A stretch of DNA of 44,641 bases from Acidimicrobiales bacterium (GTDB lineage: Bacteria > Actinomycetota > Acidimicrobiia > Acidimicrobiales > VFJN01). The notes beneath the pieces are model-generated. The model saw only the letters and a list, made by a program, of their open reading frames with translations, did no database searches and was not told the origin of the DNA. Each line of letters opens with the position of its first letter. Within the stretch, counting starts at the first letter, position 1. Positions 1 through 44,641 of the stretch are shown piece after piece. Made by a program: the position numbers and the translations under genes. The stretch is taken from NCBI GenBank assembly GCA_030681555.1, contig JAUXRW010000151.1, positions 1 to 44,641 of the forward strand, in the 5' to 3' direction.

Positions 1-1
1 G

Positions 2-1177
2 GTGGTGTTCCCCCGCGACAGCGCCACCGTGGGCTACAAGCTCGGCAAGGACGTCGTCACCGAGGAGTTCGAGACCTGGAAACCGATCGACGAGCAGATG
101 GGCTACGACGAGCGCGTCCGCCTGCTCTACGTCGCCTGCACGCGGGCCTGCGACCACCTCGTCGTGTCGCTGCACCGCGCCGCCCGCAAGGATCCACCGA
201 AGACCATCACGGCCCGCACCAACGCCGAGCTGCTGCTGGCGGGGATGGGCGCCCTCGTGGACGACCTTCCCGACGTCGGCGGGGTGGCCGTGCCGCTCGA
301 TGCCCACCTGATCCCGACGCCGTCGCCGCCGCCGCCCTTCGATGCGTGGGCGAGCCAACGGGAGGCCGCGCTTGCGGCGGCGTCCCGCCCCACCGCCGTC
401 GCGGCCACGGCCCTCACCGACGAAGGCGCCCCCGATCGGGCAGAGCCCGTTCGCTCCCCCGTCACGGCCGGGCCGACCCAGCCCTCGCTGTTCGACACGC
501 TCGACGCGTCCGACCTGAAGGTGGCCGACGACGGCGACCCGGGGCCCTTCGAGCCGACCGACCTGCCGCTCCCCGGCGAACCCGATCCCGGGCTCCGCAA
601 GCGGCCGCGCGACCTCGACCTTCCACCGTGGCTGAAGGGCCGATACGGCACCTCCGTCGGCCGGGCCGTCCACGGCGTCCTGCAGACCATCGACCTCCGT
701 ACCGGAGAGGGGCTGGACGCAGCAGTGGCCGTGCAGTGCCAGGCGGAGGCCATCCCCGAGCGGGCCGACGACGTCCGCACGCTCGTGCGCTCGGCACTGG
801 ACGCCCCCGTCGTCCGGGCCGCCGCCACGGCATCCCACTGGCGCGAGGTCTACGCGTGCACACCCCTCGGTGATCGCCTGCTCGAGGGCTACATCGACCT
901 CCTCTACCGGTCGGAGGACGGGCTGGTCGTGGTCGACCACAAGACCGCGGCCACCGCCGACCCGGCAGAGCTCGATCGGCGGGTCGAGGGCTATCGGTTG
1001 CAGGGCGCCGCCTACGCCCTCGCCGTCGGGCAGGCCACCGGCGAACGGGTGGTCCGGGTGATGTTCCTCTTCCTGACGCCCAGCGGACCGGTGGAGCGTG
1101 ACCTCGTGCAGCTCGACGAGGCCATGGCCGACGTCGCCCGCCTGGTCGCCCAGGGCTCCGAGCTGACCGTCGCCTGA
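2..1177 (+). CDS. ATP-dependent helicase/nuclease, C-terminal part (AddA/RecB-like), 5' truncated
   Basis: This is the last 391 residues of a UvrD-family helicase fused to a RecB-type nuclease. The gene begins upstream of the window. UvrD motif VI is visible as YVACTRA at about residues 43-49. A proline- and acid-rich linker follows, then a PD-(D/E)XK nuclease domain. That domain shows HGVLQ, the metal-binding aspartate in EGYIDL (D299), the D312-H313-K314 catalytic motif, and the downstream glutamine of the YRLQGAAY helix (Q334). Family members resect double-strand breaks during recombination repair. An AddA-type assignment is more likely than plain UvrD because the nuclease is fused. The partner subunit would lie upstream and cannot be seen. 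Confidence 0.9.
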   Translation: MVFPRDSATVGYKLGKDVVTEEFETWKPIDEQMGYDERVRLLYVACTRACDHLVVSLHRAARKDPPKTITARTNAELLLAGMGALVDDLPDVGGVAVPLDAHLIPTPSPPPPFDAWASQREAALAAASRPTAVAATALTDEGAPDRAEPVRSPVTAGPTQPSLFDTLDASDLKVADDGDPGPFEPTDLPLPGEPDPGLRKRPRDLDLPPWLKGRYGTSVGRAVHGVLQTIDLRTGEGLDAAVAVQCQAEAIPERADDVRTLVRSALDAPVVRAAATASHWREVYACTPLGDRLLEGYIDLLYRSEDGLVVVDHKTAATADPAELDRRVEGYRLQGAAYALAVGQATGERVVRVMFLFLTPSGPVERDLVQLDEAMADVARLVAQGSELTVA

Positions 1178-1195
1178 CCGGCGGGGTCGCGCCGA

Positions 1196-1201
1196 TAGCG
1201 T
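1196..1201 (+). promoter_or_regulatory. -10 box for the YczE-like gene, leaderless arrangement
   Basis: TAGCGT lies exactly 6 nt before the GTG at 1208, which puts the expected transcription start on the start codon. There is no Shine-Dalgarno sequence. The same geometry recurs across the window. Confidence 0.5.
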
Positions 1202-1207
1202 CGCCGG

Positions 1208-1852
1208 GTGCCCGCGATCGTCACCGCCGAGACGTCGGCCGCACGCCGGGCGGGGATCCTCCTGCTCGGCCTGGTGCTCGTCGCGGTCGGGGTGGCCTGC
1301 ACGATCCAGGCCGACCTGGGCGTGGCCCCCTACGACGTCCTCAGCACCGGCATCCGAGACCTCTTCGACATCCCCATCGCCGCCGCCGCTGTCATCCTGC
1401 CCACCGTGTTCCTCGCCCTCGGGCTCGCGCTCGGCGGACGGATCGGGCCCGGCAGCATCCTCGCCGTCGCCCTCGTCGGCCCGATGCTCGGTGCGGCGCT
1501 GGCCGTCCTCCCCCACGTCGAGGCCCTCCCGCCCCGCATCGCCCTCTTCGCGGTCGGCTTCGTCGTGACCACGGCCGGCATCACCGCCGTCGTGATCCCC
1601 GAGATCGGCCCCGGCCCGGCGGAGCTCGTCATGCTCGCGCTGCACGATCGTGGCCACCCGCTGGCGCCGGTCCGCACGGGCATCGAGGTCACCTCCGTCG
1701 CCGTGGGCTGGGCCATGGGCGGCCAGGTCGGCGTGGGCACCGCCGTCTTCGCGGTCCTGGTCGGCCCGGCGCTGCGCCGGACGCTCGAGCTGGCCGGCTA
1801 CGAGTCCAGCGCCGCCGCTGCCGCGAGCGACCTTGCGGCGCCGGGGGCGTAG
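1208..1852 (+). CDS. YczE/YitT-like integral membrane protein
   Basis: A 214-residue polytopic membrane protein of about five to six hydrophobic segments. It has the pattern of the YczE/YyaS family, namely an early segment followed by QADLGVAPYDVLSTGI (about residues 37-52). Glycine-rich helices follow, and a conserved GPAELVMLAL loop sits in the middle. The molecular function of this family is not established; some members sit near transporters or transcription regulators. The GTG start is chosen because a TAGCGT box precedes it by 6 nt. Its TAG stop shares one base with the GTG start of the DinG-type helicase, so the two are probably co-transcribed. Confidence 0.75.
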   Translation: MPAIVTAETSAARRAGILLLGLVLVAVGVACTIQADLGVAPYDVLSTGIRDLFDIPIAAAAVILPTVFLALGLALGGRIGPGSILAVALVGPMLGAALAVLPHVEALPPRIALFAVGFVVTTAGITAVVIPEIGPGPAELVMLALHDRGHPLAPVRTGIEVTSVAVGWAMGGQVGVGTAVFAVLVGPALRRTLELAGYESSAAAAASDLAAPGA

Positions 1853-3810
1853 TGGCGGACGTCGAGGTGATCCCCGGCCCTCCGGCTCGCCCTGACCGGG
1901 TGGCGACGGCACTCGATCGCGTCACCGGCGCGCTGGCGGGAAGCGAGCAGCGGCCCGGGCAGGCGAAGATGGCGCAGGCCGTGGCCGACGCCATCCGCTC
2001 GAGGACGCACCTTGCCGTCCAGGCGGGCACCGGCACGGGCAAGACGCTCGCCTACCTGGTCCCCGCGATCCTGGCCGGGCGCAGCACCGTGGTGGCCACG
2101 GCGACCAAGGCCCTACAGGACCAGCTGGCGGGGAAGGACCTGCCCTTCCTGCAGGAGCAGCTCGACGTCCCCTTCGAGTGGGCGGTGCTGAAGGGTCGGT
2201 CGAACTACCTCTGCATGCAACGCCTGTCCGAGCTGACGGCCAAGGACGCGGGCGGGCAGCAGCTGGGCTTCGACGGGGTGGCGGAGCGGGCCCCGGCCGA
2301 CGAGCTCCTGCGTCTGGCCGACTGGGCCTCCACCACGGTCACCGGCGACCGCGCCACGCTCGACGAGGAGCCTTCCGACGCGGCCTGGGCCGCGGTCAGC
2401 GTCAGCGCCCGCGAGTGCCCGGGGGCCTCGCGGTGCCCGAGCGGGAGCACCTGCTTCGCCGAGCTGGCCCGCCAGCGGGCGCAGGCCGCCGACGTCGTCG
2501 TGGTGAACATGCACCTCTACGGCCTCGACCTGGCGTCGGGCGGCGTCATCCTCCCGGAGCACGACCTCGTGATCATCGACGAGGCCCACCAGCTCGAGGA
2601 CATCGTGTCCGCTACGAGCGGGGTCGAGCTCACGGCTGGCCGCTTCACCGACCTGGCCCGCCGCACCCGCGGAGTCATCGCCGACGATCGGCTGCCGAGC
2701 GGCGTGGACGACGCCGGCCGGTTGCTGCTCGAGGCACTGCGGCCGCACCGAGACCGCCGGCTCAAGGGCGCGCTGCCCAACGACCTGGCCGGCGCCATCA
2801 CCGTCGCCCGCGGACGCGTGGAGCAGGTCCTCGCCGCCGCCCGAGCGGTGCCCTCCGACGTGCCCCAGGAGAGCCGCTCCCGGGCTCTCCGCCTGCAGCA
2901 GTCAGCCGCCGCCCTCATCGACGACCTCGGTGTGGTCGAGCAGATCACCAGCAGCCAGGTCGTCTGGGTCGAGGGAGCCGACGCCCACCCGGTGCTCCGG
3001 GTCGCCCCGCTCGACGTCGCCGGGCTCCTCCACGACGCGCTGTGGACGCGGCGCACGGCGGTCCTCACGAGCGCCACGCTCCCCGCCCGGCTCCCCCGCC
3101 GCCTCGGGGTGCCGCCCGACTCGGTCACGGAGCTCGACGTCGGCAGCCCGTTTGACTACCCGGAGCAGGCCGTCCTGTACTGCGCGGCCCACCTCCCGGA
3201 CCCGCGCAACGCGAGGTACCTGGAGGCTCTGGCGGACGAGATGGTGGGCCTCATCGACGCCGTCGGCGGCCGCACCCTCGCGCTGTTCACGAGCTTCCGG
3301 GTGCTCGACGAGATGCACCGTGCCGTGAGCAGCCGGGTCGACGTGCCGGTTCTGACCCAGCGCGGCATGCCGAAGGCCCGCCTGCTGGAGGCCTTCACGG
3401 GCGACGAGGCCACCTGCCTCTTCGCCACGATGGGGTTCTGGCAGGGCGTCGACGTCCCGGGGCGCGCCCTCAGCCTCGTCATCATCGACCGGATCCCGTT
3501 CCCGCGCCCCGACGAGCCCCTGCTCCAGGCCCGCCGGGAGCTGGCCGGCGCGGACGCGTTCTCGCGCATCGACCTGCCCCGCGCGGCCACGTTGCTCGCC
3601 CAGGGCGCAGGCCGGCTCATCCGCACCGCCACCGACACCGGCGTCGTCGCCGTCCTCGACCCTCGCCTCGCATCGGCCGGCTACCGGTGGGACATGGTAC
3701 GGGCCCTCCCCCCGATGCGTCGCACGAAGGACCCCGAGGAGGCGCGGGCGGCCCTGCGGGCGATCCGCGACGCGGGCGGGGCCGTCACCGAAGCGGGTGC
3801 TGCGCGGTAG
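1852..3810 (+). CDS. dinG: DinG/XPD-family ATP-dependent DNA helicase with Fe-S cluster
   Basis: A 652-residue superfamily 2 helicase expected to unwind 5'-to-3' on DNA with flaps, R-loops or other lesions. Walker A is AGTGTGKT (58-65) and the DEAH box is at 243-246. The QGAGRLIR motif VI lies near the C terminus. Four cysteines between motifs I and II (C121, C189, C195, C201) match the [4Fe-4S] ligands of the XPD/DinG group, so the cluster is probably intact. It has no N-terminal exonuclease domain. Translation starts at a GTG that overlaps the previous stop by one base. The symbol follows common usage; YoaA-like is an equally fair name. Confidence 0.92.
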   Translation: MADVEVIPGPPARPDRVATALDRVTGALAGSEQRPGQAKMAQAVADAIRSRTHLAVQAGTGTGKTLAYLVPAILAGRSTVVATATKALQDQLAGKDLPFLQEQLDVPFEWAVLKGRSNYLCMQRLSELTAKDAGGQQLGFDGVAERAPADELLRLADWASTTVTGDRATLDEEPSDAAWAAVSVSARECPGASRCPSGSTCFAELARQRAQAADVVVVNMHLYGLDLASGGVILPEHDLVIIDEAHQLEDIVSATSGVELTAGRFTDLARRTRGVIADDRLPSGVDDAGRLLLEALRPHRDRRLKGALPNDLAGAITVARGRVEQVLAAARAVPSDVPQESRSRALRLQQSAAALIDDLGVVEQITSSQVVWVEGADAHPVLRVAPLDVAGLLHDALWTRRTAVLTSATLPARLPRRLGVPPDSVTELDVGSPFDYPEQAVLYCAAHLPDPRNARYLEALADEMVGLIDAVGGRTLALFTSFRVLDEMHRAVSSRVDVPVLTQRGMPKARLLEAFTGDEATCLFATMGFWQGVDVPGRALSLVIIDRIPFPRPDEPLLQARRELAGADAFSRIDLPRAATLLAQGAGRLIRTATDTGVVAVLDPRLASAGYRWDMVRALPPMRRTKDPEEARAALRAIRDAGGAVTEAGAAR

Positions 3811-3819
3811 ACACCAGGG

Positions 3820-5124
3820 ATGGCTGTGCCCTCCGCCCCTCCCGCCCCGCCGCCGAGCGGTGCCGCGGATGTCCCTCTCTCGCCGGCCGAGGAGCGCAAG
3901 CGCCTCCAGCTGGTCACCACCCGCCGTCGTGCGACGGTGCTGCTGGCCGCGGTGGCGGCCGTCTTCGCCGGAACGGTCGTGGCCGGCGCAGAGGACGGAT
4001 CGGCCATGGGCTACCTCCAGGCCACGGCGGAGGCGTCGATGGTGGGCGGCCTGGCCGACTGGTTTGCGGTGGTGGCGCTGTTCCGCCACCCGCTGGGGCT
4101 GCCCATCCCGCACACGGCGATCATCCCGGAGCGCAAGGAGCAGTTCGGGGAGACGCTCGGCGACTTCATCCAGTCGAGCTTCCTCACGCCGGAGGCCGTC
4201 GTGGAGCGGGTGCAGCTGGCCAACGTCGGCGACCGCGTAGCCAGGTGGCTCGCCGACCCGCTCAACGCCGAGCGCCTGGCCGCCCACGCGGCCGACGGCG
4301 CCGTGCAGGTCGCCGACCTCTTGCGCGACGAGGACGTCCAAGATGTGCTCGACGGCCTGGTCCGACGCCGGGTCGAGGCCACACCGCTCGCGCCCCTCGC
4401 CGGACGGGCCCTCGGCGTCGTCACCCGGGAGGGACGCCACGAGGAGGTGCTCGACGCCGGCCTCCGCTCGCTCGAGCGGTACCTGGACGATCACCGCCAC
4501 GAGCTGCGGTCCCGCTTCGAGGCCAGGGCGCCCTGGTGGCTCCCGGGCGCCGTGGAGGATCGCATCTTCGAGCGGCTGCTCGACGGCGCGCGCGCCGTGC
4601 TCGACGACATGGTGCACGACCGCCAGCACGACCTGCGTCGGCAGCTCGACGCCCGCCTCGCCCAGCTGGTCGTCGACCTCCAGACGTCGCCGGAGCTGAA
4701 GGCCAAGGGTGACCGGATCGCTCGCGACCTCCTCGAGCAGCCGGAGCTGCGCAGCTGGGTGGCGGGGATGTGGACCGACGCGAAGACCCACCTCCGCTCC
4801 CAGGCGGACGATCCGTCGTCCGAGCTCCGGCGGCACCTGGCCCGGGCCATCGGCGCAGGCGGGCAGCGCATGCTGAACGAGCCGGCTCTGTCGGCGTCGG
4901 TGCAGAACGGGGCCGAGGCGGGCGCCCGTTACGTCGTGGAGCACTTCGGCAGCGAGATCTCGCAGCTCGTCAGCGGCACGATCGCCCGGTGGGACGGCGA
5001 GGAGACGGCCCGGCGCCTCGAGCTGCTGCTCGGACCGGACCTGCAGTACATCCGCATCAACGGCACCGTCGTGGGCGGTCTGGCCGGCCTCCTCCTGCAC
5101 GCGATCGCCCAGGCCTTCGGCTGA
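3820..5124 (+). CDS. DUF445 family membrane protein
   Basis: A 434-residue member of the DUF445 (YheB-like) family. One hydrophobic segment lies near residues 37-56. The family signature AEASMVGGLADWFAVVALFRHP follows at about 70-91. The middle is a long, charged, probably helical region, and a second hydrophobic stretch closes the protein (about 416-432). This layout suggests two membrane anchors flanking a long soluble coil. The biochemical role is unknown. The ATG sits 6 nt after TAGACA, whose TAG is the stop codon of the helicase gene upstream. The gene converges on era with only 12 bp between the stops. Confidence 0.85.
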   Translation: MAVPSAPPAPPPSGAADVPLSPAEERKRLQLVTTRRRATVLLAAVAAVFAGTVVAGAEDGSAMGYLQATAEASMVGGLADWFAVVALFRHPLGLPIPHTAIIPERKEQFGETLGDFIQSSFLTPEAVVERVQLANVGDRVARWLADPLNAERLAAHAADGAVQVADLLRDEDVQDVLDGLVRRRVEATPLAPLAGRALGVVTREGRHEEVLDAGLRSLERYLDDHRHELRSRFEARAPWWLPGAVEDRIFERLLDGARAVLDDMVHDRQHDLRRQLDARLAQLVVDLQTSPELKAKGDRIARDLLEQPELRSWVAGMWTDAKTHLRSQADDPSSELRRHLARAIGAGGQRMLNEPALSASVQNGAEAGARYVVEHFGSEISQLVSGTIARWDGEETARRLELLLGPDLQYIRINGTVVGGLAGLLLHAIAQAFG

Positions 5125-5136
5125 GCGTCCGGCCGG

Positions 5137-5976
5137 TCAGTAGCCGAGGCGCTCCATGGCCCTGGGTCGGCTCTGCCAGTCCTTGTCGACCTTCACAACG
5201 AGCTCGAGGTACGTGCCCTCTGGGAGCTGCTCCCGCACGGCGATGCCCACCTCCTTGAGCACCTGGCCCTTGTGCCCGATGACGATGCCCTTCTGCGACT
5301 CCCGCTCGACGAGCACCTCGCAGCGGACGAACGGCCAGTCCCACTCGGTGACGCGGGCGGCGATGGAGTGGGGCAGCTCGTCCCGGGTGCGGTGCAGCAG
5401 CTGCTCGCGGACGAGCTCGGCGACCCAGAAGGCCTCGGGCACGTCCGTGACCATGTCGTCCGGGAAGTAGCTGGGCCCCTCGGGCAGGCGCTCTACGATG
5501 TGGCCGACGAGCGCCTCGACGCCGTCGCCCGTGCGGGCCGACACCGGGAAGTAGGCCTCGAGCTCGAGGGCCCCGGCCGCCGTGAGCTGCTTGGCCAGCG
5601 CCTCACGACTCGCCTTGTCCACCTTGTTGACGATGCAAATGGAGTCCTTCGGCACGAGGTCGGCGACCCACTGGTCGCCTCGGCCGAACGGCTGCGCGGC
5701 ATCGAGGACGAAGCAGACGATGTCGACGTCGCCGATCGTGCCCTGGGCGGTCTGGTTGAGGCGGGTGCCCAGCGCGGTGCGGGGCTTGTGGATCCCCGGC
5801 GTGTCGACGAACACCACCTGGCTGTCGGGGCGGGTGAGGACACCCATGATCCGGTTGCGCGTGGTCTGCGGCTTGTCGGAGGTGATGGCGACCTTCGTGC
5901 CCAGGATCTTGTTGAGGAGAGTCGACTTCCCGACGTTGGGGCGCCCGACGAAGGTCACGAAGCCGGAGCGCGTCAC
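5137..5976 (-). CDS. era: GTPase Era
   Basis: A 279-residue GTPase needed for 30S subunit maturation, binding the 3' end of 16S rRNA. G1 is GRPNVGKS (11-18), the T of KPQTTR is the G2 element, G3 is DTPG (58-61) and G4 is NKVD (117-120). A C-terminal KH domain follows with its GHKG loop near 240. The length is typical of the family. The GTG start overlaps the stop of the CorC-like gene (GTGA), which indicates translational coupling. The in-frame ORF continues far upstream without a stop, but the family alignment and the overlap fix the start here. Last gene of the HTH-phoH-ybeY-corC-era operon. Confidence 0.97.
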   Translation of the reverse strand: MTRSGFVTFVGRPNVGKSTLLNKILGTKVAITSDKPQTTRNRIMGVLTRPDSQVVFVDTPGIHKPRTALGTRLNQTAQGTIGDVDIVCFVLDAAQPFGRGDQWVADLVPKDSICIVNKVDKASREALAKQLTAAGALELEAYFPVSARTGDGVEALVGHIVERLPEGPSYFPDDMVTDVPEAFWVAELVREQLLHRTRDELPHSIAARVTEWDWPFVRCEVLVERESQKGIVIGHKGQVLKEVGIAVREQLPEGTYLELVVKVDKDWQSRPRAMERLGY

Positions 5977-7256
5977 GCGCGCTCCTCCTGGCGTTCCAGC
6001 TCGTCGGCCGCCCGGGCCAGCCGGTGGATGCGCACCCGCCCGATTCGGCGGCCCTGCACCCGCAGCGCCGTGAGCTGCCAGCCGGCGACCTCGATCGCCT
6101 CGCCCTCCGCGGGGACGTGACCGAGCTCGGAGAGGAAGAGGCCGCCGATCGTGTCCCAGTCTCCCTGGGGCAGGCGCGCCCGCAGGAGGTCGTTCACCTC
6201 GTCGAGAGCCATCCGCGCGTTGACACGGTAGTCCCCGCCGGGGAGCGGTTCGATCATCGGATCCTCGAGGTCGAACTCGTCCACGATCTCGCCGAGCAGC
6301 TCTTCGATGATGTCCTCGAGGGTGACGAGCCCCGCAGTGCCGCCGTACTCGTCCACCGCGACCGCCATGTGGAAGCGGTCCCGCTGCATCTCCCGCAGCA
6401 GCTCCGCGACGCCCTTCGTCTCCGGGACGAAGTGGGCCGGCCGGGCCAGCTCGCTCACCGTGCGCTCCTCCTGGCCGTCGCGCTCGGCCCGCATGAGGTC
6501 CTTGGCCAGCACGATGCCGATCACATCGTCGATGCCGGCGCCGCACACGGGGATCCGGCTGAAGCCGTTGAGGATCACGACCTCCATGGCGTCGGCGACG
6601 CGGAAGTCGACGGTCACGGTCACCATGTCGGGCCGGGGGACCATGACCTCGCGCACGACGGTGTCGCCGAGCTCGATGACCGACTCGATGAGGCGACGCT
6701 CCTCGGCCTCGATGACAGCCTCCTCGACGGCGAGGTCGGCCACCGCCAGCAGCTCCTCCTCCGAGGTGTAGGGCCCTCGCTTGAGGCCCTTGCCGGGGAG
6801 GAGAACGTTGGTCAGCCCGATCAAGGCGCGGGACAGCAGGCGGAGGGGGGCGAGGTTGGCCAGCGCCCGCACGGGCCGCGCCGCCGCGAGGGCGGCACGA
6901 TCGGTGTGCTGGATCGCCCAGGTCTTCGGCGCCACCTCCGCGACCACGAAGAACAGCGTGACGTTGAGGGCCGTGGCCACGACCACGCCCCACCCGCCGA
7001 AGGTGCGGCTGGCGAACACGCCGAGCAGGGTCGACTGCACGAGCTGCGTGGACAGCACCACCAGCAGCACGGGGTTCAGCCACTCCTGGTGCTCCACGAG
7101 GGACAGCAGGATCTCGCCCCGCCGACCGGCGGTGTCCGCCAGGACCTGCGCCTTGGCCTTCGACACCCGCGTGAGGGCCGTCTCCGCGACGGCGAGCACG
7201 ATCGAGAACAGGAACAGGACGACGACCGCCAGCAGGATCACGACGTCGGCGCTCAT
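5973..7256 (-). CDS. CNNM/CorC-HlyC family CBS-domain membrane protein
   Basis: A 427-residue protein with three parts in order. These are an N-terminal CNNM (DUF21) transmembrane domain (about 1-190, starting with a hydrophobic VVILLAVVVLFLFSIVLAV segment), a pair of CBS domains (about 200-325), and a C-terminal CorC/HlyC domain (about 335-415). Family members are linked to Mg2+ or Co2+ efflux and homeostasis, with CBS domains sensing adenine nucleotides. The old hemolysin label is misleading. The ATG overlaps the ybeY stop (ATGA) and the stop overlaps the era start. The ybeY-corC-era order is common in actinobacteria. Confidence 0.92.
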   Translation of the reverse strand: MSADVVILLAVVVLFLFSIVLAVAETALTRVSKAKAQVLADTAGRRGEILLSLVEHQEWLNPVLLVVLSTQLVQSTLLGVFASRTFGGWGVVVATALNVTLFFVVAEVAPKTWAIQHTDRAALAAARPVRALANLAPLRLLSRALIGLTNVLLPGKGLKRGPYTSEEELLAVADLAVEEAVIEAEERRLIESVIELGDTVVREVMVPRPDMVTVTVDFRVADAMEVVILNGFSRIPVCGAGIDDVIGIVLAKDLMRAERDGQEERTVSELARPAHFVPETKGVAELLREMQRDRFHMAVAVDEYGGTAGLVTLEDIIEELLGEIVDEFDLEDPMIEPLPGGDYRVNARMALDEVNDLLRARLPQGDWDTIGGLFLSELGHVPAEGEAIEVAGWQLTALRVQGRRIGRVRIHRLARAADELERQEERA

Positions 7257-7872
7257 CGGCCGTGGTGGAAGCGGTCGAGGAGGTCGCGCTCCTTGGCCTG
7301 CATCGCGACCGCCTCCTCCGGGACGGCGTGGTCCAGCCCGAGGACGTGGAGCACGCCGTGCACCACGAGGAGGGCGATCTCGTCGTCGTAGCTCCCGGCG
7401 TGGGTCGGTGCCTGGCGGGCAGCCACCGCGGGGCAGACCACGACGTCGCCTAGCAGCATCGGCAGCTCCGACAACTCCGGCGGCTCGCGGTCGGGGCCCG
7501 TGCTCCCCGAATCGGGCCACCGCCCGGAGTCGATGGGGTCGTCGATCGGGAAGGCGAGCACGTCGGTGGGGCCCTGCTTCTCCATGAACCGCCTGTTCAG
7601 GTCGGCCATCACGGCCTCGTCCACGAAAAGGAGGGAGAGCTCGGCTTCGCCGCGGATGCCCCAGTCGAGGAGCACGGCGTTGGCCAGCGCGACCCAACGG
7701 GCCAGGTCGACGGGGTGCTCGGTCTGCTCGTCGACGCCGAACACCTCCACCTCGCCGTCCGGTGGCGGCCGCCGCCGACGGGCCGCCATCGGCAGTGGTG
7801 GCAAATCGCCCGGGTCGATGCCGTCCGGCAGCTCGCGCGGGTCCGGCCGGTCAGGCCCTTCGATGTCGCCCA

Positions 7873-7873
<1 letters not shown>
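7253..7873 (-). CDS. ybeY: Endoribonuclease YbeY
   Basis: A 206-residue metal-dependent RNase for 16S rRNA 3'-end maturation and ribosome quality control. The catalytic zinc motif HGVLHVLGLDH is intact near the C terminus (H172, H176, H182), and the upstream NRRFMEKQGPTDVLAFP block is the usual family signature. About 35 extra residues, rich in proline and acidic residues, precede the core. The annotated ATG may therefore be upstream of the true start, but its overlap with the phoH stop (ATGA) supports it. It sits between phoH and the CorC-like gene, as in most bacteria. Confidence 0.95.
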
Positions 7874-8823
<950 letters not shown>

Positions 8824-8833
8824 GTGGGTGGGA

Positions 8834-9088
8834 TCAGCCCTTGACGTTCGAGTCGGGGTACAGGTGCTCGAGGCTGCCCGGTTCGATGCGGGAGGCCTCG
8901 ATGAAGGCGTCGACGTCGGACAGCTTGAGGCGGATGACGCGGCCGAGACGGTAGGCGATGAGCTCGCCCTGGTCGATGAAGCGGTAGAGCGTCCGGGGGG
9001 TCACCCCGAGGCGGCGCGCCGCGTCTTGCGTCGACAGCCAGATCGCGTCGGGAGCGTCGACGGAAGCATCCGAACGTAACGATGCCAT
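8834..9088 (-). CDS. Small excisionase-type (MerR-like) helix-turn-helix protein
   Basis: An 84-residue DNA-binding protein. Residues 18-66 form a winged HTH of the excisionase/MerR class (LSTQDAARRLGVTPRTLYRF, then a wing containing YRLGRVIRLK). Proteins of this kind, such as BldC, bind direct repeats and can act as developmental or housekeeping regulators. It is the first gene of the phoH-ybeY-corC-era operon, so it may control it; that is inference. The start is fixed by a TAGCCT box 6 nt upstream of the ATG. No recombinase or att site is nearby, so it is not evidence of a mobile element. Confidence 0.85.
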   Translation of the reverse strand: MASLRSDASVDAPDAIWLSTQDAARRLGVTPRTLYRFIDQGELIAYRLGRVIRLKLSDVDAFIEASRIEPGSLEHLYPDSNVKG

Positions 9089-9094
9089 GGCGTC

Positions 9095-9100
9095 AGGCTA
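9095..9100 (-). promoter_or_regulatory. -10 box for the HTH-phoH-ybeY-corC-era operon
   Basis: On the minus strand TAGCCT lies 6 nt before the ATG at 9088, giving a leaderless transcript. The TAG of this box is also the stop codon of the pseudokinase gene upstream (9098-9100). Confidence 0.5.
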
Positions 9101-10270
9101 CACCCGGGGTTGGCTCCGCCGACCGGCGGCAGAGGGCCGGGGAAGCGCGGCCGGGTGTCCGGGGTCGGCGGCAAGACCGACCTCGGTCCGGCCGCCGGAG
9201 GTGTCCTGCACGGCCAGCTCTGCGCACCCGTGCGGGTCGGTGCCGATGGCGAAGTCCACGGCCTCCGGCATGCGCTGCGCCAGGGTGACGCGAACGTCTG
9301 CGTCCGGTTCGAACCTGGCGAAGACCAGCACCTCGCCGGTTGCCGGCCGAAGGGTTGCCGCCGTCGGCTCGCCGTCGCAATCCCAGTCCCCCACCGCAAC
9401 GAGATCGCCCCTCGCACCGAGGACGTGGCGTCGGCCGTCGACCGTGGCGACGTGCTTCTCCACGCGGATGTCGAGGGGGCAGTCAGGAGGACCCGCGGGC
9501 GCGCCGTCCAGCGCGATGCACGGCGGCGGCTCGGGCAAGGTGGTCGCCGGCGACGACGGGGCCGCTGCGGCCTGGTGCCCTCGAGCGGGCGGCGACCGGC
9601 GCACGCCCGCGAGGCCGGCCAGGAGGATGAGGGCGGACAGCCCGACAAGCAGCGGCGAGCGCCACCGGGTGGGACGGGGTGGCGGTGGGACCAGCGTCCT
9701 CGGCGCCGGGGCTGCTCCGGCGAGGGCGGACAGATCGCGGGCCAGGCGGCGCGCGGGGGGCCGCCGCGAGGGAGGCTCCGCGAGCGCGCGCTCGGCCACC
9801 GCACGTAGGGCGAGGCCGGACGGATCGGGTGCACGGTCGAGTGCCTCGAGCAGGATCCTCCCCAGCGCGGCGACGTCGTCCGGGGCCTGCCCGGCAGCGT
9901 CGGCAGCGCCGAAGGCGCAGAGGACCGGCTCCCCCGTGGACCCGACGAGCACCCGCCAGGCGTCGAGCCGGCCGTGCACGATCCCACGATCGTGCAGGTC
10001 CGCCAGCGTGCCGGCGGCTCCGGCCACCAGCCGAGCCAACCGCGCCGGCGAGCAACGCTGCGTCGCGCCCATCGGCACCCCGCCGTGGTCGAGCCGCAGC
10101 TCCCACCCGTCCCCCCACGGTGCGGAGCCCAGCACCGCGACGACGCCCGGATGGGCAGCCGCCTGGAGGCGTCCGGCCTCATGCCGTAGCGCGTCCCGAT
10201 CCGCGGCATCGGCTCGCTGCACGACCTCGAGCCGCCCGTCGGGCGCCTCGACCCGCACGGACACGACCAT
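9098..10270 (-). CDS. Transmembrane protein-kinase-like protein (probable pseudokinase) with an FG-GAP-like C-terminal domain
   Basis: A protein of 390 residues. Residues 1-185 resemble a Ser/Thr protein kinase, including the HEAGRLQAAAHPGVV helix-C region and GIVHGRLDAWRVLV at about 96-109. The catalytic features are lost. The HRD aspartate position reads Arg (HGR), the following Lys and Asn positions read Asp and Arg, and DFG reads AFG (about 119-121). A single transmembrane helix lies at about 205-222. Outside it are a proline/threonine-rich linker and a domain with the VAVGDWDCDG pattern seen in FG-GAP/VCBS repeats. The predicted topology is pseudokinase inside, sensor outside. The ATG at 10270 is preferred because TACCGT lies 7 nt upstream; a GTG at 10279 is the alternative. 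Function unknown. Confidence 0.7.
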   Translation of the reverse strand: MVVSVRVEAPDGRLEVVQRADAADRDALRHEAGRLQAAAHPGVVAVLGSAPWGDGWELRLDHGGVPMGATQRCSPARLARLVAGAAGTLADLHDRGIVHGRLDAWRVLVGSTGEPVLCAFGAADAAGQAPDDVAALGRILLEALDRAPDPSGLALRAVAERALAEPPSRRPPARRLARDLSALAGAAPAPRTLVPPPPRPTRWRSPLLVGLSALILLAGLAGVRRSPPARGHQAAAAPSSPATTLPEPPPCIALDGAPAGPPDCPLDIRVEKHVATVDGRRHVLGARGDLVAVGDWDCDGEPTAATLRPATGEVLVFARFEPDADVRVTLAQRMPEAVDFAIGTDPHGCAELAVQDTSGGRTEVGLAADPGHPAALPRPSAAGRRSQPRV

Positions 10271-10277
10271 CGCGCCC

Positions 10278-10283
10278 ACGGTA
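10278..10283 (-). promoter_or_regulatory. -10 box for the pseudokinase gene
   Basis: TACCGT on the minus strand lies 7 nt before the ATG at 10270, in the leaderless geometry. Two direct copies of GGATCGA lie just upstream (10290-10296 and 10300-10306), one helical turn apart. They could be an operator, but this is weak. Confidence 0.4.
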
Positions 10284-10309
10284 CCAAGTGGATCGAAAGG
10301 GATCGAGAG

Positions 10310-11452
10310 TCAACCGGCCGTCACGGTGGGGCTCCGGAGGCGAAGGGCGACCTCGTTGGCGAGGAGGCGGCCCCGGACGGTGAGCACCACGCGCGTGGGG
10401 TCGTCGGGCGCCGGCTCCACGAGCCCTGCCAGGGCCTCGGCGTCCAGCGCCTCGGCTGGCACGCCCCGGAGCGTGCGCAGCTCGAGCTGCAGCGCCTCGA
10501 GGTCGCGCTCGTCGGCGGGCAGCTTCTCCCCGGCCGCCTCCACGCTGGCGGCCGACGTCACCGCCTCGATGTACCGATCGGGCGTCCGCAGGTTCCAGAA
10601 CCGGCGCCCGTCCCGGTGCGAGTGGGCGGCACATCCGAGCCCCTGGTACTCCCCCATCGTCCAGTACAGGAGGTTGTGGCGGCACTCGTGGCCGGGGCGC
10701 GCCCAGTTCGAGATCTCGTACCACTCCAGCCCAACGCGCCCGAGCCGGTCTGTGGCGGCGAGGTACTTGTCGGCCTGGTCGTCGTCGTCCGGGTGCCGGG
10801 TGGGGTCGGCCGCCAGCGGGGTGCCGCCTTCCACCGTCAGCGCGTAGGCGGAGACGTGCGGCGGATCGAGGGCGATGACGTCGTCGAGCGTGCGGCACCA
10901 GTCATCCAGTGACTCACCGGCCGCGCCGTAGATGACGTCCAGATTGAAGGTTCGCAGCCCAGCGGCCCGCGCGATCTCGACGCACCGCTCGACGTTGGCG
11001 CGGTCGTGGCTGCGGCCGAGCGCAGCGAGCACGTGGGCCGACGTGGACTGGACCCCGAACGACAAGCGGTTGACGCCCGCCGAGAGGTAGGTGTCCACGA
11101 GCTGCGGGGTCACGTCGTCCGGGTTGCACTCGACGGTCACCTCGCAGCCGGCCGCCCGGGGCACGCGGTCGAGCACGGCGACGAGGCCGTCGCCCGGGAC
11201 GAGGGTGGGCGTGCCGCCGCCGACGAACACCGACGTGACCTCGGGCAGCCCGGCGGCCACGAGTCGATCGGCGTCGGCGCGGCACGCCGCGAGGTAGGCG
11301 TCGACGAGGTGGTGCCGGTCGGTCCAGGTCGCGAACGAGCAGTAGTCGCATCGGGCCGAGCAGAACGGCACGTGGACGTAGAGGCCGAAGGGACGCACCG
11401 CACCACTCTGCCGCGCCACTGGCACCACCGCGCCGTCTGGAGGGGACACCAC
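10310..11452 (-). CDS. hemW: HemW-type radical SAM protein (coproporphyrinogen III oxidase-like)
   Basis: A protein of up to 380 residues with the radical-SAM motif CSARCDYC (C31, C35, C38) after PFGLYVHVPF. The GGGTPT loop and a NLDVIYGAAGES segment are also HemN/HemW features. HemW proteins are now regarded as heme chaperones that pass heme to respiratory enzymes rather than as true coproporphyrinogen dehydrogenases. The last gene of the hrcA-dnaJ-rsmE stretch; a lepA/hrcA/dnaJ neighbourhood for hemW is common. The 5' end is uncertain. Several GTG codons precede the conserved core and none has a clear Shine-Dalgarno sequence, so the true start may be up to about 20 codons downstream. Confidence 0.9.
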   Translation of the reverse strand: MVSPPDGAVVPVARQSGAVRPFGLYVHVPFCSARCDYCSFATWTDRHHLVDAYLAACRADADRLVAAGLPEVTSVFVGGGTPTLVPGDGLVAVLDRVPRAAGCEVTVECNPDDVTPQLVDTYLSAGVNRLSFGVQSTSAHVLAALGRSHDRANVERCVEIARAAGLRTFNLDVIYGAAGESLDDWCRTLDDVIALDPPHVSAYALTVEGGTPLAADPTRHPDDDDQADKYLAATDRLGRVGLEWYEISNWARPGHECRHNLLYWTMGEYQGLGCAAHSHRDGRRFWNLRTPDRYIEAVTSAASVEAAGEKLPADERDLEALQLELRTLRGVPAEALDAEALAGLVEPAPDDPTRVVLTVRGRLLANEVALRLRSPTVTAG

Positions 11453-11484
11453 GCGCCGCCGGGGGGCCGCTCACGCCCTCGACC

Positions 11485-11618
11485 TCACGCCGTCGCGAGG
11501 TCGGGGGCGACCTCCAGGATGTAGGCCAGCGCTGTCAGGTCGTCCCGGTGGGATGGCGAGGACCTGGCCGTTGAAGTCGCCGCGCGCCGCTCCGAACACC
11601 GCCGTCGATCGTGCCCAT
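11485..11618 (-). pseudogene. Possible decayed mini-gene with two frameshifts
   Basis: Between rsmE and hemW, an AGGAGG Shine-Dalgarno sequence (11626-11631) lies 7 nt before an ATG at 11618. In that frame only 27 codons are open. Coding-like codon use, with strong third-position G/C, passes first to the frame reading GDFNGQVLAI and then to the frame reading HRDDLTALAYILEVAPDLATA, which stops at 11485. The span of 134 nt fits one 45-residue gene carrying two one-base insertions, or two sequencing errors. Alternatively the 27-residue peptide is real. I do not recognise the product. In GC-rich DNA this signal can also arise by chance. Confidence 0.3.
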
Positions 11619-11696
11619 GCCGTCGCCTCCTGGCCACGCCCCCCGGCCTGCCCGCAGCCACGCCACCGCCGTCGGAGCACAGCGGCTGGGCAAAAG

Positions 11697-12392
11697 CTAG
11701 CGGCTGGCGGCGTCGCGGAGCTGGGCCAGCAGCGCGCCGGCGGTGATGGCGGCCGTCTCGGCGCGCAGGATGTGGCCTGCGAGGCGCACGCAGGGCAGGT
11801 CCAGCGCGAGCTCCGCCGGGGCCCACCCACCCTCCGGCCCCACCAGGACGGTCGGCTGGTCGAGGCGCACCGGCGCTCCGTCGCGGTGGGCCAGCGCCAC
11901 CTCACCGGGAGGCGCAGCTGCCAGGAAGGGGCCGAGATCAGCCACCTCCTCGACGACGGGGAGGTCCGGCCGATGGCACTGCATGGCTGCGCTCCGAGCC
12001 ACCAGGCGGAGGCGCGCGAGGCCGCGCTCGGCCCTGACCGCATCCCACCGGACCACCGAGCGTGCGGCGCGGAACAGCACGATGCGGTCGATCCCGAGCT
12101 CCGTCAGCTTCTGCACGACCAGCTCCGGCTTCTCGCCCTTCACCAAGGCGATGCCGACCGTCAGTCGGGGTCGCGGCGGTTCGAGCACCTGGATCGGTCC
12201 TGTCGGCTCCGGGTCGCCGTCGAGCGTGGCCGTCCGCCACCGACCGGATCCGTCAGCGACGGTCAGGGGCGCCCCCGGGCGCGATCGGAGGACCCGCGTG
12301 AGGTGGTGGCGGTCGTCGTCGGACAGCTCGGGTGCGTCGAGGTCGGCGACGAACACGAGGGGTCCCGGATGGTCGGCCGGGTGCGCCGTCAC
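11697..12392 (-). CDS. rsmE: 16S rRNA (uracil-1498-N3)-methyltransferase RsmE
   Basis: A 231-residue SPOUT-class methyltransferase that modifies U1498 of 16S rRNA. It has an N-terminal PUA-like part, the GIALVKGEKPELVVQKLTELG block (about 89-109), and the knotted SAM-binding C terminus with VLVGPEGGW and HILRAETAA, all family signatures. GTG start 7 bp after the dnaJ stop, so it is probably translated from the hrcA-dnaJ message. The dnaJ-rsmE adjacency is widespread in bacteria. Confidence 0.94.
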   Translation of the reverse strand: MTAHPADHPGPLVFVADLDAPELSDDDRHHLTRVLRSRPGAPLTVADGSGRWRTATLDGDPEPTGPIQVLEPPRPRLTVGIALVKGEKPELVVQKLTELGIDRIVLFRAARSVVRWDAVRAERGLARLRLVARSAAMQCHRPDLPVVEEVADLGPFLAAAPPGEVALAHRDGAPVRLDQPTVLVGPEGGWAPAELALDLPCVRLAGHILRAETAAITAGALLAQLRDAASR

Positions 12393-12399
12393 GGGCGGC

Positions 12400-13509
12400 C
12401 TACCGGAACGCGGATCGGATCTTCGACAGGAACCCGGCGTCGGTCGGCGCGACCTCTTCGCCCCGGAGCGCGGCGTACTCCCGGAGCCGCTGCTCCTGCT
12501 CTGCGTTCAGGTCGGTGGGCACGGCCACCACCACGCGCACGATGAGGTCGCCCCGCTGGCGCCGCTCGAGGTGGGGCACGCCGCGGCCGCGCAGGTGGAA
12601 CTCCCGCCCGGACTGGGTTCCCCGCGGGAGGACGAGGTCCTCCTTGCCGTCGAGCGTCTCGAACTCGAGGTGGGCGCCGAGCACAGCTTGTGCGAAGGTG
12701 ACGGGGAGGTCGCAGCGGAGGTCGATGCCATCGCGGGTGAAGCGCTCGTGGGGTAGCACGCGGACGTGGACGTAGAGGTCGCCGTTGGCGCCCCCCCGAG
12801 GGCCGGCCCCACCTCGCCCGGTGAGGCGCAGGGTGGACCCGGTGTCGACCCCGGCCGGGATGTCGATCGTGTAGCTGCGCTCCTCGACGCGGCGCCCCTC
12901 GCCTCGGCAGTCCGTGCAGGGGTCGGTGACGACCCGGCCCAGGCCGGCGCAACGGGGGCACACCGACGTGCTCACCATCTGGCCGAGGAACGACTGGCGG
13001 ACCCGCTGCACCTGGCCCAGGCCCGCGCACTCGACGCAGGGGATGGGCTCGGTGCCGGGCGCGGCGCCGGAGCCGGAGCACGTGTCGCAGGTGACCGCGG
13101 CGCGCACGTCGACCGGGTGGCGGACTCCGAAGACGGCCTCCGTGAAGGACAGATCGACGACCACCTCCAGGTCGGGGCCGCGGGGCGGTCCCGAGGCGCG
13201 CCGGCCACCACCACCGAACGGGCTGCCGCCGGCGAAGAACGCGTCGAAGATGTCGCCCACGCCCCCGCCGAAGCCGAAGGGGTCGGCGCCGCCCTGGACG
13301 CCCTCAGGCCCGAACCGGTCGTAGCGCTGACGCTTGTCCGGGTCGCACAGCACCTCGTAGGCCTGCGCCACCTCCTTGAAGCGGTCCGCTGCCTCCGGAT
13401 CGGGGTTCGTGTCCGGGTGGAGCTGTCGGGCCATGCGGCGATAGGCCTGCTTGATCTCGTCCGGTGACGCGTCCCGTCGGACCCCGAGCAGCTCGTAGTA
13501 GTCAGCCAT
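12400..13509 (-). CDS. dnaJ: Chaperone protein DnaJ
   Basis: A 369-residue type I J protein. The J domain spans residues 1-65 with HPD at 31-33. A Gly/Phe-rich region lies at about 75-108, followed by four zinc-binding repeats ([32 protein letters not shown]). Two C-terminal beta-barrel substrate domains complete it. It delivers clients to DnaK and stimulates its ATPase. The ATG lies 8 bp inside the hrcA gene, so translation is coupled and the gene falls under CIRCE/HrcA heat-shock control. dnaK and grpE are not in the window, so this is the DnaJ2-type copy often paired with hrcA in actinobacteria. Confidence 0.96.
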
Positions 13510-14524
13510 CGGTCAGCCGTTGCGAGAGCCGGCGGCCGACGACCGCCACGGCGGCCATGGCCTGCGGGTAGTCCATCCGGGCGGGCCCGAGGACACCGAT
13601 GGTGCCGGCCGGCTCGCCCTCGGCCTGGTACGGCGCCACGATCAGCGCGCACTCGGCGAGCGGGGCCATCCCCGTCTCCGTGCCGATCGCGACCTGCAGC
13701 CCTCGATCGAGCACGTCACGCAGGAGCGTGACCACGACGTACTGCTCCTCCAGGATCCCCAGCACCTCGCGGACGGTCTCCAGCGCGTCGAAGGCCCGGG
13801 CGATCTTCGCAGTGCCGCCGACAAAGACCTGGTCGGGGCCTTCGCCGTGAGCCGAGCGAAGCGACGCTACGGCCAGCTCGCACAGCGCGTCCGTCGCCGT
13901 GTCGCCGGTGACCGGTAGGGGCGGCAGGTTCGTGCGCACCGAGCCCGAGAGCTGGGCGGCCAGGTGGGCCGTGGCCGCCGCCACGCGCTCCTCTCCCACA
14001 CCGTCGGCGAGCGCCGCTCCCGCCTCCGCCAGGTCGAGCTGGTGCTTCTCCACAGCGCCGTTGGACAGCACGGCGACCACGAGCATCGACGACGGCCCGA
14101 GGCTGACGATCTGCACCGAGCGCAACGTGGCCTCGGTGGGGGCCGGTCCGACGACCACCCCGGCGTAGCTCGTCAGGTCGCCGAGGAGCCTCGAGGTGTC
14201 CTGCAGCATCTGCTCCAGCTCGCCGTGGGCCTGCTCGAAGAACGAGCGCACCTGATGGGCGTCGGAGCCGCGGAGGGCGGCGGGCTGGCCCAGGTTGTCG
14301 ACGAAGAAGCGATACCCCTTCTCGGTGGGGATGCGGCCGGCGCTCGTGTGCGGCTGTCGGAGGTAGCCCTCCTGCTCCAGCGTGGCCATGTCGTTGCGGA
14401 CTGTCGCGGACGAGACGTGCACGCCCGGGGCGCGCACGACATGCGCCGAGCCGACCGGCTGGGCGGTGTCGATGTACTCCTCCACGACGGCCCGGAGGAT
14501 GGCGGCCTTGCGTTCGTCGAGCAT
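13502..14524 (-). CDS. hrcA: Heat-inducible transcription repressor HrcA
   Basis: A 340-residue repressor of class I heat-shock genes. An N-terminal winged helix contains [31 protein letters not shown] (about 25-55), followed by [21 protein letters not shown], the diagnostic HrcA block. The remainder is the GAF-like and dimerisation region. It binds CIRCE operators and is thought to be kept active by GroEL. A CIRCE copy lies 20 bp upstream of its own ATG, so it is autoregulated. It is followed by dnaJ with an 8-bp overlap. Confidence 0.97.
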
Positions 14525-14543
14525 GGTGGGTGACAGGATTGAC

Positions 14544-14570
14544 CTGGCACTCGATGCTACCGAGTGCCAG
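14544..14570 (-). promoter_or_regulatory. CIRCE operator (HrcA binding site)
   Basis: A perfect inverted repeat with half-sites CTGGCACTC (14544-14552) and GAGTGCCAG (14562-14570) and a 9-nt spacer. This is the CIRCE spacing and core (GCACTC-N9-GAGTGC); the outer two bases of each arm differ from the TTAGCACTC consensus. On the minus strand the spacer contains TAGCAT, a possible -10 box, so bound HrcA would cover the promoter. It controls hrcA-dnaJ and probably rsmE and hemW. Confidence 0.88.
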
Positions 14571-14592
14571 CCCTCAGAAGCAGGTCATCCGG

Positions 14593-16377
14593 TCAGTCGT
14601 CGAGCTTGAGCGCGGCCACGAAGGCCTCCTGGGGCACTTCGACGCGGCCGATGTTCTTCATCCGCTTCTTGCCCTCCTTCTGCTTCTCCAGGAGCTTGCG
14701 CTTCCGCGTGATGTCGCCGCCGTAGCACTTGGCCAGGACGTCCTTGCGCTTGGCCTTCACCGTCTCGCGAGAGATGATCCGGCCGCCGATGGCCGCCTGG
14801 ATCGGGACGTCGAACATCTGCCGGGGGATGAGCTCGCGAAGCTTCTCCGCCATGCGGCGCCCGTATTCCTGGGCCTTGTCCTTGTGCAGGATCGTGGAGA
14901 AGGCGTCGGCCGGCACGCCGTTGAGCAGCACGTCCACCTTCACGAGATCCGAGCGCTCGTAGCCGGCGTCTTCGTAGTCCAGGCTGGCGTAGCCCTGCGT
15001 GCGGCTCTTGAGCTGATCGAAGAAGTCGCGGACGACCTCCGCCAGCGGGATCTTGTAGATCAGCTCCACCCGCTCCGGCGAGAGGTACTCGAGCTTCACC
15101 ATCTCGCCCCGGCGCGTCTGGCAGAGGTCCATCACCGTGCCCGTGTAGTCCTTCGGGGTGAGGATCGTGCAGCGCAGGAAGGGCTCGGTGATGTCCTCCA
15201 CCTCCACCTGGGGCGGCAGGTCGGAGGGGTTGTCGACCTCGACCTCCTCGCCGTTCGTGCGGCGCACGAGGTAGGCGACGGAGGGTGCCGTAGCGATGAG
15301 GTCGAGGTTGAACTCCCGCTCGAGGCGCTCGCGGATGATCTCCATGTGGAGCAGCCCCAGGAAGCCGCACCGGAAACCGAACCCGAGCGCGGTGGAGGTC
15401 TCCGGCTCGTAGGTGTAGCTGCCGTCGTTGAGCCGCAGCTTCTCCAGGGCGTCCCGGAGGTCGGCGAACTGGTCGCCGTCGATCGGGAAGATGCCGCAGA
15501 AGACCATCGGCTTCGGGTCGCGGTAGCCGGCCAGCGGCGCGCCGGCGGGTCGGCTCGCCTCCGTGACCGTCTCGCCGGAGCGGGCCTCGCGCACGTCCTT
15601 GATGCCGGCGATGAGGTAGCCGGTCTCGCCGGGCCCGAGGCTCGGCACCGGGGTGTGGGCGGGGTTGCGCACCCCCACCTCGTCGGCGTCGTGGACCGCG
15701 CCCGCCTGCATGAACCGGAGGCGGCTGCCGGTGCGGAGGACCCCGTTCATCACCCGGACGGACGAGACCACGCCGCGGTAGCTGTCGTAGTACGAGTCGA
15801 AGATCAACGCCTGCAGTGGGTCGGACGCCTCGCCGGTGGGCGGGGGGATGCGGTCGATGACCGCGTCCAGCAGGTCGGTGACGCCGTCGCCTGTCTTGGC
15901 GCTGATGCGGAGGATGTCCTCAGCCGGGATCCCGAGGACCTGCTCGATCTCGGTGGCGCAGCGGTCGGGGTCGGCCGCCGGCAGATCCAGCTTGTTGAGG
16001 CACGCGACGATCTCGAGGTCGTTCTCGATGGCGAGGTAGCAGTTGGCCAGCGTCTGGGCCTCGATGCCCTGGGCGGCGTCGACGAGGAGGATGACGCCCT
16101 CGCAGGCGGCGAGCGACCGGGACACCTCGTAGCCGAAGTCGACGTGACCGGGGGTGTCGATCAGGTTGAGGACGTGGTCGCGGTAGTCGAGCCGGACGGA
16201 CTGCAGCTTGATGGTGATGCCCCGTTCGCGCTCGATGTCCATCGAGTCGAGGTACTGCGCCCGCATGTCCCTGGGGTCGACGGCGCCGCACAGCTCGAGC
16301 AGGCGGTCGGCCAGGGTGCTCTTCCCGTGGTCGACGTGGGCCACGATCGACAGGTTGCGGAGGCGACTGAGGTCCAT
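14593..16377 (-). CDS. lepA: Elongation factor 4 (LepA)
   Basis: A 594-residue translational GTPase. G1 is AHVDHGKS (13-20), the switch I region is RERGITIK, G3 is [15 protein letters not shown], and G4 is NKLDLPAAD. The LepA-specific C-terminal domain ends in the typical [22 protein letters not shown] stretch. It back-translocates or remodels stalled ribosomes and aids initiation and assembly. A TAGCGT box 12 nt upstream of the ATG implies a very short leader. It is divergent from rpsT, a frequent lepA-rpsT pairing in actinobacteria. Confidence 0.97.
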
Positions 16378-16389
16378 AAGGGTCTCTCG

Positions 16390-16395
16390 ACGCTA
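16390..16395 (-). promoter_or_regulatory. -10 box for lepA
   Basis: TAGCGT on the minus strand lies 12 nt before the lepA ATG, so the predicted leader is only about 5 nt. No good -35 hexamer is seen. Confidence 0.4.
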
Positions 16396-16434
16396 CCGGC
16401 GGGGGTGGATGTGACGCGAAACGGGCGGCCCGGG

Positions 16435-16440
16435 TAGCCT
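16435..16440 (+). promoter_or_regulatory. -10 box for rpsT
   Basis: TAGCCT lies 35 nt before the rpsT ATG. This leaves a leader of about 28 nt with an AGGA-type ribosome-binding site (CAGGACCAG then ATG). Confidence 0.4.
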
Positions 16441-16475
16441 CGCCAGGTTCGTTTCCGATCTACCGGCAGGACCAG

Positions 16476-16736
16476 ATGGCCAACATCAAGAGCCAGATCA
16501 AGCGCAACCGCCAGACCGTCAAGCGGGCGGGGCGCAACAAGGCGGTGCGCAGCGAGCTGAAGACCCGCACCAAGGCGGCCTCCACGGCCGTGGAGACCGG
16601 CGCGGAGGATGCCGCCGAGCTCACCCGCCTCGCGGTGAAGCGCATCGACTCTGCCGCCACGAAGGGCGTGATCCACAAGAACGCGGCCGCCCGGCGCAAG
16701 TCCCGCCTCATGAAGCGGCCCGCACAGCCCGACTGA
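16476..16736 (+). CDS. rpsT: 30S ribosomal protein S20
   Basis: An 86-residue basic protein with the S20 signature [13 protein letters not shown] at the N terminus and alternating Lys/Arg- and Ala-rich helices that bind 16S rRNA. The [19 protein letters not shown] block at about 63-81 is the family end signature. Size and start are standard. It stands alone, divergent from lepA and convergent with holA. Confidence 0.98.
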
Positions 16737-16758
16737 GCGACATCCTGTTCGAGCTCAC

Positions 16759-16782
16759 CCGCCGGGCCGGTGCGCCCGGCGG
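16759..16782. terminator. Hairpin between rpsT and holA, probable bidirectional terminator
   Basis: A perfect 9-bp stem, CCGCCGGGC (16759-16767) and GCCCGGCGG (16774-16782), with a 6-nt loop. It sits between two convergent stop codons. It has no U-tract, as is usual in GC-rich actinobacteria. Confidence 0.55.
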
Positions 16783-16790
16783 TGTCGCGT

Positions 16791-17786
16791 CTAGCGGGAC
16801 ATCGTCACCAGGCGGGCGACGAGGACCTCCAGCACGAGGTGGTCCGGCCACGCCTTCCCACCTCGGAGGTCGAGGTCGGCCTCGGCCAGCAGGTCGATCA
16901 TCCGCACGATCCGGTCGTGGCCGAGCTTGCGGGCCTGGCCCAGCGCCTTCTTGGCCGGGAACGTCGAGCCCTTGATGCCGAGGAGCTCGGCGGCCTGCTT
17001 CTCCGTGGCCACGTCCGCCCCGTCGAGCCGCAGGATGCGAGCGAAGTGCGAGTGCAGCATGGCGAGGACCTGAAAGGGGTGCCGCTCCCCCTGGCCGATC
17101 ATCCGCTGGAGCAGCTCCAGCGCCCGTGCCCGGTCGCCGCGGTCGATGGCGTCGGTGAGGTCCCAGGGCGGGACGCCCCCGTCGTCGCCCAGAAACGGCT
17201 CGATCTCGGGCACGCCGAGCCTCGTGCCGGCGCCGTAGGTGGAGTGCAGCAGGTCGATGAGACCGAGCAGCCGGCTGGGCTCGTCGCCGACCCAGGTGAC
17301 CAGTCGCTGGCGCGCCTCCGCGTCAACCGTGAGGTCCGCCTCCGCGAGGTGCTGCTGCACCCACTCTGCGACCCTGCGGCCGGGGCTGGTGTCGATGTGC
17401 TCCCCACCGGCCCGGGTGACGGCCTCCAGCAGTCCCTTCGGCACCTTGCCGGTGCGCCACTCCAGCACGAGCCTCGTCGAGGGGAGCGGGTCGGCCAGGT
17501 AGTCGACGAGGAGGGTCACCTGGTCGTTGCGCTCCCGCTTCTCGACGATGCGCCCGAGCACGACGCGATGCTCGGTGAGGAACGGCGGGGTCTGCGCCGC
17601 CTCCGCGAGCACGACCATCGGGTCGCGAGCATCCTCCTCCGCCGCTGCGCCGACCTCGACCTCCTCCACGACGAGCGACCGGTCCTCGGTGCCCACGAGC
17701 TCGTCGACGAGCAGGCGCACGGCGTCGCGCAGCACGACCTCGTCGTCGCCCCGGAGCAGGCTGACCGGCTTCGGCGCCGCGGTCAC
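16791..17786 (-). CDS. holA: DNA polymerase III subunit delta
   Basis: A 331-residue clamp-loader subunit. The N-terminal AAA+-like domain begins with the PVSLLRGDDEVVLRDAVRLLV pattern. The central and C-terminal helices include PFQVLAMLHSHFARILRLDG and the HPF motif typical of HolA. The delta subunit opens the beta clamp and lacks a working ATPase site, as expected here. A holA next to comEC/comEA and rpsT is a common bacterial arrangement. The GTG start overlaps the stop of the FolP-like gene (GTGA). Confidence 0.93.
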   Translation of the reverse strand: MTAAPKPVSLLRGDDEVVLRDAVRLLVDELVGTEDRSLVVEEVEVGAAAEEDARDPMVVLAEAAQTPPFLTEHRVVLGRIVEKRERNDQVTLLVDYLADPLPSTRLVLEWRTGKVPKGLLEAVTRAGGEHIDTSPGRRVAEWVQQHLAEADLTVDAEARQRLVTWVGDEPSRLLGLIDLLHSTYGAGTRLGVPEIEPFLGDDGGVPPWDLTDAIDRGDRARALELLQRMIGQGERHPFQVLAMLHSHFARILRLDGADVATEKQAAELLGIKGSTFPAKKALGQARKLGHDRIVRMIDLLAEADLDLRGGKAWPDHLVLEVLVARLVTMSR

Positions 17787-18697
17787 GGACCGGCCCCGGC
17801 CGCGGCCGCGGCGATCGTGGCGCGAGCCGCCAGCACGGCGGCCATGACGTCGGCGGTGCGGCGGGCGCCCCGAACATCGTGGGCGCGGAGGATCCGGCTG
17901 CCGAGCGCGATGCCGAGCGCATGGGCGGCATCGCTCGCCTCCCGCCGGTCCTCGACGGCGGTGCCCACGAGCTCGCCGAGGAAGCGCTTGTTGGACGCCG
18001 ACAGGAACAGCGGCCAGCCGAGCGTGGCGAGCCGATCGTGGGCCCGGAGGAGCTCGAGCGACTGCGCTGCGGTCTTGCCGAGGTCGAGGCCGGCATCGAC
18101 CATCACCCGCTCGCGGGGGATACCGGCCGCCTCTGCCCGCACCGCCCGGTCGCGGAGGAACCCGGCGACCGCGTGGACCACGGGCTCGTCGTAGACTGGC
18201 TCCGGATCGGCAACGCGGGGCCCGATGCGGATGTGGGTCGCCACGACGGACGCCCCGGCAGCAGCGGCGACGGCGAGATAGTCCGGGTCTGCGAACCCGC
18301 TGATGTCGTTGCCGACCACGGCCCCGGCCGCCAGGGCCTGCTCGAGCACCGACGCCCGCCAGGTGTCGACGGAGAGCGGCACGTCAAAGCGCGCGCGCAG
18401 GGCCTCGATGGCGGGGATGACCCGCTCGAGCTCCTCGTCCGGGGAGACCTCGGGCCCGGGGCCGGCCTTCACGCCGCCCACGTCGAGGAAGTCGGCTCCT
18501 TCGGCCACGAGCTCTTCGGCCTTCGCGAGGAAGGCCTCGAAGTCGTAGTACCGGCCCTGGTCGTAGAACGAGTCGGGGGTGCGGTTGAGGATCCCCATGA
18601 CCAGGGCCCGATGGCGGATGTCGAACCGGTGCGGGCCGAGGGCGACCTCCGTGCACGGCAGGTCGAGCACCACCTGCCACGGCGTCGGGACGTCCAC
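17783..18697 (-). CDS. folP2: Dihydropteroate-synthase-like protein, FolP2 type
   Basis: A 304-residue TIM barrel with the pterin-binding signature MGILNRTPDSFYDQG (34-48). The second loop reads DVGGVKAGPG (72-81), where a true DHPS has a GGESTRPG-type loop. NRTPDSFYD plus GGVKAGPG are features of mycobacterial FolP2, which shows no detectable DHPS activity, so this may not make dihydropteroate. No other folate gene is adjacent. The GTG start lies 6 nt after TAGGTT, whose TAG is the comEC stop. The gene overlaps holA by 4 bp. Confidence 0.82.
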   Translation of the reverse strand: MDVPTPWQVVLDLPCTEVALGPHRFDIRHRALVMGILNRTPDSFYDQGRYYDFEAFLAKAEELVAEGADFLDVGGVKAGPGPEVSPDEELERVIPAIEALRARFDVPLSVDTWRASVLEQALAAGAVVGNDISGFADPDYLAVAAAAGASVVATHIRIGPRVADPEPVYDEPVVHAVAGFLRDRAVRAEAAGIPRERVMVDAGLDLGKTAAQSLELLRAHDRLATLGWPLFLSASNKRFLGELVGTAVEDRREASDAAHALGIALGSRILRAHDVRGARRTADVMAAVLAARATIAAAAAGAGP

Positions 18698-18703
18698 CGG
18701 GCG

Positions 18704-18709
18704 AACCTA
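18704..18709 (-). promoter_or_regulatory. -10 box for folP2-holA, shared with the comEC stop codon
   Basis: TAGGTT on the minus strand ends 6 nt before the folP2 GTG (leaderless geometry). Its TAG (18707-18709) is the termination codon of comEC. Confidence 0.45.
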
Positions 18710-20512
18710 CCCGCTGTCCCGGGGCGCCGGTCTGGCCTCGACGACGAGCCGCTGCTCCCCTTGCACCACGGTGACAAGCAGGTCTCCGACCACCAGCTCG
18801 GCCCCGCCCCGAGGCGCGGCGGTCACCGGTTCGCCCGGGGGGTCGGCGAGATCGCGAGGGGCGATGACGGCGCCGAGCGGGTGGTGCTCGGCCACGGCGT
18901 CGACCACCCGTCCGGGCACGGACGGGTCGACGAGCACCAGCACGGTGATGCTCCCGACGCCGGCCCGGCGCAGGTGCTCGAGCGTGGCGGCCGCACCGAG
19001 GGTGGTGCGCCACCCCGCGCCGCCGAGGGCGACGATGTCGACCTCCTGGTCGTGCCAGCGCACGATGCCCGGCGCCAGCGCGCTGCGGAGGGGTGGGGGC
19101 ACCCGCACGACAAGCACGGCGACGGCGATGCTCGCGGCGCCGAGGGCCAGGCCGACACCCCGCCAGCGGACCGAGCCACAGCGGTGCGCGAGCACCGCAA
19201 GGCCGACGCCCACGGCGACACCAGCCACCTCGCGGGGACCGAGCTCGCCGAGGGGCGCGGCAGCGGCCCGCGCCGCGACCTGCTCGATCCATCCCAGCAG
19301 CAGCCTGGTCGGAAGATGGAGGACCTCGGCTGCCGTTCCGCCGAGCAGCCCGGCGAGCAGGCCCCCGGTGAGGCCCCACGCCATCACCGCCCCGGCCGCT
19401 GGCACGGCGAGGAGGTTCGCGGGCAGGGCGGCCACGGGCAGCGGGCCGAAGGCGGCCAGCAGCACCGGAGCCACCCCGAGCTGGGCCGCCATCGTGACGC
19501 CGAGCGGGCCTGCGATCCATCGAGGTCCAGGGAGCACCCCGGCGATCGGCACAGCCAGGAGCACGATCGCCGCTGCGGCCGCGACGGACAGCTGGAAGCC
19601 CACGGCGCCCACGAGCAACGGATCCACCACCAGCAGCCCGGTCACCGCCAGCGCCAGCAACCGAAGCCGCGAGGTGGGGCGGGCCACGGTCATCGTCAGC
19701 GCAGCGAGCGCCGCCATCGCCGCGGCGCGCAGCACCGACGGCTCGAACCGGGTCAGCAGACCGAAGAGGCCCACCAGCGCGATGGTCCCAACCAGTCGGG
19801 GCCACAGGCGGAGCCGCCTGGCCAGCGGTCCGGCCAGCGCGAGGACGAAGGCCACGTTCTGCCCCGACACGGCCAGCAGGTGGGTGAGCCCGGCCCCCTG
19901 GAAGTCGTCCGCCAGCGCAGCCGACTGCGCCCGGTCGTCCCCGATGACGAGGCCGGTGAACAGGCTGCGCTGGGAGGGCGACAGGGACGTGGCGCCGTCG
20001 ACGAGGGTGCGACGCAGGGTGTTGGCGATGCGGCTGGCCGGGTCCGGCGGCGGTCCTGGCTCGATGCGGTGGACGGTGAGGCGAGCTGCGATGTGCCGGC
20101 TCACGAGCCAGGGCGCACCGCTCGGCGCCGGAGCGAGGAGGCCGCGCACCAGGACCCGCTCGCCGGCCAAGCGCGGCCGCAGGGCCTCCGCGGCGAGCCC
20201 GCCGGCTCGCAGCTCCACGCGACGGCCGTGGACGCGCGCGTCGGCCCGCACGCCGTCGCCGGCCGGCTCCGGGTCGGTGAGGAGCTGCACCGTCGCCGCC
20301 ACCGGACCTTCGGGCGCCTCGTCGAGCCCGGCCAGTGCCCGCTCCGCCAGCACGCTCGTGAGCAGCGCCACCCCCGCGCACAGCAGCGCCGGCCGGCGGA
20401 GCGACGCGGCAGCGGTCATGGCGGCCATCGCGAACAGGAGCGGCACGGCGCTCGGACGCAGGGCGCCCACCGCCGCGGCGACCGCCATGGCGACAGCCCA
20501 TCGGTCGGCCAC
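18707..20512 (-). CDS. comEC: ComEC/Rec2-family DNA uptake channel with a degenerate C-terminal domain
   Basis: A 601-residue membrane protein. Its N-terminal helices are followed by a soluble OB-like segment (about 68-150) and the ComEC competence domain with LTHLLAVSGQN (209-219). Many further membrane helices run to about residue 470. ComEC forms the inner-membrane channel for single-stranded DNA in natural transformation. The last 120 residues occupy the place of the usual metallo-beta-lactamase domain but show no HxHxDH metal motif, and the protein is shorter than full-length homologues. Nuclease activity is therefore unlikely. GTG start 6 bp downstream of comEA. Confidence 0.88.
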   Translation of the reverse strand: MADRWAVAMAVAAAVGALRPSAVPLLFAMAAMTAAASLRRPALLCAGVALLTSVLAERALAGLDEAPEGPVAATVQLLTDPEPAGDGVRADARVHGRRVELRAGGLAAEALRPRLAGERVLVRGLLAPAPSGAPWLVSRHIAARLTVHRIEPGPPPDPASRIANTLRRTLVDGATSLSPSQRSLFTGLVIGDDRAQSAALADDFQGAGLTHLLAVSGQNVAFVLALAGPLARRLRLWPRLVGTIALVGLFGLLTRFEPSVLRAAAMAALAALTMTVARPTSRLRLLALAVTGLLVVDPLLVGAVGFQLSVAAAAAIVLLAVPIAGVLPGPRWIAGPLGVTMAAQLGVAPVLLAAFGPLPVAALPANLLAVPAAGAVMAWGLTGGLLAGLLGGTAAEVLHLPTRLLLGWIEQVAARAAAAPLGELGPREVAGVAVGVGLAVLAHRCGSVRWRGVGLALGAASIAVAVLVVRVPPPLRSALAPGIVRWHDQEVDIVALGGAGWRTTLGAAATLEHLRRAGVGSITVLVLVDPSVPGRVVDAVAEHHPLGAVIAPRDLADPPGEPVTAAPRGGAELVVGDLLVTVVQGEQRLVVEARPAPRDSG

Positions 20513-20518
20513 GACGGC

Positions 20519-21265
20519 TCAGACCGTCACGAGCGGCCGGAGCTGCTCGAGCTTGGCGTCGCCGATGCCGCGCACGTCGAGCAGCTCCTCGACCGACGTG
20601 AAGCCCCCGACCCGCTCCCGGTGCTCGATGATCGCCGCCGCGGTCGTCGGGCCGACGCCGGGGAGAGCATCGAGAGCCGCTGCGTCCGCCGTGTTCAGGT
20701 CCACCGGGCCGGCCGGCGCCTCGCTCGGGCCGTCCGCCCCGCCGACCGCACCCGCCACGGGCGGCGGATCCTCCCCCACCCGCGGCACGTACACCCGCTC
20801 GCCGTCCGCCACGGGCGCGGCCAGGTTGATGCGGCCGCCGTCGGCGTCGGGGGTGAGGCCGCCTGCGGCCTCGATGGCGTCGACCACGCGGGCCCCGGCG
20901 ACGAGGTCGTGCACGCCGGCGTGGGTCACGGCGCCGGCGACGTGCACCACCAGCGCTTCCGGCGGGGCCGCGGTGGTGGCAGAGGTGGGCGAGGGGACAG
21001 CGGACGTGCTCGCGAACGGCAGGGCGACCTCGGGCGGCGCAGCCGGAGGCCGGGTGACCCAGAGCACGACAAGGGCGGCCACCACGACGAGCCCCGCCCC
21101 GACCGCCAGGCGCAGCGGCGTGGAGCCGGTGGCGTCGGCCAGCTGCTCAAGGCGGTCGCGCCACGAGCGCGGCGGCAGGGGGCGGGCCAGCTCCTCGCCG
21201 GGCTCGGACGGGGGCGCGGGGGTGTCGAGCAACGGATCCTCCAGGCGCGACGAGACGTCAGGCAC
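20519..21265 (-). CDS. comEA: ComEA-type DNA-binding competence protein
   Basis: A 248-residue protein with one membrane helix (about 51-69), a Pro/Ser/Thr-rich stalk and an SLBB domain (about 105-160, VVHVAGAVTHAGVHDL). A C-terminal pair of helix-hairpin-helix motifs follows (VDLNTADAAALDALPGVG and LLDVRGIGDAKLEQLRPL). It would bind incoming double-stranded DNA outside the membrane and pass it to ComEC, which follows 6 bp downstream. Start codon GTG. A TAGCGT box (21283-21288) lies 17 nt upstream, giving a leader of about 10 nt. Confidence 0.92.
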   Translation of the reverse strand: MPDVSSRLEDPLLDTPAPPSEPGEELARPLPPRSWRDRLEQLADATGSTPLRLAVGAGLVVVAALVVLWVTRPPAAPPEVALPFASTSAVPSPTSATTAAPPEALVVHVAGAVTHAGVHDLVAGARVVDAIEAAGGLTPDADGGRINLAAPVADGERVYVPRVGEDPPPVAGAVGGADGPSEAPAGPVDLNTADAAALDALPGVGPTTAAAIIEHRERVGGFTSVEELLDVRGIGDAKLEQLRPLVTV

Positions 21266-21282
21266 CGGGGGAAGCGAGGGTG

Positions 21283-21288
21283 ACGCTA
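21283..21288 (-). promoter_or_regulatory. -10 box for comEA-comEC
   Basis: TAGCGT on the minus strand lies 17 nt before the comEA GTG. It has the same box form as the other promoters in the window but a short leader. Confidence 0.35.
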
Positions 21289-21343
21289 GCGGCCGGCCTC
21301 GTCCGAGGGAACGGCCGATGGTCGGCGCGTCAGCGCCGACCGA

Positions 21344-22060
21344 TCAGAACAGGCGGCTGGTGAGCGACTTGCGGTAGGTGGCGGTGCGCTCGTCGTCCGG
21401 GCCCAGCACCTCGAGCAGGTCGAGGTACCGCTGCCGGGCCTCGTCGTCGTCCTTCACCCGTTCGAGCAGCCCGTCGAGCTCGGCGGTGACCTCGTCTCCA
21501 GCGACCGACGTCCCCACCCGGGCCAGTGCGGCCACCCGCCGCGTCTCCGCGGACTCGGGGATCCGCTCGAGGAGAGCGAGCGCCTCCGCGGTGGCGGCGT
21601 CGTCACCCCGTCCGACGAGCAGCTCGGCCAACGCGACGACGGCCCCGGGGTGCCCGGCGTCCTGCTCGAGCACCTGCCGCAGGCTGGCCTCGTCGCCTTG
21701 CGCCAGGAGCTTGCCGATGGTGTCCTCGGCCTCCGTGGGCAGCAGCCCGGCCACGAACTCGCGCACGGCCGCCTCGGGCTGGGCGCCGACGAAGCCGTCG
21801 ACGATCTTGCCGTCGCGCAGCGCGTAGACCGCGGGGATTCCCTGCACCTGGAAGGCCTGGGCCGTCTGCCGGTTGCTGTCGACGTCGACCTTGGCGAGCA
21901 CGACCTTGCCCTGCGTCTCGTCGATGACCTTCTCGAGGATCGGGCCGAGCGTCTTGCACGGCCCGCACCACTCGGCCCAGAGGTCGACGACCACCGGCAC
22001 GGTACTGGACCGCTCGACGACCTCGATGGGGAACGTGGCGTCGGTGACGTCGATGGACAT
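21344..22060 (-). CDS. Thioredoxin-domain co-chaperone (CnoX/YbbN type)
   Basis: A 238-residue protein with an N-terminal thioredoxin fold (WCGPC at 31-35, cis-proline in QGIPAVY) and a C-terminal helical TPR region (about 115-238) of the YbbN/CnoX type. Such proteins hold oxidised or unfolded clients for GroEL or DnaK. Enterobacterial CnoX has lost the first cysteine, whereas here both cysteines are present and thiol-disulfide exchange is likely. The ATG lies 6 nt after TAGATT. It is divergent from the phosphotransferase gene, with about 60 bp carrying both promoters. Confidence 0.88.
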   Translation of the reverse strand: MSIDVTDATFPIEVVERSSTVPVVVDLWAEWCGPCKTLGPILEKVIDETQGKVVLAKVDVDSNRQTAQAFQVQGIPAVYALRDGKIVDGFVGAQPEAAVREFVAGLLPTEAEDTIGKLLAQGDEASLRQVLEQDAGHPGAVVALAELLVGRGDDAATAEALALLERIPESAETRRVAALARVGTSVAGDEVTAELDGLLERVKDDDEARQRYLDLLEVLGPDDERTATYRKSLTSRLF

Positions 22061-22066
22061 GTGCGC

Positions 22067-22072
22067 AATCTA
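22067..22072 (-). promoter_or_regulatory. -10 box for the thioredoxin-domain gene
   Basis: TAGATT on the minus strand lies 6 nt before the ATG at 22060 (leaderless geometry). A TACCCT box for the divergent gene lies at 22083-22088 on the plus strand. Confidence 0.45.
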
Positions 22073-22120
22073 CCGGCGGGGATACCCTCGCCAACCAGGA
22101 CGGCCTACGGAGGGAGATCG

Positions 22121-23152
22121 GTGACCGAGACGATCAAGGGCGTCGACGTGCCGAGCGTGACCGCGTGGTTCGAGGCCAACGTCAGCGGCGCCCGGGGGCC
22201 CTTGCGCTTCGACCTCATCGCCGGAGGCCACTCCAACCTCACCTACGGCGTCACCGATGCGGACGACCACCGCTACGTCCTGCGCCGCCCGCCGCTCGGC
22301 CATGTGCTCGCCACGGCCCACGACATGGGCCGGGAGCACAAGATCATCTCCGCCCTCGGCCCCACCGACGTGCCGGTGGCCCCGGCCCTCGGCCTGTGCA
22401 CCGACGACGCCGTGAACGGCGCTCCCTTCTACGTGATGGAGTACGTCGACGGGCAGGTGCTACGCGACGGCGCCGCCGCTGAGGCCATCTCCCCCGACGC
22501 GCGGGCGAACGCGAGCCGGTCGATCGCCGACACGCTCGCCAAGGTCCACGCCGTCGACCCCGATGCGGTCGGGCTCGGCGACCTGGGCAAGAAGGAGGGC
22601 TACATCGAGCGACAGCTCAAGCGCTGGTACGGCCAGTGGGGGCAGTCGAAGACGCGGGAGCTGCCAGCCATCGACGAGGTGCACGACGCCCTGCTCGCCC
22701 GCATCCCGGACCAGGGCCCGGCCGCCATCGTCCACGGGGACTACCGGCTCGACAACTGCATGACGGATGCGGAGGGCAACATCATCGCGGTGCTCGACTG
22801 GGAGATCTGCACGCTCGGCGACCCCCTCGCCGACCTCGGGCTGCTGATGGTGTACTGGACCGAGCCCGACGACGAGGTGGCCATGCTGCTCACCGCGCCG
22901 ACCGCCATCGACGGCTTCATGAGCCGCCAGCAGGTCCTCGACCGCTACGCCGAGGTCTCCGGCCGCAACCTGTCGGACATCGACTTCTACATCGCCTTCG
23001 GCTACTGGAAGCTCGCCTGCATCGTGGAGGGCGTGTACGCCCGGTACGTCGGCGGGGCGCTCGGCAACGACGCGAAGGGCTTCGAGGGGTTCGCCATCCA
23101 GGTCGAGCGCTGCGCCGCGGCCGCCGCCGAAGCCGTCGGACGCCTCTCGTGA
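22121..23152 (+). CDS. APH-family phosphotransferase (ACAD10/11-like kinase domain)
   Basis: A 343-residue member of the aminoglycoside-phosphotransferase/choline-kinase fold. The ATP-lid region is DLIAGGHSNLTYGV, the catalytic loop is HGDYRLDN (H205-D207) and the metal-binding motif is LDWE (D226). Overall it matches the group related to the kinase domain of ACAD10/11, which phosphorylates hydroxyacyl or other small substrates, rather than drug-resistance enzymes. The GTG at 22121 is set by a strong GGAGGGAG ribosome-binding site 4 nt upstream. An open frame continues upstream across the divergent gene but is not coding there. A PAC2-family gene follows after 13 bp. Confidence 0.85.
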   Translation: MTETIKGVDVPSVTAWFEANVSGARGPLRFDLIAGGHSNLTYGVTDADDHRYVLRRPPLGHVLATAHDMGREHKIISALGPTDVPVAPALGLCTDDAVNGAPFYVMEYVDGQVLRDGAAAEAISPDARANASRSIADTLAKVHAVDPDAVGLGDLGKKEGYIERQLKRWYGQWGQSKTRELPAIDEVHDALLARIPDQGPAAIVHGDYRLDNCMTDAEGNIIAVLDWEICTLGDPLADLGLLMVYWTEPDDEVAMLLTAPTAIDGFMSRQQVLDRYAEVSGRNLSDIDFYIAFGYWKLACIVEGVYARYVGGALGNDAKGFEGFAIQVERCAAAAAEAVGRLS

Positions 23153-23165
23153 CGCGGACCGGTCG

Positions 23166-24017
23166 ATGACCTCGCTCTACGCCATGGTCGACCAGCCCGA
23201 CCTCGACGCACCCGTGCTCGTGGTGGTGCTCAAGGGCTGGATCGACGCGGGCCTCGGCGCGAACGGCGCGGCCGACGTGCTGCTCGAGCACCTCGAGCGG
23301 CGCACCATCGCCCGCTTCGACGCCGACGCGCTCCTCGACTGGCGGGCGCGCCGGCCGATCATGCGCCTCGAGGACGGCGTGAACACCCAGCTCGCCTGGG
23401 AGGAGACAGAGCTGTCCTGGGCCAAGGACCTGGCGGGCAACGACGTGCTGCTCCTCCTCGGCAACGAACCCGACCACACCTGGCTGGCCTTCTCGGAGCA
23501 GGTCGTCGACCTCGCCCTCGACCTCGGCTGCCGCATGGTCGTCGGGCTGGCGGCCTATCCGGCGCCGGCGCCCCACACGCGGCCTCCGCTCGTTGCGGCC
23601 GCCGCCTCAGGGCCCGAGCTGGCTGCCGGGCTGGTGCGCTCCACCGTCGAGGTGCCCACCGGGGTGCAGGGGATGATCGAGCGTCGAGCGGCGCTCCGGG
23701 GTCTGCCGGCCCTCGGCCTCTGGGCCCAGGTGCCGCACTACGTCGCCGCGATGCCCTTTCCAGCGGCGAGCCTGGCGCTGTTGCAGACGACGAACACCGT
23801 CGCCGACATCGCCCTGCCCGTGGCCGACCTCGCCCAGCGGGCCGAGGCGAACCGGTCCCGGCTCGATGAGCTCATCGCCCAGAATCCCGAGCACCTGGCC
23901 ATGGTCACGCAGCTGGAGGCGCAGGTCGACCAGAGCGTGGCCAACGCCCAGCTCTCCGACACGTCCGGCGACGAGCTGGCCGCCGAGCTCGAGCGGTACC
24001 TCCGCGAGCAGAGCTGA
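23166..24017 (+). CDS. PAC2 family protein
   Basis: A 283-residue protein of the PAC2 superfamily, named after a proteasome assembly chaperone. It shows the KGWIDAGLGANGAADVLLEHL start and conserved internal GxxA/YPAPAPHTRP and MIERRAALRGLPALGLWAQVPHYVA blocks. Actinobacterial members form trimers. Their role is unsettled, although proteasome-linked and ATP-grasp-linked contexts are known. No proteasome gene is in the window. The last 60 residues are charged and probably helical. Likely co-transcribed with the kinase upstream. Confidence 0.85.
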   Translation: MTSLYAMVDQPDLDAPVLVVVLKGWIDAGLGANGAADVLLEHLERRTIARFDADALLDWRARRPIMRLEDGVNTQLAWEETELSWAKDLAGNDVLLLLGNEPDHTWLAFSEQVVDLALDLGCRMVVGLAAYPAPAPHTRPPLVAAAASGPELAAGLVRSTVEVPTGVQGMIERRAALRGLPALGLWAQVPHYVAAMPFPAASLALLQTTNTVADIALPVADLAQRAEANRSRLDELIAQNPEHLAMVTQLEAQVDQSVANAQLSDTSGDELAAELERYLREQS

Positions 24018-24027
24018 CGCGAGACCG

Positions 24028-24075
24028 CCGGAGGACCGCACTTGCCGGAGGACCGCACTTGACCGTGCGGTCAAG
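24028..24075. promoter_or_regulatory. Operator region of the LLM gene: tandem 17-bp repeat and two overlapping palindromes
   Basis: Two abutting perfect copies of CCGGAGGACCGCACTTG lie at 24028-24044 and 24045-24061. The second runs into an inverted repeat with arms GACCGCAC (24051-24058) and GTGCGGTC (24065-24072), and the 6-nt centre is TTGACC, a -35-like hexamer. A second palindrome, CTTGACCG-TG-CGGTCAAG (24058-24075), overlaps it and has the size of a TetR-family operator. TAGGGT (24085-24090) follows, 7 nt before the ATG. A dedicated repressor is likely, but no TetR gene is in the window. Confidence 0.65.
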
Positions 24076-24084
24076 CGGCTTGTG

Positions 24085-24090
24085 TAGGGT
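24085..24090 (+). promoter_or_regulatory. -10 box for the LLM oxidoreductase gene
   Basis: TAGGGT ends 7 nt before the ATG at 24098 (leaderless geometry). The TTGACC inside the operator is 20 nt upstream, too far for a standard -35 spacing, so the -35 assignment is open. Confidence 0.4.
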
Positions 24091-24097
24091 CGCCGTC

Positions 24098-25108
24098 ATG
24101 AAGATCGACGGGAGCCTCGGTGGAGAGCTGACGAAGGCCGGCACCGCAGCGAGCGAGCTCGAGGAGCGGGGCTACGACGGGCTCTGGACCGCCGAGACGG
24201 CGCACGACCCCTTCTTCCCGCTGCTGCTCGCGTCCCAGTGCACCGAACGGGTGGAGCTGGGCACCGGGATCGCCGTCGCCTTCGCTCGCAGCCCGATGAA
24301 TCTGGCCCAGATCGCCTGGGACCTGCAGGCCGCCTCTGGTGGCCGGTTCCTGCTCGGCCTCGGGAGCCAGATCAAGCCGCACATCACCAAGCGGTTCTCG
24401 ATGCCGTGGTCTCACCCGGCGCCACGGATGCGTGAGCTCGTCCTCGCCATCCGGGCCATCTGGGCGTGCTGGAACGACGGCACGAAGCTCGACTTCCAGG
24501 GCGAGTTCTACACGCACACCCTGATGACGCCGTTCTTCAATCCGGGTCCGAACCCGCACGGCGACGCCAAGATCTTCCTGGCGGGCGTCGGCGAGCGCAT
24601 GACCGAGGTCGCCGGCGAGGTCTGCGACGGGTTCCTGTGCCACGGCTTCACCACCGAGCGCTACCTGCGCGAGGTCACGCTCCCCGCCCTCGAGCGGGGC
24701 GCGGCCAAGGCCGGGCGCGCGGTGACCGACATCGAGATCTCGGGGCCGGCGTTCGTCGTCACGGGCACCAACGAGGAGGAGATGGCGGCGTCGATCGCCG
24801 GCACCAAGCAGCAGATCGCCTTCTACGGCTCCACCCCGGCGTACCGCGGCGTGCTGGAGCTGCACGGCTGGGGTGCGCTCCAGGACGACCTGAACCGCAT
24901 GTCGAAGGAAGGGAAGTGGGCGGAGATGGGCGAGCTCATCGATGACGAGATGCTGGACGCCTTCGCCGTGGTGGCCGAGCCGGAGAAGCTGGCCGACGGG
25001 CTGCACGCCCGGTACGGCGACGTCGTCCAGCGGTTGAGCTTCTACGCCCCCTACGCCAGCGATCCGGCGCGGTGGGCATCGGTGATGGACCAGCTGCAGG
25101 CCGTCTGA
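24098..25108 (+). CDS. Luciferase-like (LLM) oxidoreductase, probably F420-dependent
   Basis: A 336-residue TIM-barrel enzyme of the bacterial luciferase-like class. The typical blocks are AASELEERGYDGLWTAET, ELGTGIAVAFARSPMNLAQIAWDLQAAS, GRFLLGLGSQIKPHI and IFLAGVGERMTEVAGEVCDGFL. These match the TIGR03617-like F420 family common in mycolic-acid and fatty-acid contexts of actinobacteria. The substrate is unknown. The ATG at 24098 fits both the family start (MKIDGSLGG) and the -10 box 7 nt upstream; a longer in-frame ORF from 24059 would begin inside the operator. The gene converges on the acyl-AMP ligase. Confidence 0.87.
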   Translation: MKIDGSLGGELTKAGTAASELEERGYDGLWTAETAHDPFFPLLLASQCTERVELGTGIAVAFARSPMNLAQIAWDLQAASGGRFLLGLGSQIKPHITKRFSMPWSHPAPRMRELVLAIRAIWACWNDGTKLDFQGEFYTHTLMTPFFNPGPNPHGDAKIFLAGVGERMTEVAGEVCDGFLCHGFTTERYLREVTLPALERGAAKAGRAVTDIEISGPAFVVTGTNEEEMAASIAGTKQQIAFYGSTPAYRGVLELHGWGALQDDLNRMSKEGKWAEMGELIDDEMLDAFAVVAEPEKLADGLHARYGDVVQRLSFYAPYASDPARWASVMDQLQAV

Positions 25109-25129
25109 CGGGCCGCCGCCCGGTGCGGG

Positions 25130-26782
25130 CTACGCGTGCTGGAGCTCCGCTCCCAGGTAGCGCACCTTGCAGAGCGAGCGCTGGAGCTTGCCGGAGCTGG
25201 TCTTCGGCAGGCTGCCGGGGGTGACGAGGACGATGTCCTTCGCAGGCAGGCCGATGGCCTCGCGCACCCGGGCGGCCACGGAGCGGCGGACCTCCGGGAG
25301 GTCGCTGGCCTTCGACTCGGCCACGACCACCAGTCCCTCCTTGCCCTGCGACCCGTCCACGCCGAAGGCGATGACGTTCCCGGCGCGCACGCCATCCACG
25401 TCGTCGAGGGCTCGCTCGATGTCCTCGGGGAAGACGTTCCGGCCGCCCACGATGATCATGTCCTTGATGCGACCACACATGACCATCTCGCCGTCGAGCA
25501 GGTAGGCGAGGTCGCCGGTGCGGAGCCAGCCGTCGTGGAACAGCTCGGCGTTGACCTCGGGGCGCTTGTAGTAGCCCGACGTGACCGAGGTGCCACGGAT
25601 CTCCAGCTCGCCGACCTCCCGGTCGGCCAGGACGTGCCCGTCGATCGGGTCGACCACGCGGATCTCGAGGCCATCGACCGCGCGGCCGAGGATGGCGAGG
25701 TGGCGCACCCCGGCGTAGTCGGGCTCGACGGGGGCGGCGTAGCGCTCGTCTTCGAGCACCCGGCGATCGACGGCGTCGGTGCGCAGCCCGGACATCGGCT
25801 CGGGGAACGTGCCGGCGATGGCCACCTCGGCCATGCCGAACGCGGGGAAGACCGCCCCGGGCCGCAGCCCGTGCCGGGCGCCGGCCTCGATGAACTTGGC
25901 GACGGTGGCGGGGTCGACCGGCTCGGCGCCGTTCAGCGCGATGCGGAGGCGGGAGAGGTCGAGGGCGTCGCCCCGACCCAGGGCGCGAGCGGCGAGCACG
26001 TACGAGAAGTTGGGCCCTGCGGTGGCCGTGCCGCGGTAGGTCGAGATCCACTCCATCCAGCGGCCGGGGCTGGACGTGAAGTCGGTGGGGGCGCCGAGCA
26101 CGAGCGCCGTGCCGGTGCTCATCGCCAGGGTGAACAGGCCCACGAGGCCCATGTCGTGATACAGCGGGAGCCATGAGACGAGCACGTCGTCGTCGGGGTC
26201 GAGCGACGTCGCGGCGGCGATGGCGTCGAGGTTCGCGCCGACCGTGCGGTGCGGGAGCATGACGCCCTTCGGATCGGAGGTCGAGCCGCTCGTGAACTGC
26301 AGGATGGCGAGGCGCTCGAGGTCGTCGGCCGGCCGCACGTAGTCGGGATCGCCGGCCCGGTCCGGCCCCGGCAGGAGGGCCTCCCACCCGACCATGGGCG
26401 GGTCGTCCGGGGTGGGCTCGATGAAGGCGGCAAGCTCGGGGTCGACGAGCAGCAGGGAGACGTCGGCGTTGCGCACCCGCACCCGCGTCTGGTGCACGAA
26501 CTCCTCGATCGAGGAGAGCCGCATCGGGAGCGGCAGTACGACGACGGTGGCACCGGCGAGCCAAACGGCCTGGATGGCCGTCACCAGCTCTCGGGAAGTG
26601 GGGCCGAGGAGGCCCACGTGGTCGCCGGGCATCACCCCGAGCCGCTGGAGGTTGGCGGCGTAGCCGCGAGCCTCCAGGTGGAGCTGGACGTAGGGCACGG
26701 CGACGTGGTCGCCGCCCACCACGAAGGTGAGGGAGTGGCCTCGCTCGGCCCCCCGCTCGATTCGCTCGTTGAGAGACAGCAC
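25130..26782 (-). CDS. Fatty-acyl-AMP ligase / acyl-CoA synthetase (FadD32/FAAL-like)
   Basis: A 550-residue adenylate-forming enzyme. The P-loop is [11 protein letters not shown] (163-173). The motif LPLYHDMGL (205-213) is typical of FAALs, and the [16 protein letters not shown] hinge region follows. The catalytic lysine lies in [11 protein letters not shown] (about K532). FAALs activate fatty acids to acyl-AMP and pass them to an acyl carrier protein or polyketide synthase rather than to CoA. No such partner is adjacent, so the acceptor is unknown and an acyl-CoA ligase role remains possible. GTG start with GGAG 4 nt upstream. It is divergent from leuS. Confidence 0.85.
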
Positions 26783-26855
26783 GCGACTCCGACCACTGGT
26801 TGGGGCCCGCCGTTACAGGCCGTCTTCGCATTCGGGTGGGGATGCGTCGTCCCAC

Positions 26856-26861
26856 TACCGT
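26856..26861 (+). promoter_or_regulatory. -10 box for leuS
   Basis: TACCGT ends 8 nt before the leuS ATG at 26870. No Shine-Dalgarno sequence is present, in line with a leaderless or near-leaderless message. Confidence 0.4.
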
Positions 26862-26869
26862 TCCGGACC

Positions 26870-29740
26870 ATGCGCGATGAGGGTACGGAGCAGGAGGGGG
26901 GCCGGGACGACGTTGTCCCCCCGCACCGCTACAACGCCGCCCTCGCCGAGCAGATCGAGACGACCTGGCAGCAGCGGTGGGCGCGGGAGGGGACGTTCTT
27001 CGCCCCGAACCCCACCGGGCCCCTGTCCGACGGCTTCGATGGCGTCGCCGAACGCCCCAAGCTGTACGTCCTCGACATGTTCCCCTACCCATCCGGAACC
27101 GGGCTCCACGTGGGGCACCCGCTGGGCTACATCGGCACTGACGTGTTCGCTCGCTACAAGCGGATGACCGGCCACAACGTCGTCCACGCGATGGGCTGGG
27201 ACGCGTTCGGGCTCCCCGCCGAGCAGTACGCCGTGCAAACCGGGCAGCACCCGCGCATCACCACCGACGCCAACATCGCCACGATGCGGCGTCAGCTGGG
27301 GCGCCTCGGGCTCGGCCATGACCGCCGGCGGAGCGTGGCCACCACCGACGTGGCCTTCTACCGGTGGACCCAGTGGATCTTCCTGCAGATCTTCGGCTCC
27401 TGGTACGACGACGAGGCCGACCGGGCCCGGCCGATCGCCCAGCTCGAGCGCGAGCTGGCCGACGGCACCCGCTCCCCCGCGCCCGGCACGAACCCGTCCG
27501 GACGCGCCTGGGCGGAGCTGTCCGACGTCGAGCGCCGCCAGGTCGTCGACGCCCACCGTCTCGCCTACCTCCACGAGGCGCCCGTCAACTGGTGCCCCGG
27601 CCTCGGCACGGTCCTGGCCAACGAAGAGGTCACCGCCGATGGGCGGTCCGAGCGCGGCAACTTCCCCGTCTTCCGCCGCCCCCTGAAGCAGTGGATGATG
27701 CGGATCACGGCCTACGCCGACCGCCTGATCGACGACCTCGACCGGCTCGACTGGCCCGAGTCGACCAAGCTCATGCAGCGGAACTGGATCGGGCGGAGCG
27801 AGGGCGCAGAGGTGCGCTTCGCCACCCGCGGTGGCGACATCACGGTGTTCACGACCCGCCCGGACACCCTGTTCGGCGCCACCTACATGGTCTTGGCCCC
27901 GGAGCACCCGCTCGTCGACGAGCTGGCCACCGAGCAGTGGCCCGAGGGCACCGATCCCCGTTGGACCGGCGGTGCCGCCACGCCACGGGCGGCCATCGAG
28001 GCGTACCGCGCCGCGGCGTCCCGCAAGAGCGAGCTCGACCGACAAGCCGAGGACCGCGAGAAGACGGGCGTGTTCGTCGGGGCGATGGCCACGAACCCGG
28101 TGAACGGCGAACCGATCCCCGCCTTCGTCGCCGACTACGTCCTCATGGGGTACGGCACCGGGGCGATCATGGCCGTGCCCGGACAGGACCAGCGGGACTG
28201 GGACTTCGCCACCGTCTTCGGCCTCCCTGTCATCCGCACGGTGCAGCCGCCCGAGGGGTGGGAGGGCGAGGCCTACGCCGGCGAGGGCCCGGCGATCGCG
28301 TCCTCGTTCCTCGACGGCCTGGCCATCGCGGAGGCGAAGGCCCGCATCATCGACTGGCTCGAGGAGCAGGGCCGCGGGTCCCGCACCGTCACCTACAAGC
28401 TGCGGGACTGGCTGTTCTCCCGCCAGCGGTACTGGGGCGAGCCCTTCCCGATCGTCTACGACGAGCACGACCTGCCGCGGGCCGTGCCGGAGGAGGAGCT
28501 GCCGGTCCTGCTGCCGGAGATCGACGACTACTCCCCGCGCCAGCTCGACATCGACGACAACACCTCGGCGCCGGAGCCCCCGCTCGGCCGCGCCACCGAC
28601 TGGACCGAGGTAACGCTCGACCTCGGTGACGGGCCGAAGGACTACCGCCGCGAGGTCAACACGATGCCGCAGTGGGCCGGCTCGTGCTGGTACGAGCTGC
28701 GCTACCTCGACCCCACCAACGAACAGGCCTTCGTGGATCCGGCGGTCGAGCGCTACTGGATGGGTCCCCAGCACGAGGACGACACCGGCGGCGTCGACCT
28801 GTACGTCGGCGGGGTCGAGCACGCCGTCCTGCACCTGCTCTACGCACGGTTCTGGCACAAGGTCCTCTTCGACCTCGGTCACCTGAGCTCCAGCGAGCCG
28901 TTTCGACGCCTGTTCAACCAGGGCTACATCCAGGCCGCCGCGTTCACTGACGAGCGCGGGTTCTACGTCGAGGCCAGCGAAGTGGAGGAGCGCGGCGGCG
29001 GGTTCTTCCATGGAGACACGCGAGTGCGCCGGGAGTACGGGAAGATGGGCAAGTCGCTGAAGAACTCGGTGACCCCCGACGAGATGTACGCGGGCTACGG
29101 CGCCGACACGCTCCGGCTCTACGAGATGTCGACGGGGCCCCTGGACCAGAGCCGGCCGTGGGAGACCAAGGCCGTCGTCGGTGTCTTCCGGCTGCTCCAG
29201 CGCATCTGGCGGAACGTGCTCGACGAGTCGTCAGGCGACGTACGGGTGGACGACGGGCCGCCCGACGACGACACCCGCCGCATCCTGCACAAGACCATCG
29301 CCGCCGTCCGGGACGACATGGACGCACTCCGCTGCAACACCGCCATCGCTCGCATTACGGAGCTGAACAACCACCTCACCTCGCGCTACGCCGGCGAAGG
29401 GGTCCCCCGGGAAGTGGCCGAAGCGCTGGTGCTGCTGCTGGCCCCCTTCGCGCCGCACGTCGCCGAGGAGCTCTGGAGCCGGCTCGGCCACGCCACGTCG
29501 CTCGCCTGGCACACGTTCCCGGAGGCCGATCCGGCCCTCCTGGTCGAGGACACGGTCGAGCTACCCGTGCAGGTGAACGGCAAGGTAAAGGCCCGGATCA
29601 AGGTGGCGGTCGACCTGCCCGCGGCCGATCTCGAAGCCGCCGCACGGGCCGAGACGCGGGTCCAGGAGCTCCTGGCCGGGGCGATCCTGCGCAAGGCCGT
29701 CGTCGTGCCGGGGAAGCTCGTCAACTTCGTCCTCGGCTGA
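26870..29740 (+). CDS. leuS: Leucine--tRNA ligase
   Basis: A 956-residue class I synthetase. The HIGH motif is HVGH (80-83) after [15 protein letters not shown]. The CP1 editing domain holds [22 protein letters not shown] and [19 protein letters not shown]. The KMSKS motif reads KMGKS (725-729). The C-terminal [14 protein letters not shown] block is typical of LeuRS. In the editing site the usual AHDxRD reads GQDQRD (G438, Q439) while the aspartate is kept. The protein carries an insertion (roughly 145-180) between the HIGH region and CP1. Start set by TACCGT 8 nt upstream. Confidence 0.97.
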
Positions 29741-29786
29741 CTGGCGCCGCCTTGGTGGCCGTTGGCGGGTGCCGCCGCCGGTGCTC

Positions 29787-29792
29787 TACGTT
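29787..29792 (+). promoter_or_regulatory. -10 box for tRNA-Ala
   Basis: TACGTT lies 12 nt before the tRNA 5' end, giving a 5' leader of about 5 nt for RNase P. A TTGGCG at 29762-29767 is a possible but widely spaced -35. Confidence 0.4.
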
Positions 29793-29804
29793 GGTTGCTC
29801 CCAC

Positions 29805-29877
29805 GGGGCTATAGCTCAGTTGGTAGAGCGCTTCCATGGCATGGAAGAGGTCAGGAGTTCGATTCTCCTTAGCTCCA
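29805..29877 (+). tRNA. tRNA-Ala (anticodon GGC)
   Basis: A 73-nt cloverleaf. The acceptor strands are GGGGCTA and TAGCTCC with discriminator A, and they include the G3-U70 wobble pair that marks alanine tRNAs. The D arm is GCTC/GAGC. The anticodon stem CTTCC/GGAAG encloses loop ATGGCAT, so the anticodon is GGC. The T arm is AGGAG-TTCGATT-CTCCT. CCA is not encoded. It follows leuS by 64 bp with its own promoter. Confidence 0.97.
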
Positions 29878-30096
29878 CTCGTGGAACGCCAGGTCCGGCG
29901 TCGTGGGCCCTGGGAATGATGGATTCCGTGGTCATGCTGTCCTCCGAACCGGCCTCCACCGAAGGAGGGACGACCAGGATTGCCGTGTCGAGCTGGTCGT
30001 CGTCCATGTCGGCCGGGAGAAGGCGGATGTAGCAGGGCGTCGAGGTCGCGTGCTCATAGCGCCCACGGGCGAATTCCCCCACGGAGGCGTTAGCTC

Positions 30097-30102
30097 TACG
30101 CT
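30097..30102 (+). promoter_or_regulatory. -10 box for the WYPP mini-protein gene
   Basis: TACGCT ends 6 nt before the GTG at 30109 (leaderless geometry). This supports the small ORF as a real gene. Confidence 0.4.
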
Positions 30103-30108
30103 CCGAGC

Positions 30109-30312
30109 GTGAGCGATACAAGTCAAGGCCCGGGGTGGCGGAAGGCCAGCGACGACAAGTGGTACCCGCCGGACCATGAGGAGCCCGAGGAATCGCAGCA
30201 GCACTCCACGGCAGCGGCTAACGCAAGCCGCTCCGAAAGGGACGTCAACGAGAAGGCTGAGGCGGCTCGCGTCAAGGGAACGCGGCCCTGGTACAAGCGC
30301 TTTCGGAGATGA
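30109..30312 (+). CDS. Small hydrophilic protein with GPGW..KWYPP motif
   Basis: A 67-residue protein. The N terminus SQGPGWRKASDDKWYPPDHEE resembles the short DUF2510-like W-x-D-x-W-x-PP element that begins many actinobacterial membrane or secreted proteins. The rest is polar and Ala/Glu/Lys-rich and ends in a basic tail (KGTRPWYKRFRR). It has no membrane segment, so the motif is present without the usual partner domain. Real-gene evidence is the motif and the -10 box 6 nt before the GTG. Function unknown. It could be a stand-alone adaptor or the remnant of a longer protein. Confidence 0.6.
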   Translation: MSDTSQGPGWRKASDDKWYPPDHEEPEESQQHSTAAANASRSERDVNEKAEAARVKGTRPWYKRFRR

Positions 30313-30623
30313 CCCCCGCGGGCACGCCCGCCGGAAGCTCGAGGCCGGTCGGTCGCCATCGCGGAGGTGAGCGCGTGGCCAGTCCCCTTCGACGTTCAGT
30401 GCTTCGTTGAGTTCATGTGTCAACTCCCCGTGATGGTTGCCACACGTCTGCCGATGCCCCCTCCACGGTCACCCAGGGCACTGGGGCAGCCCCCCTCCCC
30501 ATCCCTCGGCAGCGACCATGCGGGGGTGGCGTCTCGCATTGTGGAGGGGTTCGGTGTGTGCCGGCTCCACGCGTGCACGCCAAGGAGTGCCTACGCACAC
30601 GCCGGGCCGGCAGATCGTCGTGG
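30313..30623. other. Gene-poor stretch without a recognised feature
   Basis: About 310 bp. The short overlapping frames on both strands have no homology I recognise, no ribosome-binding site and no coding bias. I see no repeat array, RNA gene or transposon end. Base composition looks less regular than in the neighbouring genes. Confidence 0.4.
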
Positions 30624-30764
30624 TCATCGGATCTGCTTCACGCCGGTGAAACCGTGCTCGGTTACTCGCCGGTATTGCGCCTCGTAGGTGGGGAGGCTGG
30701 CGATGTACTCGGCGAGCTCTGCGGTGGTTCTCCACCAGTGGAGCGTTGGGTAAGCGAGTCCCAT
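30624..30764 (-). CDS. Possible 46-residue hypothetical protein
   Basis: An open frame from ATG (30764) to TGA. It has protein-like composition (LAYPTLHWWRTTAELAEYI, then SLPTYEAQYRRV and EHGFTGVKQIR) and moderately G/C-biased third positions. The frame continues upstream as antisense of the PAP2 gene, where it is not coding-like, so this ATG or a fragment boundary is implied. It has no ribosome-binding site and no recognised family. Its ATG overlaps the PAP2 ATG head to head. It may be the surviving tail of a larger lost gene. Confidence 0.3.
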   Translation of the reverse strand: MGLAYPTLHWWRTTAELAEYIASLPTYEAQYRRVTEHGFTGVKQIR

Positions 30765-31329
30765 GTCGGGAGCTGCTGATCGACGGTTCGTGCCGTCGCT
30801 GATCGCCGGTCGGGTGCTCGAGACGGTGCTGCTGCACGGGCTCCGGCCCGGCCGGCGGTCCACCCGACGCACGGCCAGGGTCGTGTCGGAGGTGACCAGA
30901 GGCGGGCGCCTGTGGTTCGGCATCACTGCCGCGGGTGCCGCCGCACCCCACACCCGCGCGGCAGGCCGGGACGGCGTCGCCGCCTGGACCCTCGCATCGG
31001 GAGCCGCATTCGGCATCAAGTCGCTCGTGCAGCGTCGCCGGCCCGTCTTGGTGCGGACGATCGGGGCGTCGACGTCGTCCTCGTCCATGCCGTCCTCGCA
31101 CACAGCCGGAGCGTTCGCGTACGCCACAGCCGCGACCTTGCGGGCGCCGGCGATGGGCGTCGTCCTGGTCCCCCTCGCAGTGGCGACCGGATGGTCCCGG
31201 GCCGCCACCGCCCGGCACTTCCCCACCGACGTCGCCGCCGGCGCCGTGCTCGGCGTGGTCGTCGGCGCGTGCGCGCACCGAGCCGCCGACGCGTGGGCGG
31301 CAAGAGAGGCTCCCGCCGGGACCGACTGA
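30763..31329 (+). CDS. PAP2-superfamily membrane phosphatase
   Basis: A 188-residue protein with the three PAP2 phosphatase motifs. These are KSLVQRRRP (86-94), MPSSHT (109-114, for PSGH), and SRAATARHFPTDV (145-157), which supplies the catalytic histidine H152. Hydrophobic segments surround these motifs. Family members dephosphorylate lipid phosphates such as undecaprenyl pyrophosphate, phosphatidate or phosphatidylglycerophosphate; the substrate here is unknown. The ATG at 30763 lacks a ribosome-binding site and a downstream GTG is possible. Confidence 0.85.
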   Translation: MSGAADRRFVPSLIAGRVLETVLLHGLRPGRRSTRRTARVVSEVTRGGRLWFGITAAGAAAPHTRAAGRDGVAAWTLASGAAFGIKSLVQRRRPVLVRTIGASTSSSSMPSSHTAGAFAYATAATLRAPAMGVVLVPLAVATGWSRAATARHFPTDVAAGAVLGVVVGACAHRAADAWAAREAPAGTD

Positions 31330-31359
31330 CCTTCCGGACCGGCGCACAGCGGCGCGCCC

Positions 31360-31365
31360 TACCCT
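31360..31365 (+). promoter_or_regulatory. -10 box for the antiporter gene
   Basis: TACCCT ends 6 nt before the GTG at 31372 (leaderless geometry). Confidence 0.45.
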
Positions 31366-31371
31366 TCCGGG

Positions 31372-32832
31372 GTGGAGCTCCACCTCGCGGTCGACGACAT
31401 CGTGCTGCTGGCGGCAGCCGTCATCGTCGTCGGGGTGCTCATGGCCGGGCTCGCCGGCCGTGTGCGCGTGCCCAGCCTGCTCGTGTTCCTCGTGCTGGGG
31501 ATGGTCGTCGCCGATGACGGGCTGGCGCTCGTCGAGTTCGACGATGCCGAGCTGGCCCAGTCGGTGTCGGTCGTGGCGCTGGTGCTCATCTTGTTCGAGG
31601 GCGGGCTCAGCGCGACGTGGAAGGAGCTGAGGACCGTGGCCGTGCCCGCCGCCCTCCTGGCGTCCGTCGGCGTGGCCATCACCGCCGGGGTGGTGGGCGC
31701 CATGGCGCTGATCGTGCTCGACGTGCCGACGACGACGGCGCTCCTGATCGGGGCCGTGGTCGCCTCGACGGACGCGGCGGCGGTGATGAGCGTGCTCCGC
31801 GGATCTGCCGTCCCGAACCGGGCCCGAGCTCTGCTGGAAGCGGAGTCGGGACTCAACGACCCCGTCGCGGTGCTCCTCACCGTGGGCCTCCTAGAGACGT
31901 GGGCCGGCGACGCCTCCGGCCTCGGCTGGGTGGGGTTCGCCGTGCAGCAGCTCGCGGGCGGCGTGGTCGCCGGCCTGGCCGTCGGCATCGGCGGTGCCTG
32001 GCTGGCCCAGCGGGCCAGGCTCGCCGGCGGCGGCCTGTTCGCCGTGCTCGCCTCGGGGCTGGCGGGACTGGCCTACGGGGCCGCCACGCAGGTGGGCGGC
32101 TCGGGCCTCCTCGCCGTCTACCTCGCCGGCCTGCTGCTGGGGCACCGCATGCCCCGCCACCGCCACGCCCTGCGCACCGTCCACGAGGGCTTCGCCTTCG
32201 CTGCGCAGATGGCGCTCTTCCTCCTACTCGGGCTCCTCGTGTTCCCGTCGGATCTCGTAGAGGTGGCCCCGGAGGGGGTCCTGCTGGCGGCGGTGCTGGT
32301 GTTCGTCGCCCGCCCGGTGGCCGAGGCCGTGTCGCTCCCCTGGTTCGGGATCCCGCGCAACGAGCTGGCCTTCGTGGCCTGGGCCGGCCTGCGCGGTGGC
32401 GTGCCGATCGTGCTGGCGACCTTCCCGCTCACGGTGGCGTACCCCGACGCGACGCTCGTGTTCGACCTGGTCTTCTTCGTGGTGCTCCTCTCCGTGGCGC
32501 TGCAGGGAGCGACGATCGCTCTCGTCGCCCGACGGTTGGGGCTGGCTGCCGATCGCACTCCGGCCACCGCGACGGTGATGGGGCTCGACCACGTCGCGGC
32601 CGACGTCGTCGAGCTCGTCCTCGAGCCCACCGCGGGTGTCGTCGGCCACCCGCTGGAGGCCGTCCCGATGCCGGCCGGGATCCGGGTGTCGGTGCTGGTG
32701 CGCGACGACCGGACCATCGTCCCCGACGGGGCCACCACCCTGCAGTCCGGCGACACGCTGATCGTCGTCGCCCACAGCTCCGTCGGTGCGGAGCACGCCC
32801 TCGAGCAGTGGGTCCTGGGACCTCCTGCCTGA
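31372..32832 (+). CDS. CPA1-type cation/proton antiporter with TrkA-C (RCK_C) domain
   Basis: A 486-residue membrane protein with about 12-13 helices (residues 1-390) of the NhaP/CvrA type. The ion-binding pair is Asn-Asp (N162-D163 in ESGLNDPVAV), which points to electroneutral CPA1 exchange. The C-terminal domain (about 405-486, DVVELVLEPTAGVVGHPLEAVPMP then TLIVVAHSS) is a TrkA-C regulatory domain. Such proteins export K+ or Na+ in exchange for protons and help pH and osmotic control. The GTG start is supported by TACCCT 6 nt upstream. It is followed by a small acidic gene. Confidence 0.9.
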   Translation: MELHLAVDDIVLLAAAVIVVGVLMAGLAGRVRVPSLLVFLVLGMVVADDGLALVEFDDAELAQSVSVVALVLILFEGGLSATWKELRTVAVPAALLASVGVAITAGVVGAMALIVLDVPTTTALLIGAVVASTDAAAVMSVLRGSAVPNRARALLEAESGLNDPVAVLLTVGLLETWAGDASGLGWVGFAVQQLAGGVVAGLAVGIGGAWLAQRARLAGGGLFAVLASGLAGLAYGAATQVGGSGLLAVYLAGLLLGHRMPRHRHALRTVHEGFAFAAQMALFLLLGLLVFPSDLVEVAPEGVLLAAVLVFVARPVAEAVSLPWFGIPRNELAFVAWAGLRGGVPIVLATFPLTVAYPDATLVFDLVFFVVLLSVALQGATIALVARRLGLAADRTPATATVMGLDHVAADVVELVLEPTAGVVGHPLEAVPMPAGIRVSVLVRDDRTIVPDGATTLQSGDTLIVVAHSSVGAEHALEQWVLGPPA

Positions 32833-32860
32833 GGACGGGCCGATCGGGTAGAGACGGGAC

Positions 32861-33025
32861 ATGACCGAACCCCAGCAGAGGAACCCGTCCGAGGCCGACG
32901 GCGAGGGCATCGACCCCGAGGCGCAGCCGGGCGACGCCGCCGAGGAACCGGGCATCGTCGATCAGCAGGCCGTGGCGGTCCAGGCCGTCCACGAGGCCGA
33001 GGCCGACGAGGACGGCTCCGCCTGA
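32861..33025 (+). CDS. Small acidic hypothetical protein
   Basis: A 54-residue protein, extremely rich in Glu, Asp, Ala and Gln and probably disordered. It begins MTEPQQRNPSEADGEGID and ends EADEDGSA. Third codon positions are almost all G or C, as in its neighbours, which argues that it is translated. TAGAGA precedes the ATG by exactly 6 nt, matching the leaderless pattern except for the final A. I recognise no family. It lies 28 bp after the antiporter. Confidence 0.55.
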   Translation: MTEPQQRNPSEADGEGIDPEAQPGDAAEEPGIVDQQAVAVQAVHEAEADEDGSA

Positions 33026-33040
33026 TCCGGTCAGGCCGGA
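33026..33040. terminator. Short inverted repeat between convergent genes
   Basis: TCCGG (33026-33030) and CCGGA (33036-33040) flank a 5-nt loop, between the stops of the acidic protein gene and rsfS. The stem is short and lacks a U-tract, so it is a weak terminator candidate. Confidence 0.25.
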
Positions 33041-33048
33041 GCGCTCAG

Positions 33049-33426
33049 CTACGCAGCGTCGTCCGCCCACTCGAGGCGGGGCACGTCTGCCCACAGCCGC
33101 TCGAGGTCGTAGAACTCGCGCACGTCCTGCTGGAAAACGTGCACGACGATGTCGCCGTAGTCCATGAGGACCCATTGGCGCGTGTCGAGGCCCTCGATCC
33201 GCTTCGGCTTCGGCCCGCCGGACGCGTGCACCTGCTGCTCGACCTCGTCGCAGATGGCCTTCACCTGCCGCTCGTTGCCGGCGCTGGCGATCACGAACCA
33301 GCCGCAAAGGGCCAGGACCTCGGCCACCTCCAGCACGACGACGTCACGAGCCTGCTTGGCGTCGGCCGCCCGGGCGGCGGTGATCGCCCACTGGCGGGTC
33401 TCGTCGGGTGCGGTTCGGTCCGTCAG
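33049..33426 (-). CDS. rsfS: Ribosomal silencing factor RsfS, apparent CTG start
   Basis: A 125-residue Iojap-family protein that binds L14 and blocks subunit joining in starvation. Signatures are the DVVVLEVAEVLALCGWFVIASAGNERQVKAI and EGLDTRQWVLMDYGDIVVHVF blocks. No ATG, GTG or TTG suits the family start. Instead CTG at 33426-33424 overlaps the nadD stop as CTGA, the same four-base coupling used elsewhere here with ATG or GTG. AGGAG (33432-33436) sits 5 nt upstream of it. The nadD-rsfS order is a standard bacterial pair. Confidence 0.9.
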   Translation of the reverse strand: MTDRTAPDETRQWAITAARAADAKQARDVVVLEVAEVLALCGWFVIASAGNERQVKAICDEVEQQVHASGGPKPKRIEGLDTRQWVLMDYGDIVVHVFQQDVREFYDLERLWADVPRLEWADDAA

Positions 33427-34046
33427 GGCTGCTCCTCGGATCTCGTCGCCTGACGGTACAGCCCGCGCCGGGCGATGCACTCCACGACCTCGCGCGGCAC
33501 CAGGTAGTCGAGGGGACGTCCTTCGGCGACCCGGGCCCGGAGATCGGTGCTGGAGACCTCGAGGCTGGGCACCTCCACCCGTTCCCAGCGCCAGCCCGGC
33601 AGCGGTGGCGTCTCGGGCGAGCCCGGTCGCTCGACGACCACCACGCTGGCCCGATCCCGCACCTCGTCCGCCCGCTCCCAGGTGAGCAGCCCGGCCGCGG
33701 CGTCGCTGCCGAGCACCACGAACAGGGCCCGGGACGGATCCTCGGCAAGCAGCGTGCCCAGGGTGTCGGCCGTGTACGAGAGGCCTCCGGCATCGAGCTC
33801 GAGCCGACTGGCCTCGATCCCCTCCACCTCGCCGACGGCCGCCTCGACCATGGCCAGCCGGTCGTCGGCGGGGCTGATCTCCCGCGACCCGACCTTCTGC
33901 CACGGCACGTTGTTGACGACGAGCAGCACCCGGTCGAGCCGTAGCTCGTGCCGCACGTTCACCGCCGTGGCCAGGTGCCCGACGTGCGGCGGGTCGAACG
34001 TGCCGCCGAAGAGGCCGACGCGCTCGCCCGGAGCAGGGGTTCCCAT
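33423..34046 (-). CDS. nadD: Nicotinate-nucleotide adenylyltransferase
   Basis: A 207-residue nucleotidyltransferase that makes deamido-NAD from nicotinate mononucleotide and ATP. The N-terminal GLFGGTFDPPHVGH (11-24) carries the HxGH ATP-binding site. The late EVSSTDLRARV holds the ISSTxxR motif, and the DYLVPREVVECIARRGLY ending is typical. The ATG at 34046 is chosen over a longer ORF because TACGGT lies 6 nt upstream and the family begins here. Its stop overlaps the rsfS start. Confidence 0.95.
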   Translation of the reverse strand: MGTPAPGERVGLFGGTFDPPHVGHLATAVNVRHELRLDRVLLVVNNVPWQKVGSREISPADDRLAMVEAAVGEVEGIEASRLELDAGGLSYTADTLGTLLAEDPSRALFVVLGSDAAAGLLTWERADEVRDRASVVVVERPGSPETPPLPGWRWERVEVPSLEVSSTDLRARVAEGRPLDYLVPREVVECIARRGLYRQATRSEEQP

Positions 34047-34052
34047 GCGTCC

Positions 34053-34058
34053 ACCGTA
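34053..34058 (-). promoter_or_regulatory. -10 box for nadD-rsfS
   Basis: TACGGT on the minus strand ends 6 nt before the ATG at 34046 (leaderless geometry). Confidence 0.45.
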
Positions 34059-34095
34059 TGCGGCGGGCCGAACGAGCCCTGAAACCCTGGCAGGA

Positions 34096-34111
34096 GGTGA
34101 CATGGGTCACC
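34096..34111. promoter_or_regulatory. CRP/FNR-type palindrome between nadD and the sigma-factor gene
   Basis: GGTGAC-ATGG-GTCACC is a perfect inverted repeat and fits the GTGA-N6-TCAC core of CRP/FNR-family sites. Its centre is about 57 nt upstream of the predicted nadD transcription start and 125 nt upstream of the sigma-factor ATG. No CRP gene is in the window, so the regulator is inferred. Confidence 0.5.
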
Positions 34112-34228
34112 CGCACCCTGGGAATCCCCGCCCGCCTTGGACGGTTGAAGGAAATTCCCCTACGGCGGTGGTGGAAATTCGCTTATGAAGGGAAGACCGA
34201 GGGGCTACCAGTCGTTGAGGAGAGTGAC

Positions 34229-35059
34229 ATGACAGATTCCGTTGGTCAGTACCTCAATGAGATCGGCCTGGTGCCCCTGTTGACGGCTCAGGAGGAGCGA
34301 GAGCTCTCCCAGGTCATCGAGAAGGGCGTCCTGGCTCGCACCGCCATCGAGAACGGCGAGGACACCCCCGAGAACCGCCGCGCCGCCCGCAAGGCCGCGG
34401 AGGCCAAGGACCGGTTCATCCGGGCCAACCTCCGCCTCGTGGTCTCGGTGGCCCGCCGCTATCCGCTGCCGCCCGCCATGGAGCTGCTCGACCTGATCCA
34501 GGAGGGCAACCTGGGCCTCGAGCACGCGGTCGACAAGTTCGACTGGCGCAAGGGGTTCAAGTTCTCCACCTACGCCACCTTCTGGATCCGCCAGGCCATC
34601 GGCCGGGCCCTCGACCAGAAGGCCTCCCTCGTGCGACTGCCCGGCGACCGATCGGCCAGCCTCCGGGCCGCCCTGCGCCAGGTCTCCGGCGATGGCGACG
34701 AGCTGGACGACGAGAACGCCCGCCTCTACCGGCTCACCACCCCCACGTCGCTCGACCGCACCGTCGGCGACGACGACGGCAGCGAGCTGATCGATCTCAT
34801 CGCCGATGACAAGCCCAGCCCGGAGGCCATGCTCGTCAACGCCGAGGAACAGGCCCTCGTTGGTGAGCTGCTCGACGTCCTCGACGATCGGGCCCGGTCC
34901 GCCGTGGAGCAGCGGTTCGGCCTTACCGACGGCCGCAAGCGCAGCTACCGGGAGGTCGGCGAGGAGCTGGGCGTCACCGCAGAGGCAGCTCGCCGCCTCG
35001 TGAAGCGGGCCGTGACGGCGGTGCGCGAAGAAGCGCTCGCCCGCAGCGACGCGGCCTAG
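34229..35059 (+). CDS. Compact sigma-70 family RNA polymerase sigma factor
   Basis: A 276-residue sigma factor. Region 1.2 is at about 4-35 (VGQYLNEIGLVPLL). Region 2 is well conserved and ends with KGFKFSTYATFWIRQAIGRAL (about 108-128), so it should recognise a -10 like the housekeeping factor. Region 3 is shortened, though the 3.2-like TSLDRTVGDDDGSELIDLIADD remains. Region 4.2 reads SYREVGEELGVTAEAARRLVKRAV in place of the RERIRQIE-type recognition helix, so its -35 specificity should differ. The ATG at 34229 has GAGGAG 6 nt upstream; an in-frame extension from 34058 lacks homology. Confidence 0.87.
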   Translation: MTDSVGQYLNEIGLVPLLTAQEERELSQVIEKGVLARTAIENGEDTPENRRAARKAAEAKDRFIRANLRLVVSVARRYPLPPAMELLDLIQEGNLGLEHAVDKFDWRKGFKFSTYATFWIRQAIGRALDQKASLVRLPGDRSASLRAALRQVSGDGDELDDENARLYRLTTPTSLDRTVGDDDGSELIDLIADDKPSPEAMLVNAEEQALVGELLDVLDDRARSAVEQRFGLTDGRKRSYREVGEELGVTAEAARRLVKRAVTAVREEALARSDAA

Positions 35060-35107
35060 CCGTCCGACAGGAGCACCCCCGCTCCGTCCCCCCTCGGGGA
35101 ACCGGCT

Positions 35108-35136
35108 TTGCCTCGGCAGGGGCGGACGGGCACGCT
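35108..35136 (+). promoter_or_regulatory. Possible promoter of the DAHP synthase gene
   Basis: TTGCCT (35108-35113) and CACGCT (35131-35136) are 17 nt apart, and the ATG follows 8 nt later. The -10 departs from TANNNT at its first base, so this is tentative. Confidence 0.3.
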
Positions 35137-35144
35137 TGTCACCG

Positions 35145-36488
35145 ATGACGGACCCCTGGACCCCCTCCTCGTGGCGTGACCGTTCGGCTGCCCAGCAGCC
35201 GAGCTGGCCCGACGAGGCCGTCCTCGAGTCGGTCCTGAAGCACCTGGCCACGCTTCCTCCGCTCGTCTTCGCGGGCGAGGCCCGGGCCCTCACCTCCGCG
35301 CTCGGCGAGGTGGCGGACGGCAAGGCGTTCCTGCTCCAGGCGGGTGACTGCGCCGAGTCGTTCGAGTCCTTCTCGGCCGACGGGATCCGCGACTCCCTCC
35401 AGGTCATCCTGCAGATGGCCATCGTGCTCAGCTACTCCGCCGGGGTGCCGACGGTGAAGGTCGGGCGCATCGCGGGGCAGTTCGCGAAGCCCCGCTCGTC
35501 CGACACCGAGCGCATCGGCGACCTCGACATCCCCTCGTTCCGGGGGCACCTGATCAACGACATCGCCCCCACGGCCGCCGCCCGGGTGCCGGACCCCAAC
35601 CGGCTGCTGCAGGCGTACCATCAGTCGGCGTCGACGCTCAACCTGCTGCGGGCGTTCGTGAAGGGCGGCTTCGCCGACCTCGGCCGGGTGCACCAGTGGA
35701 ACCAGGAGTTCGTCGCCTCGAGCCGGGAGGGCCAGCGCTACGAGCGGCTCGCTCAGGACATCGACCGGGCGCTGCGTTTCATGCGGGCCTGCGGCATCGC
35801 CTCCGAGACGCAGCCCAACCTCCACGAGGTGGACTTCTTCACGAGCCACGAGGCCCTCATCCTCGGCTACGAGGAGGCCCTCACCCGCAACGACTCGCTC
35901 ACCGGCGAGTGGTACGACTGCTCGGCTCACATGCTCTGGATCGGGGAGCGGACCCGCCAGCTCGACGGCGCCCACGTCGAGTTCCTGCGGGGCGTAGGCA
36001 ACCCGCTCGGCTGCAAGCTGGGCCCCTCGGCCACGCCCGACGAAGCGCTGGCCATCTGCGAGGCCCTGAACCCCGCTCGAATCCCCGGTCGGCTCACGCT
36101 GATCTCCCGTATGGGTGCGGACACCGTCGAAGACGCCCTCCGGCCGCTCCTCGCCGCGGTGCGCGACGCCGGTCATCCAGTCGTGTGGGCCTGCGACCCG
36201 ATGCACGGCAACACGTACACGGCGGTGGGGGGCAAGAAGACCCGCCATCTCGACGCCGTGCTCAGCGAGATCGCCGGCTTCTTCGCCGCCCACCGTGCCG
36301 AGGGCACGTGGCCCGGGGGTGTGCACGTCGAGCTCACGGGTGACGACGTCACCGAGTGCCTCGGGGGGGCCGAGGAGATCTTCGACGCCGACCTCGACGA
36401 CCGCTACGAGACCATGTGCGACCCCCGCCTCAACGGCCGGCAGTCCCTGGACCTCGCCTTCCGCGTCGCCGAGCTCCTCCAGCGCTGA
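35145..36488 (+). CDS. aroG: 3-deoxy-7-phosphoheptulonate (DAHP) synthase, class II
   Basis: A 447-residue enzyme for the first step of the shikimate pathway (erythrose-4-phosphate plus PEP). The class II (plant/AroG-Mtb) type is shown by the FLLQAGDCAESF metal-site cysteine block, KVGRIAGQFAKPRSSDTE, GRVHQWN, TSHEALILGYEEALTR and WACDPMHGNT. The N terminus PWTPSSWRDRSAAQQPSWPD is also typical. The ATG at 35145 is favoured; a TTG three codons upstream is possible. It stands alone after the sigma factor; no other aro gene is adjacent. Confidence 0.95.
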   Translation: MTDPWTPSSWRDRSAAQQPSWPDEAVLESVLKHLATLPPLVFAGEARALTSALGEVADGKAFLLQAGDCAESFESFSADGIRDSLQVILQMAIVLSYSAGVPTVKVGRIAGQFAKPRSSDTERIGDLDIPSFRGHLINDIAPTAAARVPDPNRLLQAYHQSASTLNLLRAFVKGGFADLGRVHQWNQEFVASSREGQRYERLAQDIDRALRFMRACGIASETQPNLHEVDFFTSHEALILGYEEALTRNDSLTGEWYDCSAHMLWIGERTRQLDGAHVEFLRGVGNPLGCKLGPSATPDEALAICEALNPARIPGRLTLISRMGADTVEDALRPLLAAVRDAGHPVVWACDPMHGNTYTAVGGKKTRHLDAVLSEIAGFFAAHRAEGTWPGGVHVELTGDDVTECLGGAEEIFDADLDDRYETMCDPRLNGRQSLDLAFRVAELLQR

Positions 36489-36603
36489 CCACCCAGGTGG
36501 GCTGACCACCCGGCCCGGCGGCCTGCAGGGTGCCCGAGCGGCCACCCGGCAGCGGGAACGAGCGAGAAGACAGCCTCGACCTTCGGCGGCGGCGCCCGTC
36601 GAA

Positions 36604-36635
36604 CGGGTCGGGAATGTTGACCCGCCCAGTCGGGT
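36604..36635. promoter_or_regulatory. Mutually exclusive inverted repeats upstream of the sulfite reductase gene
   Basis: CGGGTC (36604-36609) can pair with GACCCG (36619-36624), and ACCCG within that arm can instead pair with CGGGT (36631-36635). This could be the terminator of the DAHP synthase gene or an operator or attenuator for sulfur genes. The evidence is only the symmetry. Confidence 0.25.
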
Positions 36636-36689
36636 TTGAAAGCATTGACGCTTGAGAGCGCACGTCGCCCCTACCCAACGCAGGAACCC

Positions 36690-38471
36690 GTGACCACCAT
36701 GCTGCAAGAGCGCGAGATCGATCCCGAGATGCGAGCGGACATCGAGAAGTTCGAGGCGCAGCTGGCGCGGTATCACGCCGGTGACCTGGAAGAGGACGCT
36801 TTCCGAGTCTTCCGGCTGAACAACGGCATCTACGGCCAGCGCCAGGGCGGCACCAACCAGATGGTGCGGGTGAAGATCCCCTACGGCGCCGTCGCGCCGG
36901 AGCAGCTCGACATGTTCGCCCACGTGGGCGACACGTACAGCCGGGGCTGGGGCCACCTCACCACGCGCCAGAACGTGCAGTTCCACTTCGTCGAGCTGGC
37001 GGACGTCCCCGCCGTGCTCCGCGACCTCGCCTCCGTGGGACTCACCACCCGCGAGGCCTGCGGCGACACCGTCCGGAACGTCATGGGCTGCTTCCTCGCC
37101 GGGGCCTGCCCGTACGAGGCGCTCGACATCAGCCCGTGGGCCGAGGCGGCGTTCCAGCACTTCCTGCACCACCCCCTGGCCCAGCGCCTCCCCCGCAAGT
37201 TCAAGATCAACTTCTCCGGCTGCGAGACCGACTGCGGCCAGGCCATGTTCAATGACGTCGGCGTTATCGCCACGGCCCGCACCCTGCCCGACGGCACTCG
37301 CGAGGCCGGCTTCCGGGTGTTCGTGGCCGGCGGCCTCGGGGCCAACCCGCACCCTGCGCTCGCGCTCGAGGAGTTCACGGCCCGGGAAGACCTGATGACC
37401 ACCCTCGAGTCGATCCTCCGGGTGTTCTCGAACCACGGCAACCGCGACAACAAGCTCCGAGCCCGCATGAAGTGGCTCGTCGACACGATGGGCTGGGAGG
37501 AGCTCCAGGCCCGGATCATCAAGGAGCGCAAGCTGCTCGTGGCCTCGTCGACGTGGCCCGGCGGCATCCCCGCCGCTGTCGAGAAGGCGGGTGACGCTCC
37601 CGCCGGCCTCGGTGTCAACGTCGTACCGACCCCGATCGGGCAGGGCACCCCGGTGACCCTTCGGAGCAACGACCCGTTCACGTCCTGGGACGACGCCAAC
37701 GTCGTGCGCGGCGTGGCCAAGGGCACCGTTTCGGCCATGGCCTACGCCAAACTCGGCGACATCACCTCCGCCCAGTGGCGGGCACTCGCGTCCATCCAGC
37801 GCGAGCTGGCCGCGGAGGTGCGGATCACGAACCGCCAGAATCTCGTGTTCCGCGGCCTCACCGAGGTACAGCTCCCCGTGCTGCACCAGCGGCTCGAGGC
37901 CATCGGGATGGCCGAGCCGGGCGCCGAGCTGGCCCGTGACGTCGTCGCCTGCCCCGGCGCCGACACGTGCAACCTCGCCGTGACACAGAGCCGCGGGCTC
38001 GCCGACGCCATCGGCGCCGCTCTCACCGACGCCGGCCTGGCCGACGTCGGCGGTGTCCGCACGAACATCTCCGGCTGCACGAACAGCTGCGGCCAGCACC
38101 ACATCTCCGACATCGGCTTCTTCGGCGCCGAGCGCCGGGCCCACGGCCAGTCCGCCCCGGGCTACCAGCTGCTTCTCGGCGGCTATGTCGGCCAGGAGCG
38201 GATCCACTTCGGCGAGAAGGCTCTTCGCCTCCCGGCCAAGAACGCCCCCGAGGCGGCGGTGCGGGTCGTCCGACGGTTCAACGACGAACGACAGCCGGGC
38301 GAGGCCTTCCGAGCGTGGATGGACCGGTCTGGCGGCGTCTCCGCCATCGCCGACGGCCTCCGCGACCTCGACGAGTTCCCGCTCCCCGACGACGCCCCCG
38401 ACTACTACGTCGACTACGGCGAGACCGGCCCCTACGTGGCCGAGACCGGCGCATCGGAGTGCGCGACGTGA
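36690..38471 (+). CDS. Ferredoxin-dependent sulfite (or nitrite) reductase, siroheme type
   Basis: A 593-residue enzyme made of two ferrodoxin-like half-repeats plus siroheme domains. The [4Fe-4S]/siroheme ligands are C421, C427 (CPGADTC), C463 and C467 (SGCTNSCGQ). TTRQNVQFHFVEL and RITNRQNLVFRGL are the paired substrate-binding blocks. It reduces sulfite to sulfide (or nitrite to ammonia) with six electrons. The adjacent overlapping cysH makes sulfite the likely substrate. GTG at 36690 with AGGA 4 nt upstream is chosen; an ATG at 36699 and a TTG at 36636 are alternatives. Confidence 0.93.
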   Translation: MTTMLQEREIDPEMRADIEKFEAQLARYHAGDLEEDAFRVFRLNNGIYGQRQGGTNQMVRVKIPYGAVAPEQLDMFAHVGDTYSRGWGHLTTRQNVQFHFVELADVPAVLRDLASVGLTTREACGDTVRNVMGCFLAGACPYEALDISPWAEAAFQHFLHHPLAQRLPRKFKINFSGCETDCGQAMFNDVGVIATARTLPDGTREAGFRVFVAGGLGANPHPALALEEFTAREDLMTTLESILRVFSNHGNRDNKLRARMKWLVDTMGWEELQARIIKERKLLVASSTWPGGIPAAVEKAGDAPAGLGVNVVPTPIGQGTPVTLRSNDPFTSWDDANVVRGVAKGTVSAMAYAKLGDITSAQWRALASIQRELAAEVRITNRQNLVFRGLTEVQLPVLHQRLEAIGMAEPGAELARDVVACPGADTCNLAVTQSRGLADAIGAALTDAGLADVGGVRTNISGCTNSCGQHHISDIGFFGAERRAHGQSAPGYQLLLGGYVGQERIHFGEKALRLPAKNAPEAAVRVVRRFNDERQPGEAFRAWMDRSGGVSAIADGLRDLDEFPLPDDAPDYYVDYGETGPYVAETGASECAT

Positions 38472-39145
38472 GCATCGTCGAGCTCGCCGACTTCACCGAC
38501 GAGGAGCTGGCCGAGCTCAACCGAGAGTTCGAGCACCTCCCTGCGTCGAAGATCATCCAGTGGGCGGTCGACAGCTTCGCCCCCCACCTGTCCCTCAGCG
38601 CGTCGATGCAGGATGCCGTCCTGATCGACCTCGCCACGAAGGTGCACCCCGGCGTCGAGGTCGTGTTCATCGACACCGGCTACCACTTCCCGGAGACCCT
38701 CGACACGGTCGAGCGCATCCGCCGGCACTACGGGCTCAACCTCCGGATGATGACGGTGCCGCACCACGCCGAGGAGCTGTGGCGGGTCGATCCCGAGAAC
38801 TGCTGCTCAGCGGTGAAGGTGGGCCAGCTGGACCGCGCCCTCGAGGGCAAGGCGGCGTGGATGAGCGGTCTGCGCCGCGTGGAGGCCGCCACCCGTGGTC
38901 AGGCACCGATCGTCGCCCGCGACCTGCGGGGGCTCGTCAAGGTGAACCCCATCGCCACCTGGACCGACCAGGACGTGAGCGGCTACATCGCCGACCACGA
39001 CGTCATCGTGAACCCCCTGCGCGAGCGAGGCTACCTCTCGATCGGCTGCCAGCCCTGCACCCACCTGCCCACCGATCCCGACGACCCCCGTTCCGGTCGA
39101 TGGGTCGGCAAGGACAAGGTGGAGTGCGGCATCCACGACTCCTAG
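38468..39145 (+). CDS. cysH: Adenylylsulfate (APS) reductase, CysH family with Fe-S cluster
   Basis: A 225-residue PAPS/APS reductase. The ATP-PPase-like SLSASMQDAVLIDLA loop comes first. The cysteine pairs C112-C113 (ENCCSAVKV) and C194-C197 (GCQPC) are the [4Fe-4S] ligands that separate APS reductases from PAPS reductases. The catalytic cysteine is C220 in VECGIH. It reduces APS to sulfite with thioredoxin. The GTG overlaps the sulfite reductase stop (GTGA), so the two form an assimilatory sulfate operon. The ATP sulfurylase genes are not within the window. Confidence 0.94.
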   Translation: MSIVELADFTDEELAELNREFEHLPASKIIQWAVDSFAPHLSLSASMQDAVLIDLATKVHPGVEVVFIDTGYHFPETLDTVERIRRHYGLNLRMMTVPHHAEELWRVDPENCCSAVKVGQLDRALEGKAAWMSGLRRVEAATRGQAPIVARDLRGLVKVNPIATWTDQDVSGYIADHDVIVNPLRERGYLSIGCQPCTHLPTDPDDPRSGRWVGKDKVECGIHDS

Positions 39146-39155
39146 GTCACGGCCC

Positions 39156-39161
39156 TAGAGT
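39156..39161 (+). promoter_or_regulatory. -10 box for the LAL regulator gene
   Basis: TAGAGT ends 6 nt before the GTG at 39168 (leaderless geometry). Confidence 0.45.
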
Positions 39162-39167
39162 CAGGGC

Positions 39168-42155
39168 GTGCGGTCGGGCCCGACGGACACCCTCGTCGGT
39201 CGCGGCGTCGAGATCGCCTTCCTCCAGGGCCTCGTCGCCGCGCTAGCCGACGGCCAGGGCGCGGTCGTCGTCGTCGAGGGCGAGGCCGGCATCGGCAAGA
39301 CCCGCCTCCTGGACGAGATCTCAGATGCTGGCGGCGACCTCGGCGCCGCCGTGCACCGCGGCGAGGCGCATCCCTTCGACCGCGCCCGCCCGTTCGGGCC
39401 GATCGTCGACGCCTTGGGCCTGGTGCGATCGTCGGCCGACCCGAGACGGGCCGAGTTGGCCGCGCTGCTGGCCGGTGCCGCCGGGCCGGCCGACGTGGGC
39501 CATCGCGTGATCGAGAACGTGGTCGACCTCCTGGAGACCGCGTGCCGGGCGACCCCGGTCGTGCTGCTCGCCGACGACCTTCAGTGGGCCGACCGCTCGA
39601 CGCTGCTCGCCCTCGACGCCGTGGCCCACCGGCTCTCGCACGTCCCCTTCCTGCTGGCCATCTCGTTGCGCCCCGCTCCCCGGCGGGGCGAGCTCGACCG
39701 GCTCGTCGAGCGGGTCCTGCGGGTCGGCGCTTCGTCGGTTGCGCTGCGGCCGCTGCGGCCCGAAGAGGTGGAGGAGCTGGCCGCGAGGGAGCTGGGCGGT
39801 GTCCCGGGTCCCGAACTCGCAGTTCTGCTCCAGCGGTCAGGGGGCAACCCGCTGTGGATCGTCGAGATGGCCCGCTCGCTCGACGCCGACGGACGCCTCG
39901 AGCCCGGCACCGCCGGCATCGACGCTCGCGCCTCGGCGCTCCTCCCCGACTCCTTCCGAGCGCTGGTCCTCCGCCGGCTGGGCGACCTGCCCCCGCCAAC
40001 CATCCACCTGCTGCGCACCGCCGCGGTGCTGGGAGACGCGTTCTCCGTGCGCCACCTCGCGGCTGTGGCCCAGCGGACGACGGCGGAAGTGGTCGAGGGC
40101 CTGGGGCCCGCGTACCGCGCCCGCATCCTGCAGGAGGAGGGTGACACGGTGGCCTTCCGACACCAGCTCGTCCAGGACGCCATCTACCAGGATCTTCCCC
40201 GACCGCTGCGTCGGGCGGTCCACCGGGAGGCCGCCGCCATCCTCGCGACCACGGGCGCGTCGAGGTCGGAGGTCGCCGACCACGTCGTGCTCGGCGCCGA
40301 CCGTGGCGACATGGAGGCGATCGCGTGGCTGCGAGAGGCAGCCGTCGCGGCGGCCCCGAGCGCGCCCGCGATCGCCGTCGACCTGCTCCGGCGTGCCGAA
40401 TCCCTCCGCCCCGGTGGCCATCCGGACGCCGAGTTGGTGACGGTCGAGCTCGTCGTCGCCCTCTTGCAGGCCGGCGACGTGGCCGAAGCTGCGGCCCGGG
40501 CCGAGGTGGTGCTCGACCGCCAGCACCGCCGCGACGTCGACCTGCCGCTCCGGCTCGCCCTCGTCTCGGCGCTGTCCCTGCAGAACCGGGCCGGCGACCT
40601 GATCGCACGGGCCGAGGCCACGCTCTCGATCCGACCGGACCTCACCCCGGCGGACCAGTCGCTGGTCCTCGCCCAGGCCAGCTACGGCCGCACCTTCTCG
40701 GGTGATGTCCTCGGTGGCGAGGAGATGGCCAGACGAGCGGTCGCAGCCGCGGAGCGGGCCGGCGACGTCGCCCTCACGACGTGGGGGCTCACGACGACCT
40801 CGGTGGCGCTGAAGCTGCAGGGCCGGTACGCGGAGGCGTTGGCGCTCAGCCGCCGTGCCGTCGACCTCGCGTTCGGAACCGATCACCGGGACGCCCGGCT
40901 CCGGCACCCCCTGTTCTTCCTCGGCATGGCCCTCGCCGACGCCGACGACCTCGTGGGAGCCCGCCAGGCATTCGACCGAGCCATCGACGAGTGCGACGAG
41001 CTCGGGTCCTCGTGGTTGCTGCCGGACATCCTCCTGATGTCGGCCGAAGCCCGTCTCGTGGCGGGGTCCTGGGACGACGCCCGCTCGGAGCTCGAATCCG
41101 GCCTGCTCCTCGCCGACCAACACGGTCAGCGGGTGCTGGTGGCGCAGTCGCATGCGCTGCTCGCCCTCCTCGACCTCGCCCAGGGCCGCGCGCCCGACGG
41201 CACGCCGCCCGCCGATCTCGCAGAGCTTCCGGACGGAAGCTACGGCGCATCGGTCGTCCGGCTGGCCGCCGCCTCGCGGGCCGCGGAAGCAGGCGACGAC
41301 ACCACCGCGTACGAGCTCCTGCTCGCCGCGGGCCGCGCCGACGACGCCCGGTCGATCCGGCATCACGTACGACTCTTGGCCCCCGCCCTCGTGCGGCTGG
41401 CCATGGCCCGAGGCGAGCACGACTCGGCCGCGTGGACGGTTGCCGTCGCCGAGGCCGCGGCGGCAGCCGCGCCCACCGTGCCGTCGGTGCGACAGGCCCA
41501 CCTCCGCTGTGCGGCCCTGCACCGCACCGATCCGGAGGCGGCGCAGGCCGCCGCCGACCTCGCCCGAGCGAGTCCGAGGCTGGCCGAGGCGGCGGCGACG
41601 CTGGAAGACACCGCAGCGGTGATGGTCGCCGCCGGGCAGGCCGAGGCGGCCAAGGAGCACCTGCTCGAAGCCCTCGCGACCTACGACGCCCTGGGCGCCG
41701 CGGCCTGGGCCTCGAGGGCGGCCTCGGGGCTGCGGGCCCTCGGCGTGCGACGCGGCGCCACCGGTCCGCGGCATCGCTCCCGAACGGGATGGGCCAGCCT
41801 CACGACGACCGAGCGGTCGGTGTCCTGCCTGGTGGCGGAAGGGCTCACCAACCGTGAGGTGGCGCGCCGGCTCCACCTCTCGCCCCATACCGTGAACTCG
41901 CACCTGCGGCATGTCTTCCAGAAGCTGCAGGTCTCGAACCGCACGGCGCTGGCCGCCCGGGTGCTGCGAGAGGACGGGCCGGGCCCCCCCTCGGATCACT
42001 CGATCAAGTGTTGTCTTGCAACCCGCGGACGACGCACGATCGGAGGAGTCCACGACCAGGAGGGTCTCCATGCAATCCATCGGGTTCGTCGTCCCACTGC
42101 TTCCCGGCAAGGCCGAGGCCGACCGAGCCGCTCTGGCCTCGTGCTGGCACGGTGA
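39168..42155 (+). CDS. LuxR-family ATPase transcription regulator (LAL type)
   Basis: A 995-residue regulator. An N-terminal AAA ATPase carries Walker A GEAGIGKT (38-45) and Walker B VVLLADDLQWAD (about 130-141). A large helical repeat region (about 350-870) follows. A C-terminal LuxR HTH (about 880-935) reads TTTERSVSCLVAEGLTNREVARRLHLSPHTVNSHLRHVFQKL. LAL proteins sense small ligands or partner proteins and activate transcription. Members normally end just after the HTH, but this frame runs about 60 residues further and overlaps the next gene by 86 nt. The GTG start is supported by TAGAGT 6 nt upstream. The target genes are unknown. Confidence 0.88.
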   Translation: MRSGPTDTLVGRGVEIAFLQGLVAALADGQGAVVVVEGEAGIGKTRLLDEISDAGGDLGAAVHRGEAHPFDRARPFGPIVDALGLVRSSADPRRAELAALLAGAAGPADVGHRVIENVVDLLETACRATPVVLLADDLQWADRSTLLALDAVAHRLSHVPFLLAISLRPAPRRGELDRLVERVLRVGASSVALRPLRPEEVEELAARELGGVPGPELAVLLQRSGGNPLWIVEMARSLDADGRLEPGTAGIDARASALLPDSFRALVLRRLGDLPPPTIHLLRTAAVLGDAFSVRHLAAVAQRTTAEVVEGLGPAYRARILQEEGDTVAFRHQLVQDAIYQDLPRPLRRAVHREAAAILATTGASRSEVADHVVLGADRGDMEAIAWLREAAVAAAPSAPAIAVDLLRRAESLRPGGHPDAELVTVELVVALLQAGDVAEAAARAEVVLDRQHRRDVDLPLRLALVSALSLQNRAGDLIARAEATLSIRPDLTPADQSLVLAQASYGRTFSGDVLGGEEMARRAVAAAERAGDVALTTWGLTTTSVALKLQGRYAEALALSRRAVDLAFGTDHRDARLRHPLFFLGMALADADDLVGARQAFDRAIDECDELGSSWLLPDILLMSAEARLVAGSWDDARSELESGLLLADQHGQRVLVAQSHALLALLDLAQGRAPDGTPPADLAELPDGSYGASVVRLAAASRAAEAGDDTTAYELLLAAGRADDARSIRHHVRLLAPALVRLAMARGEHDSAAWTVAVAEAAAAAAPTVPSVRQAHLRCAALHRTDPEAAQAAADLARASPRLAEAAATLEDTAAVMVAAGQAEAAKEHLLEALATYDALGAAAWASRAASGLRALGVRRGATGPRHRSRTGWASLTTTERSVSCLVAEGLTNREVARRLHLSPHTVNSHLRHVFQKLQVSNRTALAARVLREDGPGPPSDHSIKCCLATRGRRTIGGVHDQEGLHAIHRVRRPTASRQGRGRPSRSGLVLAR

Positions 42156-42417
42156 TCGGCAGGCGGCCTACGAGGACGCCCGCCGCCGCGCCGGCGTCAC
42201 GCGCGAGTCGGTCTGGCTGCAGTCGACTCCGTCCGGCGAGGTCGCGGTCGTGGTGATGGAGGCGGACGACATCGGGGCCGCGCTGGGCGTGATCGGTGGC
42301 TCCGGTGAGCCGTTCGACGTCTGGTTCCGCGAGCACGTGATGGAGGTCCACGGCATCGACCTCTCGGCGGGGTTCCCGCCGCCGGAGCCCGTGCTCGACT
42401 TCCGGGTGGAGGCCTGA
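42070..42417 (+). CDS. Small uncharacterised protein
   Basis: A 115-residue soluble protein starting MQSIGFVVPLLPGKAEADR and containing AAYEDARRRAGVTRESVWLQ, EVAVVVMEADDIGAALGVIG and PFDVWFREHVMEVHGID. The alternation of short strands and helices suggests a ferredoxin-like, ABM/EthD-type dimeric barrel (possibly DUF6176-like), but I am not certain. The ATG is set by AGGAGGG (42058-42064) 5 nt upstream. It begins inside the last 86 nt of the LAL gene in another frame, so the pair is probably co-transcribed, and it may be a target or sensor partner of that regulator. Confidence 0.7.
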   Translation: MQSIGFVVPLLPGKAEADRAALASCWHGDRQAAYEDARRRAGVTRESVWLQSTPSGEVAVVVMEADDIGAALGVIGGSGEPFDVWFREHVMEVHGIDLSAGFPPPEPVLDFRVEA

Positions 42418-42425
42418 ACCCCTGG

Positions 42426-43928
42426 TCAGGCCAGGTAGTCGACGAACTTCTCGAGCTGGCGGAGGTTGCGGCACTCGAAGGTGCCGTCGCAGTGCACGGA
42501 GTACTCGCCGACGATGGAGTCGCCGGTGTCCCAGTAGGACTTGGGCTCGGGGTTGAGCCAGTAGAGGTGGCGGGCCCGGCGCTCGATGTCCTTGAGCACC
42601 CAGGACTGGGACGCGTGGTAGTTGTTCCGGGCGTCGCCGAGGATGATCACCGTGGTCTTGGGTGAGATCTCCTTGGCGAACCGTTGGTGGAACACCTCGA
42701 ACGCGTGGCCGTAGTCGGAGTGCCCGTCCACCCAGACGACGTCGGCCTCGGTGTTCACCCGGTGGACGGCCTCGGAGATGTCCTCTACGCCCTCGAACAT
42801 GCGGGTCACCTCGTCGATGCCGTCGATGAACACGAAGGCCCGCACCTTCGAGAACTGGCCGGAGATGGCGTAGACGAGGTGAAGCGTGAAGCGGGCGAAC
42901 GCGGCGACCGATCCCGAGATGTCGGCGACGACGAAGATCTCGGGCTTGGAGGGCCGCGGGTACTTGAACTTGAGCTCGGCCGGCACGCCACCGAACGACA
43001 GGGAGTGGCGCATGGTGTTGCGGAAGTCGAGCGGACCCTTGCGTCCGTGGCGGCGCTTGCGGGCCAGGCGCACGGCGAGCTTGCGGGTGAGCGGGTAGAT
43101 CGCCTTGCGGAGCGACGCCATCTCCTCGCGGGAGGCGTGCATGAAGTCGACGTCCTCGGGCAGCGGCTTGCGGAGGGTGCGGGCCATGGCCTCGACGCCG
43201 CGGTCGGCGACGAGGGCGCGGCGGATCTCCGCCTCGATCTCCCGCTTGAGCTGGTCGACGCGCGTCTGGAACTCGTCCTGTTCGAGGCGCTCCTCGAGCG
43301 GCGTGAGCGGCTCGGGCGCCTGGCCGCGGGCCTGCTCCATGAGACGGTCCATCACGCCGTCGAGGTCGAGGTTTCGAAGCGTGCGGTACAGGTAGTACGT
43401 GCCCCCCACGGGACGGCCCGGCTCCATGCCGGCGAAGCGGCGCACCGACTGGCGGGCCACCGCCCTCATGAGCGCGTCGTCACCCTTCTGGAGGGCGCGG
43501 AAGAGCATCTCCGCGATCTCCTCGGGCGTCATGGACTCGCCGCCGCCCGCACCCGACCGGGCACCCTCGCCCTGCATCTCGTCGTCGCCCTGCTCGAGCT
43601 GCTCGAGGAGCTGCGCCAGCTCGTCGTCCGCCTCGCCGATGCGGTAGCGAGAGCCCCGCATCGAGAAGTACACCTCGAAGACGGTCTCGAAGGCCCGCCA
43701 GTGGGTGTTGTTCTTCACCAGGGTGGCGGCCAGCGCGTACTTGAACGCCTCGCGATCCTCGAGCGGGATGTGCTTGACGGCCTCCATGGCATCGAGGTTC
43801 TCGGTGAGGCTCACCGGGAGGCCGGCCTGCCGGAGCTCCTGGATGAACCCAGCCAGGAGCTCCGTGATGGCGAAGCCCGCAGCGGCCTCCGGGGAGGCGC
43901 CGGGGCCGGGGGCGGCGACGTCGGTCAT
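42426..43928 (-). CDS. CoxE-like VWA domain protein
   Basis: A 500-residue protein with an N-terminal helical region (TELLAGFIQELRQAGLPVSLTENLDAMEAV). A long charged segment follows, and the C-terminal von Willebrand A domain carries the MIDAS motif DISGS (D336 onward), with conserved HSDYGHAF and VIILGDARNN blocks. VWA proteins of the CoxE family work with a MoxR-type AAA+ ATPase to insert metals or mature complexes; the client is unknown here. The ATG at 43928 lies 13 bp after the ATPase gene. The in-frame extension upstream to 44063 is antisense-like and is not used. Confidence 0.87.
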   Translation of the reverse strand: MTDVAAPGPGASPEAAAGFAITELLAGFIQELRQAGLPVSLTENLDAMEAVKHIPLEDREAFKYALAATLVKNNTHWRAFETVFEVYFSMRGSRYRIGEADDELAQLLEQLEQGDDEMQGEGARSGAGGGESMTPEEIAEMLFRALQKGDDALMRAVARQSVRRFAGMEPGRPVGGTYYLYRTLRNLDLDGVMDRLMEQARGQAPEPLTPLEERLEQDEFQTRVDQLKREIEAEIRRALVADRGVEAMARTLRKPLPEDVDFMHASREEMASLRKAIYPLTRKLAVRLARKRRHGRKGPLDFRNTMRHSLSFGGVPAELKFKYPRPSKPEIFVVADISGSVAAFARFTLHLVYAISGQFSKVRAFVFIDGIDEVTRMFEGVEDISEAVHRVNTEADVVWVDGHSDYGHAFEVFHQRFAKEISPKTTVIILGDARNNYHASQSWVLKDIERRARHLYWLNPEPKSYWDTGDSIVGEYSVHCDGTFECRNLRQLEKFVDYLA

Positions 43929-43941
43929 GGTGGGCGGACCG

Positions 43942-44641
43942 CTACTTGCCGGCCGCCGCCTTCTGGATCGTGCCGTGCTCCTGCTCGAGCTCGCGTACCG
44001 CCTTCGCGATGTCGCTCTGGTACTTGAGGAGGATGTTGATGGTCGCCTTGGCCGTGTCAGCATCGACGTGCTCCACGCCGAGGAGCAGGAGGGTGCGGGC
44101 CCAGTCGATCGTCTCCGACACGGACGGGGCCTTCTTCAGCTCCAATTGGCGGATCGAGCGCACGATGCGGGCGACCTGGTCGGCCAGCGAGTCGGTGATG
44201 TCCGGCACCTTGGTGAGGACGATCTCCTTCTCCCGATCCAGATCCGGGTAGTCGACGTGGAGGAACAGGCAGCGGCGCTTGAGGGCTTCGGAAAGCTCGC
44301 GCGTGTTGTTCGAGGTGAGGAACACGAGCGGGATCTGCTTGGCCTCGATGGTGCCGAGTTCGGGGATCGAGACCTGGTAGTCGGAGAGGATCTCGAGCAG
44401 CAGGGCCTCGGTCTCGACCTCCACGCGGTCGACCTCGTCAATGAGGAGTACCACCGGTTCGTCGGCCCGGATGGCCTCGAGCAGCGGTCGGGACAACAGG
44501 AAGTCTTCAGTGAAGATGTCGTCCTCCAGGTCCGACCAGGAGGTCCCGCTCCCCTCGCCGGCCTGGATGCGCAGCAACTGCTTGCGGTAGTTCCACTCGT
44601 ACAGCGCCTTGGACTCGTCGAGCCCCTCGTAGCACTGCAGC
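43942..44641 (-). CDS. MoxR-family AAA+ ATPase, 5' truncated by the window edge
   Basis: The visible part is the last 232 residues. It includes LQCYEGLDESKALYEWNYRKQ before the second half of the AAA domain, Walker B VVLLIDEVDRV, sensor 1 VFLTSNNTREL, an arginine finger in KRRCLFLHV, and the C-terminal lid. Walker A lies beyond the edge. The frame stays open to the last base, so the gene continues past 44641. It pairs with the CoxE-like VWA gene 13 bp downstream, the classic MoxR-VWA chaperone couple. Confidence 0.88.
   Translation of the reverse strand, partial: LQCYEGLDESKALYEWNYRKQLLRIQAGEGSGTSWSDLEDDIFTEDFLLSRPLLEAIRADEPVVLLIDEVDRVEVETEALLLEILSDYQVSIPELGTIEAKQIPLVFLTSNNTRELSEALKRRCLFLHVDYPDLDREKEIVLTKVPDITDSLADQVARIVRSIRQLELKKAPSVSETIDWARTLLLLGVEHVDADTAKATINILLKYQSDIAKAVRELEQEHGTIQKAAAGK

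Follow-up and report, generated by a model that had tools for sequence, protein, structure and literature searches.

How a compact block of symmetric DNA should be read is the question raised by the upstream region of an F420-dependent LLM class oxidoreductase gene in an Acidimicrobiales genome, where a perfect tandem duplication abuts two overlapping palindromes. A sequence-only reading of the surrounding 44,641-nucleotide contig, the whole of which we refer to as the window, had taken the entire block for a layered operator. We find that palindrome 1 is, by comparison of sequences, very probably a real operator. Our preferred reading, to which we assign a probability of about 0.8, is that it serves a TetR-family protein, TetR-A, which would repress the LLM gene as part of a dispersed lipid regulon, the duplication and palindrome 2 being recent additions that are probably incidental. 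The operator would be well supported and of an ordinary kind, TetR repression in a lipid regulon; as the conserved part, it is now separated from the striking but unconserved repeats around it. Among the matches listed in our searches of the literature on TetR lipid regulons, FdmR, Acidimicrobiales and Microthrix, we found no description of the operator or the regulon. The reading names a specific regulator, an operator and target genes for bacteria known mainly from metagenomes; among the same-genus relatives is a metagenome-assembled genome labelled Candidatus Microthrix parvicella, a lipid-accumulating sludge filament.

Composition of the symmetric patch

The repeat elements are indeed present in the window (Table 1). 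The two copies of the 17-bp unit are 100% identical and begin one base earlier than first described, and the palindromes overlap, both without mismatch. GACCGCAC stands at 24034 and 24051, with its reverse complement at 24065, and the pattern CTTGACCGNNCGGTCAAG, for which 0.25 occurrences with up to three mismatches are expected by chance per window, was found once, with 0 mismatches. The duplication is the only one in the window with a unit of at least 10 nt; ten order-1 Markov shuffles yielded 0, 1, 1, 0, 0, 0, 0, 0, 0 and 0 by the same test.

The assertion that the patch is exceptional in its symmetry did not survive. At 72% G+C, palindromes of such size are ordinary: the window holds 23 perfect inverted repeats (arms of at least 8, loops of at most 8 nt), and the shuffles hold 11 to 31. 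Since the shuffles match the window in this respect, symmetry alone is weak evidence, and we discarded it as an argument in itself. Palindrome 1 is regarded as non-random because it recurs, both in the genome and in its relatives.

The downstream protein passes the curated NCBIfam cut-off of its family (521.4 vs 278.15 bits), and its orthologs begin with MKIDGG or MKVDGG at the position of the ATG at 24098. A longer open reading frame would start with the TTG at 24059, within the operator.

Table 1. Elements of the patch, candidate regulators and copies of the operator in the window's genome (G000), and operator-bearing MoxR-like loci. Plain numbers are window positions; C denotes contigs and L loci.
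Feature	Position	Strand	Remarks
PAC2-family gene, 5' neighbour of the LLM gene	23166..24017	+	Pfam PF09754, 2.3e-52
17-bp perfect tandem duplication	24027..24060 (copies 24027-24043, 24044-24060)	+	unit GCCGGAGGACCGCACTT
Palindrome 2, GACCGCAC-(TTGACC)-GTGCGGTC	24051..24072	no strand	perfect; probably incidental
Palindrome 1 (operator), 18-bp dyad CTTGACCG-TG-CGGTCAAG	24058..24075	no strand	perfect, recurrent
Putative -35 hexamer TTGACC within the operator	24059..24064	+	position conserved; spacer of 20 to the -10
Putative -10 hexamer TAGGGT	24085..24090	+	7 nt 5' of the ATG, leaderless layout
F420-dependent LLM class oxidoreductase, TIGR03617 family	24098..25108	+	NCBIfam 521.4 bits; Pfam PF00296
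TetR-A gene	G000:C122:30290-30895		TetR HTH domain PF00440, 2.6e-15
TetR-B gene	G000:C148:11107-11595 (11062-11595 with the stretch just upstream; L017)		37% identical to TetR-A
Exact site	C42		adjoins truncated AAA ATPase and ProA
Exact site	window		adjoins LLM gene
Exact site	C44		adjoins alpha/beta hydrolase
Exact site	C50		adjoins thiolase and divergent AMP-binding ORF
Exact site	C90		adjoins MBL-fold protein
Exact site	C104		sigma-70-like factor at 126 nt
Exact site	C122		adjoins TetR gene (TetR-A)
One-mismatch site	C17		adjoins acyl-CoA dehydrogenase
One-mismatch site	C18		adjoins acetyl-CoA acetyltransferase-like protein
One-mismatch site	C113		adjoins SDR; others of this class exist
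MoxR-like loci with operator	L020:2-490, L082, L195, L224, L236, L254, L261, L264		

Recurrence of the dyad in the genome and the order

The core of palindrome 1, TTGACCGNNCGGTCAA, occurs in seven exact copies in the 3.28-Mb assembly to which the window belongs, compared with none for the pattern read backwards, which served as a control; with up to two mismatches, the counts are 31 and 14. Computed over 248 Acidimicrobiales genomes, the exact motif is found 246 times in 70 genomes, and the control 11 times, once each in 11 genomes. Some of the one-mismatch sites in the window's genome look incidental, such as those beside a glycosyltransferase/MOSC pair (C38) and inside a gene (C68).

For the relatives, a set of 60 genomes supplied 93 exact sites, 85 of which, from 27 genomes including the window's own, were considered; the eight left-out sites belong to G002, G004 and G006. 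These sites have 160 candidate open reading frames beside them, of which 47 were dropped for length or codon bias and 113 kept. Their Pfam assignments, whose bias towards lipid metabolism is descriptive and stands without a comparison with random genes, comprise acyl-CoA dehydrogenases (12), alpha/beta hydrolases (12), TetR proteins (11), luciferase-like proteins (10), AAA (8), thiolases (6), MBL (6), acyltransferases (5) and AMP-binding proteins (4). Counted by genomes, the largest ortholog clusters are TetR (11, the member from G019 being a 38% paralog), MoxR-like AAA, alpha/beta hydrolase and acyl-CoA dehydrogenase (8 each), and MBL and thiolase (6 each). The MoxR-like AAA ATPase is the most position-constant target: in all eight genomes, its start follows the operator at a distance of 21-22 nt.

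The half-site TTGACC is also that of HcpR, a CRP/FNR-type factor whose delta-proteobacterial sites read TTGACC-NN-GGTCAA (PMC545781), and the dyad could in principle belong to a factor of this kind. We consider this very improbable. The HcpR dyad, at 14 bp, is two bases shorter than the 16 bp found here, where variation is limited to the two central bases and a G/C pair occupies the seventh position, and we therefore rejected an identity of the two operators. Moreover, the recurrent regulatory neighbour of the present motif, in 11 genomes, is a gene for a TetR protein rather than for a member of the CRP/FNR family, and the targets differ as well, being acyl-CoA genes.

Conservation of the patch upstream of LLM orthologs

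Among the 29 LLM orthologs with a readable upstream region (L040, the LLM gene of G024, comes without upstream sequence), seven carry an operator copy that deviates at no more than two positions and lies 21-23 nt from the ATG. Six of them come from the window's family, which is represented by seven genomes, and one from G051. The same-genus genome G001 has a decayed operator in place, with four mismatches, and in 21 of the 29 the operator is absent upstream of the LLM gene. In a set of 80 named orthologous loci, it is found with at most one mismatch in three (L116, L120 and L147, from G002, G006 and G051). Neither the 17-bp duplication nor palindrome 2 occurs in any of these 80 upstream regions, and palindrome 2 has at least five mismatches in all of them. 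Palindrome 1 is hence shared with some of the orthologous regions, and palindrome 2 with none of these 80.

These figures bear directly on a layered operator of the kind proposed initially. In such a reading, palindrome 1 and the duplicated GACCGCAC half-sites would together bind at least two dimers cooperatively, and repression would be tighter in this genome alone. In its favour, the adjoining elements are free of mismatches, and the GACCG at 24051 lies 10 bp, or one helical turn, from that at 24061. Cooperative binding is conceivable here because FadRSa, the nearest relative of TetR-A with a solved structure, binds as one or two dimers depending on the operator flanks (PMC6449355). Against this stands the absence of the arrangement from all 80 named upstream regions. 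The spacing of the half-sites also differs between the two palindromes, and one dimer could therefore not read both alike. Furthermore, GACCG half-sites upstream of the operators at large show no excess: 19 were seen around 84 of the 85 sites (one lies too near a contig end), where about 16 are expected (0.38 per offset, summed over 41 offsets). A dimer-of-dimers operator of the QacR/FadRSa type would have a second overlapping site or a conserved flanking contact; an overlapping site is present in the window but absent from the orthologs. We therefore judge a layered operator improbable. The third half-site exists as a duplicated GACCGCAC in the sequence; as a functional element it was rejected, being unconserved and without any GACCG excess 5' of the operators. 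Palindrome 2 and the duplication are lineage-specific and probably incidental. In the compared genomes, the LLM gene possesses the operator essentially within one family, and the layering is younger still.

CGGTC, the opposite word, exceeds expectation in the operator flanks (40 vs about 16), but it has no fixed offset and the sites are related, and we gave it no weight.

Promoter layout

The suggestion of a leaderless start next to the palindrome was borne out, in that the arrangement with TAGGGT shortly before the ATG recurs in relatives. In the putative leaderless promoter, the -35 region and the spacer fall under the operator, and a short perfect dyad (16-18 bp) overlapping the promoter core is also what TetR-family operators exhibit. 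If transcription starts at the ATG, TTGACC occupies positions -39 to -34. The layout is found in seven LLM relatives, one of them with the decayed operator. When eight LLM upstream regions are aligned, TANNNT, 6-7 nt before the ATG, proves invariant at its T, its A and its last T; AGGG, a possible ribosome site, is not.

This geometry extends to other genes. TANNNT is found 6-8 nt upstream of 22 of the 51 operator-linked starts whose gap measures 12-30 nt, and at 0 of 510 background positions. The distance between the end of the operator and the start is 19-23 nt for 35 of the 113 open reading frames, where a uniform distribution would give 3.5. The spacer of 19-20 nt between TTGACC and the -10 is long for a sigma-70 promoter, which counts against the preferred reading. 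In a second arrangement, the operator directly precedes the -10, with a gap of 13-16. For an operator placed over the -35 and spacer, steric repression is the simplest inference.

TetR-A and its paralog TetR-B as candidate regulators

A search of the genome for further half-site pairs near a TetR-type gene had been proposed as a check, and it was positive: an exact site precedes the gene for TetR-A. Across 25 ortholog loci (L085-L109), an exact site lies within 200 nt upstream in 11, own genome included, and a site with at most two mismatches in 17; the background, which includes real sites, is 27 among 1211 segments, each 180 nt long. Motif and regulator also co-occur by computation: with TetR-A called at E<=1e-40, the motif is found in 53 of the 75 genomes that have the protein and in 17 of the 173 that do not (odds ratio 22; p = 1e-21, a value inflated by kinship among the genomes), so that 22 genomes have TetR-A without the exact motif and 17 the motif without TetR-A. 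The recognition-helix stretch VGKGVFYWYF is invariant in all 22 aligned TetR-A orthologs.

At the same threshold, TetR-A was not found in the same-family genomes G001, G004, G005 and G006, which keep the motif; either another TetR reads it there, or these assemblies are incomplete. A regulon extending beyond the order was rejected: the motif is upstream of TetR-A relatives in none of 12 genomes from two other families of the phylum. In plasmid records, only distant TetRs, below 60% identity, were found.

The retention of the LLM operator by family members without TetR-A raises the alternative that the site is read by the paralog TetR-B or by another TetR. The sites 5' of TetR-B genes read TTGACCCNNGGGTCAA in four of six cases, a dyad near-identical to the operator. 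Yet each half-site differs at one base pair between the two, and the window site is of the A type, carrying G in the seventh position of both half-sites, as are the exact sites that precede TetR-A orthologs. The recognition helices differ likewise, by two residues, that of TetR-B being VAKGLFYWYF in five of five sequences. We consider a reader other than TetR-A unlikely, if somewhat less so than the layered operator. The pair would make a simple test of how TetR specificities diverge.

TetR-A as reader of the site would fit a broader picture, for which we see about even odds: an as yet undescribed lipid-catabolism regulon of the Acidimicrobiales under TetR-A, in which the half-site doubles as a leaderless -35, TetR-B reads a variant with a single base-pair change in each half-site that matches the two-residue change in its helix, and the LLM gene was recruited within one family. 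In the window's genome, the dyad immediately upstream of TetR-B is TTGACCCGCGGGTCAA, and similar sites stand before its relatives in G005, G006 and G051.

Relation to known TetR regulators

The best solved relative of TetR-A is FadRSa (PDB 6el2, 6en8; 5.4e-14 alone, 1.5e-23 by profile), a TetR-family fatty-acid regulator of Sulfolobus acidocaldarius (PMC6449355). It resembles the proposed TetR-A system in the length of its dyad (16 bp), its autoregulation and its lipid genes. Its recognition-helix residues Gly48, Tyr51 and Tyr53 align with the invariant G, Y and Y of TetR-A. Unlike TetR-A, with sites dispersed over the genome, FadRSa is archaeal and, by the abstract of that paper (PMC6449355), binds only four genomic sites.

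Other regulators are more remote. TetR-A matches KstR2 (PDB 4w1u, 4w97), a TetR-family repressor of steroid catabolism, by profile at 2.8e-16, which does not indicate orthology. KstR2 has a short dyad operator, with a half-site different from the present one, and a CoA-thioester ligand. The best NCBIfam match is FasR (NF053731, 9.6e-15), named as an activator, unlike the proposed repressor TetR-A; because its 54.9 bits fall far below the cut-off of 330, membership was rejected, as was that in the Bacillus-type FadR family (NF053878; 35.4 bits against 200).

Proposed mode of action

In the preferred reading, a TetR-A dimer would occupy TTGACCGNNCGGTCAA at 24058-24075 and, by blocking the -35 and spacer, keep RNA polymerase off the LLM oxidoreductase gene, whose transcript would start at or near the ATG, directed by the -10 TAGGGT. 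The same site would control scattered genes of acyl-CoA and lipid catabolism, joined by tetR-A in many relatives. A lipid intermediate of the acyl-CoA type would probably act as inducer. Palindrome 2 and the duplication would be recent local additions without a demonstrated role. The computations establish the motif, its recurrence, its placement with respect to gene starts and its co-occurrence with TetR-A; we infer that TetR-A binds the site, that it represses rather than activates, and what kind of molecule induces it.

Two observations concern the upstream region of tetR-A. In the same-genus genomes G002 and G003 (L086, L087), the full operator is missing before the gene, while TetR-A and other sites are kept, which suggests that these genomes have lost tetR-A autoregulation. 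In the window's genome, a second, imperfect dyad, GTGACCGTACGGTTCC (four mismatches), lies directly 3' of the tetR-A site (G000:C122:30269-30300; about 6270-6301 of L025) and is perhaps a second, weak site.
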